Shown: positions 1 through 46,211, counted from the first letter of the stretch. The stretch: 46,211 bases of DNA from Candidatus Aerophobetes bacterium Ae_b3b (GCA_005223085.1 NJBP01000008.1:1-46211), one strand, 5' to 3'. The notes: generated by a model from the letters alone, not told the origin. Made by a program: numbers and translations.

Positions 1-395
1 CTTTCTAACTCGGCATTTATCCCCAAATTTTGTAGACCGAGGATTATAGCCTCATGAACTAGCTGCTGCGTTTTTGTAATATCCCTAAAGGTAGGAAATT
101 CATTGGTAGAGCAAGCTAAAGAATAGGTTATCTCATTTCTATGAAGTATCGCGCCTCCTCCGGTAAAGCGCCTGACAATGGTAATTTTTTGTCTTTTGTA
201 TTCTTCTAGGGAGGGGTCTTCTATTCTCTGAAAGTAGCCGATGGAGATAGCCGCTGGTTTCCAGGCATAGAATCGAAGGGTAGCAGGAAGGCCTAGTTTC
301 TCTCTCGTGACGAATATAGCGTCGTCTATAGCCATATTGGTATAGGCATCTAGATAGCCAGAATCAATCAATCGCCACTCTTCTTTTCTTTCCAT
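1..395 (-). CDS. lplA: Lipoate-protein ligase A family protein (partial, N-terminal part)
   Basis: This family attaches lipoate (or octanoate) to the lysine of lipoyl domains such as GcvH. Translating the minus strand from the ATG at 393-395 gives about 131 residues before the window ends. They begin WRLIDSGYLDAY..NMAIDDA and contain RRFTGGGAILH, the signature of the biotin/lipoate A/B ligase fold. The start lies inside the end of gcvPB (28-base overlap), so it is translationally linked to the glycine operon. That context makes GcvH the likely substrate. The C-terminal part is outside the window, so LplA, LipM and LipL types cannot be separated. The family is clear; the exact activity is inferred. 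Confidence 0.85.
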   Translation of the reverse strand, partial: MERKEEWRLIDSGYLDAYTNMAIDDAIFVTREKLGLPATLRFYAWKPAAISIGYFQRIEDPSLEEYKRQKITIVRRFTGGGAILHRNEITYSLACSTNEFPTFRDITKTQQLVHEAIILGLQNLGINAELE

Positions 396-1828
396 CTCAG
401 CTTTAGCTCTTTAGCTGCCTTTACCTCATCCAGCCGGCCAATGGACAAATTATGGGGAGCCTGCTTAACTAAAGAGGGATCGTCGTCTATCTCTTTTCTA
501 ATTTGAATCATAGAAGATACAAAGGCATCCAGGGTTTCCTTGGACTCGGTCTCGGTGGGCTCAATCATTAAGGCTTCTTTCACAATTAAAGGGAAATATA
601 TCGTAGGAGGATGAAAGCCGAAGTCCAAAAGGCGTTTAGCAATGTCCAGGGTTCTTACATCCTTCATCTTTCCCTCTACTCCCGAAAGAACAAACTCGTG
701 CATACAGGGTTGATCGTAGGGAAGATAAAAATACCTTTTTAGTTTGCTCATCAGGTAGTTAGCATTTAAAACAGCATTTTGGCTGACCTTTTTTAGTCCC
801 TCTCTTCCTAAAAATCTTAGATAACAGTATGCTTTGATGATGACCTCGATGTTCCCATAAAAAGATCTCACCTTTCCTATAGACCTGGCTCTATCGTAGT
901 CAAGATAATAACCCTTCTTATCTTTTTCTACCGTTGGTGCAGGTAGATAGGCAGCAAGCTTTCCTTTGACTCCTAGGGGTCCTGAACCGGGGCCTCCTCC
1001 TCCATGAGGGGTGGAAAAAGTCTTGTGGAGATTAAAGTGCATTATATCTATCCCCAAATCAGAGGGTTTAACTATTCCTAAGAGGGCATTTAGATTGGCA
1101 CCGTCCAGGTAAAGAAAGCCTCCCCTATCATGGATAATCCTGCTAACCTCGAGGATATTCCTCTCAAATAGACCTAAAGTGTTAGGAATGGTGAGCATTA
1201 AAACAGCCACTCTTTCGCTCATCTTGCCTTTTAGATCCTCTAAATCTATTCCTCCATCTTTATTCGATTTTACCACTACTGTTCGAAATCCACAGAGATG
1301 AGAGCTGGCAGGATTGGTTCCATGAGCAGAGTCTGGTACAAGGACGGTATCTCGATGCTCTTTTATATCCTCATAGTAAGCCTTTATCATCATTAAACTG
1401 GTAAGCTCGCCATGAGCTCCAGCGGCTGGCTGTAGTGATATCCTATCCATTCCCGATATCTCACATAAAAGCTTTTCCATTTCATAAAGTAGCTGCAGGG
1501 TTCCCTGTACACTCGCCTGGGGCTGATAGGGGTGAATTCTGGTAAAGCCGGGTAGATTGGCTATATCCTCATTTACCTTAGGATTGTACTTCATAGTGCA
1601 GGAACCCAGGGAATAAAAGTTTGTGTCTACCCCCATATTTTGCTGAGAGAGCCGCACAAAATGACGAACCACATCGGGCTCACTTACCTCGGGCAAGCCT
1701 AAACTGCCCTGGCGCAGATATTTCTTAGGAATTAGTTTTTCTAGATTCTCTTTGTCTACGTCACACGCAGGAAGTGAACATCCCCTTCTTCCCTTTCTGC
1801 TTTTCTCAAATATTAAAGGCTCTCTCAT
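368..1828 (-). CDS. gcvPB: Glycine dehydrogenase (decarboxylating) subunit 2, P-protein beta
   Basis: This is the C-terminal half of the split P-protein of the glycine cleavage system, which decarboxylates glycine and passes the aminomethyl group to lipoyl-GcvH. At 486 residues it has normal length for GcvPB. The PLP-binding lysine is Lys269 in NLHKTFSTPHGGGGPG, followed by the glycine-rich loop. The motif DSAHGTNPAS near residue 166 is also typical. The start overlaps the stop of gcvPA by four bases (ATGA), so the two subunits should be made in equal amounts. Cytoplasmic; acts with gcvPA, gcvH and the GcvT domains encoded upstream. Confidence 0.97.
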   Translation of the reverse strand: MREPLIFEKSRKGRRGCSLPACDVDKENLEKLIPKKYLRQGSLGLPEVSEPDVVRHFVRLSQQNMGVDTNFYSLGSCTMKYNPKVNEDIANLPGFTRIHPYQPQASVQGTLQLLYEMEKLLCEISGMDRISLQPAAGAHGELTSLMMIKAYYEDIKEHRDTVLVPDSAHGTNPASSHLCGFRTVVVKSNKDGGIDLEDLKGKMSERVAVLMLTIPNTLGLFERNILEVSRIIHDRGGFLYLDGANLNALLGIVKPSDLGIDIMHFNLHKTFSTPHGGGGPGSGPLGVKGKLAAYLPAPTVEKDKKGYYLDYDRARSIGKVRSFYGNIEVIIKAYCYLRFLGREGLKKVSQNAVLNANYLMSKLKRYFYLPYDQPCMHEFVLSGVEGKMKDVRTLDIAKRLLDFGFHPPTIYFPLIVKEALMIEPTETESKETLDAFVSSMIQIRKEIDDDPSLVKQAPHNLSIGRLDEVKAAKELKLRWKEKKSGD

Positions 1829-3171
1829 ACCATATCTTCCAAGAACAGGGTGAGTTTATCAATCTCCTCTCTGGTTCGCTTTTCAGTTATCGAGAATAAT
1901 AAGGAATTCTCCAATTCGGGGTAAAATCTCCCCAGCTCAAATCCCCCCAGGATCTTGTTATCCCAGAGCAGTTTGTTTATCTTATGAGATGAAACGGGAC
2001 ATTTTACAGCGAATTCTTTAAAGAAGGGGCTCCTAAAGGTGAGTTCAAATCCAGGAATCTGGTAAATTCTCTTAGCGGCATAATGTGATTTTTGCAGACA
2101 CAGGTGAGCTACCTTAGCCAGTCCTTCCTCTCCCAGGGTAGATAGGTATATGGTAGCTCTTAAGGCATTCAAAGCCTGGTTGGTACAGATATTGGAGGTT
2201 GCCCTTTCTCTACGTATATGCTGCTCTCTCGTTTGTAAGGTTAAGACGAATCCTCTTCTTCCCTTCTTATCAGTGGTTTCCCCTACTATTCTACCTGGTA
2301 TTTTTCTTAAGAAATCCTTCTTAGAGGTAAAAATTCCCAAATAAGGTCCTCCGAAATTAAGTTTGCCTCCCAGAGCCTGTCCTTCTCCCACGGCTATATC
2401 TGCATTGTATTCTCCCGGAGGGATGACGAGTCCTAAGGATATGGGATCCAGCGAGACAATGTATAAAGAATCAGTCTGGTGAGTAATTTCTTCTATCTCA
2501 TTAACTTTCTCTAAACAGCCAAAAAAGTTGGGATTCTGGATAACCACACAGGCAGTCTCTTTATTTATCTTCTCTTCCAATTTAGCAAGATCGGTTACCC
2601 CATTCTCGTAATCTATCTCTACTATAGATAGGCCTAAGGTTTTGTTTATATAGGTGGTGAGAACCTGACGATATTCCGGGTGAAGAGTCTTAGCTACCAA
2701 AACTTTCTTGCGATGATTAACGTTATGAGCCAGGACAGCCGCCTCAACCAGGGCTGTTGCCCCCTCATAAAGGGAGGCATTGCACACGTCCATTTGAAAG
2801 AGCTTACAGATAAGGCTTTGATATTCATAAGTGGTCTGTAGCATTCCCTGGCTGGCTTCTGCCTGATAGGGAGTGTAGGAGGTATAAAATTCAGATCTAC
2901 TGGAGAGATGATCAACCAGGGAAGGGATAAAATGATCGTAGCTTCCCGCTCCCAGAAAAGACACATATTCATCTAAATGGGCGTTTTTCCTGGATAGCCC
3001 CTTAAGCTCATTAACCAATTCCATCTCTGAGAGCGATGAAGGAAGATTGAGGTCAGTTTTTAATCGTAAATTTCGAGGGATACTATCAAACAGATCCTCT
3101 ATGGACCTAGCTCCTATCTCTTTTAGCATCTCCTTTTGGTCTTTTTCGGTATTGGGAATATAGGGAATCAC
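1825..3171 (-). CDS. gcvPA: Glycine dehydrogenase (decarboxylating) subunit 1, P-protein alpha
   Basis: This is the N-terminal half of the split P-protein (448 residues, full length for GcvPA). It starts MIPYIPNTEKDQKEML and carries FLGAGSYDHFIP and YTPYQAEASQGMLQ, all typical of the subunit. It forms a heterotetramer with GcvPB; the catalytic PLP lysine is on GcvPB, and this subunit contributes to the active site and dimer interface. The start overlaps gcvH by four bases and the stop overlaps gcvPB by four bases, so gcvH-gcvPA-gcvPB is one tightly coupled unit. Split P-proteins are usual in Firmicutes, Thermotogae, archaea and many candidate phyla. Confidence 0.97.
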   Translation of the reverse strand: MIPYIPNTEKDQKEMLKEIGARSIEDLFDSIPRNLRLKTDLNLPSSLSEMELVNELKGLSRKNAHLDEYVSFLGAGSYDHFIPSLVDHLSSRSEFYTSYTPYQAEASQGMLQTTYEYQSLICKLFQMDVCNASLYEGATALVEAAVLAHNVNHRKKVLVAKTLHPEYRQVLTTYINKTLGLSIVEIDYENGVTDLAKLEEKINKETACVVIQNPNFFGCLEKVNEIEEITHQTDSLYIVSLDPISLGLVIPPGEYNADIAVGEGQALGGKLNFGGPYLGIFTSKKDFLRKIPGRIVGETTDKKGRRGFVLTLQTREQHIRRERATSNICTNQALNALRATIYLSTLGEEGLAKVAHLCLQKSHYAAKRIYQIPGFELTFRSPFFKEFAVKCPVSSHKINKLLWDNKILGGFELGRFYPELENSLLFSITEKRTREEIDKLTLFLEDMV

Positions 3172-3578
3172 TTTTTTTCCTTCCTCACGAGCTCCTCATA
3201 CTCTTCTGAACCCATCAAAGTATCGAGTTCAGTTTCATCCCCTATCTTTATCTTGATCATCCACCCTTTGCCGTACGGATCTTGAGTTATTATCTCTGGT
3301 TCTCTAGATAACTTCTCATTTACCTTGACTACCGTTCCACTTACTGGTGAGTGTAAATCAGAGACAGCCTTAACTGATTCTACAACCCCAAAAGAGGACC
3401 CCTTGGTAACTTTTGCTCCCATAGAGGGAAGCTCTACATAGACCAGGTCGGTCAACTGTTTGGTGGCAAAATCTGTAATGCCGACAGTAGCAGTATCCTT
3501 ATCGACTCCTACCCACTCGTGGGTCTCGCTATACTTCAAGTTTTTCGGATACACTCTATTCTCCGTTTTTTCGATCAT
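3168..3578 (-). CDS. gcvH: Glycine cleavage system H protein
   Basis: GcvH is the lipoylated shuttle that carries the aminomethyl group from P-protein to T-protein. At 136 residues it has normal length. The lipoyl-attachment lysine is Lys70 in FGVVESVKAVSDLHSP, within the hammerhead fold. KYSETHEWV near the N-terminus and DPYGKGWMIKI near the C-terminus are typical. The start lies 23 bases inside the end of the transketolase gene, so transketolase and gcvH are translationally linked. Its lipoylation is probably served by the ligase at the end of the operon. Confidence 0.97.
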   Translation of the reverse strand: MIEKTENRVYPKNLKYSETHEWVGVDKDTATVGITDFATKQLTDLVYVELPSMGAKVTKGSSFGVVESVKAVSDLHSPVSGTVVKVNEKLSREPEIITQDPYGKGWMIKIKIGDETELDTLMGSEEYEELVRKEKK

Positions 3579-5589
3579 ATAATTCTTTGGCTCTTTTTGC
3601 TATATGCTCAGCCGTTAATCCAAATATTTTCATCAACTCCCAGGGTGCCCCAGATTCACCAAACTTATCCTCCACTCCCACCATCCCCATTAACAATGGT
3701 GCATCGTATCTCTTACCCTGTCCTATCACTCCGGCAACAATATTTCCAAAACCGCCAACCTGGTGTTCCTCTGCCGTTATTATAATCCCTGTTTCTTCCG
3801 CTGCCTTTACAATTGCCTTCCTATCAATGGGCTTAACTGTATGTACATTTAGTATCCTTACCTCAATTCCGTATTCTTCTTTCAAAATATAAGCTGCCCT
3901 CATTGCCTCTGGCACCATAGGTCCACAGGCAATTATACTTAAATCTTCATTTTCTGACTTATAATTAGGGGAAAGCTTTACCTCAAATGCCTCGATGAAG
4001 TTTTTTTTCTCACCTCGGTATCTTATTATATTGGCTAAACCAAACTTATAGGGAGTATCCTTGGTGGTCACTAGGGGAGTTGCTTCCCTGGCGTACCTAA
4101 CCACCGCGGGTCCCTCAATAAAAGCAATAAATTCGGTCGCTTTTTCTGTCTCCAGTGAATCACAAGGGATGACCATATGCATATTAGGTAAATAACAGAT
4201 GTTGGTAATTTCCTCCAATGCTTGATGGGTAGCTCCATCTTGTCCTACCGAAATACCACCGTGAGCATCGGCAACTTTTACATTGAAGTTGTTATAGCAT
4301 ACCGTAGTCCTTAGTTGATCCCAATTTCTACCGGTTACGAAAACTCCGTAGGATCCAATAAATGGTATTTTCCCCTCCTTGGCTAAGCCAGATGCTACCA
4401 GAGCCATATTAGCCTCAGCTATACCTATACTGAGGAACCTATTTCTCCTCTCCGGATGCTCGGCATAGAACTTATTCATTCTTATTGAGCTGGTAATATC
4501 AGCCCCTAATGCAACAACTCTTTCATCACTACCTAATTTTTCTATAGCTCTGCCAAAACCATTTCGGGTAGCATCCATCTCAACTTTCATTGTATAGGAT
4601 GAATTCCACCAATAATTTCTGCTAAATCCAGGCATGGAAGTCTCTATCTTCTTATCCACTTCCTTTTGATAATCATCAGCGATTTTTAGTAGTTTATCTA
4701 CTTTTTCTTTAGTAAAGGAAGGATCTCCTATGTCCTCTAAGGCCCTGTCCAATGACTCTTTCCCTGATCTTCCGTCTTTAGGGGCTATACCATGATAACC
4801 TACTACATCCTCAGCATAGGAAACACCTTTTCCTTTGGTTGTTTGAGCAATTATTACTGATGGTTTTCCTTTCACCTTCTCAGCCTCATCAAGGGCATCC
4901 AGGATCTCTTTCATATTATGACCATCAATCTCAATAGTATTCCATCCAAAGGCTCTCCATTTATCAACCAGAGATTCCAGTCTCATAACTTCCTCGGTAG
5001 GACCATCAATTTGCAAGCCATTTCTGTCGACAATAGAGACCAGGTTGTCTAATTTATAATGAGCAGCACACATTATGGCCTCCCAAATAGAACCCTCATC
5101 AAGCTCCCCATCTCCATTAATACAGTAAACTCGGTAGTTTTTCTCCTCTAATTTAGCATTAAGGGCACAGCCCACTGCCACACCCAGACCCTGTCCCAAA
5201 GATCCAGCGGAAAGCTCAACTCCTGGTAGTTTTAATCTATGGGGATGACCTTCAAAGCCAGACCATAATTTTCTTAACTTTACCACCTCTTCTACTGGGA
5301 AATAACCGGCTTCACCCAAAGCCACATAAAGAGCCGGAGCTTTGTGACCAGTGGACCAGAAAACTCTGTCCCTATCTTCCCAATTGGGATTTTGGGGGTC
5401 ATGCCTTATTTTTTTAAGATATAAGGCGGCAGCAATATCCATGATTGAGAGAGTCCCCCCGGTATGTCCTGAGCGAGCTGCAGTAAGACTAACCATATTA
5501 TAAGCTCTCATTTCCCTTGTTTTCTCTATCAACTCTTCCATTGTATAATCCCTTTTTACCTTTCCTGTCTTAGAATCGATAATTGGCAT
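3556..5589 (-). CDS. tkt: Transketolase, single chain, similar to fused archaeal-type halves
   Basis: This thiamine-diphosphate enzyme moves two-carbon ketol units between sugar phosphates. At 677 residues it has full transketolase length. The ThDP/metal motif starts with GDGE at residues 159-162 and ends at Asn190. GHTGGTLS (41-48) and the C-terminal TAEEHQVGGFG region are also typical. The sequence style (WSTGHKAPALYVALGEAGYF; C-half GPMVPEAMRAA) resembles the two-subunit transketolases of archaea joined in one chain. It sits inside the glycine operon between the SHMT-GcvT fusion and gcvH, which is unusual. A preceding AGGGGAG gives a good ribosome site. Why it is co-regulated with glycine is not known. 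Confidence 0.93.
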   Translation of the reverse strand: MPIIDSKTGKVKRDYTMEELIEKTREMRAYNMVSLTAARSGHTGGTLSIMDIAAALYLKKIRHDPQNPNWEDRDRVFWSTGHKAPALYVALGEAGYFPVEEVVKLRKLWSGFEGHPHRLKLPGVELSAGSLGQGLGVAVGCALNAKLEEKNYRVYCINGDGELDEGSIWEAIMCAAHYKLDNLVSIVDRNGLQIDGPTEEVMRLESLVDKWRAFGWNTIEIDGHNMKEILDALDEAEKVKGKPSVIIAQTTKGKGVSYAEDVVGYHGIAPKDGRSGKESLDRALEDIGDPSFTKEKVDKLLKIADDYQKEVDKKIETSMPGFSRNYWWNSSYTMKVEMDATRNGFGRAIEKLGSDERVVALGADITSSIRMNKFYAEHPERRNRFLSIGIAEANMALVASGLAKEGKIPFIGSYGVFVTGRNWDQLRTTVCYNNFNVKVADAHGGISVGQDGATHQALEEITNICYLPNMHMVIPCDSLETEKATEFIAFIEGPAVVRYAREATPLVTTKDTPYKFGLANIIRYRGEKKNFIEAFEVKLSPNYKSENEDLSIIACGPMVPEAMRAAYILKEEYGIEVRILNVHTVKPIDRKAIVKAAEETGIIITAEEHQVGGFGNIVAGVIGQGKRYDAPLLMGMVGVEDKFGESGAPWELMKIFGLTAEHIAKRAKELYDRKNGE

Positions 5590-5753
5590 TTAATAACTCC
5601 CCTTTGCTATTTTAGTCTAGAATGAAGTCTTCAGCTATCAACTTTCAGCAATCAGCAATCTACTGAACGCTGATGGCTGACTGCTGAATGCTTACTAATT
5701 TGATTCATCTTTGCACACTCTGCGATCCCTGCGGTGAATAGTTACACTTATAT
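5590..5753 (-). repeat. Intergenic stretch with an imperfect inverted repeat
   Basis: This 164-base gap is the only sizeable space inside the glycine operon. It holds arms TTCAGCAATCAGC (5644-5656) and GCTGACTGCTGAA (5676-5688), complementary at 12 of 13 positions. The gap is built largely of short CAGC/GCTG words. Such CAGC/GCTG-rich stretches often turn out to be dispersed repeats in environmental genomes, but one window cannot show that. The hairpin has no U-tract, so it is not an obvious terminator; it could tune or stabilise the transkelotase-side mRNA. Confidence 0.5.
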
Positions 5754-8700
5754 CTACATTTCACTGTTCTCCCTCTCTGGGAAACGGCTTAAAACTATAG
5801 CTTCTTGATGAAGAAGGACCTTATCTCCTCTGGTTAGTTCATCTTTAGGAGCCTCTGGAGAAAATTTTCCTCCCCGTGGAAGCATAAATATTCCCATTGT
5901 TCTTCCTTCCTCGGCAAAATTTTTATCAACATAAGCTAATCCAACTTGAATTCCTTCCACCAGGGCGGAGCTCGTGACTCTACCCATATATTGACCTTTT
6001 TCATCAACAACAGGGTCTTCAGATTTTACCATTCTGATGCCTTTAGATTTCATCTTAAAACGAATAACCTCCATTTTCCTTTGGGCTTGCCTTTCTAAAA
6101 GGCACTTTTTCCCAATAAAGTAAGGTTTGTGAAGTTTAACAAATGCCCCATAGCCAGCCTCGGTAGGGGTAATACCGTATTTGCCAGCTAATTCATGCCC
6201 GTACAAGGGTAGACCAGCTTTAACCCTGGTTGAATCTCGGGCCCCCAGACCGGAGGGTTTAATACCAAACTCTTTGCCTTCTTGTAAAAGCAGAGTCCAA
6301 ATGAGAGGAGCATCCCCAGGATGTAGATAAAGCTCATAACCGATGTCTTCTCCAGTATAACCGCTGCGGGAAATTATCATCTTTATTCCGGCCAGCGTAA
6401 CCTCTATAAATTCATTTTTTGCCATCCTGGCTAATTTTCTCTTTAGTTCTTTCTCTTTGGCCAATTTCTGTAATATGGAGAGCGAATTAGGGCCCTGGAG
6501 AGCCAGATCAACTTTTTGATCCTTTACCGATGAACTACTCTTTAAATCCTTAAGAACCGCCTTCCCTTCAACCTCTTTATTGGGGTGGTCTCGATCTATA
6601 AGGAATTTTTTGGAATTGACGGCATTTAGCCAGGCCCAGATCTTTTTCTCATTAACAGCATTGACCACCATCATATATCGATCGTGACGGCGGCGATAGA
6701 TCATAACATCATCCAGGATATTACCATCCGGATCGAGAAGGTACGCGTACTGAGATTGCCCGTCTTTCAACCATCGCACATAGTTGGTAGAAACTGTATC
6801 TAAGAAACTGGCGGCGTGCTCACCGGCAATTTCTATCACTCCCATGTGGGTTACATCAAAAAGTCCGGCTGCCTCCCTTACCGCCCGGTGCTCCTCACTA
6901 ATACTGGTGTAACAAACTGGCATCTTCCAACCGGCAAACCTAATAAACCTGGCACCTAGTCTCAAATGCTCCTCATATAGAGGAGTTTGTCTCACCTTGT
7001 CTTTCTCTTCCTTATAGTGAAACTCCTCTTTCACCGCCGAAGATTCTAGCGCCTTATTGATAATCTTTTGTCCGACAAAATAGGGCTTGGATAGATGAAA
7101 ATAAGAGGGGTGAGTCTTATACAGAGAAAGTCCGTCAGTTGTAGATTTAGGGTTTTCTTCGGAAGGTAGGCCTGCTTCTGAATAAAGGTGTTGTCTGGTC
7201 AAAAGCCCGGCTGCCTTAATGCCAAACTCTTCCCCTTGCCTTAAAAGTAGATTCCAGAGCTTGATGGCGTCATCCGGGTGGATATAGAATTCAAATCCTG
7301 AAGATTCCTGGGTATAACCGGTTCGGGAAATGATTCCTTCGATCTCTTTAATCTTCCCTGACCGGAAATGAAATTTCTTAAGATTCGCTAACGAAGGGTC
7401 TATTTTGCTGAGGATCCTGGAAGAGTTTGGTCCGTACAAAGCTATTCCCATCCTGCGTGAGCCTTCTTCGACAGTCTCCCTCAAATCCTCCACTACTGCT
7501 GGTCCTTCAATTTTGGCAAATATATCATTACTATCAAAACTAATATATCCGTCCGAATGTCCCCGAAGCCATAACTTTACCTTTTCAGTAGGGGATGGAT
7601 TAGTTACCACCAAATAGTGATCTCTACCCCTATTATCGCAATTTAGGTAGAGGATAGAAACATCATCGATAAGTTGAGCTCGCCTGTCCAGAAGAAAAGA
7701 ACGCAGGAGCTGCCCCGGCTTAAGCTTGGCTAGATTATTGGTAGATACCCCTTGAAGAAGCGGCTTCGCTCTTTCTCCACTTACCTTGAGTAGTCCCATG
7801 TCGCCCAGGTCAAAAATGGCAGCCGTTCTGCGGACTGCTTTAAGTTCTTCGGTAACATTTTGATAATGAAGAGGCATCTTCCAACCGTTATTTTCGACTA
7901 GCTTCGCTCCTAACTTTTGATGCTGGGTGAGTAACCTGGTCTCTTTCACTGACGGTTTTGTGGCAAGATCGTAATGGGGATAACCAAGCTTAGCCGATCG
8001 GTCATGGAGGGAGACTTGAGCTTTTGCTCTGTGGGTCAGCTCGGCCACTTCGTGTTTTACTTCCTCAAGAGTCTCCAGATCTATCTTTCCTCTGGATAGG
8101 TCCCCAGCCAGCCCTATGTAGCTAAAGGGCTGAATACTCATCAGCACCCGGTGAATAAGTTCGGCTAACTTCTCCATCTCCTCTTTTCCTAGTCCTCGCT
8201 GGGTAATCCAGGGGGTTCCCAGACGGATGCCGCTGGCGTCGGCGGCTGTCTCATCACCAGGAATAGTGTTCTTGTTAACCACCAGACCGCAAAGATCCAG
8301 GATGCGAGCCGCTATTTCACCCTTTAGAGGAAAGCCGGTCCTGGTTTTGATAGCCTTTAGATCGATTACTAAAAGGTGAGTATTGGTTCCTCCATAGGCT
8401 ATCTTTAAGCCTCGCTTCTTAAGAGAGGAAGCTAAAACTTTGGCGTTTTCCACAATTTTTTCTTGGAGTTTTTTAAACTTCTCTGTCTGGGCAATCTTAA
8501 AAGCTACGGCCATAGCGGCAAACTTGTTAACGTGAGGACCACCCTGCTCGCCAGGAAAGACAGCATTATCTATTCTTTGGGCCTTCTCCTCATCAGTGGT
8601 CAAAATGATCGCACCCCGTGGCCCGCAAAGAGTCTTATGGGTGGTTAAGGTAATTACATCAGCATGACCAACCGGACTCGGATATTGCCCCGCAATCACC

Positions 8701-9536
8701 AGTCCCGCGGGATGAGCAATATCAGCAAAGAGTATGGCTCCCACCGTATCGGCAATCTCCCTGAACTTCTGCCAGTCAGGAGCCCAGGGATAGGAGGTAT
8801 AGCCGGCGATGATCATTTTCGGTTTATGCTCGATGGCCAGTCTTTTGATCACCTCATAATCTAGCCTTTCTGTTTCTTCACTGACTTCATAGGAGATAAT
8901 ATGATAGCGCCTGCCGGATCGGTTGAACTGGCTGCCGTGGGTTAGATGTCCTCCATGGGCTAAAGCCATACCCATAACCGTATCGCCGGGTTCAACAAAA
9001 GCCTCATAGACAGAGTTGTTAGCCGCTGCTCCCGAGAGGGGTTGTACATTGACAAATATTTGATCAGCCCTAATCTTTATGCGAGAATGGGGATTTTTCT
9101 CGGTAGCAAAGCATTGGGCGGCCCGCCTCTGGGCCAAACTCTCAACAAAATTGACGTACTCGCCCCCTTTGTAAAATCTTCTGTCAGCATAGCGTCGGTA
9201 GTGGGCAAGCTGATCCTTGAAATCTAATAGCAGCCTTTCTTCATCCCTGGTCATCTTTAAGGGAGGATATCCTTCCGCATAGAGGTTAGTGAAGACCGAG
9301 CCCAGGGCCTGCCGGACAGCTTGGGGACAGATGCTTTCCGAGGGAATGAGGATGAGCTTCTTTGCTTGCCGCTCTTCCTCAAAGCTGATGATTAGATCTG
9401 TATCCGGGTCTATTCCAGAAAGATTTTCCTCCAGGAGAAAATTTGAATACTCCTGATCACTTTTTCCTGAGGATGCTTCCTTTGATGAAAACTTCCTTCT
9501 TTTCATGAATAAATTCCTGTTAGCTAGATCTGGCAT
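5754..9536 (-). CDS. SHMT-GcvT-GcvT fusion protein
   Basis: One unbroken 1260-residue reading frame joins three folate enzymes. Residues about 45-470 are serine hydroxymethyltransferase: Glu67 in PSES, Asp272 in ADIAHPAG, the PLP lysine Lys301 in TTHKT and Arg438 in GIRLGTPW are all present. Residues about 536-835 are a first aminomethyltransferase domain with Asp624/625 but no C-terminal GcvT barrel, and its ARDSLR-like segment reads TRQHLY. Residues about 850-1250 are a complete GcvT with Asp942/943, GYTGED, ARDSTR and the C-terminal domain. The SHMT part has an extra stretch of roughly 29 residues near 92-122. The T-protein makes methylene-THF and SHMT uses it, so channeling is plausible. 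Start could be Met1 or Met11 (9506); both ribosome sites are weak. Confidence 0.95.
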   Translation of the reverse strand: MPDLANRNLFMKRRKFSSKEASSGKSDQEYSNFLLEENLSGIDPDTDLIISFEEERQAKKLILIPSESICPQAVRQALGSVFTNLYAEGYPPLKMTRDEERLLLDFKDQLAHYRRYADRRFYKGGEYVNFVESLAQRRAAQCFATEKNPHSRIKIRADQIFVNVQPLSGAAANNSVYEAFVEPGDTVMGMALAHGGHLTHGSQFNRSGRRYHIISYEVSEETERLDYEVIKRLAIEHKPKMIIAGYTSYPWAPDWQKFREIADTVGAILFADIAHPAGLVIAGQYPSPVGHADVITLTTHKTLCGPRGAIILTTDEEKAQRIDNAVFPGEQGGPHVNKFAAMAVAFKIAQTEKFKKLQEKIVENAKVLASSLKKRGLKIAYGGTNTHLLVIDLKAIKTRTGFPLKGEIAARILDLCGLVVNKNTIPGDETAADASGIRLGTPWITQRGLGKEEMEKLAELIHRVLMSIQPFSYIGLAGDLSRGKIDLETLEEVKHEVAELTHRAKAQVSLHDRSAKLGYPHYDLATKPSVKETRLLTQHQKLGAKLVENNGWKMPLHYQNVTEELKAVRRTAAIFDLGDMGLLKVSGERAKPLLQGVSTNNLAKLKPGQLLRSFLLDRRAQLIDDVSILYLNCDNRGRDHYLVVTNPSPTEKVKLWLRGHSDGYISFDSNDIFAKIEGPAVVEDLRETVEEGSRRMGIALYGPNSSRILSKIDPSLANLKKFHFRSGKIKEIEGIISRTGYTQESSGFEFYIHPDDAIKLWNLLLRQGEEFGIKAAGLLTRQHLYSEAGLPSEENPKSTTDGLSLYKTHPSYFHLSKPYFVGQKIINKALESSAVKEEFHYKEEKDKVRQTPLYEEHLRLGARFIRFAGWKMPVCYTSISEEHRAVREAAGLFDVTHMGVIEIAGEHAASFLDTVSTNYVRWLKDGQSQYAYLLDPDGNILDDVMIYRRRHDRYMMVVNAVNEKKIWAWLNAVNSKKFLIDRDHPNKEVEGKAVLKDLKSSSSVKDQKVDLALQGPNSLSILQKLAKEKELKRKLARMAKNEFIEVTLAGIKMIISRSGYTGEDIGYELYLHPGDAPLIWTLLLQEGKEFGIKPSGLGARDSTRVKAGLPLYGHELAGKYGITPTEAGYGAFVKLHKPYFIGKKCLLERQAQRKMEVIRFKMKSKGIRMVKSEDPVVDEKGQYMGRVTSSALVEGIQVGLAYVDKNFAEEGRTMGIFMLPRGGKFSPEAPKDELTRGDKVLLHQEAIVLSRFPERENSEM

Positions 9537-9541
9537 TTGGC

Positions 9542-10735
9542 CTAAGACTTAGATTCAATAGCTTTTTTAATTCTTTTTACTCCTTCTATTATGTTTTCTC
9601 TGGAGGTTACATAGGATAATCTGATATATTCCTCTTTCTCCCCTTCGTTTCTTTGACCAAAACAGTTTCTGGCCAATACGGCTACGTTTGCTTTGTGTAA
9701 TAGATATTGTTGAAGCTCTTTTGAGTCACGGAAACCAAGATTTCGGCAAGCCTCAGTTACATTTGGGTATATGTAAAAAGCTCCTCGCGGTCTCAGACAT
9801 TTAATCCCTTCGATATCATTCAACCCTTCATAAATAATATCTCTTCTTTTTTGAAATTCTGCTATCATGGCTGAAGATTCCGCCTGCGGGCCTTTCAGAG
9901 CCTCTATTCCTGCATACTGGGTAAATGTTGCCGTACAGGAATCAACGTTGGTTTCTATTCTTGCAATATGTACGGCCAACTCCTTCTTCATTATCCCAAA
10001 TCCCAATCGCCAGCCAGTCATGGCGTAAGTCTTAGAAAATCCATCAACCAGAATCGTTCTATCTTTCATGCCGGGGATAGAAATGATACTTCGAAACTCC
10101 CCATCATAGATGATCTTAGAGTAGATCTCATCAGACAAAACCCAAAGATCAGCTTGGATAGCTATTTCAGCAATAGTTTCCAGATCATCCGGGCTTAAGA
10201 TGCCCCCGGTGGGATTGTGGGGAGAATTGAGAATGATCATCCTCGTCTTGGGGGTTATCCTCATCCTTAGATCCTCTGGATCAAAACTGAAGCTTTTCTC
10301 TTCCAAAAGAGGAAGAGGAACTGATTTCCCTCCTATAAAGTTTATGACCGATTCGTAGATGGGATATCCCGGGTTTGGATATATCACCTCGTCTCCTTCA
10401 TTGACACAGGAAAGGATACTATCAAAAACTATTGGTTTTGCCCCCGGAGTAACCACTACCTCTTCCGGTGTAACCTCGATACCTCTAGTCTCAGAAATGT
10501 AGTGCGCAATTGACTCTCTTAGAGGAAGGATTCCGGCCGAGGGACTATAATGGGTATAACCGTCATTAATGGCCTTCGTTGCTGTATCTTTAACATTCCG
10601 AGGAGTATCAAAATCAGGCTCTCCCAGGGCAAAACTTATAATATTTTGACCTTCTGCTTTGAGCCTATTCACCTCTGCCAAAACTTCAAATGCTGTTTCG
10701 GTCCCTAATCTACCCATTCTTCTTGCTATTTGCAT
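9542..10735 (-). CDS. PLP-dependent class I aminotransferase (AspC-like family)
   Basis: This 397-residue fold-type I aminotransferase moves an amino group between an amino acid and a 2-oxo acid. The PLP lysine is Lys235 in GFSKTYAMTGWRLGF. Asn174 in SPHNPTGG and Asp202/Tyr205 in LSDEIYSK complete the cofactor site, and YIRLSYVT near the C-terminus holds the carboxylate-binding arginine. It is the first gene after the tandem glycine riboswitch and has a good GGAGGT ribosome site. That suggests a substrate linked to glycine, such as glyoxylate, serine, alanine or aspartate. Sequence alone does not separate these, so no gene name is given. Confidence 0.9.
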   Translation of the reverse strand: MQIARRMGRLGTETAFEVLAEVNRLKAEGQNIISFALGEPDFDTPRNVKDTATKAINDGYTHYSPSAGILPLRESIAHYISETRGIEVTPEEVVVTPGAKPIVFDSILSCVNEGDEVIYPNPGYPIYESVINFIGGKSVPLPLLEEKSFSFDPEDLRMRITPKTRMIILNSPHNPTGGILSPDDLETIAEIAIQADLWVLSDEIYSKIIYDGEFRSIISIPGMKDRTILVDGFSKTYAMTGWRLGFGIMKKELAVHIARIETNVDSCTATFTQYAGIEALKGPQAESSAMIAEFQKRRDIIYEGLNDIEGIKCLRPRGAFYIYPNVTEACRNLGFRDSKELQQYLLHKANVAVLARNCFGQRNEGEKEEYIRLSYVTSRENIIEGVKRIKKAIESKS

Positions 10736-10780
10736 TGGTCTACCTCCATCCGTAGTGCTCTAGATATATTCATCCTTAAT

Positions 10781-10820
10781 AAAAAAGAGGACACGACAGC
10801 TTGATGAATGTCGTGCCCTC
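10781..10820 (-). terminator. Intrinsic terminator of the glycine riboswitch (expression platform)
   Basis: Read on the minus strand, GAGGGCACGAC (10810-10820) pairs with GTCGTGTCCTC (10787-10797), 11 pairs with one G-U, followed by a T6 tract at 10781-10786. Its 5' arm overlaps the last strand of aptamer 2 helix P1, so P1 formation and termination exclude each other. Glycine binding should therefore allow read-through, an ON switch as in the known gcvT leaders. Confidence 0.92.
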
Positions 10821-10917
10821 TGTCCTTTTACCTGAGAGATTTGTCTTGCCTACGAAGACAGGACTGCCCCTTCGGTTCTTTCCTTGGTTACATTCAAGGA
10901 AAGCTTCTCCAGAGAGC
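10817..10917 (-). ncRNA. Glycine riboswitch, aptamer 2 (gene-proximal)
   Basis: The minus strand carries the conserved core CTCAGGTAAAAGGACAGAGG, the aptamer hallmark, and the pairing CTCT (near 10914) with AGAG (near 10820) closes helix P1. An internal stem CTTTCCTTG / CAAGGAAAG forms a side helix, and GAAGGGGCAGTC is the second conserved block. It follows aptamer 1 directly and leads into the terminator. Confidence 0.93.
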
Positions 10918-10920
10918 TAG

Positions 10921-11003
10921 TCGATTAAGGTCCTTTTGCCTGAGAGTTTAAACTAAAGGTTGCCCCTTCGGCGCCAGATGTTCTTGGTCTCTCCCTTAAT
11001 CGT
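10921..11003 (-). ncRNA. Glycine riboswitch, aptamer 1 (promoter-proximal)
   Basis: Helix P1 is a perfect 9-base pairing of CGATTAAGG (10994-11002 read on minus) with CCTTAATCG (10922-10930). Inside are GGAGAGACC, GCCGAAGGGGCAACC and the strongly conserved CTCAGGCAAAAGGACC. Together with aptamer 2 this is the classic tandem arrangement. Confidence 0.95.
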
Positions 11004-11036
11004 CCTCTACTAATACCATATTTTCAATCGTATTAG

Positions 11037-11064
11037 ATTTTATACACAATTTATGTTTTGTCAA
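11037..11064 (-). promoter_or_regulatory. Sigma-70-type promoter of the glycine operon
   Basis: On the minus strand a perfect TTGACA (-35, 11059-11064) is followed after 16 bases by TAAAAT (-10, 11037-11042), with TGTG just before it as an extended -10. The start point would fall near 11030, shortly before riboswitch aptamer 1. Confidence 0.8.
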
Positions 11065-11070
11065 TCCCCC

Positions 11071-11343
11071 AGAGTCAAGTCCAATTTTTTCTGTAGATTT
11101 CCTCTCAAATGAGGCAAAAACAGAAAAATCTGTTCTTTCTTATTTAGGGCCTGAAGAAAGACTCAACCGAGAATAAACTTTTTCTATTGGGAATCGGCAC
11201 AGTAAAAGAGCTCTCTATGTGCGGGCGGATACAACACCTATATCAACCTCTTTTTTTAGGAGCTTTTGGCAAAAGGTCTCTATTATCCCTTTTAGAAAGC
11301 CCTTGACAAAGTACCTCTATTATTGTTAGACACAGTTTTAACA
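11071..11343. other. Intergenic stretch without a recognisable gene
   Basis: About 270 bases separate the glycine operon promoter from the end of the ATP-grasp gene. It is A+T-rich. I see no ORF with a family match, no RNA motif and no clear hairpin followed by a U-tract in it. Confidence 0.5.
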
Positions 11344-12243
11344 TCATAGGGAACTTCCCAAACGAACCTGAATATAATGATAAATTTCTTGAGGAACGTT
11401 CAGACCCGTTGCCTTTTCAAAACCCTCAAACCCAGGGGAAGAGTTCACCTCGCAAACTCTGTAACTATCACCATCAAAAAGAATATCTATGCCAGCTATA
11501 TCCAGCCCCACAAGCTTCGCAGATTCCACGGCAAGCCACTCCACTGCAGGATTTAGATCAAAAGGTGCAACTGTTCCTCCCGCAGAAAAATTGGCTTTGA
11601 GCTTCCCTTCTCTGGCTATCCTTACCATTGCTCCAATATGCCTTCTACCTACAACAAAGACTCGAATGTCTTTTCCGTTACCGAATAAAACGAATTCCTG
11701 AATGATTACATTAACTCTCTGATCTTTCGAGACTTCTATGAGGTCTGCAAGGTCTTTCATCTGGACTCTGTTCTCGCAAAGAAAAACTCCCTTTCCATAA
11801 GAGCCTGAAACAGTCTTTACTATCAACGGATAAGTGAATTCCCTCTCAACAATATCAATGTTCAAGGGGAACTTAGCAAGCATAGTTTTAGGAATTGGAA
11901 CATTATTTGTAGCAAGGATTTGCAGGGTTGTCAGTTTATTTTTGGCATTTTCTATGCTCTGGCTGGAATTTAGAACAAAAAGGCCCAATCTCTCAAGATG
12001 TCGTATCATCGCTAAAGCAAAATATGTTGTGCCTGCACCCATTCTTGGAATCAAACAGTCCGGCAAATCTACAGGACTGCCGTTGTGAAGGATGCTCCTT
12101 CGCCCCTCTTTTGTAACGACAATATCGAATTCTTCAGGTCCAACTATTTGGAGTTCAATTCCCATTTGTTCGGCTTCCTTATGAAAACGCCTGTTTTCGT
12201 AAGAGTTAAAATTTTCTTTCTTTGCAAGAATCCAGGCTTTCAT
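11344..12243 (-). CDS. RimK-family ATP-grasp ligase
   Basis: ATP-grasp enzymes of this family join an amino acid (often glutamate) to a carboxylate of a protein or cofactor: RimK on ribosomal S6, MptN/CofF on coenzymes, LysX on the LysW carrier. The chain shows the ATP-grasp core: PLIVKTVSGSYGKGV (nucleotide loop), IIQEFV, DIRVFVVG, and the metal site GIDILFDGD...VCEVNSSPGFEGFEKATG, typical of RimK. I place the start at the ATG giving MKAWILAKK (299 residues), which matches the family N-terminus; an in-frame TTG at 12276 is less likely. It stands alone, so the substrate is unknown. Confidence 0.85.
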   Translation of the reverse strand: MKAWILAKKENFNSYENRRFHKEAEQMGIELQIVGPEEFDIVVTKEGRRSILHNGSPVDLPDCLIPRMGAGTTYFALAMIRHLERLGLFVLNSSQSIENAKNKLTTLQILATNNVPIPKTMLAKFPLNIDIVEREFTYPLIVKTVSGSYGKGVFLCENRVQMKDLADLIEVSKDQRVNVIIQEFVLFGNGKDIRVFVVGRRHIGAMVRIAREGKLKANFSAGGTVAPFDLNPAVEWLAVESAKLVGLDIAGIDILFDGDSYRVCEVNSSPGFEGFEKATGLNVPQEIYHYIQVRLGSSL

Positions 12244-12407
12244 ATCTTTTTTGCTACTCCATTTGGTTTTTCTCAAATTGAGTCTCTTCCGAAAATTTTA
12301 ACCTTTGCTCAAAAGGTCTGCATGGGAATGACCTCTACTTTCATTGGGCCCCAGAAAGGTAGGCTCCTTAATAGTCAGCTTAACTCTTCAAGGGCGTATC
12401 TGAGCTA

Positions 12408-12608
12408 TTACTTTTTTTCTTCCTTTTTTTCTTCCTTCTCTGCCTTCCTCACAAAGCCTCTAATCGCGCCACCAACGATCCAGCACACTAAGGCAGCAAA
12501 AATAGAAGGGTTGGTTGGGAGTAAGTTGAAGGCCGGGCCCGCCAATATCACTATGAGTCCAAGTACTCCCAGAACTGCTGCGATAATTCCTGCGATCTTC
12601 TTGTTCAT
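12408..12608 (-). CDS. Small membrane protein of unknown function
   Basis: A 66-residue protein with two hydrophobic segments (about residues 5-27 and 34-54) and a highly charged tail of Lys and Glu. An excellent ribosome site (AGGAGGTGACT) precedes the ATG, so it is probably expressed. It is the last gene of a run of small membrane proteins (12408-13295). I do not recognise a family. The tail suggests a cytoplasmic end that contacts another protein or the membrane surface. Confidence 0.7.
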   Translation of the reverse strand: MNKKIAGIIAAVLGVLGLIVILAGPAFNLLPTNPSIFAALVCWIVGGAIRGFVRKAEKEEKKEEKK

Positions 12609-12633
12609 TTCCAGTCACCTCCTGTCACTAGGT

Positions 12634-12702
12634 TTAAGTATGCGAGTTCGCTCCACGCATGTCAAGTAGCGCATTCGGGTTCTCGAAGTCGCCGAAGGCC
12701 AT
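12634..12702 (-). CDS. Possible 22-residue peptide gene
   Basis: A short ORF beginning MAFGDFENPNALL lies 21 bases after the 118-residue membrane protein gene. AAAGAGG sits at suitable distance before its ATG. Most codons end in G or C, as in the two genes upstream, which argues for real coding sequence or for the remnant of a longer gene. No family is recognised. Confidence 0.35.
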   Translation of the reverse strand: MAFGDFENPNALLDMRGANSHT

Positions 12703-12723
12703 CTGCGCCTCTTTCTGACCCTC

Positions 12724-13080
12724 TTACTGTGTAGCCTTTATCATTTTCCGCATGCCCACAAGTGCGCAGGCCCAGCCTGGTACTGAGAAGAACATTGAAA
12801 GGAATGCTGCCACGGTGGCAACGCCGGGATTGTGTGTCATCAAATCAGGGCTGAGCAAATTGCCCGGCGGCCCGCCAATACCGCAGGCAAACCACGCCCC
12901 GAAGAAGAGGAACATATATCCGAACATGTTCCACTTGGTAGCTGACCGTAGCGCTCCCTTGGCCAAGCTGTAGGCCTTCAGCCAGTTCCAGACAACCAGG
13001 GTGAAGAGCACGGCGCCGGCCGATCCAAACGTGCCAAAGTAGAGCCACATCCAGATAGGATGACTCGTTGCGAAGTTCAT
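12724..13080 (-). CDS. Membrane protein of unknown function (118 aa)
   Basis: This protein has about three membrane segments (residues about 8-32, 48-66 and 85-108) with a glycine/proline loop GIGGPPGN between the second and third. It starts four bases inside the preceding small membrane gene (ATGA overlap) and has a strong AAGGAGGTG ribosome site. The two genes are therefore co-translated and may form a complex. The coding sequence is visibly richer in G+C than the housekeeping genes around it. I do not recognise a family and assign no function. Confidence 0.75.
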   Translation of the reverse strand: MNFATSHPIWMWLYFGTFGSAGAVLFTLVVWNWLKAYSLAKGALRSATKWNMFGYMFLFFGAWFACGIGGPPGNLLSPDLMTHNPGVATVAAFLSMFFSVPGWACALVGMRKMIKATQ

Positions 13081-13295
13081 TTGATCACCTCCTTAGCCTT
13101 TTTCCCGTAGACCAATCCGCCGATGACCATCAGCACTGCGCCGATAGGCACGGAGTAGCCCCATATGCTAGGCGGTACCGATGGGTAGGCCAGCGGTATC
13201 CCCATCAAGGCCCACAGGAAAGAAGCTGTTGTGTAAACGTGCATAGAGAAAACGCCCAGAGCAAAAAGCACCAATCCCCACGTCTTACTTTGCAT
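13077..13295 (-). CDS. Small two-helix membrane protein of unknown function (72 aa)
   Basis: The protein runs from MQSKTWGLVLFALG to a basic end KKAKEVIK, with two membrane segments (about residues 5-30 and 46-64) joined by a proline-rich loop (PSVPPSIWGY). I chose the ATG at 13295 because AGGAGG lies seven bases before it; a longer reading to 13358 lacks such a site. It is the first gene of the G+C-rich small-membrane-protein cluster and is preceded by a promoter at 13389-13418. Function unknown. Confidence 0.7.
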   Translation of the reverse strand: MQSKTWGLVLFALGVFSMHVYTTASFLWALMGIPLAYPSVPPSIWGYSVPIGAVLMVIGGLVYGKKAKEVIK

Positions 13296-13388
13296 AGTTT
13301 TCCTCCTTTTTGGTTCTAAAATGTAGGATTGAGCTGACCATTTTTTGGGGAAGGTCATCCACTATTTCGATTCTTTCTATTCTATAAG

Positions 13389-13418
13389 ATAACATGTACA
13401 TATAAGAAATATTGTCAA
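13389..13418 (-). promoter_or_regulatory. Putative promoter of the small membrane protein cluster
   Basis: On the minus strand TTGACA (13413-13418) and TGTTAT (13389-13394) are separated by 18 bases. Transcription would start about 90 bases before the 72-residue gene. The rest of the 219-base gap shows no gene. Confidence 0.5.
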
Positions 13419-13514
13419 CCCCCTTTTTCGGTTGCCCTAGCCCGAAAAATTGGAAGTTAGTCTTGAATGATCAATTTTTGCACGGCTTGCCTCAAGGAGA
13501 AAAGGAGGACGGGT

Positions 13515-15071
13515 TTATTTTTTTAACTCGACATAGCTCCTTGAAATTTTAAAAACATAAGGTAATGCCACCAGTCCCCCATAGTAGATAATCAAAAGAA
13601 TCGGCGAAAAGGATCCCACCCCAGGACAGAGTAAATTGGAGATAGTTCTCGATTGAGAAAAAGAGAAAAAGTTAACCAGCCGCAAAAGACCGGTAAGAGC
13701 TAGCCAATTGGCATTAGCAATTATCTGAGCTCCTCCCAGGGTTATCAATCCCAATGCCAGGCTAAAAAATCCCAAAGCCAGGATAATTGTTACCAGGGGA
13801 GTAATAAGGAGATTGGTTAGAAGGCCAATAAGAGGAATTTGATGAAAATAAAAGGCCAGCAAGGGAAGAACAGAAAGTTGTGCTGCTAAGGAAATAGCGA
13901 ACGATTTTCTTAACCAGAGAGGTAGTCTTTTAAATCTTTTTTCCAGATGAGGGGTAAGATAGATTATTCCTCCCACCGCTATAAAGGAAAGCTGAAAACT
14001 GGCGGTGAAAAGAGAAAGCGGACTGAGCGCGAGAATAAAAAGAGCAGCAAGACTAAGGATGACAAAAGGAGAGATATCTCTGTTAATCAATAGACATCCC
14101 AGTCCCACTCCCGCCATTAAAGTTGCCCGGCCCACTGGAGGCCGAAGGCCTGTCAGAACCGCATAATATGCCAGAAGAGGCATAACCAAAAGAGAGGTCA
14201 ATTCAAAGGAAAGTCCCAGAGTCCTGAAAAAAACCAAGAGGATAAACAAGATCAATCCCACATGTAGACCACTTACCACTAAGATATGGCCTGTACCTGT
14301 TTTAAGGAACGTATTTTTAACCTCAGCAGGAAGAGAATCCTTATCTCCCAGCATGATAGCCTTTAAGATAGCAGATTGAGGCTGAGGCAAGAGGTGCTCG
14401 ATTAATCTTACCATCCGGTCTCGGCTCCTGTAGGCCCACTTCATTAAAGGATTTCCTCGGCCTCTTTTTATGAGCTCTACTTTTCCTGTACCCAGTTCAA
14501 CCCAGATTCCCTGATAGGATAAATATTTTTGCCAGTTAAATCCTCCTTCTTTTTCTCCTTTTGGTAAAGTTAGCTTTCCTTCAACCTTGACCTCATCCCC
14601 ATAATCATAATTCAACAGAGGAAGATAGCTTATCACCCAGACCTTTCCTTTTACTTCTTTTTCTATTTTCCCTGAACCATTCTCTTTCTCCGCACCCATC
14701 TTCAGGGATCCATTTTTAGAAGCTATTTTCTCCACCTCCATTATAAATCTGATGACTCTTCCCTTTAGCTGTGGGCGATTAATCACTTTTCCGGTTATCT
14801 GCAATGCCTCTTTAGAAGAGGTAAAGTTGATAATATGAGAAGGAGAATGAGGAAAATAGGAATAGCGAAAATAGAGGCTACCTGCCAAAGTGATAAGAGA
14901 AAACAAAAGATACACTACCAAGCTTCTTTTCCCCTTAAGGTAAAAAATAACCGATAAGCCGAACAATAAGAGAAAAGTTAAGTAGAGGGAAAGAAAAGGT
15001 AGAGAGAGATACTTTCCTAAGACTATTCCTGCTATGAAGAAAAGGGTGAGTCCAACAATGGGTTTATTCAT
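13515..15071 (-). CDS. comEC: ComEC/Rec2-type DNA uptake channel, short form
   Basis: ComEC is the inner-membrane channel for single-stranded DNA in natural transformation. The ComEC_N domain (about residues 35-185) is followed by the competence domain with GTGHILVVSGLHVGLI and many membrane helices. Family members that also hold a beta-lactamase-like nuclease domain run to about 700-800 residues; this one ends after about 518 residues without it. The ATG at 15071 (MNKPIVGLTLFF) is preferred over an upstream TTG. A comEA-like gene is also in the window at 29814. Whether the short form still imports DNA is uncertain. Confidence 0.85.
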   Translation of the reverse strand: MNKPIVGLTLFFIAGIVLGKYLSLPFLSLYLTFLLLFGLSVIFYLKGKRSLVVYLLFSLITLAGSLYFRYSYFPHSPSHIINFTSSKEALQITGKVINRPQLKGRVIRFIMEVEKIASKNGSLKMGAEKENGSGKIEKEVKGKVWVISYLPLLNYDYGDEVKVEGKLTLPKGEKEGGFNWQKYLSYQGIWVELGTGKVELIKRGRGNPLMKWAYRSRDRMVRLIEHLLPQPQSAILKAIMLGDKDSLPAEVKNTFLKTGTGHILVVSGLHVGLILFILLVFFRTLGLSFELTSLLVMPLLAYYAVLTGLRPPVGRATLMAGVGLGCLLINRDISPFVILSLAALFILALSPLSLFTASFQLSFIAVGGIIYLTPHLEKRFKRLPLWLRKSFAISLAAQLSVLPLLAFYFHQIPLIGLLTNLLITPLVTIILALGFFSLALGLITLGGAQIIANANWLALTGLLRLVNFFSFSQSRTISNLLCPGVGSFSPILLIIYYGGLVALPYVFKISRSYVELKK

Positions 15072-15153
15072 AATGAGGGGAAATTTTCCTTTTTGCCTGC
15101 TCAATAATAGCTTTTCTTTTCACTTCCTGCACCAGAGCCGGCACAACGATTTC

Positions 15154-16137
15154 TTAGTAAGGTAGGTATTTCTTGGGAAACTTTGCCACTATGGTATAAT
15201 TGGGATCTACCACGTTTCCTACTCGCATCCTGCCAACTTGTGACAGCACCTGTAGGGCTTCCCATTTCTCAAATCCATAATCGGCAACCAACCATTTTAT
15301 GAGTTCCACGTGAGCAATACGGAGAGCATCCATAAGCGGACGTGCACTACCAGCTACCATGAGATAAGCTGGATTCTCCATCCGAGGCCACTCTACAGTT
15401 TTATTCTTAATCACTTCCAGCTTCAAGGTCACCTGAGCAGTTGTTTCCAGGGCGACTCCGCAGATCTCTCCGTCTCCCTGCGCCGCATGAACATCCCCGA
15501 ATGAAAGATGCGCTCCTTTTACCCATATGGGTAGGTAAAGGATTGCGCCTTCTTTTGTCTCCACACAGTCCATATTTCCGCCGTACTCACCTGGAACAAG
15601 CGCTGTTTCTACACGTCCAAATCGGGGAGCGACCCCTATGGAACCAATGAAAGGATGGAGAGGAATTTGAATTTTCTCTAGTTTGCTTTTAGAAAGTTTT
15701 AGGGTCCCCATTTGAGAGCCTAGATCAAGCTCCCACTGGTATTTGACTTCTGGCAGAGGCTCATTAAACAAAAGGTCCCTTCCTGTATACTCCCCGGTTA
15801 AGGAACCAAAATGAGGCAAAAGAGAGGAATAGGCGTATCCCCGGTTTAGAAGAATCTTTTCGATACTTATCTTCAGTAGATCACCTGGCTGAGCTTCCTC
15901 AATCCAGATGGGTCCAACCAGAGGATTGGCCTCTTGAAATGTGGTGACCTTGCTTTTCTGTTTTTGGTGTTCCGCCAATGGATTGCCGCAGCAGTCGAAT
16001 CCACCAGCATCTACTGTTGAAGCGGTGACTGAATCACCGCTTCTAATCCGTAGTACCGGTTCGTCCGGACCAAAGGTGTACTGGTAAACTCTGGGTTCTA
16101 ATCTATGGAGTTTGCCTTTTTGTGGAGTAGAAGTCAT
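15154..16137 (-). CDS. Acetamidase/formamidase family protein
   Basis: Enzymes of the FmdA/AmdA family hydrolyse short amides such as formamide or acetamide to ammonia and the acid. The 327-residue chain has the family hallmarks: a repeated beta fold, DAGGFDCCGNP near residue 43, PHFGSLTGEY, FIGSIGVAPRFG, GGNMDC and the metal-site stretch SFGDVHAAQGDGE. It follows the isomerase gene by 9 bases and has an AGGAGG ribosome site, so it ends the sugar operon. Its link to carbohydrate use is not obvious; it may release an amide or act on another amide-like substrate. Confidence 0.88.
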   Translation of the reverse strand: MTSTPQKGKLHRLEPRVYQYTFGPDEPVLRIRSGDSVTASTVDAGGFDCCGNPLAEHQKQKSKVTTFQEANPLVGPIWIEEAQPGDLLKISIEKILLNRGYAYSSLLPHFGSLTGEYTGRDLLFNEPLPEVKYQWELDLGSQMGTLKLSKSKLEKIQIPLHPFIGSIGVAPRFGRVETALVPGEYGGNMDCVETKEGAILYLPIWVKGAHLSFGDVHAAQGDGEICGVALETTAQVTLKLEVIKNKTVEWPRMENPAYLMVAGSARPLMDALRIAHVELIKWLVADYGFEKWEALQVLSQVGRMRVGNVVDPNYTIVAKFPKKYLPY

Positions 16138-16146
16138 ATAAACCTC

Positions 16147-17010
16147 CTATTTAAGTGGTATAGGTTCTTCGCATTTTTTGAGAAATTTTAGTCCTTCAGA
16201 AGCTATCTCGTCGGGTGATGCGATTCTTCTCCATATGGCAACTTGCTTTCCAAATTCTTTCTTCATAATATCAGGGGTAAAAGATTCAATAACAAGCCAT
16301 CTTTGGTAATTGACCTCCTTCAAGGCTTTAAAAACTTCATCCCACTCAATATGTCCTGTTCCGGGAATTCCCCTATGACTTGCACAACAGTGGAAATGGT
16401 AAAGTAGATCTCCCGCAGTTTTTATAGCTTCATACATATTATTTTCTTCTATATTCATCTGAAATGTATCCAAATGCATCTTTATGTTAGGGTGTTTAAT
16501 TTCTTTAATTAATTTCTGTGCCTCAGACGCAGTATTCAGAAAAAACGATTCAAACCTATTTACGGGTTCTATCGCCAGATAAACTCCTCCTTCTTTGGCG
16601 AACTCTGCCACTTTCCATAACCCTTCTTTACAGTACTCCCATTCCTCGCTGGTTCGTGCGAGACCAGTAAACCGGCCCCAAGGTGCATAAATTACCCCGG
16701 ATAAAACGTCACTATTTAACTCCGAGGCAATCTCTACACATCTTTTTAGGTAGTTAACTCCTCGTTTTCTTGTGGATTTTTCAGAATCTATTATATTATG
16801 TTCCTCATCAAGACCCGTGGAGATAACGCACTTAACACCGGTTTGCTTACTTTTTCTTTTTATTCCCATAATTGGTCCAGATTTTAAAAAGGATTGGCTT
16901 AAGGATATCTCGATTCCTTCAAAACCCATATTTCTTACCTTATCGAAAAGATACAACGCTCTCTCCGTGAAACTCGGAACCCAGATTAGGGCAAAAGCTC
17001 CGTATTTCAT
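16147..17010 (-). CDS. Sugar isomerase/epimerase, D-tagatose/D-psicose 3-epimerase type
   Basis: A TIM-barrel protein of the AP-endonuclease-2 superfamily (287 residues) that would epimerise a ketose. Candidate metal ligands are Glu148 (AIEPVNRFES), Asp181 (MHLDTFQMNIEE), a His at 205-207 (YHFHCC) and Glu242 (LVIESF). EPVNRFE, LDTFQMNIEE and GHIEWDEVF are close to the tagatose/psicose/erythrulose epimerase pattern. A GGGGAG ribosome site precedes it. It lies between the DegT-like remnant and the amidase in the carbohydrate locus, consistent with handling an unusual ketose or inosose. The exact substrate is unknown. Confidence 0.85.
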   Translation of the reverse strand: MKYGAFALIWVPSFTERALYLFDKVRNMGFEGIEISLSQSFLKSGPIMGIKRKSKQTGVKCVISTGLDEEHNIIDSEKSTRKRGVNYLKRCVEIASELNSDVLSGVIYAPWGRFTGLARTSEEWEYCKEGLWKVAEFAKEGGVYLAIEPVNRFESFFLNTASEAQKLIKEIKHPNIKMHLDTFQMNIEENNMYEAIKTAGDLLYHFHCCASHRGIPGTGHIEWDEVFKALKEVNYQRWLVIESFTPDIMKKEFGKQVAIWRRIASPDEIASEGLKFLKKCEEPIPLK

Positions 17011-17043
17011 TTCTATATACTCCCCCTCCCGTCTAAGGATTAT

Positions 17044-17196
17044 TTAGATTTTATTACTGTCTCTAAGGCAGTCTGCGGACCCCCCCTTTTCACGCAATAT
17101 ATATTTTCCTGACCTAAGAACCCTCAGCGCTGCTTCATTGGCTTCGTCCTCGATCGAGCCATATGCTCTTTCTAATGCATCAAATGCTACTTTCAT
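17044..17196 (-). pseudogene. Remnant of a DegT/DnrJ/EryC1/StrS-type aminotransferase
   Basis: An open frame of 50 codons starts MKVAFDALERAYGSIEDEA and continues NEAALRVLRSGKYIL, which matches the first ~35 residues of DegT-family sugar aminotransferases (L.R.Y..I..E...A..RVL.SG.YILG). Members run to about 370 residues, so nearly all of the gene is gone. The match ends at a run of seven G (17080-17086), a slippage-prone site. In the next frame beyond it there is an open stretch ending ALETVIKSK, perhaps the tail of the same or another gene. Confidence 0.6.
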
Positions 17197-17221
17197 GATT
17201 TTACTTTTCTCCCATTCTTTT

Positions 17222-18361
17222 TTAACGAGTTAAATCAATCCACTTTTTTTCTTCCGAGGAGAGATAGGCTGCTTCCATAATTCTTTGCACAGCCAATCCA
17301 TCCTCAAAGCTGGGCTCAGGAGTTAGATCTTCCAGGATAGCTCTGATAAAGCTGTACTGACTTGCTATATGAAAACGCAGCCATCCGACGGAAGCTCGGG
17401 CACAAGCATGGAGGTCTGAGTCAGGGTAACGTTGAAGTGTTTCGATCCTCTTAAAGCCCAGCTCGCCCTCCAGCGACTCGTTCTTATTCATTACATCATA
17501 GAAATACAGCCAATTCGGATCCATCAGGTTAAACCTTACCGCCCCTTTGTCTCCCTGAATCTCTATTTTTAATTCATCGATACTCCCTGTGGAAACACGT
17601 GAAGCCTCCACTGTTCCTATAGCTCCGTTTTTTAACCTAAGTTGAAGAATACTCAAATCATCAACATCCACCTCTTCCATTTGCTTAGCTTCTTTTTCAA
17701 TGGGACGCTTCTTAATCAAAGTGTAATCGTTGGCAAGTACAGCTTCACATTCCCCCAGGAGATACCTTACCAAGTCAAGAACATGAGATCCCAAATCAAA
17801 AAGAGCACCTCCTCCTGCTTGTGATTTCCTCAGGCGCCAACTCATTGGCCTGCCGGGATCAATATAGCCGGAGTGCAAATAGGCCGCTCGGAAGGTAAGG
17901 ATCTTACCCAATCTATCTTGACCAATCAATTGCCTTGCTCGCATGATTGCAGGTACAAAGCGATAATTAAAGGCTATTTGACACTTGACATTGGAGGCGG
18001 ATGCTCTTTTCACTATATCTTCTGCCTCCCGGGCATTCATTGCCAGAGGTTTCTCACAGTAGACATGTTTTCCCGCCTCAATGGCATCAATAACTATATT
18101 GTGATGCAAGTAGTTGGGGGCGGTACAATCAATGATGTCTATATCTTTGGCTGTCAGTAACTTATGATAGTCAGTACAGGAGAACTTGAATTGGTGTTGC
18201 TCTTGGGCTTTTCGCGCTGTCTCTTCATGAGCGGTACAAACTTTCACAAGCTCAATCCTGTTTGATCCCAGATCATAGTAGGATGACATACTCTTATAAC
18301 CAAGAATATGAACCTTCCCGATTCCTCCACATCCAATTATTCCTACGCCAAGACTAGCCAT
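17222..18361 (-). CDS. Gfo/Idh/MocA family oxidoreductase
   Basis: This NAD(P)-dependent dehydrogenase of sugars or inositols (379 residues) has a Rossmann domain at residues 1-125 with GIIGCGGIGKVH, and the family motif CEKPLA near residue 100. The C-terminal domain carries GGGALFDLGSHVLDLVRYL, where the Asp and His sit in the active site. It is one of two such paralogues in the locus, which suggests two oxidation steps, or an oxidation and reduction pair through a keto-sugar, as in some glycoside and inositol pathways. The substrate is not predictable from sequence. Confidence 0.9.
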   Translation of the reverse strand: MASLGVGIIGCGGIGKVHILGYKSMSSYYDLGSNRIELVKVCTAHEETARKAQEQHQFKFSCTDYHKLLTAKDIDIIDCTAPNYLHHNIVIDAIEAGKHVYCEKPLAMNAREAEDIVKRASASNVKCQIAFNYRFVPAIMRARQLIGQDRLGKILTFRAAYLHSGYIDPGRPMSWRLRKSQAGGGALFDLGSHVLDLVRYLLGECEAVLANDYTLIKKRPIEKEAKQMEEVDVDDLSILQLRLKNGAIGTVEASRVSTGSIDELKIEIQGDKGAVRFNLMDPNWLYFYDVMNKNESLEGELGFKRIETLQRYPDSDLHACARASVGWLRFHIASQYSFIRAILEDLTPEPSFEDGLAVQRIMEAAYLSSEEKKWIDLTR

Positions 18362-18456
18362 TTTTAAATACCCCTTTTCCGAAAAACATGAAACTTAAAT
18401 CGATCACTTCTTAGCTGCAGGCCAGCTGTATCGGCCATCAGGGATAAGATAAATAA

Positions 18457-19476
18457 TCAGTAAGTCACTCTCAGCTTTTTCCCGGTCTGAATAGAGCAAT
18501 TAGAGGCAATTACAGCAGCTAAGGATCTTCTGCCATCCTCACCGCTAACAAGGGGAGAGGTGTTCTTGATAATGGAGTTGATGAAATGCTGGAGTTCGGC
18601 AATATATCCCTCTTTAAACCTTTCTCTCCAGCTCAAATACTGAAGTAGATTCATTCCTTTATCCCTGGTAGACCAGCTAAGATTTTTTCCTCTTACATCT
18701 CCAACAAACATAACCCCTTCTGAGCCCAGAAGTTCCACGCGAGCATCGTATCCGTAACCAACCGGACAACTCATATCAATTACTCCCATTTTTCCATTAT
18801 AAAAGGTTCCTAAAACCACAGCAGTATCGTAAAAGCGGGGATATCTTATTTTTAAATCAGGACATCTATAATTGGCAGCGATAGCCTCTACAGTTTCCAG
18901 CCTGCTTTGGGTAAACCACATCAGGGCATCAAAATCATGACTGGCAACCTCGGCTAACATTCCTCCACTTTTTTGTATATCCCAGGCCCATTCTGGAGGT
19001 AGTCCGGGTCCCCTTCCTGTGGATTTGATAAGAAGTAATTCTCCAATTACTCCCTCCTCTACTTTCCTTTTAGCCAGGATAAACTCTGGATCGAATCTTC
19101 TCATAAACCCGATCTGTAGTTTCACACCATTTTTTTGACATTCCTCGATCATGGAATCAGCTTCTTTTAAATTCAAGGTAATGGGTTTTTCACAGAATAC
19201 ATGTTTCCCAGCCTGGGCTGCATCCACAACTATTGGGTGATGAGTAAAAGTGGGGGTGGTAACTACCACTGCATCAAACTTGTCCCAGTGAAGAGCCTTC
19301 TGGTAATCCTTAAACACACGGGCTACACCCAACTCTTCCGCCAGTTTTCGCGCAATACTCAGCTGGTTGTCTACTACAGCTACTACCTCTGAGGAAGGGA
19401 TGTGAACCTTTAAATTAAAACCGTGAACTTTTGCCACTCTTCCTGCACCTATAAGACATATCCTTACTTTACCCAT
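18457..19476 (-). CDS. Gfo/Idh/MocA family oxidoreductase, inositol 2-dehydrogenase-like
   Basis: A 339-residue NAD-dependent dehydrogenase with ICLIGAGRVAKVHG at the N-terminus, CEKPIT (the catalytic-lysine motif) near residue 95 and GGMLAEVASHDFDALMWF near residue 170, where Asp and His are typical of the IolG branch. Length matches IolG (about 335-345). The overall look is nearer inositol dehydrogenases than the 379-residue paralogue next to it. It lies between the FGGY kinase gene (14 bases away) and that paralogue. A myo-inositol or inosose substrate is possible but unproven; no other iol genes are visible. Confidence 0.9.
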   Translation of the reverse strand: MGKVRICLIGAGRVAKVHGFNLKVHIPSSEVVAVVDNQLSIARKLAEELGVARVFKDYQKALHWDKFDAVVVTTPTFTHHPIVVDAAQAGKHVFCEKPITLNLKEADSMIEECQKNGVKLQIGFMRRFDPEFILAKRKVEEGVIGELLLIKSTGRGPGLPPEWAWDIQKSGGMLAEVASHDFDALMWFTQSRLETVEAIAANYRCPDLKIRYPRFYDTAVVLGTFYNGKMGVIDMSCPVGYGYDARVELLGSEGVMFVGDVRGKNLSWSTRDKGMNLLQYLSWRERFKEGYIAELQHFINSIIKNTSPLVSGEDGRRSLAAVIASNCSIQTGKKLRVTY

Positions 19477-19490
19477 ATAGTTCCCTTTTT

Positions 19491-21065
19491 CTATCCTTCA
19501 TCTGGTAGCGGCAACCGACAGATCCTGGTAAGTTCTCGGGAGGGATCTTCTAGAGATGAAAGCAATTTAAGATATAATTTAGAGAAGTTCTGGTAGTAGT
19601 CATGACGGGATAAACTGGGATTGATAGAAGGAGTAGTGGTGCTGGTAAATTTTTTTGAAGTAGAGACTAAATCCGAGAAAAGACCAACTGCATATCCTGC
19701 TATTATTGCTGATCCCAGAACTGCCAGTTCCTCCCGATTAACCCTGAGATAGGATAAATTTAACACATCAGCTTTTATTTGATTCCAGAGAGGGCTTCTC
19801 GCTCCTCCCCCTATCACCCGAACTTTCTGAAAAGAAGGATCGGGAGAAAGCTCTTTTAAAATAGCCAAATAATAGGCATACTCATAGGCAATTCCCTCCA
19901 GTATAGCCCGGTAGAAGTGGGATTTTGTGTGTTTCCAACCGAATCCGAACCAGCTTCCTTTCACATGAGGGTTGTAGGGACAGACTCGTCCCCCAAGATG
20001 AGGAATAAAAATGAGTCCCTCCGAACCAGGAGGGATTTTCTCAGCTTTTTCATTTAAAACCTGGTAAGGATCTATTCCCCGCTCTTTGGCCTCTTTTTTT
20101 TCATCCTGGGCAAACTGATCCCGGAACCACCTGAGGCACTGTCCTCCTCCGTTGATGTAGGCTAAAAGATACCAGAGCCCAGGAATCACCGAGCGAAAAC
20201 AGAGGAAGGTCTTTGTTTTTAAATCGGGTGTAAAATTAGAAATGCAACCTGCAAAACAGGAGGCAGTCCCGGCAACATCTATTAATTCACCCTCCTCCAC
20301 CAGTCCCGCTCCCAGAAAACCGGCCATTTGATCACCTGCACCAGCAGCAATGGGGATACCCGTAATTAAGCCACAATCTCTGGCTGCCTGAGAGGAGAGT
20401 TTCCCTATTATCTCCCAGGGAGAAACTATCCGGGGAAGTTTATCCAGGGGTAGATCAAACATCTGGCAAAGCTCTTCACTCCAGGAGCCATCTTCGGTAC
20501 TGCTGAATCCACTGAAGTGAATGTAAGTGTAATCAATGAAAGCCTCTTCTCCTTTAAGATTTGCCATTTTTCCGGCAACATATCCGGCGGGCATGACGAA
20601 TTTATGGATCTTTCTAAAAACTTCCGGAGCTTCGTTTTTCCACCAGAGGATTCTAGGCCCGTGGTTATAACTGGGGGCAGCTCCTGTTTTTCTTAAAACA
20701 AGATCTTCGGCTTGTCTTTTCATAAGATCAATGTAAGGTTCACATCTTGTATCCAGCCAGGAATCGTAGCGAGTTACAGGCCTCCAGTGCTCATCAACCC
20801 CACCTATTCCTCCCATCTGTCCATCAAAAGCTATGGCAGCTATGCGGTGAGGAGAAATTTTTGACTTTTCTATGACCTCTTTAATGGTCTGGCAAGCCGA
20901 GCGGTAAAAATCGTCAAGCTCCTGCTCCACCCAGCCAGGTTTAGGATAGGAAAGTATTGATTCTTTATAGGCATCGGCAATTAAATTCCCCTCCTCATCA
21001 AAAATAGCCGCCTTTGTTCCAGCAGTACCAAGGTCAACTCCTATAAGGTAAGAATTTTCTGCCAT
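19491..21065 (-). CDS. FGGY-family carbohydrate kinase (xylulokinase-like)
   Basis: This 524-residue kinase phosphorylates a sugar or polyol using ATP. Phosphate-binding motif DLGTAGTKAAIFDEEG is near the N-terminus, AIAFDGQMGGIG gives the sugar-side loop, GAGDQMAGFLGAGLV the central glycine-rich stretch, and VIGGGARSPLWNQIKADVLN the FGGY signature near the C-terminus. The layout is closest to xylulokinases, but family members also use ribulose, gluconate, erythritol and glycerol. Its product should be a sugar phosphate, which fits the neighbouring isomerases. Confidence 0.9.
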   Translation of the reverse strand: MAENSYLIGVDLGTAGTKAAIFDEEGNLIADAYKESILSYPKPGWVEQELDDFYRSACQTIKEVIEKSKISPHRIAAIAFDGQMGGIGGVDEHWRPVTRYDSWLDTRCEPYIDLMKRQAEDLVLRKTGAAPSYNHGPRILWWKNEAPEVFRKIHKFVMPAGYVAGKMANLKGEEAFIDYTYIHFSGFSSTEDGSWSEELCQMFDLPLDKLPRIVSPWEIIGKLSSQAARDCGLITGIPIAAGAGDQMAGFLGAGLVEEGELIDVAGTASCFAGCISNFTPDLKTKTFLCFRSVIPGLWYLLAYINGGGQCLRWFRDQFAQDEKKEAKERGIDPYQVLNEKAEKIPPGSEGLIFIPHLGGRVCPYNPHVKGSWFGFGWKHTKSHFYRAILEGIAYEYAYYLAILKELSPDPSFQKVRVIGGGARSPLWNQIKADVLNLSYLRVNREELAVLGSAIIAGYAVGLFSDLVSTSKKFTSTTTPSINPSLSRHDYYQNFSKLYLKLLSSLEDPSRELTRICRLPLPDEG

Positions 21066-21145
21066 AACAGTTTCTCTCTTTTCTCATTTTTCTGAAATCA
21101 AACCCCGAACGTAGAACGCGAATGAACATAACCGAATCAATCGAT

Positions 21146-21730
21146 TTAACCATTTAACGGAGTATATTTAGGGTTATCTCTCAAGACAGGTTTACCGTTT
21201 TCTTCTATCATTATCTTGGCAAATCCGTGTTTTTCCACAATCTCGTAGTCATGCCCGGCATCTCCTGGAAAGAGGGTAAGAAAAACAAACTCCTTATCCC
21301 CGGTATTCATGGTTCTATGACCCCAGTAAGGAGGTATGTATCCCAGCACCCCTGGTTTCATATGGATGGTAAAGACTTTCCCTTCTTTGGTTTGCATTAG
21401 AAGATAACCTTCTCCCTCAAGACAGAAGTAAATCTCAGCAGTATCTTCTTTAGCGTGGAAATGCCCCTTGGTCATAAAATACTCCTGCCCCACCTTTCCC
21501 GGATAAATTATAGTGGTGCTATAGATTATGTGACCCGACTCTTCAGGGATGTTTACCTCCCTTACCTGATAGATCAAGGGGTTATCCTGAGATAAGAACT
21601 TCTCCAGGGCATGGTTATCAGCATACATTCCCTGTATGTCGCTCACTCTTCTCTTAATTATCCGATCCGGATTTACCACACCTTTTTTAAAGTCTACTAT
21701 TGTCCTTATAGGCTCCATCAATTCTTTCAT
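21146..21730 (-). CDS. pgi: Glucose-6-phosphate isomerase, cupin type (archaeal-type PGI)
   Basis: This metal-dependent cupin interconverts glucose 6-phosphate and fructose 6-phosphate. Length is about 194 residues, normal for this non-homologous PGI. Counted from the upstream TTG at 21745, the metal ligands are His95, His97, Glu104 (GHFHAKEDTAE) and His143 (YWGHRTMNTG). I place the start at the ATG at 21730 because GAGGG lies eight bases before it. Cupin PGIs are typical of Euryarchaeota and found scattered in bacteria, so transfer is plausible. It links the locus to central hexose metabolism. Confidence 0.9.
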   Translation of the reverse strand: MKELMEPIRTIVDFKKGVVNPDRIIKRRVSDIQGMYADNHALEKFLSQDNPLIYQVREVNIPEESGHIIYSTTIIYPGKVGQEYFMTKGHFHAKEDTAEIYFCLEGEGYLLMQTKEGKVFTIHMKPGVLGYIPPYWGHRTMNTGDKEFVFLTLFPGDAGHDYEIVEKHGFAKIMIEENGKPVLRDNPKYTPLNG

Positions 21731-21783
21731 TTTTTTATCCCTCAATTTTGTTTTGACTCTTAGTGCCCTCTTTAAAAAGGAGA

Positions 21784-23604
21784 TTAACGGATATCTTGCA
21801 GGGAAAGAGCCTCTAGTTTATCCTGGGTAGGTATCCCCTCCTTACTCCATCTTCTTGCCTCATAATACTCGTCAAGCTCAACTTCATACATCTCTTTAGT
21901 CAACACATGTCCCTTAGCTGGACCCTCAGGTAGTTTTTCCTTCATTATCCTTGGAGGTAGCATATCGTCCTTTCGACGTATCCCTTCTCTGGTTAATATT
22001 ACTCTCTCCAGGTTGTAGATTCTCTCGCCTATCTCCATTAGCTTATCGGTGAAATCCAGACCAGTTACTAAGTTAAGGATAGTTGGATCTGGCTTATCAC
22101 TAAATCCCAGAGCCCTCCTCACTACTGTACATATACCTAGACAATCAAGATAGGCTCTGGTATCCTGAATGCTCTTTATTAGCTTACCTTTACCCTTAAG
22201 CGCAAATCTATCATAATCTCCACTTAGTAGTTCGGCCCTGATTGACCAGCCACCTACGTTATGGCAGGCACCTCTGGAGGAGGTACCATAGGTCAGCCCC
22301 ATCCCATAGAAGCCTCTAGGATCGTAGGCAGCGAAGGGCATTCCCTTAACCTGCATCATGTACCGCTCTGAGCCAGGAACTTCAGCGGCTATCCCCCGAA
22401 ATCCCCGAGCTAGCACCTCACCAACTTTCTTTCTATTGGCTATGAGCTCAATAGCTCCTAATACAGCCTCAGGGCTACCGAAGGATAACTTCAGTCCCCC
22501 GGTATCTTCTCGGGTGATCATTCCTCTTTCATAGAGTTCCATAGCAAAACCAATTATGTTACCGGTAGATATCGTATCCATACCATACTCATCACACAAT
22601 AGATTAGCAGATAAAATTGCATTAAAGTCCGATACCCCACACTGAGCTCCCAGGGCCCATATGGTTTCATATTCTGGAGCCACTGTCCATCCTTCAAATC
22701 TACCGGTTTTCAGCCGACATACCTTTAGACAGGCTACGGGACACTTAAAGCAGGCCTGATTTTTAACAAAAAAATTCTCTTTCATAGACCGGGCATCAAT
22801 CTTATCGACTCCACTAAATACGGCCGTTTGAAAGTTTCTTACTGGATAACAGCCTAGCTCATTTATCGACTCGGTATAGATTGCTCTTCCATAATCGGCT
22901 AAGCTCTGGCAGGCCTTTCTCACCTCCCGAGGCTTAATCCTTTTCTTAAGTTCAGCTAGATTAGCGTAATTTAACCTGCCTTGCCCTTTAACTACTATGG
23001 CTTTAAGGTTTTTGGAAGCCATAACTGCACCAGCGCCTCCACGCCCGAAGCTTCTGCCATCCACTTTAATACAGGAGAAGGCTACCTTTCCTTCCGCTGC
23101 CGGTCCCACACACATTATGCCAGCTTGGGAGTAGCCAGTTTTTTCTTTGAGAATTTTATAAACCTTTCCGGTGGTCTTACCCCAGAGTTTGGTGGCATCT
23201 TCAACTTTCACCTTATCATCATTGATAGATAGATAAACAGGTTTGGAAGCCCTACCTTCTATGATTAAGCCGTCGTAACCGGCAAACTTGAGCTGCGGGC
23301 CAAAATCTCCTCCTGAGTTAGAACAAAGATATATCCCGGTCTCAGGTGATTTGGTGGCACATTGGAACTTAGTACTCCCGGGGACAATGGTGCCGGTTAA
23401 AGGACCACTCATAAAGATCAGTTTATTCGCCTCATCCAGTGGTCTAACCTCCGGAGCAATCTCCTCAAAATAAATTTTAGCAGCTACTCCTCTTCCTCCC
23501 AGAAATAGGTTCAAAAGTGCCTCATCCAGATGCTCCGCATGGTAAGTTTTATCATTCAGATTAACCCTCAAGAGATTGCCTACATATCCACCCTTCACCT
23601 CCAT
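21784..23604 (-). CDS. aor: Aldehyde:ferredoxin oxidoreductase (tungsten-pterin AOR family)
   Basis: Members oxidise aldehydes to acids and reduce ferredoxin, using a tungsten bis-pterin and a 4Fe-4S cluster. The 606-residue length is normal. The N-terminal domain begins GYVGNLLRVNL; cluster cysteines are Cys285, Cys288 and Cys292 (CFKCPVAC), with a fourth in the LDCLGIC stretch of the C-terminal third. FGRGGAGAVMASKNLKAIVV is also characteristic. A GAGGAG ribosome site precedes the ATG. Cytoplasmic and oxygen sensitive in known members, so the host is probably anaerobic. In this locus it may oxidise a sugar-derived aldehyde. Confidence 0.93.
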   Translation of the reverse strand: MEVKGGYVGNLLRVNLNDKTYHAEHLDEALLNLFLGGRGVAAKIYFEEIAPEVRPLDEANKLIFMSGPLTGTIVPGSTKFQCATKSPETGIYLCSNSGGDFGPQLKFAGYDGLIIEGRASKPVYLSINDDKVKVEDATKLWGKTTGKVYKILKEKTGYSQAGIMCVGPAAEGKVAFSCIKVDGRSFGRGGAGAVMASKNLKAIVVKGQGRLNYANLAELKKRIKPREVRKACQSLADYGRAIYTESINELGCYPVRNFQTAVFSGVDKIDARSMKENFFVKNQACFKCPVACLKVCRLKTGRFEGWTVAPEYETIWALGAQCGVSDFNAILSANLLCDEYGMDTISTGNIIGFAMELYERGMITREDTGGLKLSFGSPEAVLGAIELIANRKKVGEVLARGFRGIAAEVPGSERYMMQVKGMPFAAYDPRGFYGMGLTYGTSSRGACHNVGGWSIRAELLSGDYDRFALKGKGKLIKSIQDTRAYLDCLGICTVVRRALGFSDKPDPTILNLVTGLDFTDKLMEIGERIYNLERVILTREGIRRKDDMLPPRIMKEKLPEGPAKGHVLTKEMYEVELDEYYEARRWSKEGIPTQDKLEALSLQDIR

Positions 23605-23711
23605 TTGTCTCTCCTCTTCAATTTTTTGAATTCTTCTACTCTGAAAGCCTGGTCAGTCTTTTATTTTCATTTTTACTTTGCTACGGGGGAAGTCAGGCTA
23701 AATGTCTAATT

Positions 23712-24797
23712 TTAGGTAGCAAATCGTCTCCTCCGCCATTGATCAAAAACAACAACACCAATAATGATTAAACCCATAATGAGGCGTTGCCAGAAAGCCG
23801 AGACATTGAGCAAGTTCAAACCGTTACCCAGTACACCCATTATGAATGCGCCAATTAGTGAACCAAAAACACCACCTTCTCCACCAAAGAGATTTGCTCC
23901 CCCAATGACTACCGCGGAAATACTTTGCAATTCTGCTCCTTCCGCCATCAGGGCGTTGGCTGAATTTAGACGGCCGGTCAGGACAACACCTGCAACTCCA
24001 GCCAGGAGTCCCATAATAGTATAAGCGATAATTCTGGTGCGTTCAATATTGATACCTGAAAATCTGGCAGCTTCCCGGTTTCCTCCTACAGCATAAATAG
24101 CCCGGCCTAACGTAGTATGAGTTAAGACCATCCAGCCCAGGATAGTGACCGCTGCAATAATCAGAGCTGGAACCGGCACCCCCCAAACATCGCCGCTACC
24201 TAACCAGATTAGTTCTGGAGGCAAATATCCTACAAGTTTAAGGGCGGTGAAGTGTGAGGGAACCGGCAGGCCCCCCGTCAAAATTAGTGCTATACCTCTT
24301 GCTGCAGCCATCATACCTAGCGTAGCAATAAAATCAGGTATCTTTCCTTTGGTAATGATGATACCGCTTATAAATCCCGTTAGTGCCCCCGTCCCCACAC
24401 CCAAAAGTATACCAACTCCAAAACTGAGCCCCCAGTATGACATTGCTACCGCGGACATCGAAGCTGAGAGGGCAAGAACAGCGCCAACGGATAAATCAAT
24501 CCCTGCACAAATAATAACCATTGTCTGGCCTACAGCAAGGATAGCATTAATGGAAGTTTGTCTTGTTATATTTAAAAGATTACTTACAGTCAAAAAATAT
24601 GGGCTGGCAAAAGAAAGATATATAATCAGGAAAAGCAAGGCCATAATTGGCCCCCCGCTTAGTAAAATTTTCCTGATTTTTCCACCTCGCATAGAAACCC
24701 ACTGATTCATTAAAGATATTCTGGAGGACACTGTTGAGGGTATCGTGCTCTGGGGATTATTTTTTTCAGTGGGTATTCTTTTTCTTTGTTCCCTCAT
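23712..24797 (-). CDS. ABC transporter permease, ribose/xylose (CUT2) type
   Basis: This inner-membrane permease (361 residues) of the RbsC/BPD_transp_2 family forms the sugar channel. After a cytoplasmic head of about 40 residues there are about eight to ten helices, and the family stretches ICAGIDLSVGAVLALS, TLGRAIYAVGGNREAARFSGI and ISAVVIGGANLFGGEGGVFGS are present. It follows the ATPase gene by 32 bases. The single permease probably works as a homodimer. The transported sugar is unknown. Confidence 0.92.
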   Translation of the reverse strand: MREQRKRIPTEKNNPQSTIPSTVSSRISLMNQWVSMRGGKIRKILLSGGPIMALLFLIIYLSFASPYFLTVSNLLNITRQTSINAILAVGQTMVIICAGIDLSVGAVLALSASMSAVAMSYWGLSFGVGILLGVGTGALTGFISGIIITKGKIPDFIATLGMMAAARGIALILTGGLPVPSHFTALKLVGYLPPELIWLGSGDVWGVPVPALIIAAVTILGWMVLTHTTLGRAIYAVGGNREAARFSGINIERTRIIAYTIMGLLAGVAGVVLTGRLNSANALMAEGAELQSISAVVIGGANLFGGEGGVFGSLIGAFIMGVLGNGLNLLNVSAFWQRLIMGLIIIGVVVFDQWRRRRFAT

Positions 24798-24829
24798 AAA
24801 TTAAACACCTCATAATATTGATTTCAGAA

Positions 24830-25606
24830 TTACAATGAACCAGTTATTAGTTTGACGATTTCGTCAATATTGGTTTCGCTCTTAATCCTTGAGCCTACCC
24901 TTCGGCCTCCCCGTAGAACGATAATCCTATCTGATACATCAAAAATATGTCTCAAATTATGGCTAATAACGATGATAGGTGCTCCCTCCTCTTTTATCTG
25001 TTTTATAAGTGCTAAAACCTTCCTCGTCTCTTCCACACCTAGAGCAGCAGTTGGTTCATCTAAAATGACTATTTTCCCACTCCAGGCAATGGTTCTTCCC
25101 ACGGCCAGAGCCTGACGTTGACCGCCGGACAGGTTTTGAACTGGTTCTTTCAAAGAAGGAATAGAAATTTTTAACCTTTTCAAAATATCGATGGTTTCAG
25201 CTACCATTCTTTTCCTATTTACAAACCAACGAAATTTGGTAAGAGGTCTCCCCAAAAAGATATTTTCGACCACATCAAGCTTATCTACTAAAGCTAGTTC
25301 CTGGTATACTGTCTCTATTCCTAAATCCATGGAAGCACGTGGACTACGGATCTCTATTTCTTTCCCTTCGATGAGAACCTCTCCCTTATCCGGCTGATAG
25401 ACTCCTGCAATTATCTTTATCAGGGTGGATTTACCGGCGCCATTATCTCCAACCAGAGCTAGAACCTCATTAGGATAGAGTTCCAGGTCCACATCTTCAA
25501 GGGCATGAACCCCCCCAAAGTATTTGCATATTCCTCTTAATTCTAAAATCGGCTCACTTTTGGAGGTTATATCTCCACCTGCTTTTAAGAGTTTGTTTGT
25601 CACCAT
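24830..25606 (-). CDS. ABC transporter ATP-binding protein, single-domain sugar type
   Basis: It powers the sugar transporter. Walker A is GDNGAGKST (about residues 53-61 from the chosen start), the signature is LSGGQRQALAVGR and Walker B is IVILDEPTAALG. CUT2 systems usually have an ATPase of about 500 residues with two ABC domains (RbsA); this one has one domain (258 residues), as in FrcA-type systems. I chose the ATG at 25606, which has GGGAGAGAG before it; an ATG at 25639 is also in frame. A 298-base gap with inverted repeats separates it from the binding-protein gene. Confidence 0.9.
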   Translation of the reverse strand: MVTNKLLKAGGDITSKSEPILELRGICKYFGGVHALEDVDLELYPNEVLALVGDNGAGKSTLIKIIAGVYQPDKGEVLIEGKEIEIRSPRASMDLGIETVYQELALVDKLDVVENIFLGRPLTKFRWFVNRKRMVAETIDILKRLKISIPSLKEPVQNLSGGQRQALAVGRTIAWSGKIVILDEPTAALGVEETRKVLALIKQIKEEGAPIIVISHNLRHIFDVSDRIIVLRGGRRVGSRIKSETNIDEIVKLITGSL

Positions 25607-25713
25607 GAATTCTCTCTCCCTTCTCTCAAGGCCCCACATGATTCTCTTTTAATTAACCTGGTAACCATTTTTCCTCTTCTTCTTCAAAAAAAGCATCTAT
25701 CCCATAAATTAAA

Positions 25714-25799
25714 TGCACAGAACAAGTGAGCAACTGTCCCGTTTGTGAAACTTAACAGTGGTTCATATTGGAAAGTTACCCGTTCACTTATTCTGTGCA
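25714..25799. repeat. Long inverted repeat between the binding-protein and ATPase genes
   Basis: Arms of 16 bases, TGCACAGAACAAGTGA (25714-25729) and TCACTTATTCTGTGCA (25784-25799), are complementary at 15 positions. Between them are a further ACTGT/ACAGT pair and a GTTTgtgAAAC palindrome, so the 86-base unit can fold into a branched structure. It has no U-tract on either side. It could be a processing site lowering expression of the downstream ATPase and permease, a protein operator, or a small palindromic element. No clear target-site duplication flanks it. Confidence 0.65.
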
Positions 25800-25899
25800 C
25801 CTATTATATCAAAAGATTAAAAAACTTCCAGGTGAACTGCAGAAAAATAGATCACACAAGATTAACTTATATGAATTGAGCTGGGTACAAAGATTGTAG

Positions 25900-25926
25900 A
25901 GGGGAGTCCTCTATAAAGACTCCCCT
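25900..25926 (-). terminator. Hairpin just after the binding-protein gene (attenuator or mRNA stabiliser)
   Basis: AGGGGAGTC and GACTCCCCT form a perfect 9-pair stem around a 9-base loop, 12 bases beyond the binding-protein stop codon. No long U-tract follows, so it is more likely a partial terminator or 3' stabiliser that keeps binding-protein mRNA above that of the ATPase and permease. That is a common arrangement in ABC operons. Confidence 0.55.
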
Positions 25927-25937
25927 CCTGGTATAAC

Positions 25938-27080
25938 TTATTTTGCCAGATATTCCGCCTTGATTGCATCCCAGTCTATAGGGTCAAGCTTTGGCTCCGG
26001 ATAAAATTCATCCGCATTTTTCTTATACATTGTCCTGGGCCTGATGTCGAAAATCTCAGGGACATCTAGTTCCAGAGCTGCCCTAACCGCATATTCGACT
26101 CCGTACCAACCCCAGTCCGCAAATCCATGAGTTGTTTCTGCCACCATTCTTCCTTCAGCTACCCTCATCGTTGACTCCGGTGTAACGTCATTGGTGAATA
26201 TTTTCACCTCATCTTGCCTCTTCGCAGCCTCAGTAGCTAACATTGCACCCATACCCATCTCATTAGACGCCGCCCACATAAAGTCGAGCGTTCCTGGAGG
26301 ATTGGCTGTGAGAAAGTCTTCCGCTGCCTTGATACCTTTTTCTCGGTTCCAGTCTGCTGGCAAGGTACCAACTATTTTGATACCTGGATACTCATCAATC
26401 ACCTTGTGAAAACCGATCACTCGAGCTGTAGAGAAGAAACCACCAGCAATACCCTCGATAATGGTTCCGGTTGCTTTTATAGCTGCTTTTTCTTTTGGAG
26501 TGACAGTAGCATATAGGTCTTGCCACCATTTTAGGTCAAGGTATTCTCCTGGCTCAACCGCAACTTTTCTCCCCGTACCTAGCACACCCGGTCCACCAAA
26601 GTAATCCAGCACGGTATAGGCAGAAACCTCAGCTGCTTCGCCATTATCGAAGCCAATATAAGAGGCTACCTTAACTCCTGCAATGGGCTCCAGCAAGTTT
26701 ACAATTATCACCGGAATGCCTGCCTCATTAGCCTTGAGGATAGCCGGAATAATCACTTCCACTTCTATAGGTGAGATGGCAATTACATCTACCTTCATCG
26801 TAATAAAGTCTTCGATAATTGCCACCTGATCCCCAAAAGCTATATGTGAGGCCGGAGCCCGATAGATGATACTAGTAGTGATTCCATTGAGAGAAGCATC
26901 GTAAGCACCTATCTCGAAGTAGTGTGTTGCAGTCCTAAAGACTCCGGTGATATCGGGGGGCGTCCAACCAATAACAATTTCCTTAGGAAGCTCCTTGGTC
27001 AGAGCAGGTGTTGACCCTACTACAAGAAGCCCTACCAGCAAAATAACTACCCACAAACTTATCTTTCTCATTCTTTTCAT
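25938..27080 (-). CDS. Sugar ABC transporter substrate-binding protein (RbsB-like family)
   Basis: This exported periplasmic or lipid-anchored-free binding protein (380 residues) captures the sugar for the transporter. A signal peptide covers about residues 1-28 (basic KRMRK, then a long hydrophobic core, cleavage near TPALTKE). The mature part is a type 1 periplasmic fold with VDVIAISPIEVEVIIPAILKANEAGIPVIIVN and ASNEMGMGAMLATEAA, typical of ribose/galactose-type binding proteins. A GGAGGAGG ribosome site precedes the ATG. It is the first transporter gene, before the ATPase and permease. The ligand cannot be deduced. Confidence 0.9.
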   Translation of the reverse strand: MKRMRKISLWVVILLVGLLVVGSTPALTKELPKEIVIGWTPPDITGVFRTATHYFEIGAYDASLNGITTSIIYRAPASHIAFGDQVAIIEDFITMKVDVIAISPIEVEVIIPAILKANEAGIPVIIVNLLEPIAGVKVASYIGFDNGEAAEVSAYTVLDYFGGPGVLGTGRKVAVEPGEYLDLKWWQDLYATVTPKEKAAIKATGTIIEGIAGGFFSTARVIGFHKVIDEYPGIKIVGTLPADWNREKGIKAAEDFLTANPPGTLDFMWAASNEMGMGAMLATEAAKRQDEVKIFTNDVTPESTMRVAEGRMVAETTHGFADWGWYGVEYAVRAALELDVPEIFDIRPRTMYKKNADEFYPEPKLDPIDWDAIKAEYLAK

Positions 27081-27231
27081 TTCTTATTCCTCCTCCTTCG
27101 GGTATTTTATGAACATAAACATCCTCTTACATAGCTGCATCACCTCCTTGATTTGATTTCTGGTTCCCTCCTCTGTTCCTCTTCTACATTAGTGACCCTC
27201 AGATTTTTTATTTCTATGCCAACCTTTTCTT

Positions 27232-27993
27232 TCATTGCGCAGTGTAGCCCCCATCTACGGACAGGACAGCCCCGGTAGCATAGGGAGACTCATCAGAAGC
27301 CAGATAAAGAATTCCATAAGCGATTTCTTCTGGTTTTCCCAGTCTATTTGCCGGACGAACTTTTTCCACCTCTCGTCGAGCTCTTTCTGGATCAGCCTGC
27401 TTAGCTAAAGCTGAAGCTACCAAAGGGGTTTGCGTGGTTCCTGGGCAAACACAGTTCGCTCTTATATTTTGGGAAGCAAAGTCTAAGGCTATACTTTTGG
27501 TCAAAGAAATCAATCCGGCCTTGGAGGTGTTATAAGCAACCTGATTCTTGATAGCTACAATCCCGGCTTCTGAGGAAACATTAATTACTACCCCGCCTTT
27601 ACTCTCAATCATTTGAGGAATACAATATTTACAACAGAGAAAAGCTGCCCGTAAGTTTACCGCCATAATTTTGTCCCATTGCTCCTCATTTGTCCTAATT
27701 ACATCTCCCTGGACATACAGTCCAGCATTATTAACTAAAATATTGATCTTTCCGTATGCTTCTAATACTTTGCTCACCATAGACTTAACCTGGGAGGGGT
27801 CAGTTATATCTGTAGGTACCAAAAATGCTTCTCGTCTTTTTCCTCTAATCATATCCACCGTGTCCTGTCCTCTCTCTTTATCTATCTCCACGATAGCTAC
27901 CTTTGCTCCTTCTTCTGAAAAAAGAAGGGCAGTTGTCCTTCCAATCCCGGAACCTGCTCCAGTAATAATAGCTACCTTATTTTTTAGTCTCAT
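27232..27993 (-). CDS. Short-chain dehydrogenase/reductase (SDR)
   Basis: This classical NAD(P)-dependent SDR (253 residues) oxidises an alcohol or reduces a ketone. The cofactor loop TGAGSGIG is at the N-terminus, NNAG near residue 85, and the catalytic Ser...Tyr-x-x-x-Lys is in NVSSEAG...VAYNTSKAG. VDGGYT closes the chain. I chose the ATG at 27993 (MRLKNKVAIITG) because GAGGA lies seven bases before it; a longer frame to 28038 has no family match. It lies between the regulator and the transporter, so it probably handles the imported sugar or polyol. Substrate unknown. Confidence 0.92.
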   Translation of the reverse strand: MRLKNKVAIITGAGSGIGRTTALLFSEEGAKVAIVEIDKERGQDTVDMIRGKRREAFLVPTDITDPSQVKSMVSKVLEAYGKINILVNNAGLYVQGDVIRTNEEQWDKIMAVNLRAAFLCCKYCIPQMIESKGGVVINVSSEAGIVAIKNQVAYNTSKAGLISLTKSIALDFASQNIRANCVCPGTTQTPLVASALAKQADPERARREVEKVRPANRLGKPEEIAYGILYLASDESPYATGAVLSVDGGYTAQ

Positions 27994-28051
27994 CTGTTTT
28001 TCCTCGAATGTAAATGGGATAGCTTTCTGCCAACCCAAAATAAATTATGAA

Positions 28052-28897
28052 TTATTTATCTGTTCTATCGGAAAAAGAAACAGTTTGCTTGGAAGGTATC
28101 CCAGACCAGAACGTGGAGTTCTCTCTATGAGGAGGTATTCTTTTCTTCATCTCCTCAGCAGGGACAAGTTCAATGGCAAATTTGCACTTATCTCCTCGAT
28201 GCCAGGCCTCAAAGTATTCAATGGGAGTGCCATCCTCAAGATAGCTAACACTTTCAAGGTAAATAAGGGGAGAGCGCCGAGGAACTTTAAGCATATCTGC
28301 CTCGTATTTACTGGCAGCTACCGCCCCCAGGGTTCTATGACCATAGGAGATCTTCAATCTGTATTTATCCCATAAAAGCTGATATAAGGAGCGGTTGGTG
28401 AGGTCTTCTTTTTCCAGTCCCGGGCAGAGGTCTGAGCGAACATAGGTGGTGGTGAACATAACAAGTTCCTTATTTACTGACCTTAAGCGGAAGGTTTTTA
28501 CTACTTTTTGTCCCTCTGAAAGTTTCAATAAGGTTCTTATCCTGGCGGGAGGCTCTACCAACTCATGCTCCAGAACTTTACTTTCCACTTCAAGACCTTT
28601 TTCCTTCATCTCCTGATAAAATCCATAGGTTCTCTGGATAAATTTTTCCTGCAGCTTGGGTTTAGCTACAAAGGTGCCCCTCCCCTTCTCTTTATATACA
28701 ACCCCATCCTGACATAGTTTATTTAAGGCCTGGCGCACAACTGTTCGACTGACTCTAAAGGTGGAACAGAGCTCTGCCTCTGAAGAAAGGGCATCTCCGG
28801 GTTTTAACCTGCCATTCTCTATTTTTTCTCTGAGCAGTTGTTCCAGTTGGTAGTAGTAGGGAACAGGCGAGATTTTATCTATCCCCTTGAAATCCAT
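28052..28897 (-). CDS. GntR-family transcriptional regulator with UTRA effector domain (HutC/FarR type)
   Basis: The 281-residue protein has an N-terminal winged helix (about residues 8-75, with SSEAELCSTFRVSRTVVRQALNKL and KGRGTFV) and a UTRA ligand domain (about 95-235) that usually binds a sugar phosphate or similar metabolite. It is the promoter-proximal gene of the carbohydrate locus, so it probably represses the locus until inducer appears. An 18-base palindrome lies at its own transcription start (28915-28932), suggesting autoregulation. The inducer is unknown. Confidence 0.92.
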   Translation of the reverse strand: MDFKGIDKISPVPYYYQLEQLLREKIENGRLKPGDALSSEAELCSTFRVSRTVVRQALNKLCQDGVVYKEKGRGTFVAKPKLQEKFIQRTYGFYQEMKEKGLEVESKVLEHELVEPPARIRTLLKLSEGQKVVKTFRLRSVNKELVMFTTTYVRSDLCPGLEKEDLTNRSLYQLLWDKYRLKISYGHRTLGAVAASKYEADMLKVPRRSPLIYLESVSYLEDGTPIEYFEAWHRGDKCKFAIELVPAEEMKKRIPPHRENSTFWSGIPSKQTVSFSDRTDK

Positions 28898-28914
28898 AAT
28901 TACATGCTCCTTTT

Positions 28915-28932
28915 ATCCTATAATTACAGGAT
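28915..28932. promoter_or_regulatory. Probable operator of the GntR-type regulator
   Basis: ATCCTATAATTACAGGAT is an 18-base palindrome with one mismatched pair. It lies directly downstream of the predicted start point of the regulator promoter, where a repressor would block transcription. That the regulator encoded next to it binds here is inference from position. Confidence 0.55.
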
Positions 28933-28942
28933 TACTCACTAT

Positions 28943-28970
28943 ATATTATCCTAACTTGAAAATTTGTAAA
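28943..28970 (-). promoter_or_regulatory. Promoter of the regulator and carbohydrate locus
   Basis: On the minus strand TTTACA (28965-28970) and TAATAT (28943-28948) are separated by 16 bases. The expected start near 28936 touches the palindrome at 28915-28932. Confidence 0.6.
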
Positions 28971-29010
28971 CCCCCCCGCTTCATATTTCAGGGTTTGGGG
29001 ATTAGGTTTC

Positions 29011-29038
29011 TTGCTTTTTATCTCTTATTTGTTATATT
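29011..29038 (+). promoter_or_regulatory. Promoter of the plus-strand HAD gene
   Basis: TTGCTT (29011-29016) and TATATT (29033-29038) are separated by 16 bases, which would start transcription about 20 bases before the HAD gene. It is back to back with the GntR promoter. Confidence 0.45.
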
Positions 29039-29065
29039 ATGCCAGAGTTTTTTAATTGAAGAAAA

Positions 29066-29845
29066 GTGGGTGCGAAGTCAAGAAAAGTGGGAGAAAGTAA
29101 ATTGTCTGAAAAGGGTAGGGGAGAGAAGAAGGGAAAAGCTTTAGTTCTGTTTGATGTCGACGGAACACTTACTCAAAACTTTTATGAACATGCACAGGCA
29201 TTTTCAGATGCTTTCAGGCAGGTTTATCGTGTAGAGGCTGATATTGATTGCATAAATCATCATGGGATGACTGATCAGGAGATAATTACGGGGGTCTTAA
29301 AGAAAAATGGAGTACCCCTCGAGGAAATTAATGCAAAAATGAGTCAATGTATGAAGGTGATGGTCAGATCATTCAAAAAAATGGTTAGCAGAAGCCATGC
29401 CAGGGCACTGCCTGGAGTACGAAACCTCTTAAAGAAACTCAAGCAGAAAAATGTTATGATGGGTCTGGTTACTGGAAATCTAGAACCTATTGCCAGAGGT
29501 AAGTTGGGAAAACTACGATTAAATCAATACTTTGAAATTGGTGGTTTTGGGAGTGACGATGCAAGTAGAGCAAATCTAGTAAGGATGGCTCGAAAAAGGG
29601 CAGCTAATCTTTCTGGGTATGAAATCACTGATAGCCAAATCTATTTAGTAGGAGACACTCCGCAGGACATTAGTGCGGCAAAAGAAGCAGCCGTAAAAGT
29701 TCTCGCTGTGGCAACAGGAAATTACACCAGAGAGGAACTGCAAAAATTCAATCCAGACTATGTCTTTGCCGACTTAGTTGGTACCGACAAGATATTGAAA
29801 GTTATTCTCCGGACTACTTTTCGTCCAGACAAATTTTCCCCTTGA
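29066..29845 (+). CDS. HAD-superfamily phosphatase, phosphoglycolate phosphatase-like
   Basis: The only plus-strand gene seen. Motif I is FDVDGTLT (nucleophile Asp30, acid Asp32), motif II is VTGN with a following lysine, and motif IV is LVGDTPQD. It has a helical cap between motifs I and II as in PGP/beta-phosphoglucomutase relatives. The start is uncertain: GTG at 29066, GTG at 29087 or TTG at 29102 (GGGAG before the last) are all in frame, and the first ~24 residues are low-complexity and charged. Its 3' end overlaps the 3' end of comEA by 32 bases (convergent). The phosphorylated substrate is unknown. Confidence 0.85.
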   Translation: MGAKSRKVGESKLSEKGRGEKKGKALVLFDVDGTLTQNFYEHAQAFSDAFRQVYRVEADIDCINHHGMTDQEIITGVLKKNGVPLEEINAKMSQCMKVMVRSFKKMVSRSHARALPGVRNLLKKLKQKNVMMGLVTGNLEPIARGKLGKLRLNQYFEIGGFGSDDASRANLVRMARKRAANLSGYEITDSQIYLVGDTPQDISAAKEAAVKVLAVATGNYTREELQKFNPDYVFADLVGTDKILKVILRTTFRPDKFSP

Positions 29846-30323
29846 TTTTCTCTAGCTTTAATTTGCCAATTCCGGGAACTTTCTCTAGGTCAGATAAATC
29901 CTGAAACGGTCCCTTCTTTTGTCGATATTCAACAATTCTTTGAGCCAAGATCGGGCCAATGCCAGGAAGGTAGGTAAGCTGGTGAGGAGAGGCTCGGTTA
30001 ATATCGATCTTCTCTCCCGGAATCCAGATTTCATCCTCATCCTTTAAGCGCGAGTCTAAATTAAGTCTGCTTAAATCTGCCTGTGGGAGAGCCCCTCCTG
30101 CTTTCTTTACTGCCTCGATAACAAGACTCCCTTCAGACAGACTATACCAACCTGGCTTTCTCACTGCTCCGCCTATTTTTACTTTAACCAAACTGTCAGA
30201 GGTAGGTAAAGAAAGATTTTGACTCCGAGGAATACCTCCCAGGAGTTTTATTCCCATTCCCACCAAAAACACTCCTGATAAAAAAATGAGAACTGTCTGT
30301 TCCTCTCGTGTAAGGTTCCACAT
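29814..30323 (-). CDS. comEA: ComEA-like DNA-binding competence protein
   Basis: ComEA holds double-stranded DNA at the cell surface and passes it to ComEC. The 169 residues comprise an N-terminal membrane anchor (about 8-28), a SLBB-like domain (about 44-100) and a C-terminal pair of helix-hairpin-helix motifs (about 105-165) with INRASPHQLTYLPGIGPILAQRIVEYR and LEKVPGIGKLKLEKI. This is the normal ComEA layout. It lies 20 bases after leuS and may share its transcript. Together with comEC at 13515 it suggests competence potential. Confidence 0.93.
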   Translation of the reverse strand: MWNLTREEQTVLIFLSGVFLVGMGIKLLGGIPRSQNLSLPTSDSLVKVKIGGAVRKPGWYSLSEGSLVIEAVKKAGGALPQADLSRLNLDSRLKDEDEIWIPGEKIDINRASPHQLTYLPGIGPILAQRIVEYRQKKGPFQDLSDLEKVPGIGKLKLEKIKGKICLDEK

Positions 30324-30343
30324 ATGAGGCGCCCCCGTCTAGA

Positions 30344-32815
30344 TTAGCCTTGGCTGGTAACAAAATTGATAATCTTGCTAGGGACAAATACCGCTTTCTT
30401 GATTTCTTTTCCCTCCAGGTATTTCCTGATTTTCTCTATTTTTCGCGCCTCCTCCACTGCTTTCTCCTCAGGAGTATCTCTAGCCAGGAGCAAGGTTCCT
30501 CGTAGCTTACCGTTCACCTGAACCGCTATCCTCACCAATCTATCCTCAACTAGGGAAGGATCGTATAGGGGCCATTTTTCTTTGAAGATACTTTGGGAAT
30601 GGCCTAGCCTTTCCCAAAGTTCCTCGCAAAAATGAGGGGCAAATGGAGCCAGCAGTACAAGGAAAGTCTCAATGGTTTTTTTGTCTACTCCTCTGGCAAG
30701 TATTTCAGACCTATTAAGAAAATTGACGAACTCCATAAAGCTACTCACCGCTGTATTGAACTTGAAAGCTTCTATTCTCTCGGTGACATCCCGAATAAGA
30801 AGATGAAGGCGCGTCTTAGTTTCCGTGTCTTCCGGGCCAGGTTTTGCTTCCCATTTTGGTATGAGATCCCAGGTTTTCTTCAGGAAGCGAAAGACCCCTT
30901 CGATTCCCTGATCCTGCCATTCACAATCTAGCTCAGCCGGTCCGATGAAAAGCTCATACATTCTCACCGTGTCTATGCCATATTTTTCTACGAGGTCATC
31001 AGGATTGACCACATTTCCTTTAGATTTGGACATTTTTTCCACTTTACCGGTTCGTTTGCTCCTCTTGCAAACCATCCCCTGGTTGAACAAGCGCTGAAAA
31101 GGCTCATCAAAGTCGATATATCCCTGATCATAGAGAACCTTGGTGAAAAAACGGGAATAGAGAAGGTGAAGAATGGCGTGTTCGATCCCTCCCACGTACA
31201 TGTCCACGGGAAGCCAGTAGTTCATCGTCTCCTTTTCAAAGGCAACTTTTTCTAAATGGGCATCAGGGTAGCGCAGAAAATACCAGGAGGAGCCCGCCCA
31301 CTGAGGCATAGTGTCCGTTTCCCTTTTCGCCGGAGAGCCACAGGTAGGACAGGTGGTATTGACAAACTCTGGTATGTTCTCCAGGGGTGATTTCCCCGTG
31401 CCACTGGGTTGGTACTTTTCTACCTGGGGAAGCTCAACGGGAAGATCCTTCTCAGGAACGGGAATCTCTCCGCACCGTTCGCAGTAAATAATTGGGATGG
31501 GCTCTCCCCAATATCTTTGCCGGGAGAAAACCCAATCGCGAAGTTTGTAACTCACAGCCCTTTTGCCTAAATTCCTCTGATGGAGCCGCTCAGTGATTTT
31601 TTCTCTTGCTTTCTCCGAAGAGAGTCTGTTAAATGACCCAGAGTTAATGAGCTCTCCTTCTTCAAGGTATGCTTCCTTCGGGGTACTGTCCTTCTTTCTT
31701 TGGGCTCCTGGACTGCATATTACCTCCCTGATCGGAAGATGAAATTTGGTAGCAAATTCAAAATCTCGGATATCGTGGGCAGGAACAGCCATAATGGCTC
31801 CAGTACCGTAGGCTAGAAGAACATAATCCGAAATCCAGATAGGGATCTTCTCCCTATTGACCGGGTTGATGGCATAGGCTCCAGTGAAGACCCCGGTCTT
31901 TTCTTTGACTTGGGCCAGCCTCTCTGCCTCAGGAACTCTTCGGGACCGTTCTATGTAATCTTGGACCTCTTTCTCTTGGGAAGGTGAGCTAATTTTTTCC
32001 GTGAGCTCATGCTCAGGAGCCAAAACCATATAGGTAGCCCCGAATAAAGTATCAGGACGGGTAGTGAAAACAGGAATGTCAAACTCTTCTTCATCCTTAG
32101 CTGAGACAGCTTTGAAGATAACCTCTGCACCTTCACTGTAACCTATCCAGTTGGTCTGCATGGTTTTTACCTTTTCCGGCCAGTCGACTTTGTCTAAATC
32201 TTGAAGCAACCGGTCAGCATACTTGGTTATCCTCAGCATCCATTGCATAAGATTCTTCTTGGTTACCGGGGTCTCACAGCGCTCACATCTTCCGTTCACT
32301 ACCTCCTCGTTGGCCAGTCCTGTTTTGCAACTGGGACACCAGTTGATAGGTACCAGTTTTCGGTACGCCAGGCCGTTTTTGTACATTTTGAGAAAGATCC
32401 ATTGGGTCCACTTGTAATACTCGGGGCTGCTGGTGTTGATCTCCCGGGACCAATCATACATAGCGTCTATTTGCTCAAGTTGCCTTTTCATGTTTTGGAT
32501 GTTCTTCTCCGTGTTTGTTCTGGGGTGTATCCCTCTTTTGATGGCATCGTTCTCTGCGGGCAGGCCGAAAGAATCCCATCCCATAGGATGCAGCACATTG
32601 TAGCCCCGGAGTTTCTCATAACGAGCCCAAACGTCAGAGAGGACGTAACCTCTGAGATGGCCCACGTGTAGGCCAGAACCTGAAGGATAGGGGAACATAT
32701 CCAGACAATAGTACTTGGGTTTTTCACTGCGCTGGAGTGTTTTATGAGCCCCTGTTTCTTTCCAAATCCTGTGCCATTTGGGTTCGATTTTTTGAGGCTG
32801 GTAGGAGTTAGACAC
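30344..32815 (-). CDS. leuS: Leucyl-tRNA synthetase
   Basis: Charges tRNA-Leu. At 823 residues it is a normal bacterial class I enzyme. The HIGH-equivalent is LHVGH at about residues 49-53, the zinc region has CPSC and CERC pairs, the editing domain has TTRPDTLFG and AYGTGAIMAVPAHDIRD, and KMSKS is at about 595. The C-terminal anticodon domain is complete. It has its own promoter (32873-32900) downstream of the tRNA cluster. I see no T-box: the leader is only about 50 bases. Confidence 0.98.
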   Translation of the reverse strand: MSNSYQPQKIEPKWHRIWKETGAHKTLQRSEKPKYYCLDMFPYPSGSGLHVGHLRGYVLSDVWARYEKLRGYNVLHPMGWDSFGLPAENDAIKRGIHPRTNTEKNIQNMKRQLEQIDAMYDWSREINTSSPEYYKWTQWIFLKMYKNGLAYRKLVPINWCPSCKTGLANEEVVNGRCERCETPVTKKNLMQWMLRITKYADRLLQDLDKVDWPEKVKTMQTNWIGYSEGAEVIFKAVSAKDEEEFDIPVFTTRPDTLFGATYMVLAPEHELTEKISSPSQEKEVQDYIERSRRVPEAERLAQVKEKTGVFTGAYAINPVNREKIPIWISDYVLLAYGTGAIMAVPAHDIRDFEFATKFHLPIREVICSPGAQRKKDSTPKEAYLEEGELINSGSFNRLSSEKAREKITERLHQRNLGKRAVSYKLRDWVFSRQRYWGEPIPIIYCERCGEIPVPEKDLPVELPQVEKYQPSGTGKSPLENIPEFVNTTCPTCGSPAKRETDTMPQWAGSSWYFLRYPDAHLEKVAFEKETMNYWLPVDMYVGGIEHAILHLLYSRFFTKVLYDQGYIDFDEPFQRLFNQGMVCKRSKRTGKVEKMSKSKGNVVNPDDLVEKYGIDTVRMYELFIGPAELDCEWQDQGIEGVFRFLKKTWDLIPKWEAKPGPEDTETKTRLHLLIRDVTERIEAFKFNTAVSSFMEFVNFLNRSEILARGVDKKTIETFLVLLAPFAPHFCEELWERLGHSQSIFKEKWPLYDPSLVEDRLVRIAVQVNGKLRGTLLLARDTPEEKAVEEARKIEKIRKYLEGKEIKKAVFVPSKIINFVTSQG

Positions 32816-32872
32816 TCTGAACCTCCTGTTTCTTCTGTTCTCTGTCTTTTTCTCCAGGTCAAATTTTTCACT

Positions 32873-32900
32873 AATGTATTAAAAATAAGGGAAAAGTCAA
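32873..32900 (-). promoter_or_regulatory. Promoter of leuS-comEA
   Basis: On the minus strand TTGACT (32895-32900) and TACATT (32873-32878) are separated by 16 bases, giving a start about 50 bases before the leuS ATG. Confidence 0.6.
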
Positions 32901-32954
32901 CCAGGGTTTGTTTTCTTGTGTTGGATTTGAAGGGTGGGAAGGCACACTAGTCAT

Positions 32955-33029
32955 TGGAGCCGACGATAGGATTTGAACCTACAACCTGCTGATTACGAAT
33001 CAGCTGCTCTACCATTGAGCTACGTCGGC
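32955..33029 (-). tRNA. tRNA-Thr (anticodon CGT)
   Basis: The acceptor stem GCCGACG/CGTCGGC, D-loop AGCTCAATGGTAGAGC, anticodon stem GCTGA/TCAGC around loop TTCGTAA, and T-arm GGTTCAAATCC are all present. The 3' CCA is encoded. Anticodon CGT reads ACG. Confidence 0.95.
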
Positions 33030-33030
33030 C

Positions 33031-33106
33031 TGGTGCCGAGGGGCAGAATCGAACTGCCGACACCTGGATTTTCAGTCCAGTGCTCTACCGACTGAGCTAC
33101 CTCGGC
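33031..33106 (-). tRNA. tRNA-Phe (anticodon GAA)
   Basis: Acceptor stem GCCGAGG/CCTCGGC, anticodon stem CTGGA/TCCAG around loop CTGAAAA, T-arm GTTCGATTC, discriminator A and encoded CCA. It lies one base from tRNA-Thr. Confidence 0.96.
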
Positions 33107-33107
33107 A

Positions 33108-33184
33108 TGGCGGGGCCGACGAGACTCGAACTCGCGACCTCCTGATCGACAGTCAGGCATTCTAACCAACTGAACTACGGCCCC
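33108..33184 (-). tRNA. tRNA-Asp (anticodon GTC)
   Basis: Acceptor stem GGGGCCG/CGGCCCC, anticodon stem CCTGA/TCAGG around loop CTGTCGA, T-arm GTTCGAGTC, discriminator G and encoded CCA. Confidence 0.96.
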
Positions 33185-33195
33185 GTCTTATTTCC

Positions 33196-33271
33196 TGGTG
33201 GGCGGAACAGGGCTCGAACCCGTGACCTCTGCCGCGTGAAGGCAGCGCTCTACCAACTGAGCTATCCGCCC
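33196..33271 (-). tRNA. tRNA-Val (anticodon CAC)
   Basis: Acceptor stem GGGCGGA/TCCGCCC, anticodon stem CTGCC/GGCAG around loop TTCACGC, T-arm GTTCGAGCC, discriminator A and encoded CCA. CAC reads GTG only, so another Val tRNA should exist elsewhere. Confidence 0.96.
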
Positions 33272-33347
33272 TGGTGGGCCCACTAGGACTCGAACCTAGG
33301 ACCTACGGATTATGAGTCCGGTGCTCTGCCGACTGAGCTATGGGCCC
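33272..33347 (-). tRNA. tRNA with anticodon CAT (elongator Met or Ile2)
   Basis: Acceptor stem GGGCCCA/TGGGCCC with G1-C72 excludes an initiator tRNA. The anticodon loop is CTCATAA, in a stem of four pairs plus a C-T mismatch at 27-43. Elongator Met and lysidine-modified Ile2 share this anticodon; the T-arm (GGTCCTAGGTTCGAG) does not decide. Encoded CCA is present, and there is no spacer before tRNA-Val. Confidence 0.93.
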
Positions 33348-33352
33348 TGACT

Positions 33353-34642
33353 TTAGTTTAGGTATTCCTCCAGCATCCTCTTTTTGGCTATTTCTCTTAG
33401 CTGTGTGAGAACCTTCGCCTCAATCTGTCTTATTCTCTCCCTGGTGACTCCATATTTTTCACCTATCTCCTGGAGAGTACAATCCCATCCATCCTCTGTA
33501 CCAAAACGAAGCTTTAGAATCTCCCGTTCTCGTCTGTCCTTAACCTCTTGTATTAATTTATCTATCTCCTTTTTAAGGAAACGAAGATTAACTTCTTCGA
33601 AGGGACAACCAGCCTTTTCATTTTCGATAATTTCTATCAAGTGAGAATCCTCATTCTCTCCAATAGGCATATCCATGGAGGTAGATCTGGTAATCACTCT
33701 CTGAACTCTCTCCACTTTGTCCAGGGGAAGATCGCATTTCCTGGCGATATCCCCGGCTGTAGGAGTCTTCCCAAGTGCCTGCTCAAGTTCCTGAGATGCA
33801 CGGTTTACTTTTTTCATGAGTTCGGTTATATGAATGGGAACTCGAATGGTACGGGACTGATCGGAGATTGCTCTGGATAAAGACTGTCTGATCCACCAAC
33901 TAGCATAGGTGCTGAAACGATTTCCCCTTCGATAGTCGAACTTGTCCACAGCCCGGGAAAGACCAATGTTTCCTTCCTGAATTAAATCCAAAAAGGGAAC
34001 TCCTCTTCCTGTATATCTCTTAGCAAAGCTCACCACTAGTCTCAGGTTTGCTTTGATCATCTTATCTCGGTATTTTTCATAGCGGTACTTAACCCCTCTA
34101 ATCTCTTCCCGTAGCTTGAAGAATTTGCCTTTATCCTCAGGGGGTCTTAAACTGTTTTCTTCCTCTTCGTTCAACTCTAAAACAAAATTGGCGAGTTTTT
34201 CCATCTTTCGGAACTTCTTTTTTGCACCATCTAAAAAAACATCTCTATCAATGCCTCTCCTTCGGGAAAGTGCGTATAGATAAGGATTTTTTTCCGCAAG
34301 ATTAGCTAGGTCCAGTAGCCTTCCTCGGAGGATTTTTCTGCTTTCTTTTATTTTCCTTCCGTATTCTTTTTCTTCCTCGGGAGTAAGTAAAGAAGTTTTC
34401 CCAATTTCTTGCAGGTATCTTCCAATTCCATCATTGGCATCCAGTCCCAACCCGGCTGATTTGTCAATTCCTTCCCCCTCTTTACCAATTATCTCAATTC
34501 CTTCTTTCTTAAATAGCTCAAATACGTCCTCAATCTCCTCAGGAGTCAAGATATCATCCAGAATTTCCTCCTCCACTTCCTTATAGGTTAATTTACCATT
34601 TTTTTCGCCCTTGGCTAAAAGATTTTTTAGCTTTTTCTTCAT
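33353..34642 (-). CDS. rpoD: RNA polymerase primary sigma factor
   Basis: The housekeeping sigma-70 (429 residues) recognises -10 and -35 elements. Region 1.1 is at the N-terminus, region 1.2 is [21 protein letters not shown], and region 2 includes [35 protein letters not shown] and [12 protein letters not shown]. Region 3 follows, and region 4 has [21 protein letters not shown]. No large non-conserved insert is present. It follows dnaG by four bases, as in the macromolecular synthesis operon. The consensus TTGACA promoters seen in this window fit such a factor. Five tRNA genes begin five bases after its stop. Confidence 0.98.
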
Positions 34643-34646
34643 TAAC

Positions 34647-36404
34647 TCACCTCAACGAGATTTGTCTCTTTAAGTGGGTTAACTCATCCCACCATTGATT
34701 AATCTTCTCTTCCTGCCCCTTTCTTTGACTCTCCTTTATGTTTTTCGTTAATTCACTGATTCTCTTCTGGACCTTGTTTCTTTGCCATTTATCAATCAGA
34801 TCGAGGGCTAGTTTCTCCTTATCATCTGTCTTAAAAGGGGACTCAGATAAAGAAAAAGAAGAGATAATGCTAGATAAATTCTCCTCCTCCAATTGATTTA
34901 TTAATCTGGAGAAAGATGTCTTTCCTTTTTTCCACGAAATAATGATTTCCTTGGCAATTCTACGGTAGTCAGGATTGGTAAAATTATCCAGATCCCATCT
35001 TTCTTCTACTAACTTTACTACCGCCTCATCATCCAGCATGAGTTGAAGAAGCATTCTTTCTCTTTTTTCCTGTCCATCTTCCATTTTAAGAAATTCGGGG
35101 CGAGAAAGAAAACCTCTCTCTTTTCTTTTGAATCTCTTAAACTCTGTGCGGATCATCTCTTCATCTAAATCTAAGCGCTGGGAGAGACTCCTTATCAACT
35201 CTCCCAATGTTATTGAATTACTCACCTTTGCCAATGTAGGAAAAACCTCTTCGATAATCTCTATTTTATCCTCACGTCTTAGGGAAGGCCTTTTTTGGAT
35301 CTCCAGGTTTAACCTATAATCAAAATAAGCTAGAGCCTCGTCTTTTCGTTTTAGAAAAGAACCCTCACCCTCTCTGTTGACTAAATCGGCTGGATCTACA
35401 CCGTGAGGCATAGAGATAATTCTTATCTCCAAATTGGTCTCCAACAGAAGATCTATACCTCTGAGCGTAGCGGAAATTCCAGCTTTGTCTTGATCGTAGG
35501 CAATAAAAACGTGGCCAGTATAGCGTTTAATGAGTCTTGCCTGAGAAGAAGTAAGAGATGTTCCCAGAGAGGCAACTACGTTTTTTATTCCCCTTTGATG
35601 AAGGGTCATGACATCGGTATATCCCTCCACCAGGATTACTTCCTCTTCTTGTCTTATCGCTTCCTTGCTGAAATTCAAACCATACAGAATTCGGCTTTTA
35701 TCGAAAATAAGAGAGGAAGAAGAGTTAAGATACTTAGGTAAACCATTATCTAAAATCCGACCTCCAAAGCCACATATCCTCCCCTCAGGGGTAAAGATAG
35801 GGAAAATAAGGCGTTGTCGAAACCAGGCATACCAGCCATCTCTTTTTTGAGAGGGACTTAAAAGAGACAGTTTTTTTAAGTTTTCCAGCGAGATTCCTTT
35901 TGCTCGAGCCATTTTCAGAAAATCCCCGGAAGTTGGAGCCCAGCCCACCCTGAATTTATCGATCACTTCGGGGATGAACCCCCGCTGTTTCAAATATTTT
36001 TTAACAGAGACCATCCTCTTCAACTCTTGCTGGAAAAGGTCAGCTACTCTCTCATTGGTGCGATAAAGTTCTTCCTTTAAGACACCCCTTCCCGCTTCTT
36101 CGTTAATGACAGCCACAGATATTCCCACTTTCTCCCCTATCATTTTTACTGCCTCGGGAAAGGAGATTTTCTCCCATTTTATGACAAAATTAAAGACGTT
36201 ACCCCCTGCTCCGCAACCAAAACAATGAAATAGCTGTTTTTCAGGAGAAACCATAAAAGAAGGAGTTTTCTCCTGATGAAAAGGGCACAAGGCTTTATAG
36301 TTCTTTCCTGCTTTTTTTAAGGGTAAATAATGAGAGATTATTTCTACAATATCTGCTCGTTCGCTAATTCTATCAATCAGCTCATCAGAAATGTAACTTG
36401 CCAT
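34647..36404 (-). CDS. dnaG: DNA primase
   Basis: Makes RNA primers for replication. At 585 residues it has normal length. The zinc site is Cys40-His43...Cys61-Cys64 ([18 protein letters not shown]). The catalytic core has the TOPRIM motifs [14 protein letters not shown] and AYDQDKAG, and the C-terminal DnaB-binding domain is present but divergent. The start is just after the dgt stop, and rpoD follows by four bases. Confidence 0.97.
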
Positions 36405-37451
36405 TTATCCCCATCCCTGCGGAAGAAAATAATCCTGGTAAAGACTAAGAGCATATTGGTCGGTCATTCCCGCAATATAATCGAGCGCTATCCTCCTCCT
36501 TCCTTCCCTTTTTATATTAGTTTTTAAAGAAGGGGGGAAAAGATCGACATGGTCGAAACAAAAACTGTAAAGATCGGCTATTACTCGATAAGCCTTTTTC
36601 ATCTCCTGGGCCAAAATTGGTGATGTATAAACTTCTTCGTACATAAAGTCTCTTAATTGGTTAAATTCGCCAAGAACTATCTGGCTCATTTTAAGATGGG
36701 GGATATCCCGGCTTTGGTCAACCACATCCTGCACTAAGGTATCTATCCGCTTCCTGTTCGTACTTCCCAGTACCTTGATGATCCCCTTTGGTAGGTCATT
36801 TTCTCTGATTATTCCCGCCCTTAGAGCGTCATCTATATCATGGTTCACATAAGCGAGGGGATCGGCTATCTTCACTACTTCCGCTTCCAGAGTATGGGGA
36901 TGAGTTCGGCTTTTAGGGCTGAGTATCTTTTCCTTCTCCTGCGAATGATTAAGAATGCCGTCTCTCACCTCCCAGGTTAAATTCAGTCCTCCTTTTCCCT
37001 CCAGCTTCTCCACCACCCTTAGACTTTGTTGGGCGTGTTGAAAACCGCCAGGATGAACATCATTTAAAGCATCTTCTCCAGTATGACCAAAAGGAGTATG
37101 TCCCAGATCATGACCCAGAGCAATTGCCTCCGTCAAATCTTCGTTTAGTCTGAGAGCACGGGAAATGGTACGCGCAATCTGGCTTACCTCCAAAGTATGA
37201 GTGAGGCGGGTCCGGTAATGATCACCAAAAGGGGCAATAAACACCTGAGTCTTATGCTTCAGACGACGAAACGTTTTTGAATGGATGATTCTATCCCGGT
37301 CTCTTTGAAACTCTGTTCTTAGAGGACAGGGATTCTCCTTCCTTTTCCGTCCCTTACTTTGCCTACTCTTACTCCCATAGGGAGAAAGATATTGTAGCTC
37401 GTTTTCTTCCTGGGCAATTCTATCAAAGAACCTAGCCGTCTTGTGTTTCAA
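36405..37451 (-). CDS. dgt: dGTP triphosphohydrolase-like protein (HD domain)
   Basis: dNTPases of this family split dNTPs to nucleoside and triphosphate and so shape dNTP pools. The HD metal site includes His85 (RLTHTLEVSQIAR), His114-Asp115 (LGHDLGHTPFGH) and Asp in YVNHDIDDA. RTEFQRDRDRIIHSKTFRRLKHKTQVF is the typical N-terminal stretch. At 348 residues it is in the shorter, deoxyguanosinetriphosphatase-like subgroup. The gene abuts dnaG, a common arrangement in many anaerobes. Substrate preference cannot be told. Confidence 0.93.
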   Translation of the reverse strand: MKHKTARFFDRIAQEENELQYLSPYGSKSRQSKGRKRKENPCPLRTEFQRDRDRIIHSKTFRRLKHKTQVFIAPFGDHYRTRLTHTLEVSQIARTISRALRLNEDLTEAIALGHDLGHTPFGHTGEDALNDVHPGGFQHAQQSLRVVEKLEGKGGLNLTWEVRDGILNHSQEKEKILSPKSRTHPHTLEAEVVKIADPLAYVNHDIDDALRAGIIRENDLPKGIIKVLGSTNRKRIDTLVQDVVDQSRDIPHLKMSQIVLGEFNQLRDFMYEEVYTSPILAQEMKKAYRVIADLYSFCFDHVDLFPPSLKTNIKREGRRRIALDYIAGMTDQYALSLYQDYFLPQGWG

Positions 37452-37468
37452 CTATGAGAAATCCCTTC

Positions 37469-38371
37469 TCACTTCTCAGGCATCTCGGGGATTTTAAACA
37501 TTGGCTCACCTGCCTCTAACTTAGTCCCATCAAAAAGATCAGCGGGAAGGCCGGTATTAACTTCTACCTTGGTGACGATCATCTCTCCCTCCATGAATGC
37601 TCCCATCATGCCCAGCATCATCTGCTTTTCCTCGGGGCTCATATCGGGTATCTCCACTTCCATTTTGTAGGTCATTTGGTGAGGAATGAGCATGGTCTGT
37701 ACTTGGCGATAATCTTTAAAATCCGAGGTAATTCTGTTAGTCATCTCTTTCCCTTCCTCAGAGGTTCCGGTCATAACTATTTGCATCCTCATAAAGACCC
37801 AGTTTTTGGCATTAATCCACATCTTTGCCCATCCTGACCATTCCCCTTCTTTTGAAGGTCCAGCTTGTGGAGGTACAGGCATTAACTTTTTTATTCCTTC
37901 GGTTAAATCATCCATTTTCAAAACATGGGCGGCCTCACCGTCCAAATCATCGGTACCCACGTATTGCATTTGGGAAAGATCCAGAACTTCCCATATCCGA
38001 GTCCAATCAGGAGCAAAATCTTTTTTTTCCTTCTTTACTTGGCCAGATATCGGGTCCACTGACCACTCATATTCCCCATCATATATGGTTATCAAGGGCT
38101 TGCCCATGAACTGAATCTCGGTGCGTGTTTTGTACACGGTCTTTCCGGCAATTTCCGCTCTCTTTTGATAAATTGTTGATTCACCCATCATGGCCATTAT
38201 GCCCGCGGTGCCTTTGGTAACCATAGTCAGGTCATCAATTCCGCTCATCCGTTGTTCGTAAGCTCCTCGCATTTGATTGATGACCTGCTGGGCACTCATT
38301 TTGGCCAAGCAAGCTCCAGTCAAAGATAAAATCAACCCACCCACCATGAGTATCATCGCTTTTTTGTTCAT
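37469..38371 (-). CDS. Exported LolA-like/outer-membrane-lipoprotein-sorting-type protein
   Basis: A signal peptide covers about residues 1-23 (hydrophobic core LMVGGLILSLTGACLA). The mature protein (about 277 residues) shows the fold of LolA/LppX-like proteins: MSAQQVINQMRGAYEQRMSGIDDLTM at the start, then alternating beta strands such as IQFMGKPLITIYDGEYEWSVDP. A Cys sits before the cleavage site, but the lipobox is poor. It could carry lipids or lipoproteins through the periplasm, which would suggest an outer membrane. The exact role is unknown. Overlaps cvpA by one base. Confidence 0.65.
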   Translation of the reverse strand: MNKKAMILMVGGLILSLTGACLAKMSAQQVINQMRGAYEQRMSGIDDLTMVTKGTAGIMAMMGESTIYQKRAEIAGKTVYKTRTEIQFMGKPLITIYDGEYEWSVDPISGQVKKEKKDFAPDWTRIWEVLDLSQMQYVGTDDLDGEAAHVLKMDDLTEGIKKLMPVPPQAGPSKEGEWSGWAKMWINAKNWVFMRMQIVMTGTSEEGKEMTNRITSDFKDYRQVQTMLIPHQMTYKMEVEIPDMSPEEKQMMLGMMGAFMEGEMIVTKVEVNTGLPADLFDGTKLEAGEPMFKIPEMPEK

Positions 38372-38955
38372 TAAGTACTCCTTAGCCCATCAGCTCTTTT
38401 TTCTAATTTCTTACCCTGAGGCACTAGTTTCTTAAATCTGTTTAATTCTTCCATAAACTTCTTAGCCTTACCCGGGGTAACAGAGATCACACTATTATAA
38501 ACAAAGGGGCCCACTTTCATTAAATAAGGACTTAAAGTGGAGCCCCTCATCCACTTAGTTGTCTTCTCAGAGAGGGGAGATATGGTTAACAAAATGAGGA
38601 TTACGCTACAGATCAATGATCCTTCTACCAGTCCTAAAAGAACCCCTCCTCCCTGATCTAGACCCTTGACCGGGGAATACTTAGATACCTTGTGAAGAAT
38701 TATCCCTGCTATACCACCAAGCAAAGCCACTGCTAAAAAGATAAAGCCGAAGCTCAAAAGATTTGCTATCTTAAGAGAAAGATTAGGAAAATTACTAACT
38801 ATAATTTTTCCTACCGCCTCGTAGCGGTTAATAGCTATTACGAGGCCGACGAAGATACCTACCAGGCCAAGGCCTTCCTTGAAGAAACCCCTCATCGCTC
38901 CCCGGATGGCAAATACAACTATTAAAGCCACCCAGATCAGGTCTAGCCAGTTCAT
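38371..38955 (-). CDS. cvpA: CvpA-family membrane protein
   Basis: A four-helix inner-membrane protein (194 residues; segments about 4-20, 24-44, 63-88 and 100-124). N-terminal NWLDLIWVALIVVFAIRGAMRGFFKEGLGLVGI is the Pfam CvpA pattern. Relatives are linked to colicin V production and envelope stress, with no firm biochemical role. It overlaps zapA by four bases and the following exported protein by one, so it is co-translated in the zapA operon. Confidence 0.88.
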   Translation of the reverse strand: MNWLDLIWVALIVVFAIRGAMRGFFKEGLGLVGIFVGLVIAINRYEAVGKIIVSNFPNLSLKIANLLSFGFIFLAVALLGGIAGIILHKVSKYSPVKGLDQGGGVLLGLVEGSLICSVILILLTISPLSEKTTKWMRGSTLSPYLMKVGPFVYNSVISVTPGKAKKFMEELNRFKKLVPQGKKLEKRADGLRST

Positions 38956-39215
38956 TTAGCTTCTTTCTCGATTTTTTCTATTAGCTGCTGCACCCTTTCC
39001 CTGGCTTTTCTAGTTTTCTCTCTTAACTTATAAAGTTCATCGGCGATATTTAGACAGGCGAGGATACTTATCTGTTCATCCCCTCTTTCGGGTATGGAAG
39101 AGGCTATTCTCCTAACCTTGTTATCAACATAAGCAGCTATTATTTTGAGGTATTCCTCATCTTCATTAGCTTTAAGGTTATATTCTTTCTCGAAGATACG
39201 GACTTTCACCCCCAT
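38952..39215 (-). CDS. zapA: Cell division protein ZapA
   Basis: ZapA bundles FtsZ at the division site. The 87-residue chain has the globular head (VKVRIFEKEYNLKANEDEEYLKIIAAYVDNKVRRIA) and a C-terminal coiled coil (about residues 45-85, ACLNIADELYKLREKTRKARERVQQLIEKIEKE). It is the first gene of the run ending at rpoD and the tRNAs, behind the promoter at 39240-39270. Confidence 0.9.
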   Translation of the reverse strand: MGVKVRIFEKEYNLKANEDEEYLKIIAAYVDNKVRRIASSIPERGDEQISILACLNIADELYKLREKTRKARERVQQLIEKIEKEAK

Positions 39216-39239
39216 TTACCAAATGCTCCCAAATTTAGT

Positions 39240-39270
39240 ATTATAATACTAGAAAAATCGAAATTGTCAA
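39240..39270 (-). promoter_or_regulatory. Promoter of the zapA-to-rpoD operon, with a palindrome over the -10
   Basis: TTGACA (39265-39270) is followed on the minus strand by TATTAT after 16 bases (39243-39248) or TATAAT after 19 (39240-39245). Both lie within a perfect 14-base palindrome AGTATTATAATACT (39237-39250), which could be a repressor site. Confidence 0.6.
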
Positions 39271-39379
39271 GCCCTTTGTGTCATCCAATGGTGTTTAAAC
39301 CGGCTGTCTTAAGGTATCGGAATTTCAATAATTTCTCTGAATGGTTATTTAAGTAGACCTCGGCAGACGAAATATCAGA

Positions 39380-39470
39380 AAAAAGAGGGGAGCAGGCCCG
39401 ACTTGCTCGAGCAAAGTGAGAGTCGGCTTTGCCGATCGGGCCGTTGAGGGGGGATATTTCCCCCCTCAAA
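39380..39470 (-). other. Strongly structured intergenic RNA/DNA element
   Basis: Read on the minus strand it starts with a perfect 10-pair hairpin, TTGAGGGGGG (39460-39469) with CCCCCCTCAA (39444-39453). Next comes an outer stem GGCCCGA/TCGGGCC enclosing two smaller hairpins (TCGGCaaaGCCGA and TTGCTCGAGCAA). It ends CTCCCCTC then T6 (39379-39384). The last CCCCTC can also pair with the first GAGGGG, so two folds exclude each other. It lies after the RACo-like gene and before the zapA promoter. It may be a terminator for the upstream operon, a small RNA or a palindromic repeat. A 62-codon ORF across it shows no support. Confidence 0.55.
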
Positions 39471-39562
39471 TATTTTGTCAGTTGGATTGCTCATTAAGGT
39501 ACTTCTATTTTACTCATTGCTTAGCCTTGACATCTAATTTAGAGCTCTTTTTGCTTTAATGG

Positions 39563-41473
39563 CTATCTTTGCGAAGTACCTGCTGTTCCGATACATAAAT
39601 GAGGAAATTTATCCAGATCTGTATGAGGTAGGAATTTGGCGGACATAAACTCATCCATGTAATTGGGGTGAGTAATAAGGTCGTAGTAGGTTATCTTTCG
39701 ACTAATCTCATAACATACCTCAAGAGCTTCTCTAGAGAATAGAGCCATCTTCGCCCCCATAACGGAAGTATTCCCCACGAATTGAACTTTCTCTAAAGAT
39801 AAATCTGGTATGAGTCCTATAGTAAGAGCTTTTTCTCTGTCAAGGTAGTTTCCAAATCCTCCAGCTAGATATATTTTCCCTATGTCTTCAAATTCTAAAT
39901 TAAGGGAACCGATTAATATATTTATGGCAGCAAAAATAGCTGCTTTGGCTCTTATTAAACTATCAATATCTGGCTGGGTAATGACTAAGTCTTCTCCTGT
40001 TGCCGATTGATCAGCAGAAATTAGAACGAATTCCAGCTCTCCATTCCTCTCCCTAACTCTCTTACCTTTGTAAGAATTTAATCTTCCCGATCTATCAATA
40101 AAGCCTGAGGTGAATAACTCAGCCACGAGGTCAATTAATCCGGATCCACATATTCCCCGTGGTTTGGTATTTCCAATGGTAGTATAGCTGACCTCCCTCT
40201 CCTTGGTAATGTTCACCTTCTCTATAGCTCCTTCAGCGGCCCTCATGCCACATGTTACACCGCTTCCCTCAAAGGCAGGGCCGGCGGAGGCAGAACAACA
40301 GATCATCCAGTCTTTATTTCCGATGACGATTTCTCCATTGGTTCCTATATCTATAAGCATAGTAAGTTCCTCAGCCTCATAGAGTCCAGTGGCCAGAATA
40401 CCAGCAGTAACATCTGCTCCTACCCAACTGGCTATACTGGGAAGGCAGTAAAGAAGACCCCTGGGATTAATTTTTATTCCTACCTCGGCTGCTCTGATGG
40501 GCGGAGGAGAAGTGCAGGCAGGGATGTACGGCTCTTTTCTGATCCGGGCCGGATCAAGTCCCAGAAGAAAATGAACCATGGTTGTATTCCCCGCACAGAC
40601 GAGAGCCATAACATCGTTTAGCTTTACATCATTTTTCAAGATAAGAGCAGTAATAAGATTGTTTATGTCACCTACCACGGCTTGCTTTAATTTATCCGGT
40701 CCACTCTGTTCTGCATAGATTATTCTCCGGGTGACTTCTTCCCCATAAATCCTTTGGGAATTATAGGTAGCCTCAGCATCGACAGTTTCAGCGGTGTTTA
40801 GATTTACCAGATGAGCCACTACGGTGCAGGTACCGACATCTACAGCTACAGCGTAGTTTTTCTTGGTAGTATCCCCTCCTTCCACCTGAATAACCTCCAC
40901 TGTTTCTCCTCTTATTCCCAGGGTTGCTGTTACTTTCCACTTATTTTCTCTTAAGGTCCTGGGTAAGGTCTTCATTATTTTAAGACCGGTCTGCATGATG
41001 GGAATCTTTCTTTGTCGGCGGATCTGACGGTAAAGACGTGGGTGGTCAGCTAAATTATCTTGAAGGCCGGGTGGAGAGAGTTCAAGATACATTTTTTGCA
41101 CCAGGGGATCGTATTTAAAATAGACTTTTCCCTTAAGAGGAGCATAAAGACCTCGAAAGCGGCGGGCGTCTTTATCTACCAGTATTTTTCCTTTCTCCTC
41201 TCTAGACTCGGGAGGGACTTCTACCACTATGTCTCCTTCAGCCTTAGTCTGACAGGCAAGAACATAGCCTTTTTTGATCTCATCTCTGGTTAAAAGAGTG
41301 GTAGGTTCAACTTTTACCGCTCCTTCTTTCAAAATAAGGCGGCATTTTCCACAGATTCCATCCCCTCCACAAACGCTGTTAATGTATACCCCTGCCTGGG
41401 TAGCCACCTCCAATAGGTTTGTTCCTTTATCTACTTCGGCTGTTTTTCCTTCTGGTTGAAAAGTGATTTTAAT
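39563..41473 (-). CDS. RACo-like corrinoid-protein reductive activator (2Fe-2S plus ASKHA ATPase)
   Basis: RACo-type proteins use ATP to re-reduce corrinoid cofactors that fell to Co(II), as in the corrinoid iron-sulfur protein of acetyl-CoA synthesis or in methyltransferases. The N-terminal ferredoxin domain has cysteines in SVCGGDGICGKCR and LACQT. The ASKHA part has DVGTCTVVAHLVNL, DIGTNGEIVIG and LAGGFGNYLDREKA. The frame stays open upstream of a TTG at 41413 through TFQPEGKTAEVDKGTNLLEVA, the expected ferredoxin start. The only good start is ATT at 41473, seven bases after GGAGG and overlapping the thioredoxin stop (ATTAA). That gives 636 residues. Confidence 0.88.
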   Translation of the reverse strand: MKITFQPEGKTAEVDKGTNLLEVATQAGVYINSVCGGDGICGKCRLILKEGAVKVEPTTLLTRDEIKKGYVLACQTKAEGDIVVEVPPESREEKGKILVDKDARRFRGLYAPLKGKVYFKYDPLVQKMYLELSPPGLQDNLADHPRLYRQIRRQRKIPIMQTGLKIMKTLPRTLRENKWKVTATLGIRGETVEVIQVEGGDTTKKNYAVAVDVGTCTVVAHLVNLNTAETVDAEATYNSQRIYGEEVTRRIIYAEQSGPDKLKQAVVGDINNLITALILKNDVKLNDVMALVCAGNTTMVHFLLGLDPARIRKEPYIPACTSPPPIRAAEVGIKINPRGLLYCLPSIASWVGADVTAGILATGLYEAEELTMLIDIGTNGEIVIGNKDWMICCSASAGPAFEGSGVTCGMRAAEGAIEKVNITKEREVSYTTIGNTKPRGICGSGLIDLVAELFTSGFIDRSGRLNSYKGKRVRERNGELEFVLISADQSATGEDLVITQPDIDSLIRAKAAIFAAINILIGSLNLEFEDIGKIYLAGGFGNYLDREKALTIGLIPDLSLEKVQFVGNTSVMGAKMALFSREALEVCYEISRKITYYDLITHPNYMDEFMSAKFLPHTDLDKFPHLCIGTAGTSQR

Positions 41474-41801
41474 TTTTTTCCTCCAGTATCTTTTCGATTT
41501 TCTCTACCAAAATTTTCTTGGGCACTACCCCGGCCACCCTATCTACAAGTTTGCCACCATTGAAGAATAAAAGAGTAGGGATGGCCATAATCTGGTATTT
41601 TCCGGCTGTGACTTGATTCTCATCGACATTTAATTTCCTTACCTTAATTTTTCCCTCGTACTCCTCACTCATTTGCTTTACCACTGGGGCTATCATAGAG
41701 CAAGGCGCACACCATTCGGCCCAAAAATCAACTATTACGGGAAGATCCGAATTTAAGACCTCATTATCCCAGGTTTGATCTGTCAATGTCATATCTGACA
41801 T
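41469..41801 (-). CDS. trxA: Thioredoxin
   Basis: A 110-residue single-domain thioredoxin that reduces protein disulfides. The active site is WAEWCAPC (Cys31, Cys34) and the cis-proline loop is MAIPTLLFF. It is encoded directly before, and coupled to, the RACo-like gene, so it may keep cysteines of that protein or its partners reduced. General housekeeping use is equally possible. Confidence 0.95.
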   Translation of the reverse strand: MSDMTLTDQTWDNEVLNSDLPVIVDFWAEWCAPCSMIAPVVKQMSEEYEGKIKVRKLNVDENQVTAGKYQIMAIPTLLFFNGGKLVDRVAGVVPKKILVEKIEKILEEKN

Positions 41802-41825
41802 ATCTTTCTCCCTTCTAACTTCTTT

Positions 41826-42740
41826 TTAACGGTAGTATCTTTCTCCACTATGAACTTCAGTCTTTACTTGATGCTTTTTCTCTAAAGTCTCGACGTATTT
41901 GATTATCTCATTTCGGTGTAGGCCCAGAGAGTGAGAGATATCAACCAGTGTGACAGGGCGTCTTTTAACCATGCTCAATATGCTCTTCTCCACATCCCTT
42001 TTATAAGCTTTCTGGGTGGCTCTTTTAAATTCAGCAATGATCTCACATTTCTTTCCTAAGACCGTCTTTATATTATTTAAATCTTCTCTAGTTAAAGGCC
42101 GAGCAAATTCCTCTGCTGGGGGTCGAACCACAGTATTTAATTGGATTTTTTCGAGATTCATTTGCTTGATTACCTGGGCTGCCTTTTCTATTTCCTCTAG
42201 AGAATCATTTATTCCTTTAACCACCATAATCTCTAACCAGACCTTACCATTAAACTCTTGAGAAAAACTATCTATCCCGGTGATGACCTTCTCAATCTTT
42301 AGTGAGGGATGAGGGCGGTTTACCATCTCAAAGATTTCCTGAGTCACCGTATCTAGAGAGGGGATCACTAAATCTGCCTCCATCAAGTCTTCTCGTATTC
42401 TCGGCCGGTAGAGTAGAGTTCCATTGGTCAGGATGGCTAAAGGGATTGAGGTTAGTTCCTTAATCCGGCTAATCATCCTCCTAATCTCAGAATTTAAGGT
42501 GGGTTCCCCGGAACCAGAGAAGGTAATATAATCGATCCTTTTTCCTTCTCGAAGAACCTCTTCTATCTCCCTTGAGATATCATCAGCAGCTATATACTCT
42601 TTTCTTTGGATAGTCTTATTAATTGTCCTTCCCAGTTGACAATAGATGCAGTTAAGGCTACAGGTCTTAAAGGGAATTGTATCTACACCTAAGGAAAAAC
42701 CCAGTCTTCTAGAAGGTACCGGCCCAAATATCTGACCCAT
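41826..42740 (-). CDS. Radical SAM protein with C-terminal winged-helix domain
   Basis: The 4Fe-4S site is Cys27, Cys31 and Cys34 (KTCSLNCIYCQLG). The start GPVPSRRLGFSLGVD, and SGSGEPTL for SAM, match the COG0731-type family of uncharacterised radical SAM proteins related to wyosine enzymes. The final ~65 residues (RRPVTLVDISHSLGLHRNEIIKYVETLEKKHQV) look like a small winged helix. It follows the CooC-like gene by one base and precedes thioredoxin by 24 bases, so a maturation or activation role in the same cluster is possible. Reaction unknown. Confidence 0.88.
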   Translation of the reverse strand: MGQIFGPVPSRRLGFSLGVDTIPFKTCSLNCIYCQLGRTINKTIQRKEYIAADDISREIEEVLREGKRIDYITFSGSGEPTLNSEIRRMISRIKELTSIPLAILTNGTLLYRPRIREDLMEADLVIPSLDTVTQEIFEMVNRPHPSLKIEKVITGIDSFSQEFNGKVWLEIMVVKGINDSLEEIEKAAQVIKQMNLEKIQLNTVVRPPAEEFARPLTREDLNNIKTVLGKKCEIIAEFKRATQKAYKRDVEKSILSMVKRRPVTLVDISHSLGLHRNEIIKYVETLEKKHQVKTEVHSGERYYR

Positions 42741-42741
42741 C

Positions 42742-43512
42742 TTATATCTCTTTCTTTTCCTGGTCTATCTTCTCCATGATTTTTTTTACCGAGACAAATG
42801 CTGGAGAGTCTTCGGGTAGATCAAGCAAAGATTTTCCATTGAAAGTATATTCTTCCAGGCTTTTATCATAGTTTATTTTTCCCAAATATCTTAGCCCTGT
42901 TTTCTTTTCTATCAATCCCCCCATTTCTTGAGAAAACCTGTAATTAGCCACAGCATAGAAATTATTGTATTTTATTCCGATTTCCTCTGCAATTCTGCCG
43001 GCTCTTTTTACGTTATCGAAAGATTTCTTTGATGGATCAATTATGGCAAATATGTCATTTACCTCGGACGTTACTTTTCTATTCAGATGTTCCAATCCTG
43101 CGGGAGAATCAATGAGTGTATAATCGTAATTTATCGATAGTCTAGGGATAATCGACCTTAAAATGTTGTTTGGGTGGCAGTAACATCCAACTGTCCATTT
43201 CGTTCCCAGGGAAAACAGGTCAAATCCGGTACCTTCGTATAAACAGGTATGAAACATATATTCAATTTGATTTGGACGAGGTAGAGATTTCAGTTCTTCG
43301 GGAACTTCTCCTTTCTGAATATCAAATAGCACACTCGATATTGTTTTTATCTTCTCTTTTTCTAAATTAACGCCTATCATTTCAGCTAGATTCTCATCTG
43401 GATCTGCATCAATCAGAAGCAAGGAATTTTTGGGTCTCAAATATTTAGCTAATAGCGCAATAAAACTAGTTTTTCCAGATCCACCCCTGCCCGTTGAAAC
43501 TATTGATTTCAT
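42742..43512 (-). CDS. cooC: CooC/AcsF-like MinD-family ATPase for nickel insertion
   Basis: CooC-type ATPases help load nickel into carbon monoxide dehydrogenase or acetyl-CoA synthase. The deviant Walker A is GRGGSGKTS (about residues 8-16). The Cys-x-Cys nickel motif is Cys110-Tyr-Cys112 in VGCYCHPNN, and LLIDADPDENLAEMIG and DYTLIDSPAGLEHLNRK complete the ATPase. The length, 256 residues, is normal. No CODH or ACS genes are in the window, but the RACo-like gene downstream also serves the corrinoid part of that pathway. The cluster suggests the Wood-Ljungdahl pathway in this organism. Confidence 0.9.
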   Translation of the reverse strand: MKSIVSTGRGGSGKTSFIALLAKYLRPKNSLLLIDADPDENLAEMIGVNLEKEKIKTISSVLFDIQKGEVPEELKSLPRPNQIEYMFHTCLYEGTGFDLFSLGTKWTVGCYCHPNNILRSIIPRLSINYDYTLIDSPAGLEHLNRKVTSEVNDIFAIIDPSKKSFDNVKRAGRIAEEIGIKYNNFYAVANYRFSQEMGGLIEKKTGLRYLGKINYDKSLEEYTFNGKSLLDLPEDSPAFVSVKKIMEKIDQEKKEI

Positions 43513-43588
43513 CTTTGTTCTTCTAGTAATTCGCTAATTTAAAAACTGGCAGTTCTGGGGGTACTTTAATTCGACTTCCCTCCTTTTA

Positions 43589-43798
43589 CTACCACTTCCC
43601 CCTTTCTTTAAAGGTTCTGATAAATCTTTCGATGGAACGGTCATAGGTTCTCTCTATATCATCAGGAAAAAAACAGGCCGGTAGTTCTCCCATTCTCCAG
43701 TGATAGGAGATACACTCACAGCAGATTCCCTTTCTATCGCAGGGCTCATAAGTACAGCTACATTTTTTCTTATTTTTCTCTATACTGCATTCCCGCAT
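43589..43798 (-). CDS. Small cysteine-rich protein, DUF6485-like
   Basis: A 69-residue cytoplasmic protein with seven cysteines in its first half ([27 protein letters not shown]), then [24 protein letters not shown]. The order of Cys and the TYDRSIE end match the small DUF6485 proteins I know from anaerobes. It probably binds a metal or iron-sulfur cluster. The function is unknown. It lies between queF (3 bases upstream) and the CooC-like gene. Confidence 0.75.
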
Positions 43799-43801
43799 AG
43801 T

Positions 43802-44239
43802 CTATCCTCCCTCTTTCTTCTTACAAGAGGCTGTAGCTGTGCTGGATATACCTCCCCTTATAGCAAACTTTGCCACTACGCTAATCTCTATGGGGTCCAG
43901 AACAGCCACCAGATCCTCCAGGATTTTATTCACCACATGTTCATGGAATATTCTGACCTGCCGAAAGGAGTAAAAATAGTACTTCAAGGACCTCAGTTCT
44001 ATACATAATTTGTTGGGCACATATTTAATGGTTATAGTAGCCTGGTCGGGAAGCTCGGAGAAAGGACAGAGACAGGTAAATTCATCTGTAGTATGCTCCA
44101 TCTGGATGGGTCGGTAAGGATATTCATAGGAAATGGTCTTGAGAATAGAACGATCGATAACCGAGGGTTCAAAGCTTTTCCCTACCGCTTTTTTTGCTTT
44201 TAATTCCTCTTCAGGTGGAAGGCGATCTTCATATACCAT
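43802..44239 (-). CDS. queF: NADPH-dependent 7-cyano-7-deazaguanine reductase (QueF)
   Basis: QueF reduces preQ0 to preQ1 in queuosine synthesis. The 145-residue (unimodular) chain has the catalytic Cys in FTCLCPFSELPD (Cys58 by alignment, Asp65) and the QueF signature CIELRSLKYYFYSFRQVRIFHEH. No other queuosine genes and no preQ1 riboswitch are visible nearby. It is followed by the DUF6485-like gene after three bases. Confidence 0.92.
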   Translation of the reverse strand: MVYEDRLPPEEELKAKKAVGKSFEPSVIDRSILKTISYEYPYRPIQMEHTTDEFTCLCPFSELPDQATITIKYVPNKLCIELRSLKYYFYSFRQVRIFHEHVVNKILEDLVAVLDPIEISVVAKFAIRGGISSTATASCKKKEGG

Positions 44240-44385
44240 TTTAAAATCCTAAAGATCTTCAAGAGAATATGATGATTACAGGATAAGTAAAATCCTTGAC
44301 AGTTAGAAAATTGATGGCCGTCATTCAGATTCCCAGAGAATAGAATACCAGAAATAATGAGAATATGCAAGAAAATTATTAAGAA

Positions 44386-44481
44386 TCATAAGTTTTCATC
44401 TTCACCGCTCGGGTGACATAATCTACCCACCGAGGGGGTCTCAGTTCCAAGAGGAATCACGTTTACCTCCATTATAGCCAT
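44386..44481 (-). pseudogene. Broken MTH1187-family (DUF77) thiamine-binding protein gene
   Basis: The ATG at 44481 has AGGAGG before it and gives MAIMEVNVIPLGTETPSVG, the characteristic start of MTH1187-family proteins of about 100 residues. After SVG the frame runs off to a stop. Dropping one base near 44424 restores DYVTRAVKM, exactly the next conserved stretch, and then the match ends. The gene is thus frameshifted and truncated. It lies 2 bases after the J-domain gene. Confidence 0.7.
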
Positions 44482-44483
44482 TT

Positions 44484-44783
44484 TTATCTTCCTCCTAACC
44501 AATCTTTAGAAAACCGCCTTATATCTCGGTCAGGGTCGTTTCTTTTCACTTCTTCTTCACTGAAGCAGAATCTGTATTTTTCAACGTAGTCCATAAGAAT
44601 CTTATAGACCTTATTAACCTGTCTCATTTTTTGACTGAGCTCTTTTCTCTTTCCGGGCCTCTGTTTATCCGGATGATACTCTTTAGCTTTTCTCCGGTAA
44701 GCATCTTTTATTTCACTCAAAGTAACTTCCCGGGGAAGTCCAAGGAGTCTTCTCGCTTTATCTATTTCCTCAAAGTTTGACAA
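44484..44783 (-). CDS. Small J-domain (DnaJ-like) protein
   Basis: A 99-residue protein whose J domain covers about residues 6-70: RRLLGLPREVTLSEIKDAYRRKAKEYHPDKQR, with the HPD tripeptide that stimulates DnaK, then helix III/IV. There is no glycine-rich or zinc part, so it is a type III J protein, perhaps with a dedicated client. The charged tail (EEEVKRNDPDRDIRRF) resembles J-domain proteins annotated in other anaerobes. Its partner is unknown. Confidence 0.88.
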   Translation of the reverse strand: MSNFEEIDKARRLLGLPREVTLSEIKDAYRRKAKEYHPDKQRPGKRKELSQKMRQVNKVYKILMDYVEKYRFCFSEEEVKRNDPDRDIRRFSKDWLGGR

Positions 44784-45058
44784 TCTGACCTTCCTTTGTA
44801 ATCACCAGAAAAGGTATAATTTAGTCCGTACCTTTCCTAGAAGTCTCTCTATCCTACAAAATCCTTGTCAAATCACAAGAGAATAGAAAAGACCTGTTTC
44901 CCCCCTTTCTTCTTTTTTCTTACCTCCAGGAGAGTCTCACAGCATCATTGACCAACGTGGAATAACGAGTCAGCAAGTTTTATCTGTAATAAGCGAAAAC
45001 AAACCCTGACGCTTTCCAAGAGGTTAAAGCCTATGAGAGTACTGTAACCTAATGTGTT
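44784..45058. other. Intergenic stretch without a recognisable gene
   Basis: About 275 bases separate the J-domain gene from the NifX-like gene. It is A+T-rich. I see no ORF with a family match, no RNA motif and no convincing terminator or promoter in it. Confidence 0.5.
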
Positions 45059-45367
45059 TTATGGCTCTATTTTTTCTAAAGCTTCTTTTACGGTCATACT
45101 GGGCATTTCCTTAAATTGGATTCTTTTAGATTCGAAAACACCTGTAATATTCGGTCCGAATTGTCCGCTAACGACCATCTCAACTTTCTCATCCGATAGC
45201 ATTTCAGCAACACCAAATCCCGCACCTCCCCCTCCAATTCTAAAGGGATTCTTTACCACTTTTGCTAGCTTACCATTTTCAAAAATCAAATAATACGGTG
45301 CTCTTCCACTTTTCTCACTCACATTAGCATTTTCATCCTTGCCATTTGAGGCTATGGCAACTTTCAC
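45059..45367 (-). CDS. NifX/NafY-type dinitrogenase iron-molybdenum cofactor family protein
   Basis: Small (102 residues) alpha/beta protein of the NifX-NafY-VnfX fold that binds FeMo-co or other metal clusters in nitrogenase maturation. KVAIASNGKDENANVSEKSGRAPYYLIFENG and IGGGGAGFGVAEML are typical, and GQFGPNITGVFESKRI closes the core. Members occur widely outside diazotrophs and their role there is unclear. It overlaps the permease gene by four bases, so the two-part permease and this protein may act together on a metal or anion. Confidence 0.88.
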   Translation of the reverse strand: MKVAIASNGKDENANVSEKSGRAPYYLIFENGKLAKVVKNPFRIGGGGAGFGVAEMLSDEKVEMVVSGQFGPNITGVFESKRIQFKEMPSMTVKEALEKIEP

Positions 45368-45873
45368 AAAAAACCACCTCCTTCAATTTTTTCAAAGATT
45401 ATGCCCTGAATAACTGAAATAGTAATCATAACCATTGCAAGAACTAAGGTATATTTCAAACCAAAATAGACTATCATCATCGGAATTAAAGGTAGTTTAA
45501 TAGCCCTATTATAAAGAAAGGTAGCAATAAAGCCATATTGAATTCCTTGCTTCTTTAATTCCTTTAGCAGCGGATACCACATATAAATTGGGCCTGTGGA
45601 GATAATACCACCCCCAATAGCGATTAACCACCGTCTGAAACCCGATGATTTTCCTAAATATTTGCGCACACTATAAGGACTGGCAAACAAGTCAAATGCA
45701 ACCAAAAGAGCAAAAATCACTACAAAAACCGGTACTATATTCTTTATTATTTTGAAAGAAAATCTTAAGGAAGGTAAAAGCACCTCTATTTTTAACAATC
45801 CAATAATTACATAAAGAACAATAACAATGAGTAAAAAATACCATCCTACATAGCTTTTTTCAGTTTTTTTCAT
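45364..45873 (-). CDS. Permease, second part of a two-gene system
   Basis: A membrane protein of about 169 residues with four to five helices (for example GWYFLLIVIVLYVIIGLL, VPVFVVIFALLVAFDLFA and LPLIPMMIVYFGLK). The ATG at 45873 (MKKTEK) overlaps the preceding permease gene by four bases (ATGA). A longer frame to 46011 is mostly antisense of that gene. ISTGPIYMWYPLLKELKKQG resembles the DUF318-type permeases (ArsP-like), which in many anaerobes come as two adjacent half genes followed by a NifX-like protein. Substrate unknown. Confidence 0.8.
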   Translation of the reverse strand: MKKTEKSYVGWYFLLIVIVLYVIIGLLKIEVLLPSLRFSFKIIKNIVPVFVVIFALLVAFDLFASPYSVRKYLGKSSGFRRWLIAIGGGIISTGPIYMWYPLLKELKKQGIQYGFIATFLYNRAIKLPLIPMMIVYFGLKYTLVLAMVMITISVIQGIIFEKIEGGGFL

Positions 45874-46211
45874 AATAACCCTAGTACAAATACTGTTATC
45901 ATCGCAACAAGCATAGAAAATGCAAAACTGAAGACATTTCTCAAAATTGCAAACTTCTTCCCCAGCATTAATGCCTCTGCCGGCAATTGGACCAACCCAA
46001 CCGTAACCCATGCAACTAAAAATGAGGTTACTGCAACTAAACTCATACCCTGTTTCAGCAACTCACCTCCGAGGACATAACTGGTAAGAGGATTACCTGC
46101 AAGCACACTACCCAACCCACTGCCGATAATGGAGTCTAAAACAACATTAGTGGAAAGATAGAAGGATTTGGGCATTAGAGTATGAGTGAGACCAACAAGT
46201 ATAATGACTCC
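45870..46211 (-). CDS. Permease, first part of a two-gene system (partial)
   Basis: The frame is open from the right window edge; the readable part is 113 residues with three to four helices. GSGLGSVLAGNPLTSYVLGGELLKQG and ITSFL..WVTVGLVQLPAEALMLGKKFAI (near the middle) match the DUF318-type permeases. The N-terminus is outside the window (an internal ATG at 46175 is not the true start). It is co-translated with the next half gene. Confidence 0.8.
   Translation of the reverse strand, partial: GVIILVGLTHTLMPKSFYLSTNVVLDSIIGSGLGSVLAGNPLTSYVLGGELLKQGMSLVAVTSFLVAWVTVGLVQLPAEALMLGKKFAILRNVFSFAFSMLVAMITVFVLGLL

Follow-up and report, generated by a model that had tools for sequence, protein, structure and literature searches.

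The gene studied here lies on the minus strand of a 46,211-nucleotide stretch of DNA from Candidatus Aerophobetes bacterium Ae_b3b (GCA_005223085.1 NJBP01000008.1:1-46211; hereafter the window), within a compact operon that reads, in the order of transcription, aminotransferase–fusion–transketolase–gcvH–gcvPA–gcvPB (Table 1). From an ATG at position 9536 a single uninterrupted open reading frame of 1260 codons extends to position 5754, and translation of the plus strand over the same interval meets stops throughout. The original prediction of one 1260-codon frame, which named no strand, was thus confirmed, on the minus strand. The encoded protein consists of an SHMT domain, a GcvT-like domain and a full GcvT domain, in this order.

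Table 1. Features of the fusion gene and of its operon (positions in the window; residue numbers refer to the fusion protein)
Feature	Position	Strand	Evidence
GcvPB	368..1828	-	NF003346, 751.7 bits vs 441
GcvPA	1825..3171	-	NF001696, 655.6 bits vs 364
GcvH lipoyl protein	3168..3578	-	TIGR00527, 165.9 bits vs 115.85
Transketolase, single full-length chain	3556..5589	-	NF004559, 619.5 bits vs cut-off 488
SHMT–pseudoGcvT–GcvT fusion gene, 1260 aa	5754..9536	-	Open frame; Pfam SHMT and GCV_T (twice); kept in relatives; dN/dS well below 1
Complete GcvT (T-protein) domain, residues 846-1215	5892..7001	-	TIGR00528 equivalog; conserved residues
Insert of ~20 aa in last GcvT, approx. residues 975-1003, shared with middle domain	6528..6614	-	Motif spacing
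Catalytic Asp D943 of last GcvT	6708-6710	-	71/71 fusions
Middle GcvT-like domain, degenerate, without C-terminal barrel, residues ~529-833	7038..7952	-	PF01571; predicted fold; Asp loss
Best-conserved middle-domain stretch WLRxLSDGYxxFDxxDxxxKxEGPVVVEDL, residues 656-685	7482..7571	-	Conservation among fusions
SHMT domain, residues 39-470	8127..9422	-	Pfam; NCBIfam NF000586; catalytic residues; predicted fold
PLP lysine K301	8634-8636	-	In TTHKTLCGPRG
SHMT folate-binding-loop insert, ~26-27 aa, residues ~92-118, between YAEGYP and RRFYKG	9183..9263	-	Loop lengths
Class-I aminotransferase, 5 nt upstream of fusion	9542..10735	-	PF00155, 226 bits

The SHMT part matched Pfam PF00464 with 403 bits (cut-off 27; residues 41-461) and NCBIfam NF000586 with 446 bits (cut-off 335), and Pfam PF01571 (GCV_T) matched twice with 420 bits in all, the second match covering residues 853-1131; these domain scores rule out a chance frame. 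The source is a metagenome assembly, which could speak for three genes having been joined by an assembly or annotation artefact. However, in several independent assemblies no stop interrupts the frame at either junction (6990 and 7930), and the same frame recurs in many genomes and phyla, including the single-contig chromosomes CP070739, CP070841 and AP024710. Three separate genes in related genomes, which had been named as the finding that would speak against a fusion, were looked for in the relatives; close relatives are fused, and only in distant bacteria do glyA and gcvT stand next to each other as separate genes. Moreover, dN/dS, estimated between the window and its relatives as well as among the relatives, was 0.07-0.42 overall, with 0.07-0.11 for SHMT, 0.10-0.18 for the last GcvT, 0.19-0.28 for the middle domain and 0.13-0.42 for the two linkers. 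Since these ratios are well under 1 in all parts, linkers included, the substitution pattern indicates that translation and selection act on the frame in its entirety, as a single protein. The relatives and the purifying selection on the linkers hence refute the artefact reading, whose probability we consider negligible. An AlphaFold model of residues 36-1235 (mean pLDDT 90.4, pTM 0.89) favours a fixed, defined domain arrangement in the fusion; the model is of a monomer, and SHMTs are usually dimers or tetramers.

An alignment of the middle region, scanned against 84,980 species genomes, yielded 170 relatives, of which the best 80 were kept. Nearly all of these best 80 of 170 have SHMT, a GcvT-like middle part and a full GcvT joined in a single frame, whose length is mostly ~1030-1340 aa. 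The fusions come from about ten phyla of bacteria and archaea, Thermoplasmatota included, which rules out restriction to one phylum. By record titles, from which the phylum names are taken and which mostly belong to metagenome bins, the carriers are Aerophobetes, Chloroflexi/Anaerolineae, Methanomassiliicoccales and other Thermoplasmata, Planctomycetota, Spirochaetes, Myxococcota/Deltaproteobacteria, Poribacteria, Acetothermia, Bacillota and Actinomycetes. The SHMT+GCV_T+GCV_T architecture, for which the original prediction had proposed a database search, thus recurs both in Aerophobetes relatives and far beyond them. Within Aerophobota, the triple fusion forms one open frame of 1230-1266 aa with 70-97% identity in four genomes (G002, G008, G009 and G014), two others (G011 and G013) carry a fusion of 1119-1120 aa with a shortened middle, and contig ends cut the fusion in other genomes. 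Trees in which the separate SHMTs and GcvTs were drawn from only about 60 genomes placed each of the three parts (fused SHMT, middle GcvT and last GcvT) on one side of a well-supported branch. Because each of the three forms one clade, the sequences fit a single origin of the fusion followed by spread between phyla.

Residue conservation was counted over 71 full-length fusions. The original prediction had assigned the PLP lysine of SHMT to Lys301, and K301 holds that place. The PLP, carboxylate and folate residues, which in E. coli SHMT numbering are S35, Y55, E57, Y65, D200, H203, H228, K229, R235 and R363, are each conserved in 70-71 of the 71 fusions, and all SHMT residues counted in 69-71: S66, Y86, E88, H197, D272, H300, K301 and R307 are kept in all, H275 and R438 in 70 and S168 in 69. 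The predicted fold superimposes on B. stearothermophilus SHMT (1kkj) with a Z of 52.7 and an rmsd of 1.5 over 403 aa. The folate loop is 28-29 residues long in 67/67 measurable fusions versus 2 in 18/18 separate SHMTs, and since the insert sits in the folate-binding loop, the folate use of the fused SHMT could be altered. The host genome also encodes a second, ordinary SHMT, and the fused SHMT thus need not be the main one. With an ordinary SHMT at hand to make serine, the fused domain might instead have another job, acting on another aldol substrate or serving a structural role, and the placing of the insert exactly in the folate loop and the long branch between fused and separate SHMTs would agree with this. 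On the other hand, the residues for PLP, substrate carboxylate and folate are retained nearly without exception, and genes of glycine cleavage and the serine pathway neighbour the fusion in several phyla, and we therefore consider such another job improbable.

The last GcvT domain of the window scored 262.5 bits with the equivalog model TIGR00528 (cut-off 235.85), which was also passed by the last GcvT in archaeal and chloroflexal fusions (250.1, 267.7 and 265.5; three phyla in all), and is followed by a weak GCV_T_C match at residues 1159-1216. In the T. maritima T-protein the catalytic Asp is D96 and the folate residues are Y83, Y100, Y188, E195 and R227. The catalytic Asp and the folate residues of the last GcvT are each kept in 70-71 of the 71 fusions, with Y930, D942, D943, Y1060, E1068, R1100 and D1101 present in all and Y947 in 70. 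The distance from NAxN to QGP, which reflects the insert, is 54-57 in 71/71 fusions versus 33-36 in 19/19 separate GcvTs.

Two GcvT domains had been predicted, and two GCV_T matches are indeed present, but the first is incomplete. The middle domain scored 171 bits with PF01571 and gave no GCV_T_C match at E 1. Folded alone, its predicted structure has the fold of the folate-binding part of T-protein, superimposing on residues 1-280 of the 362 of B. subtilis GcvT (1yx2) with a Z of 34.1 and an rmsd of 2.1 over 276 aa. At the position of the catalytic Asp (D625) it carries Asp in 29/71 fusions and Glu in 18/71, so that this residue is not conserved, and the equivalents of T. maritima Y83 and Y100 are lost. 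The best-conserved stretch lies at residues 656-685, where only the conservation of FDxxDxxxKxEGP is unbiased, since the WL..DGY part had served to retrieve the loci; conservation of GERAxxFLQ and WLxxxxDGY, with which loci were fetched, was not counted as evidence. It could be argued that the middle GcvT is active like the last one, so that each SHMT would be served by two sites of aminomethyl transfer, since in the window the middle domain retains Asp, Tyr, Glu and Arg at the positions of T. maritima D96, Y188, E195 and R227. However, Glu replaces the Asp in the nearest relatives, even in one of the same genus, the C-terminal barrel is missing, and much of the domain is absent from 43/71 fusions, where the stretch from SHMT to GcvT has shrunk to ~200-270 residues; on the tree, its length switched between long and short about six times. 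We give two active domains very little credence, the loss of the Asp and the repeated truncation having led us to reject them, and the original prediction, if taken to mean two working GcvT domains, was not supported. Given the unconserved Asp, the lack of the barrel and the repeated shortening, the middle domain is most plausibly a pseudo-GcvT that is retained for a structural role. The ~20-aa insert common to the middle and the last GcvT favours an origin of the middle domain by duplication of the last GcvT type (GcvT-b), on a GcvT tree that is unrooted and places the middle domain on long branches.

The host genome (2.04 Mb, 89% complete) contains no GCV_T domains other than those of the fusion, and P and H proteins are encoded beside it, so that the last GcvT has its GcvP and GcvH partners in the genome. 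GcvP was found in 31/32 other fusion genomes; all GCV_T matches lay within the fusion frames in 21 of these 32, and extra ones outside them in 11. Among 17 Aerophobota genomes the fusion was present in 10/10 with GcvP versus 2/7 without it, five lacking both (one-sided Fisher p about 0.003, uncorrected for kinship), and a separate GcvT was found in 0/17. In the two genomes with fusion pieces in which GcvP was not found (G008 and G016), completeness is ~82%.

In 8 Aerophobetes relatives, too, the aminotransferase is found upstream of the fusion, and the transketolase adjoins the fusion operon across Aerophobetes. Among the best 80 of 170 loci, neighbours of the fusion included gcvH (12/80), gcvP (10/80), a phosphoglycerate-dehydrogenase-like gene (8/80), DUF1015 (4/80) and a phosphoserine-aminotransferase-family gene (3/80; the one scanned was above its cut-off). 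In other phyla gcvH or gcvP lies ≤6 kb from the fusion, in yet others SerA/SerC genes are found, and a Spirochaetota locus (L112) reads SerC–fusion–DUF1015–SerA–GcvH–GcvP. Since gcv and ser-type genes neighbour the fusion, its setting, judged by gene content, is glycine/serine metabolism. Furthermore, Fhs and FolD are encoded by neighbouring genes in the host, which also has lipoamide dehydrogenase and CODH/ACS; formate could thus supply methylene-THF, and the system could operate in the direction of glycine and serine.

Methylene-THF is an unstable cofactor common to T-protein and SHMT, and for glycine metabolism it is natural to ask whether one enzyme hands it directly to the other. With both active sites conserved on one chain, a gcvH-gcvPA-gcvPB operon and the fusion as sole source of GcvT in the host and in 21 of 32 other fusion genomes, the coupling of glycine cleavage or synthesis to serine that was originally proposed is the natural reading. 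We thus regard the fusion as a probable bifunctional T-protein/SHMT, with the pseudo-GcvT as spacer or interface, that recycles methylene-THF/THF locally between glycine and serine, and would put the probability of this reading at roughly 85%. Both activities are deduced from the conserved residues, and we also infer the local folate transfer. The C-terminal GcvT would convert the aminomethyl group carried by GcvH to NH3 and methylene-THF, or catalyse the reverse, and the N-terminal SHMT would use methylene-THF and glycine to form serine and THF, or the reverse. The middle domain, as a duplicated GcvT without catalysis and barrel, would serve as a structural spacer or interface. Placing both on one chain would bring the two folate sites close together in a fixed ratio and allow methylene-THF/THF to be recycled locally. 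Both directions appear possible, since reductive glycine synthesis could proceed with the Fhs, FolD, lipoamide dehydrogenase and CODH/ACS of the host.

Whether the folate is handed over locally is a separate matter. There is about an even chance that the fusion secures only co-production, i.e., a 1:1 ratio of T-protein to SHMT with independent sites that communicate via bulk folate and do not channel; this would be compatible with the core of the bifunctional enzyme and opposes only the local hand-over. Ordinary bacteria achieve the same with separate, neighbouring glyA and gcvT genes, as in the gcs2 operon gcvH2-gcvP2-glyA2-sdaA-gcvT2 (PMC4894688). In contrast, essentially every fusion retains the inserts in GcvT and in the folate loop of SHMT, which suggests a built arrangement, and the conserved, degenerate middle domain suggests more than a plain linker. 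Being lineage-specific, the inserts suggest built interfaces. A more far-reaching picture, which we consider doubtful, is a widespread three-domain enzyme of single origin that truly channels methylene-THF, whose channel or docking surface would be built from the dead GcvT copy and the two inserts and be fed by the lipoyl arm of GcvH. Two glycines (or CO2, formate and ammonia) would then yield serine on one particle, and in Aerophobota the aminotransferase and the transketolase would pull serine via hydroxypyruvate into sugar phosphates.

Because the fusion exists in nature, in about ten phyla, and carries conserved active sites and dedicated inserts, the hand-over can be studied with a single purified protein. 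Engineered reductive glycine pathways, in which the T-protein and SHMT steps run in series, could use it as a ready-made component. If such genes are annotated simply as SHMT or simply as GcvT, half of the enzyme is overlooked.

A full-text search of open-licence PMC papers found no description of an SHMT–GcvT or glyA–gcvT fusion, in agreement with the original statement that no well-described three-domain protein of this kind was known. The fold and the catalytic residues of its SHMT are those of GlyA (PF00464; 1kkj), from which the fusion differs by the attached GcvT domains and by the 26-27 aa folate-loop insert absent from the separate SHMTs sampled. Likewise, its last domain passes TIGR00528 and keeps the folate and catalytic residues of T-protein GcvT (T. 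maritima 1woo/1wos, B. subtilis 1yx2), whereas it sits behind SHMT, is preceded by a degenerate copy and contains the 20-aa insert. The same two families also share one frame, with a class-I aminotransferase adjoining, in genome G053 (L146:2262-4913); however, the order there is the opposite, GcvT–SHMT, and the SHMT part is very divergent (129 bits) and falls outside the fusion clade. Among PDB matches, GcvT is C-terminal to an enzyme in sarcosine oxidase alpha, dimethylglycine oxidase/dehydrogenase and TMAO demethylase, but the partner in these is a flavoprotein or a demethylase and not the PLP enzyme SHMT, and only one GcvT copy is present. In such fusions GcvT handles the one-carbon product of its partner enzyme. 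The glyA–gcvT clusters, such as plasmid glyA-gcvT pairs and the Pseudomonas gcs2 operon, which carries the same enzymes and makes pyruvate from glycine (PMC4894688), combine the same two enzymes with GcvH/GcvP for the conversion of glycine to serine or pyruvate, whereas their genes are separate and lack the middle pseudo-domain. In conclusion, SHMT–pseudoGcvT–GcvT is a new combination of known enzymes and no new kind of system.

The transketolase gene lies within the operon that joins the aminotransferase, the SHMT–pseudoGcvT–GcvT fusion, gcvH and gcvP; with the aminotransferase it could serve a route from serine via hydroxypyruvate to sugar phosphates. Transketolase was found within 6 kb of the fusion at 8 of 80 loci (the best 80 of 170 relatives), and it is split at the Chloroflexota loci. 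The Anaerolineae loci L080, L090, L096, L115, L117 and L126 have a gene for a class-I aminotransferase of MocR-like type a short distance downstream of the fusion. Genes for DUF1015 and SerA-like proteins adjoin the fusion at loci L110, L112, L083 and L099, as does SerC at L112; DUF1015 may be part of serine metabolism.

Elsewhere on the contig, the aldehyde ferredoxin oxidoreductase and the RACo-type activator fit an anaerobe with methyl-folate metabolism; the FmdA-family enzyme is a possible source of formate and ammonia.

Coordinates of genes in the window and of fusion genes in other genomes
Feature	Location	Strand
Transketolase	window 3556-5589	-
FmdA-family acetamidase/formamidase	window 15154-16137	-
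Aldehyde ferredoxin oxidoreductase	window 21784-23604	-
tRNA cluster (five genes: Thr, Phe, Asp, Val, Met)	window 32955-33347	-
RACo-type corrinoid activator	window 39563-41413	-
Fusion, first copy	L083:1568-4915	
Fusion, second copy, same genome	L083:11003-14287	
GcvT–SHMT fusion, reverse order, 883 aa	L146:2262-4913 (genome G053)	-

Two fusion genes per genome were observed at L083 and in G071, G075, G079 and G080. The reverse-order fusion of G053, in which a very divergent SHMT part comes after GcvT and which is adjoined by a class-I aminotransferase, is independent of the SHMT–pseudoGcvT–GcvT fusion.
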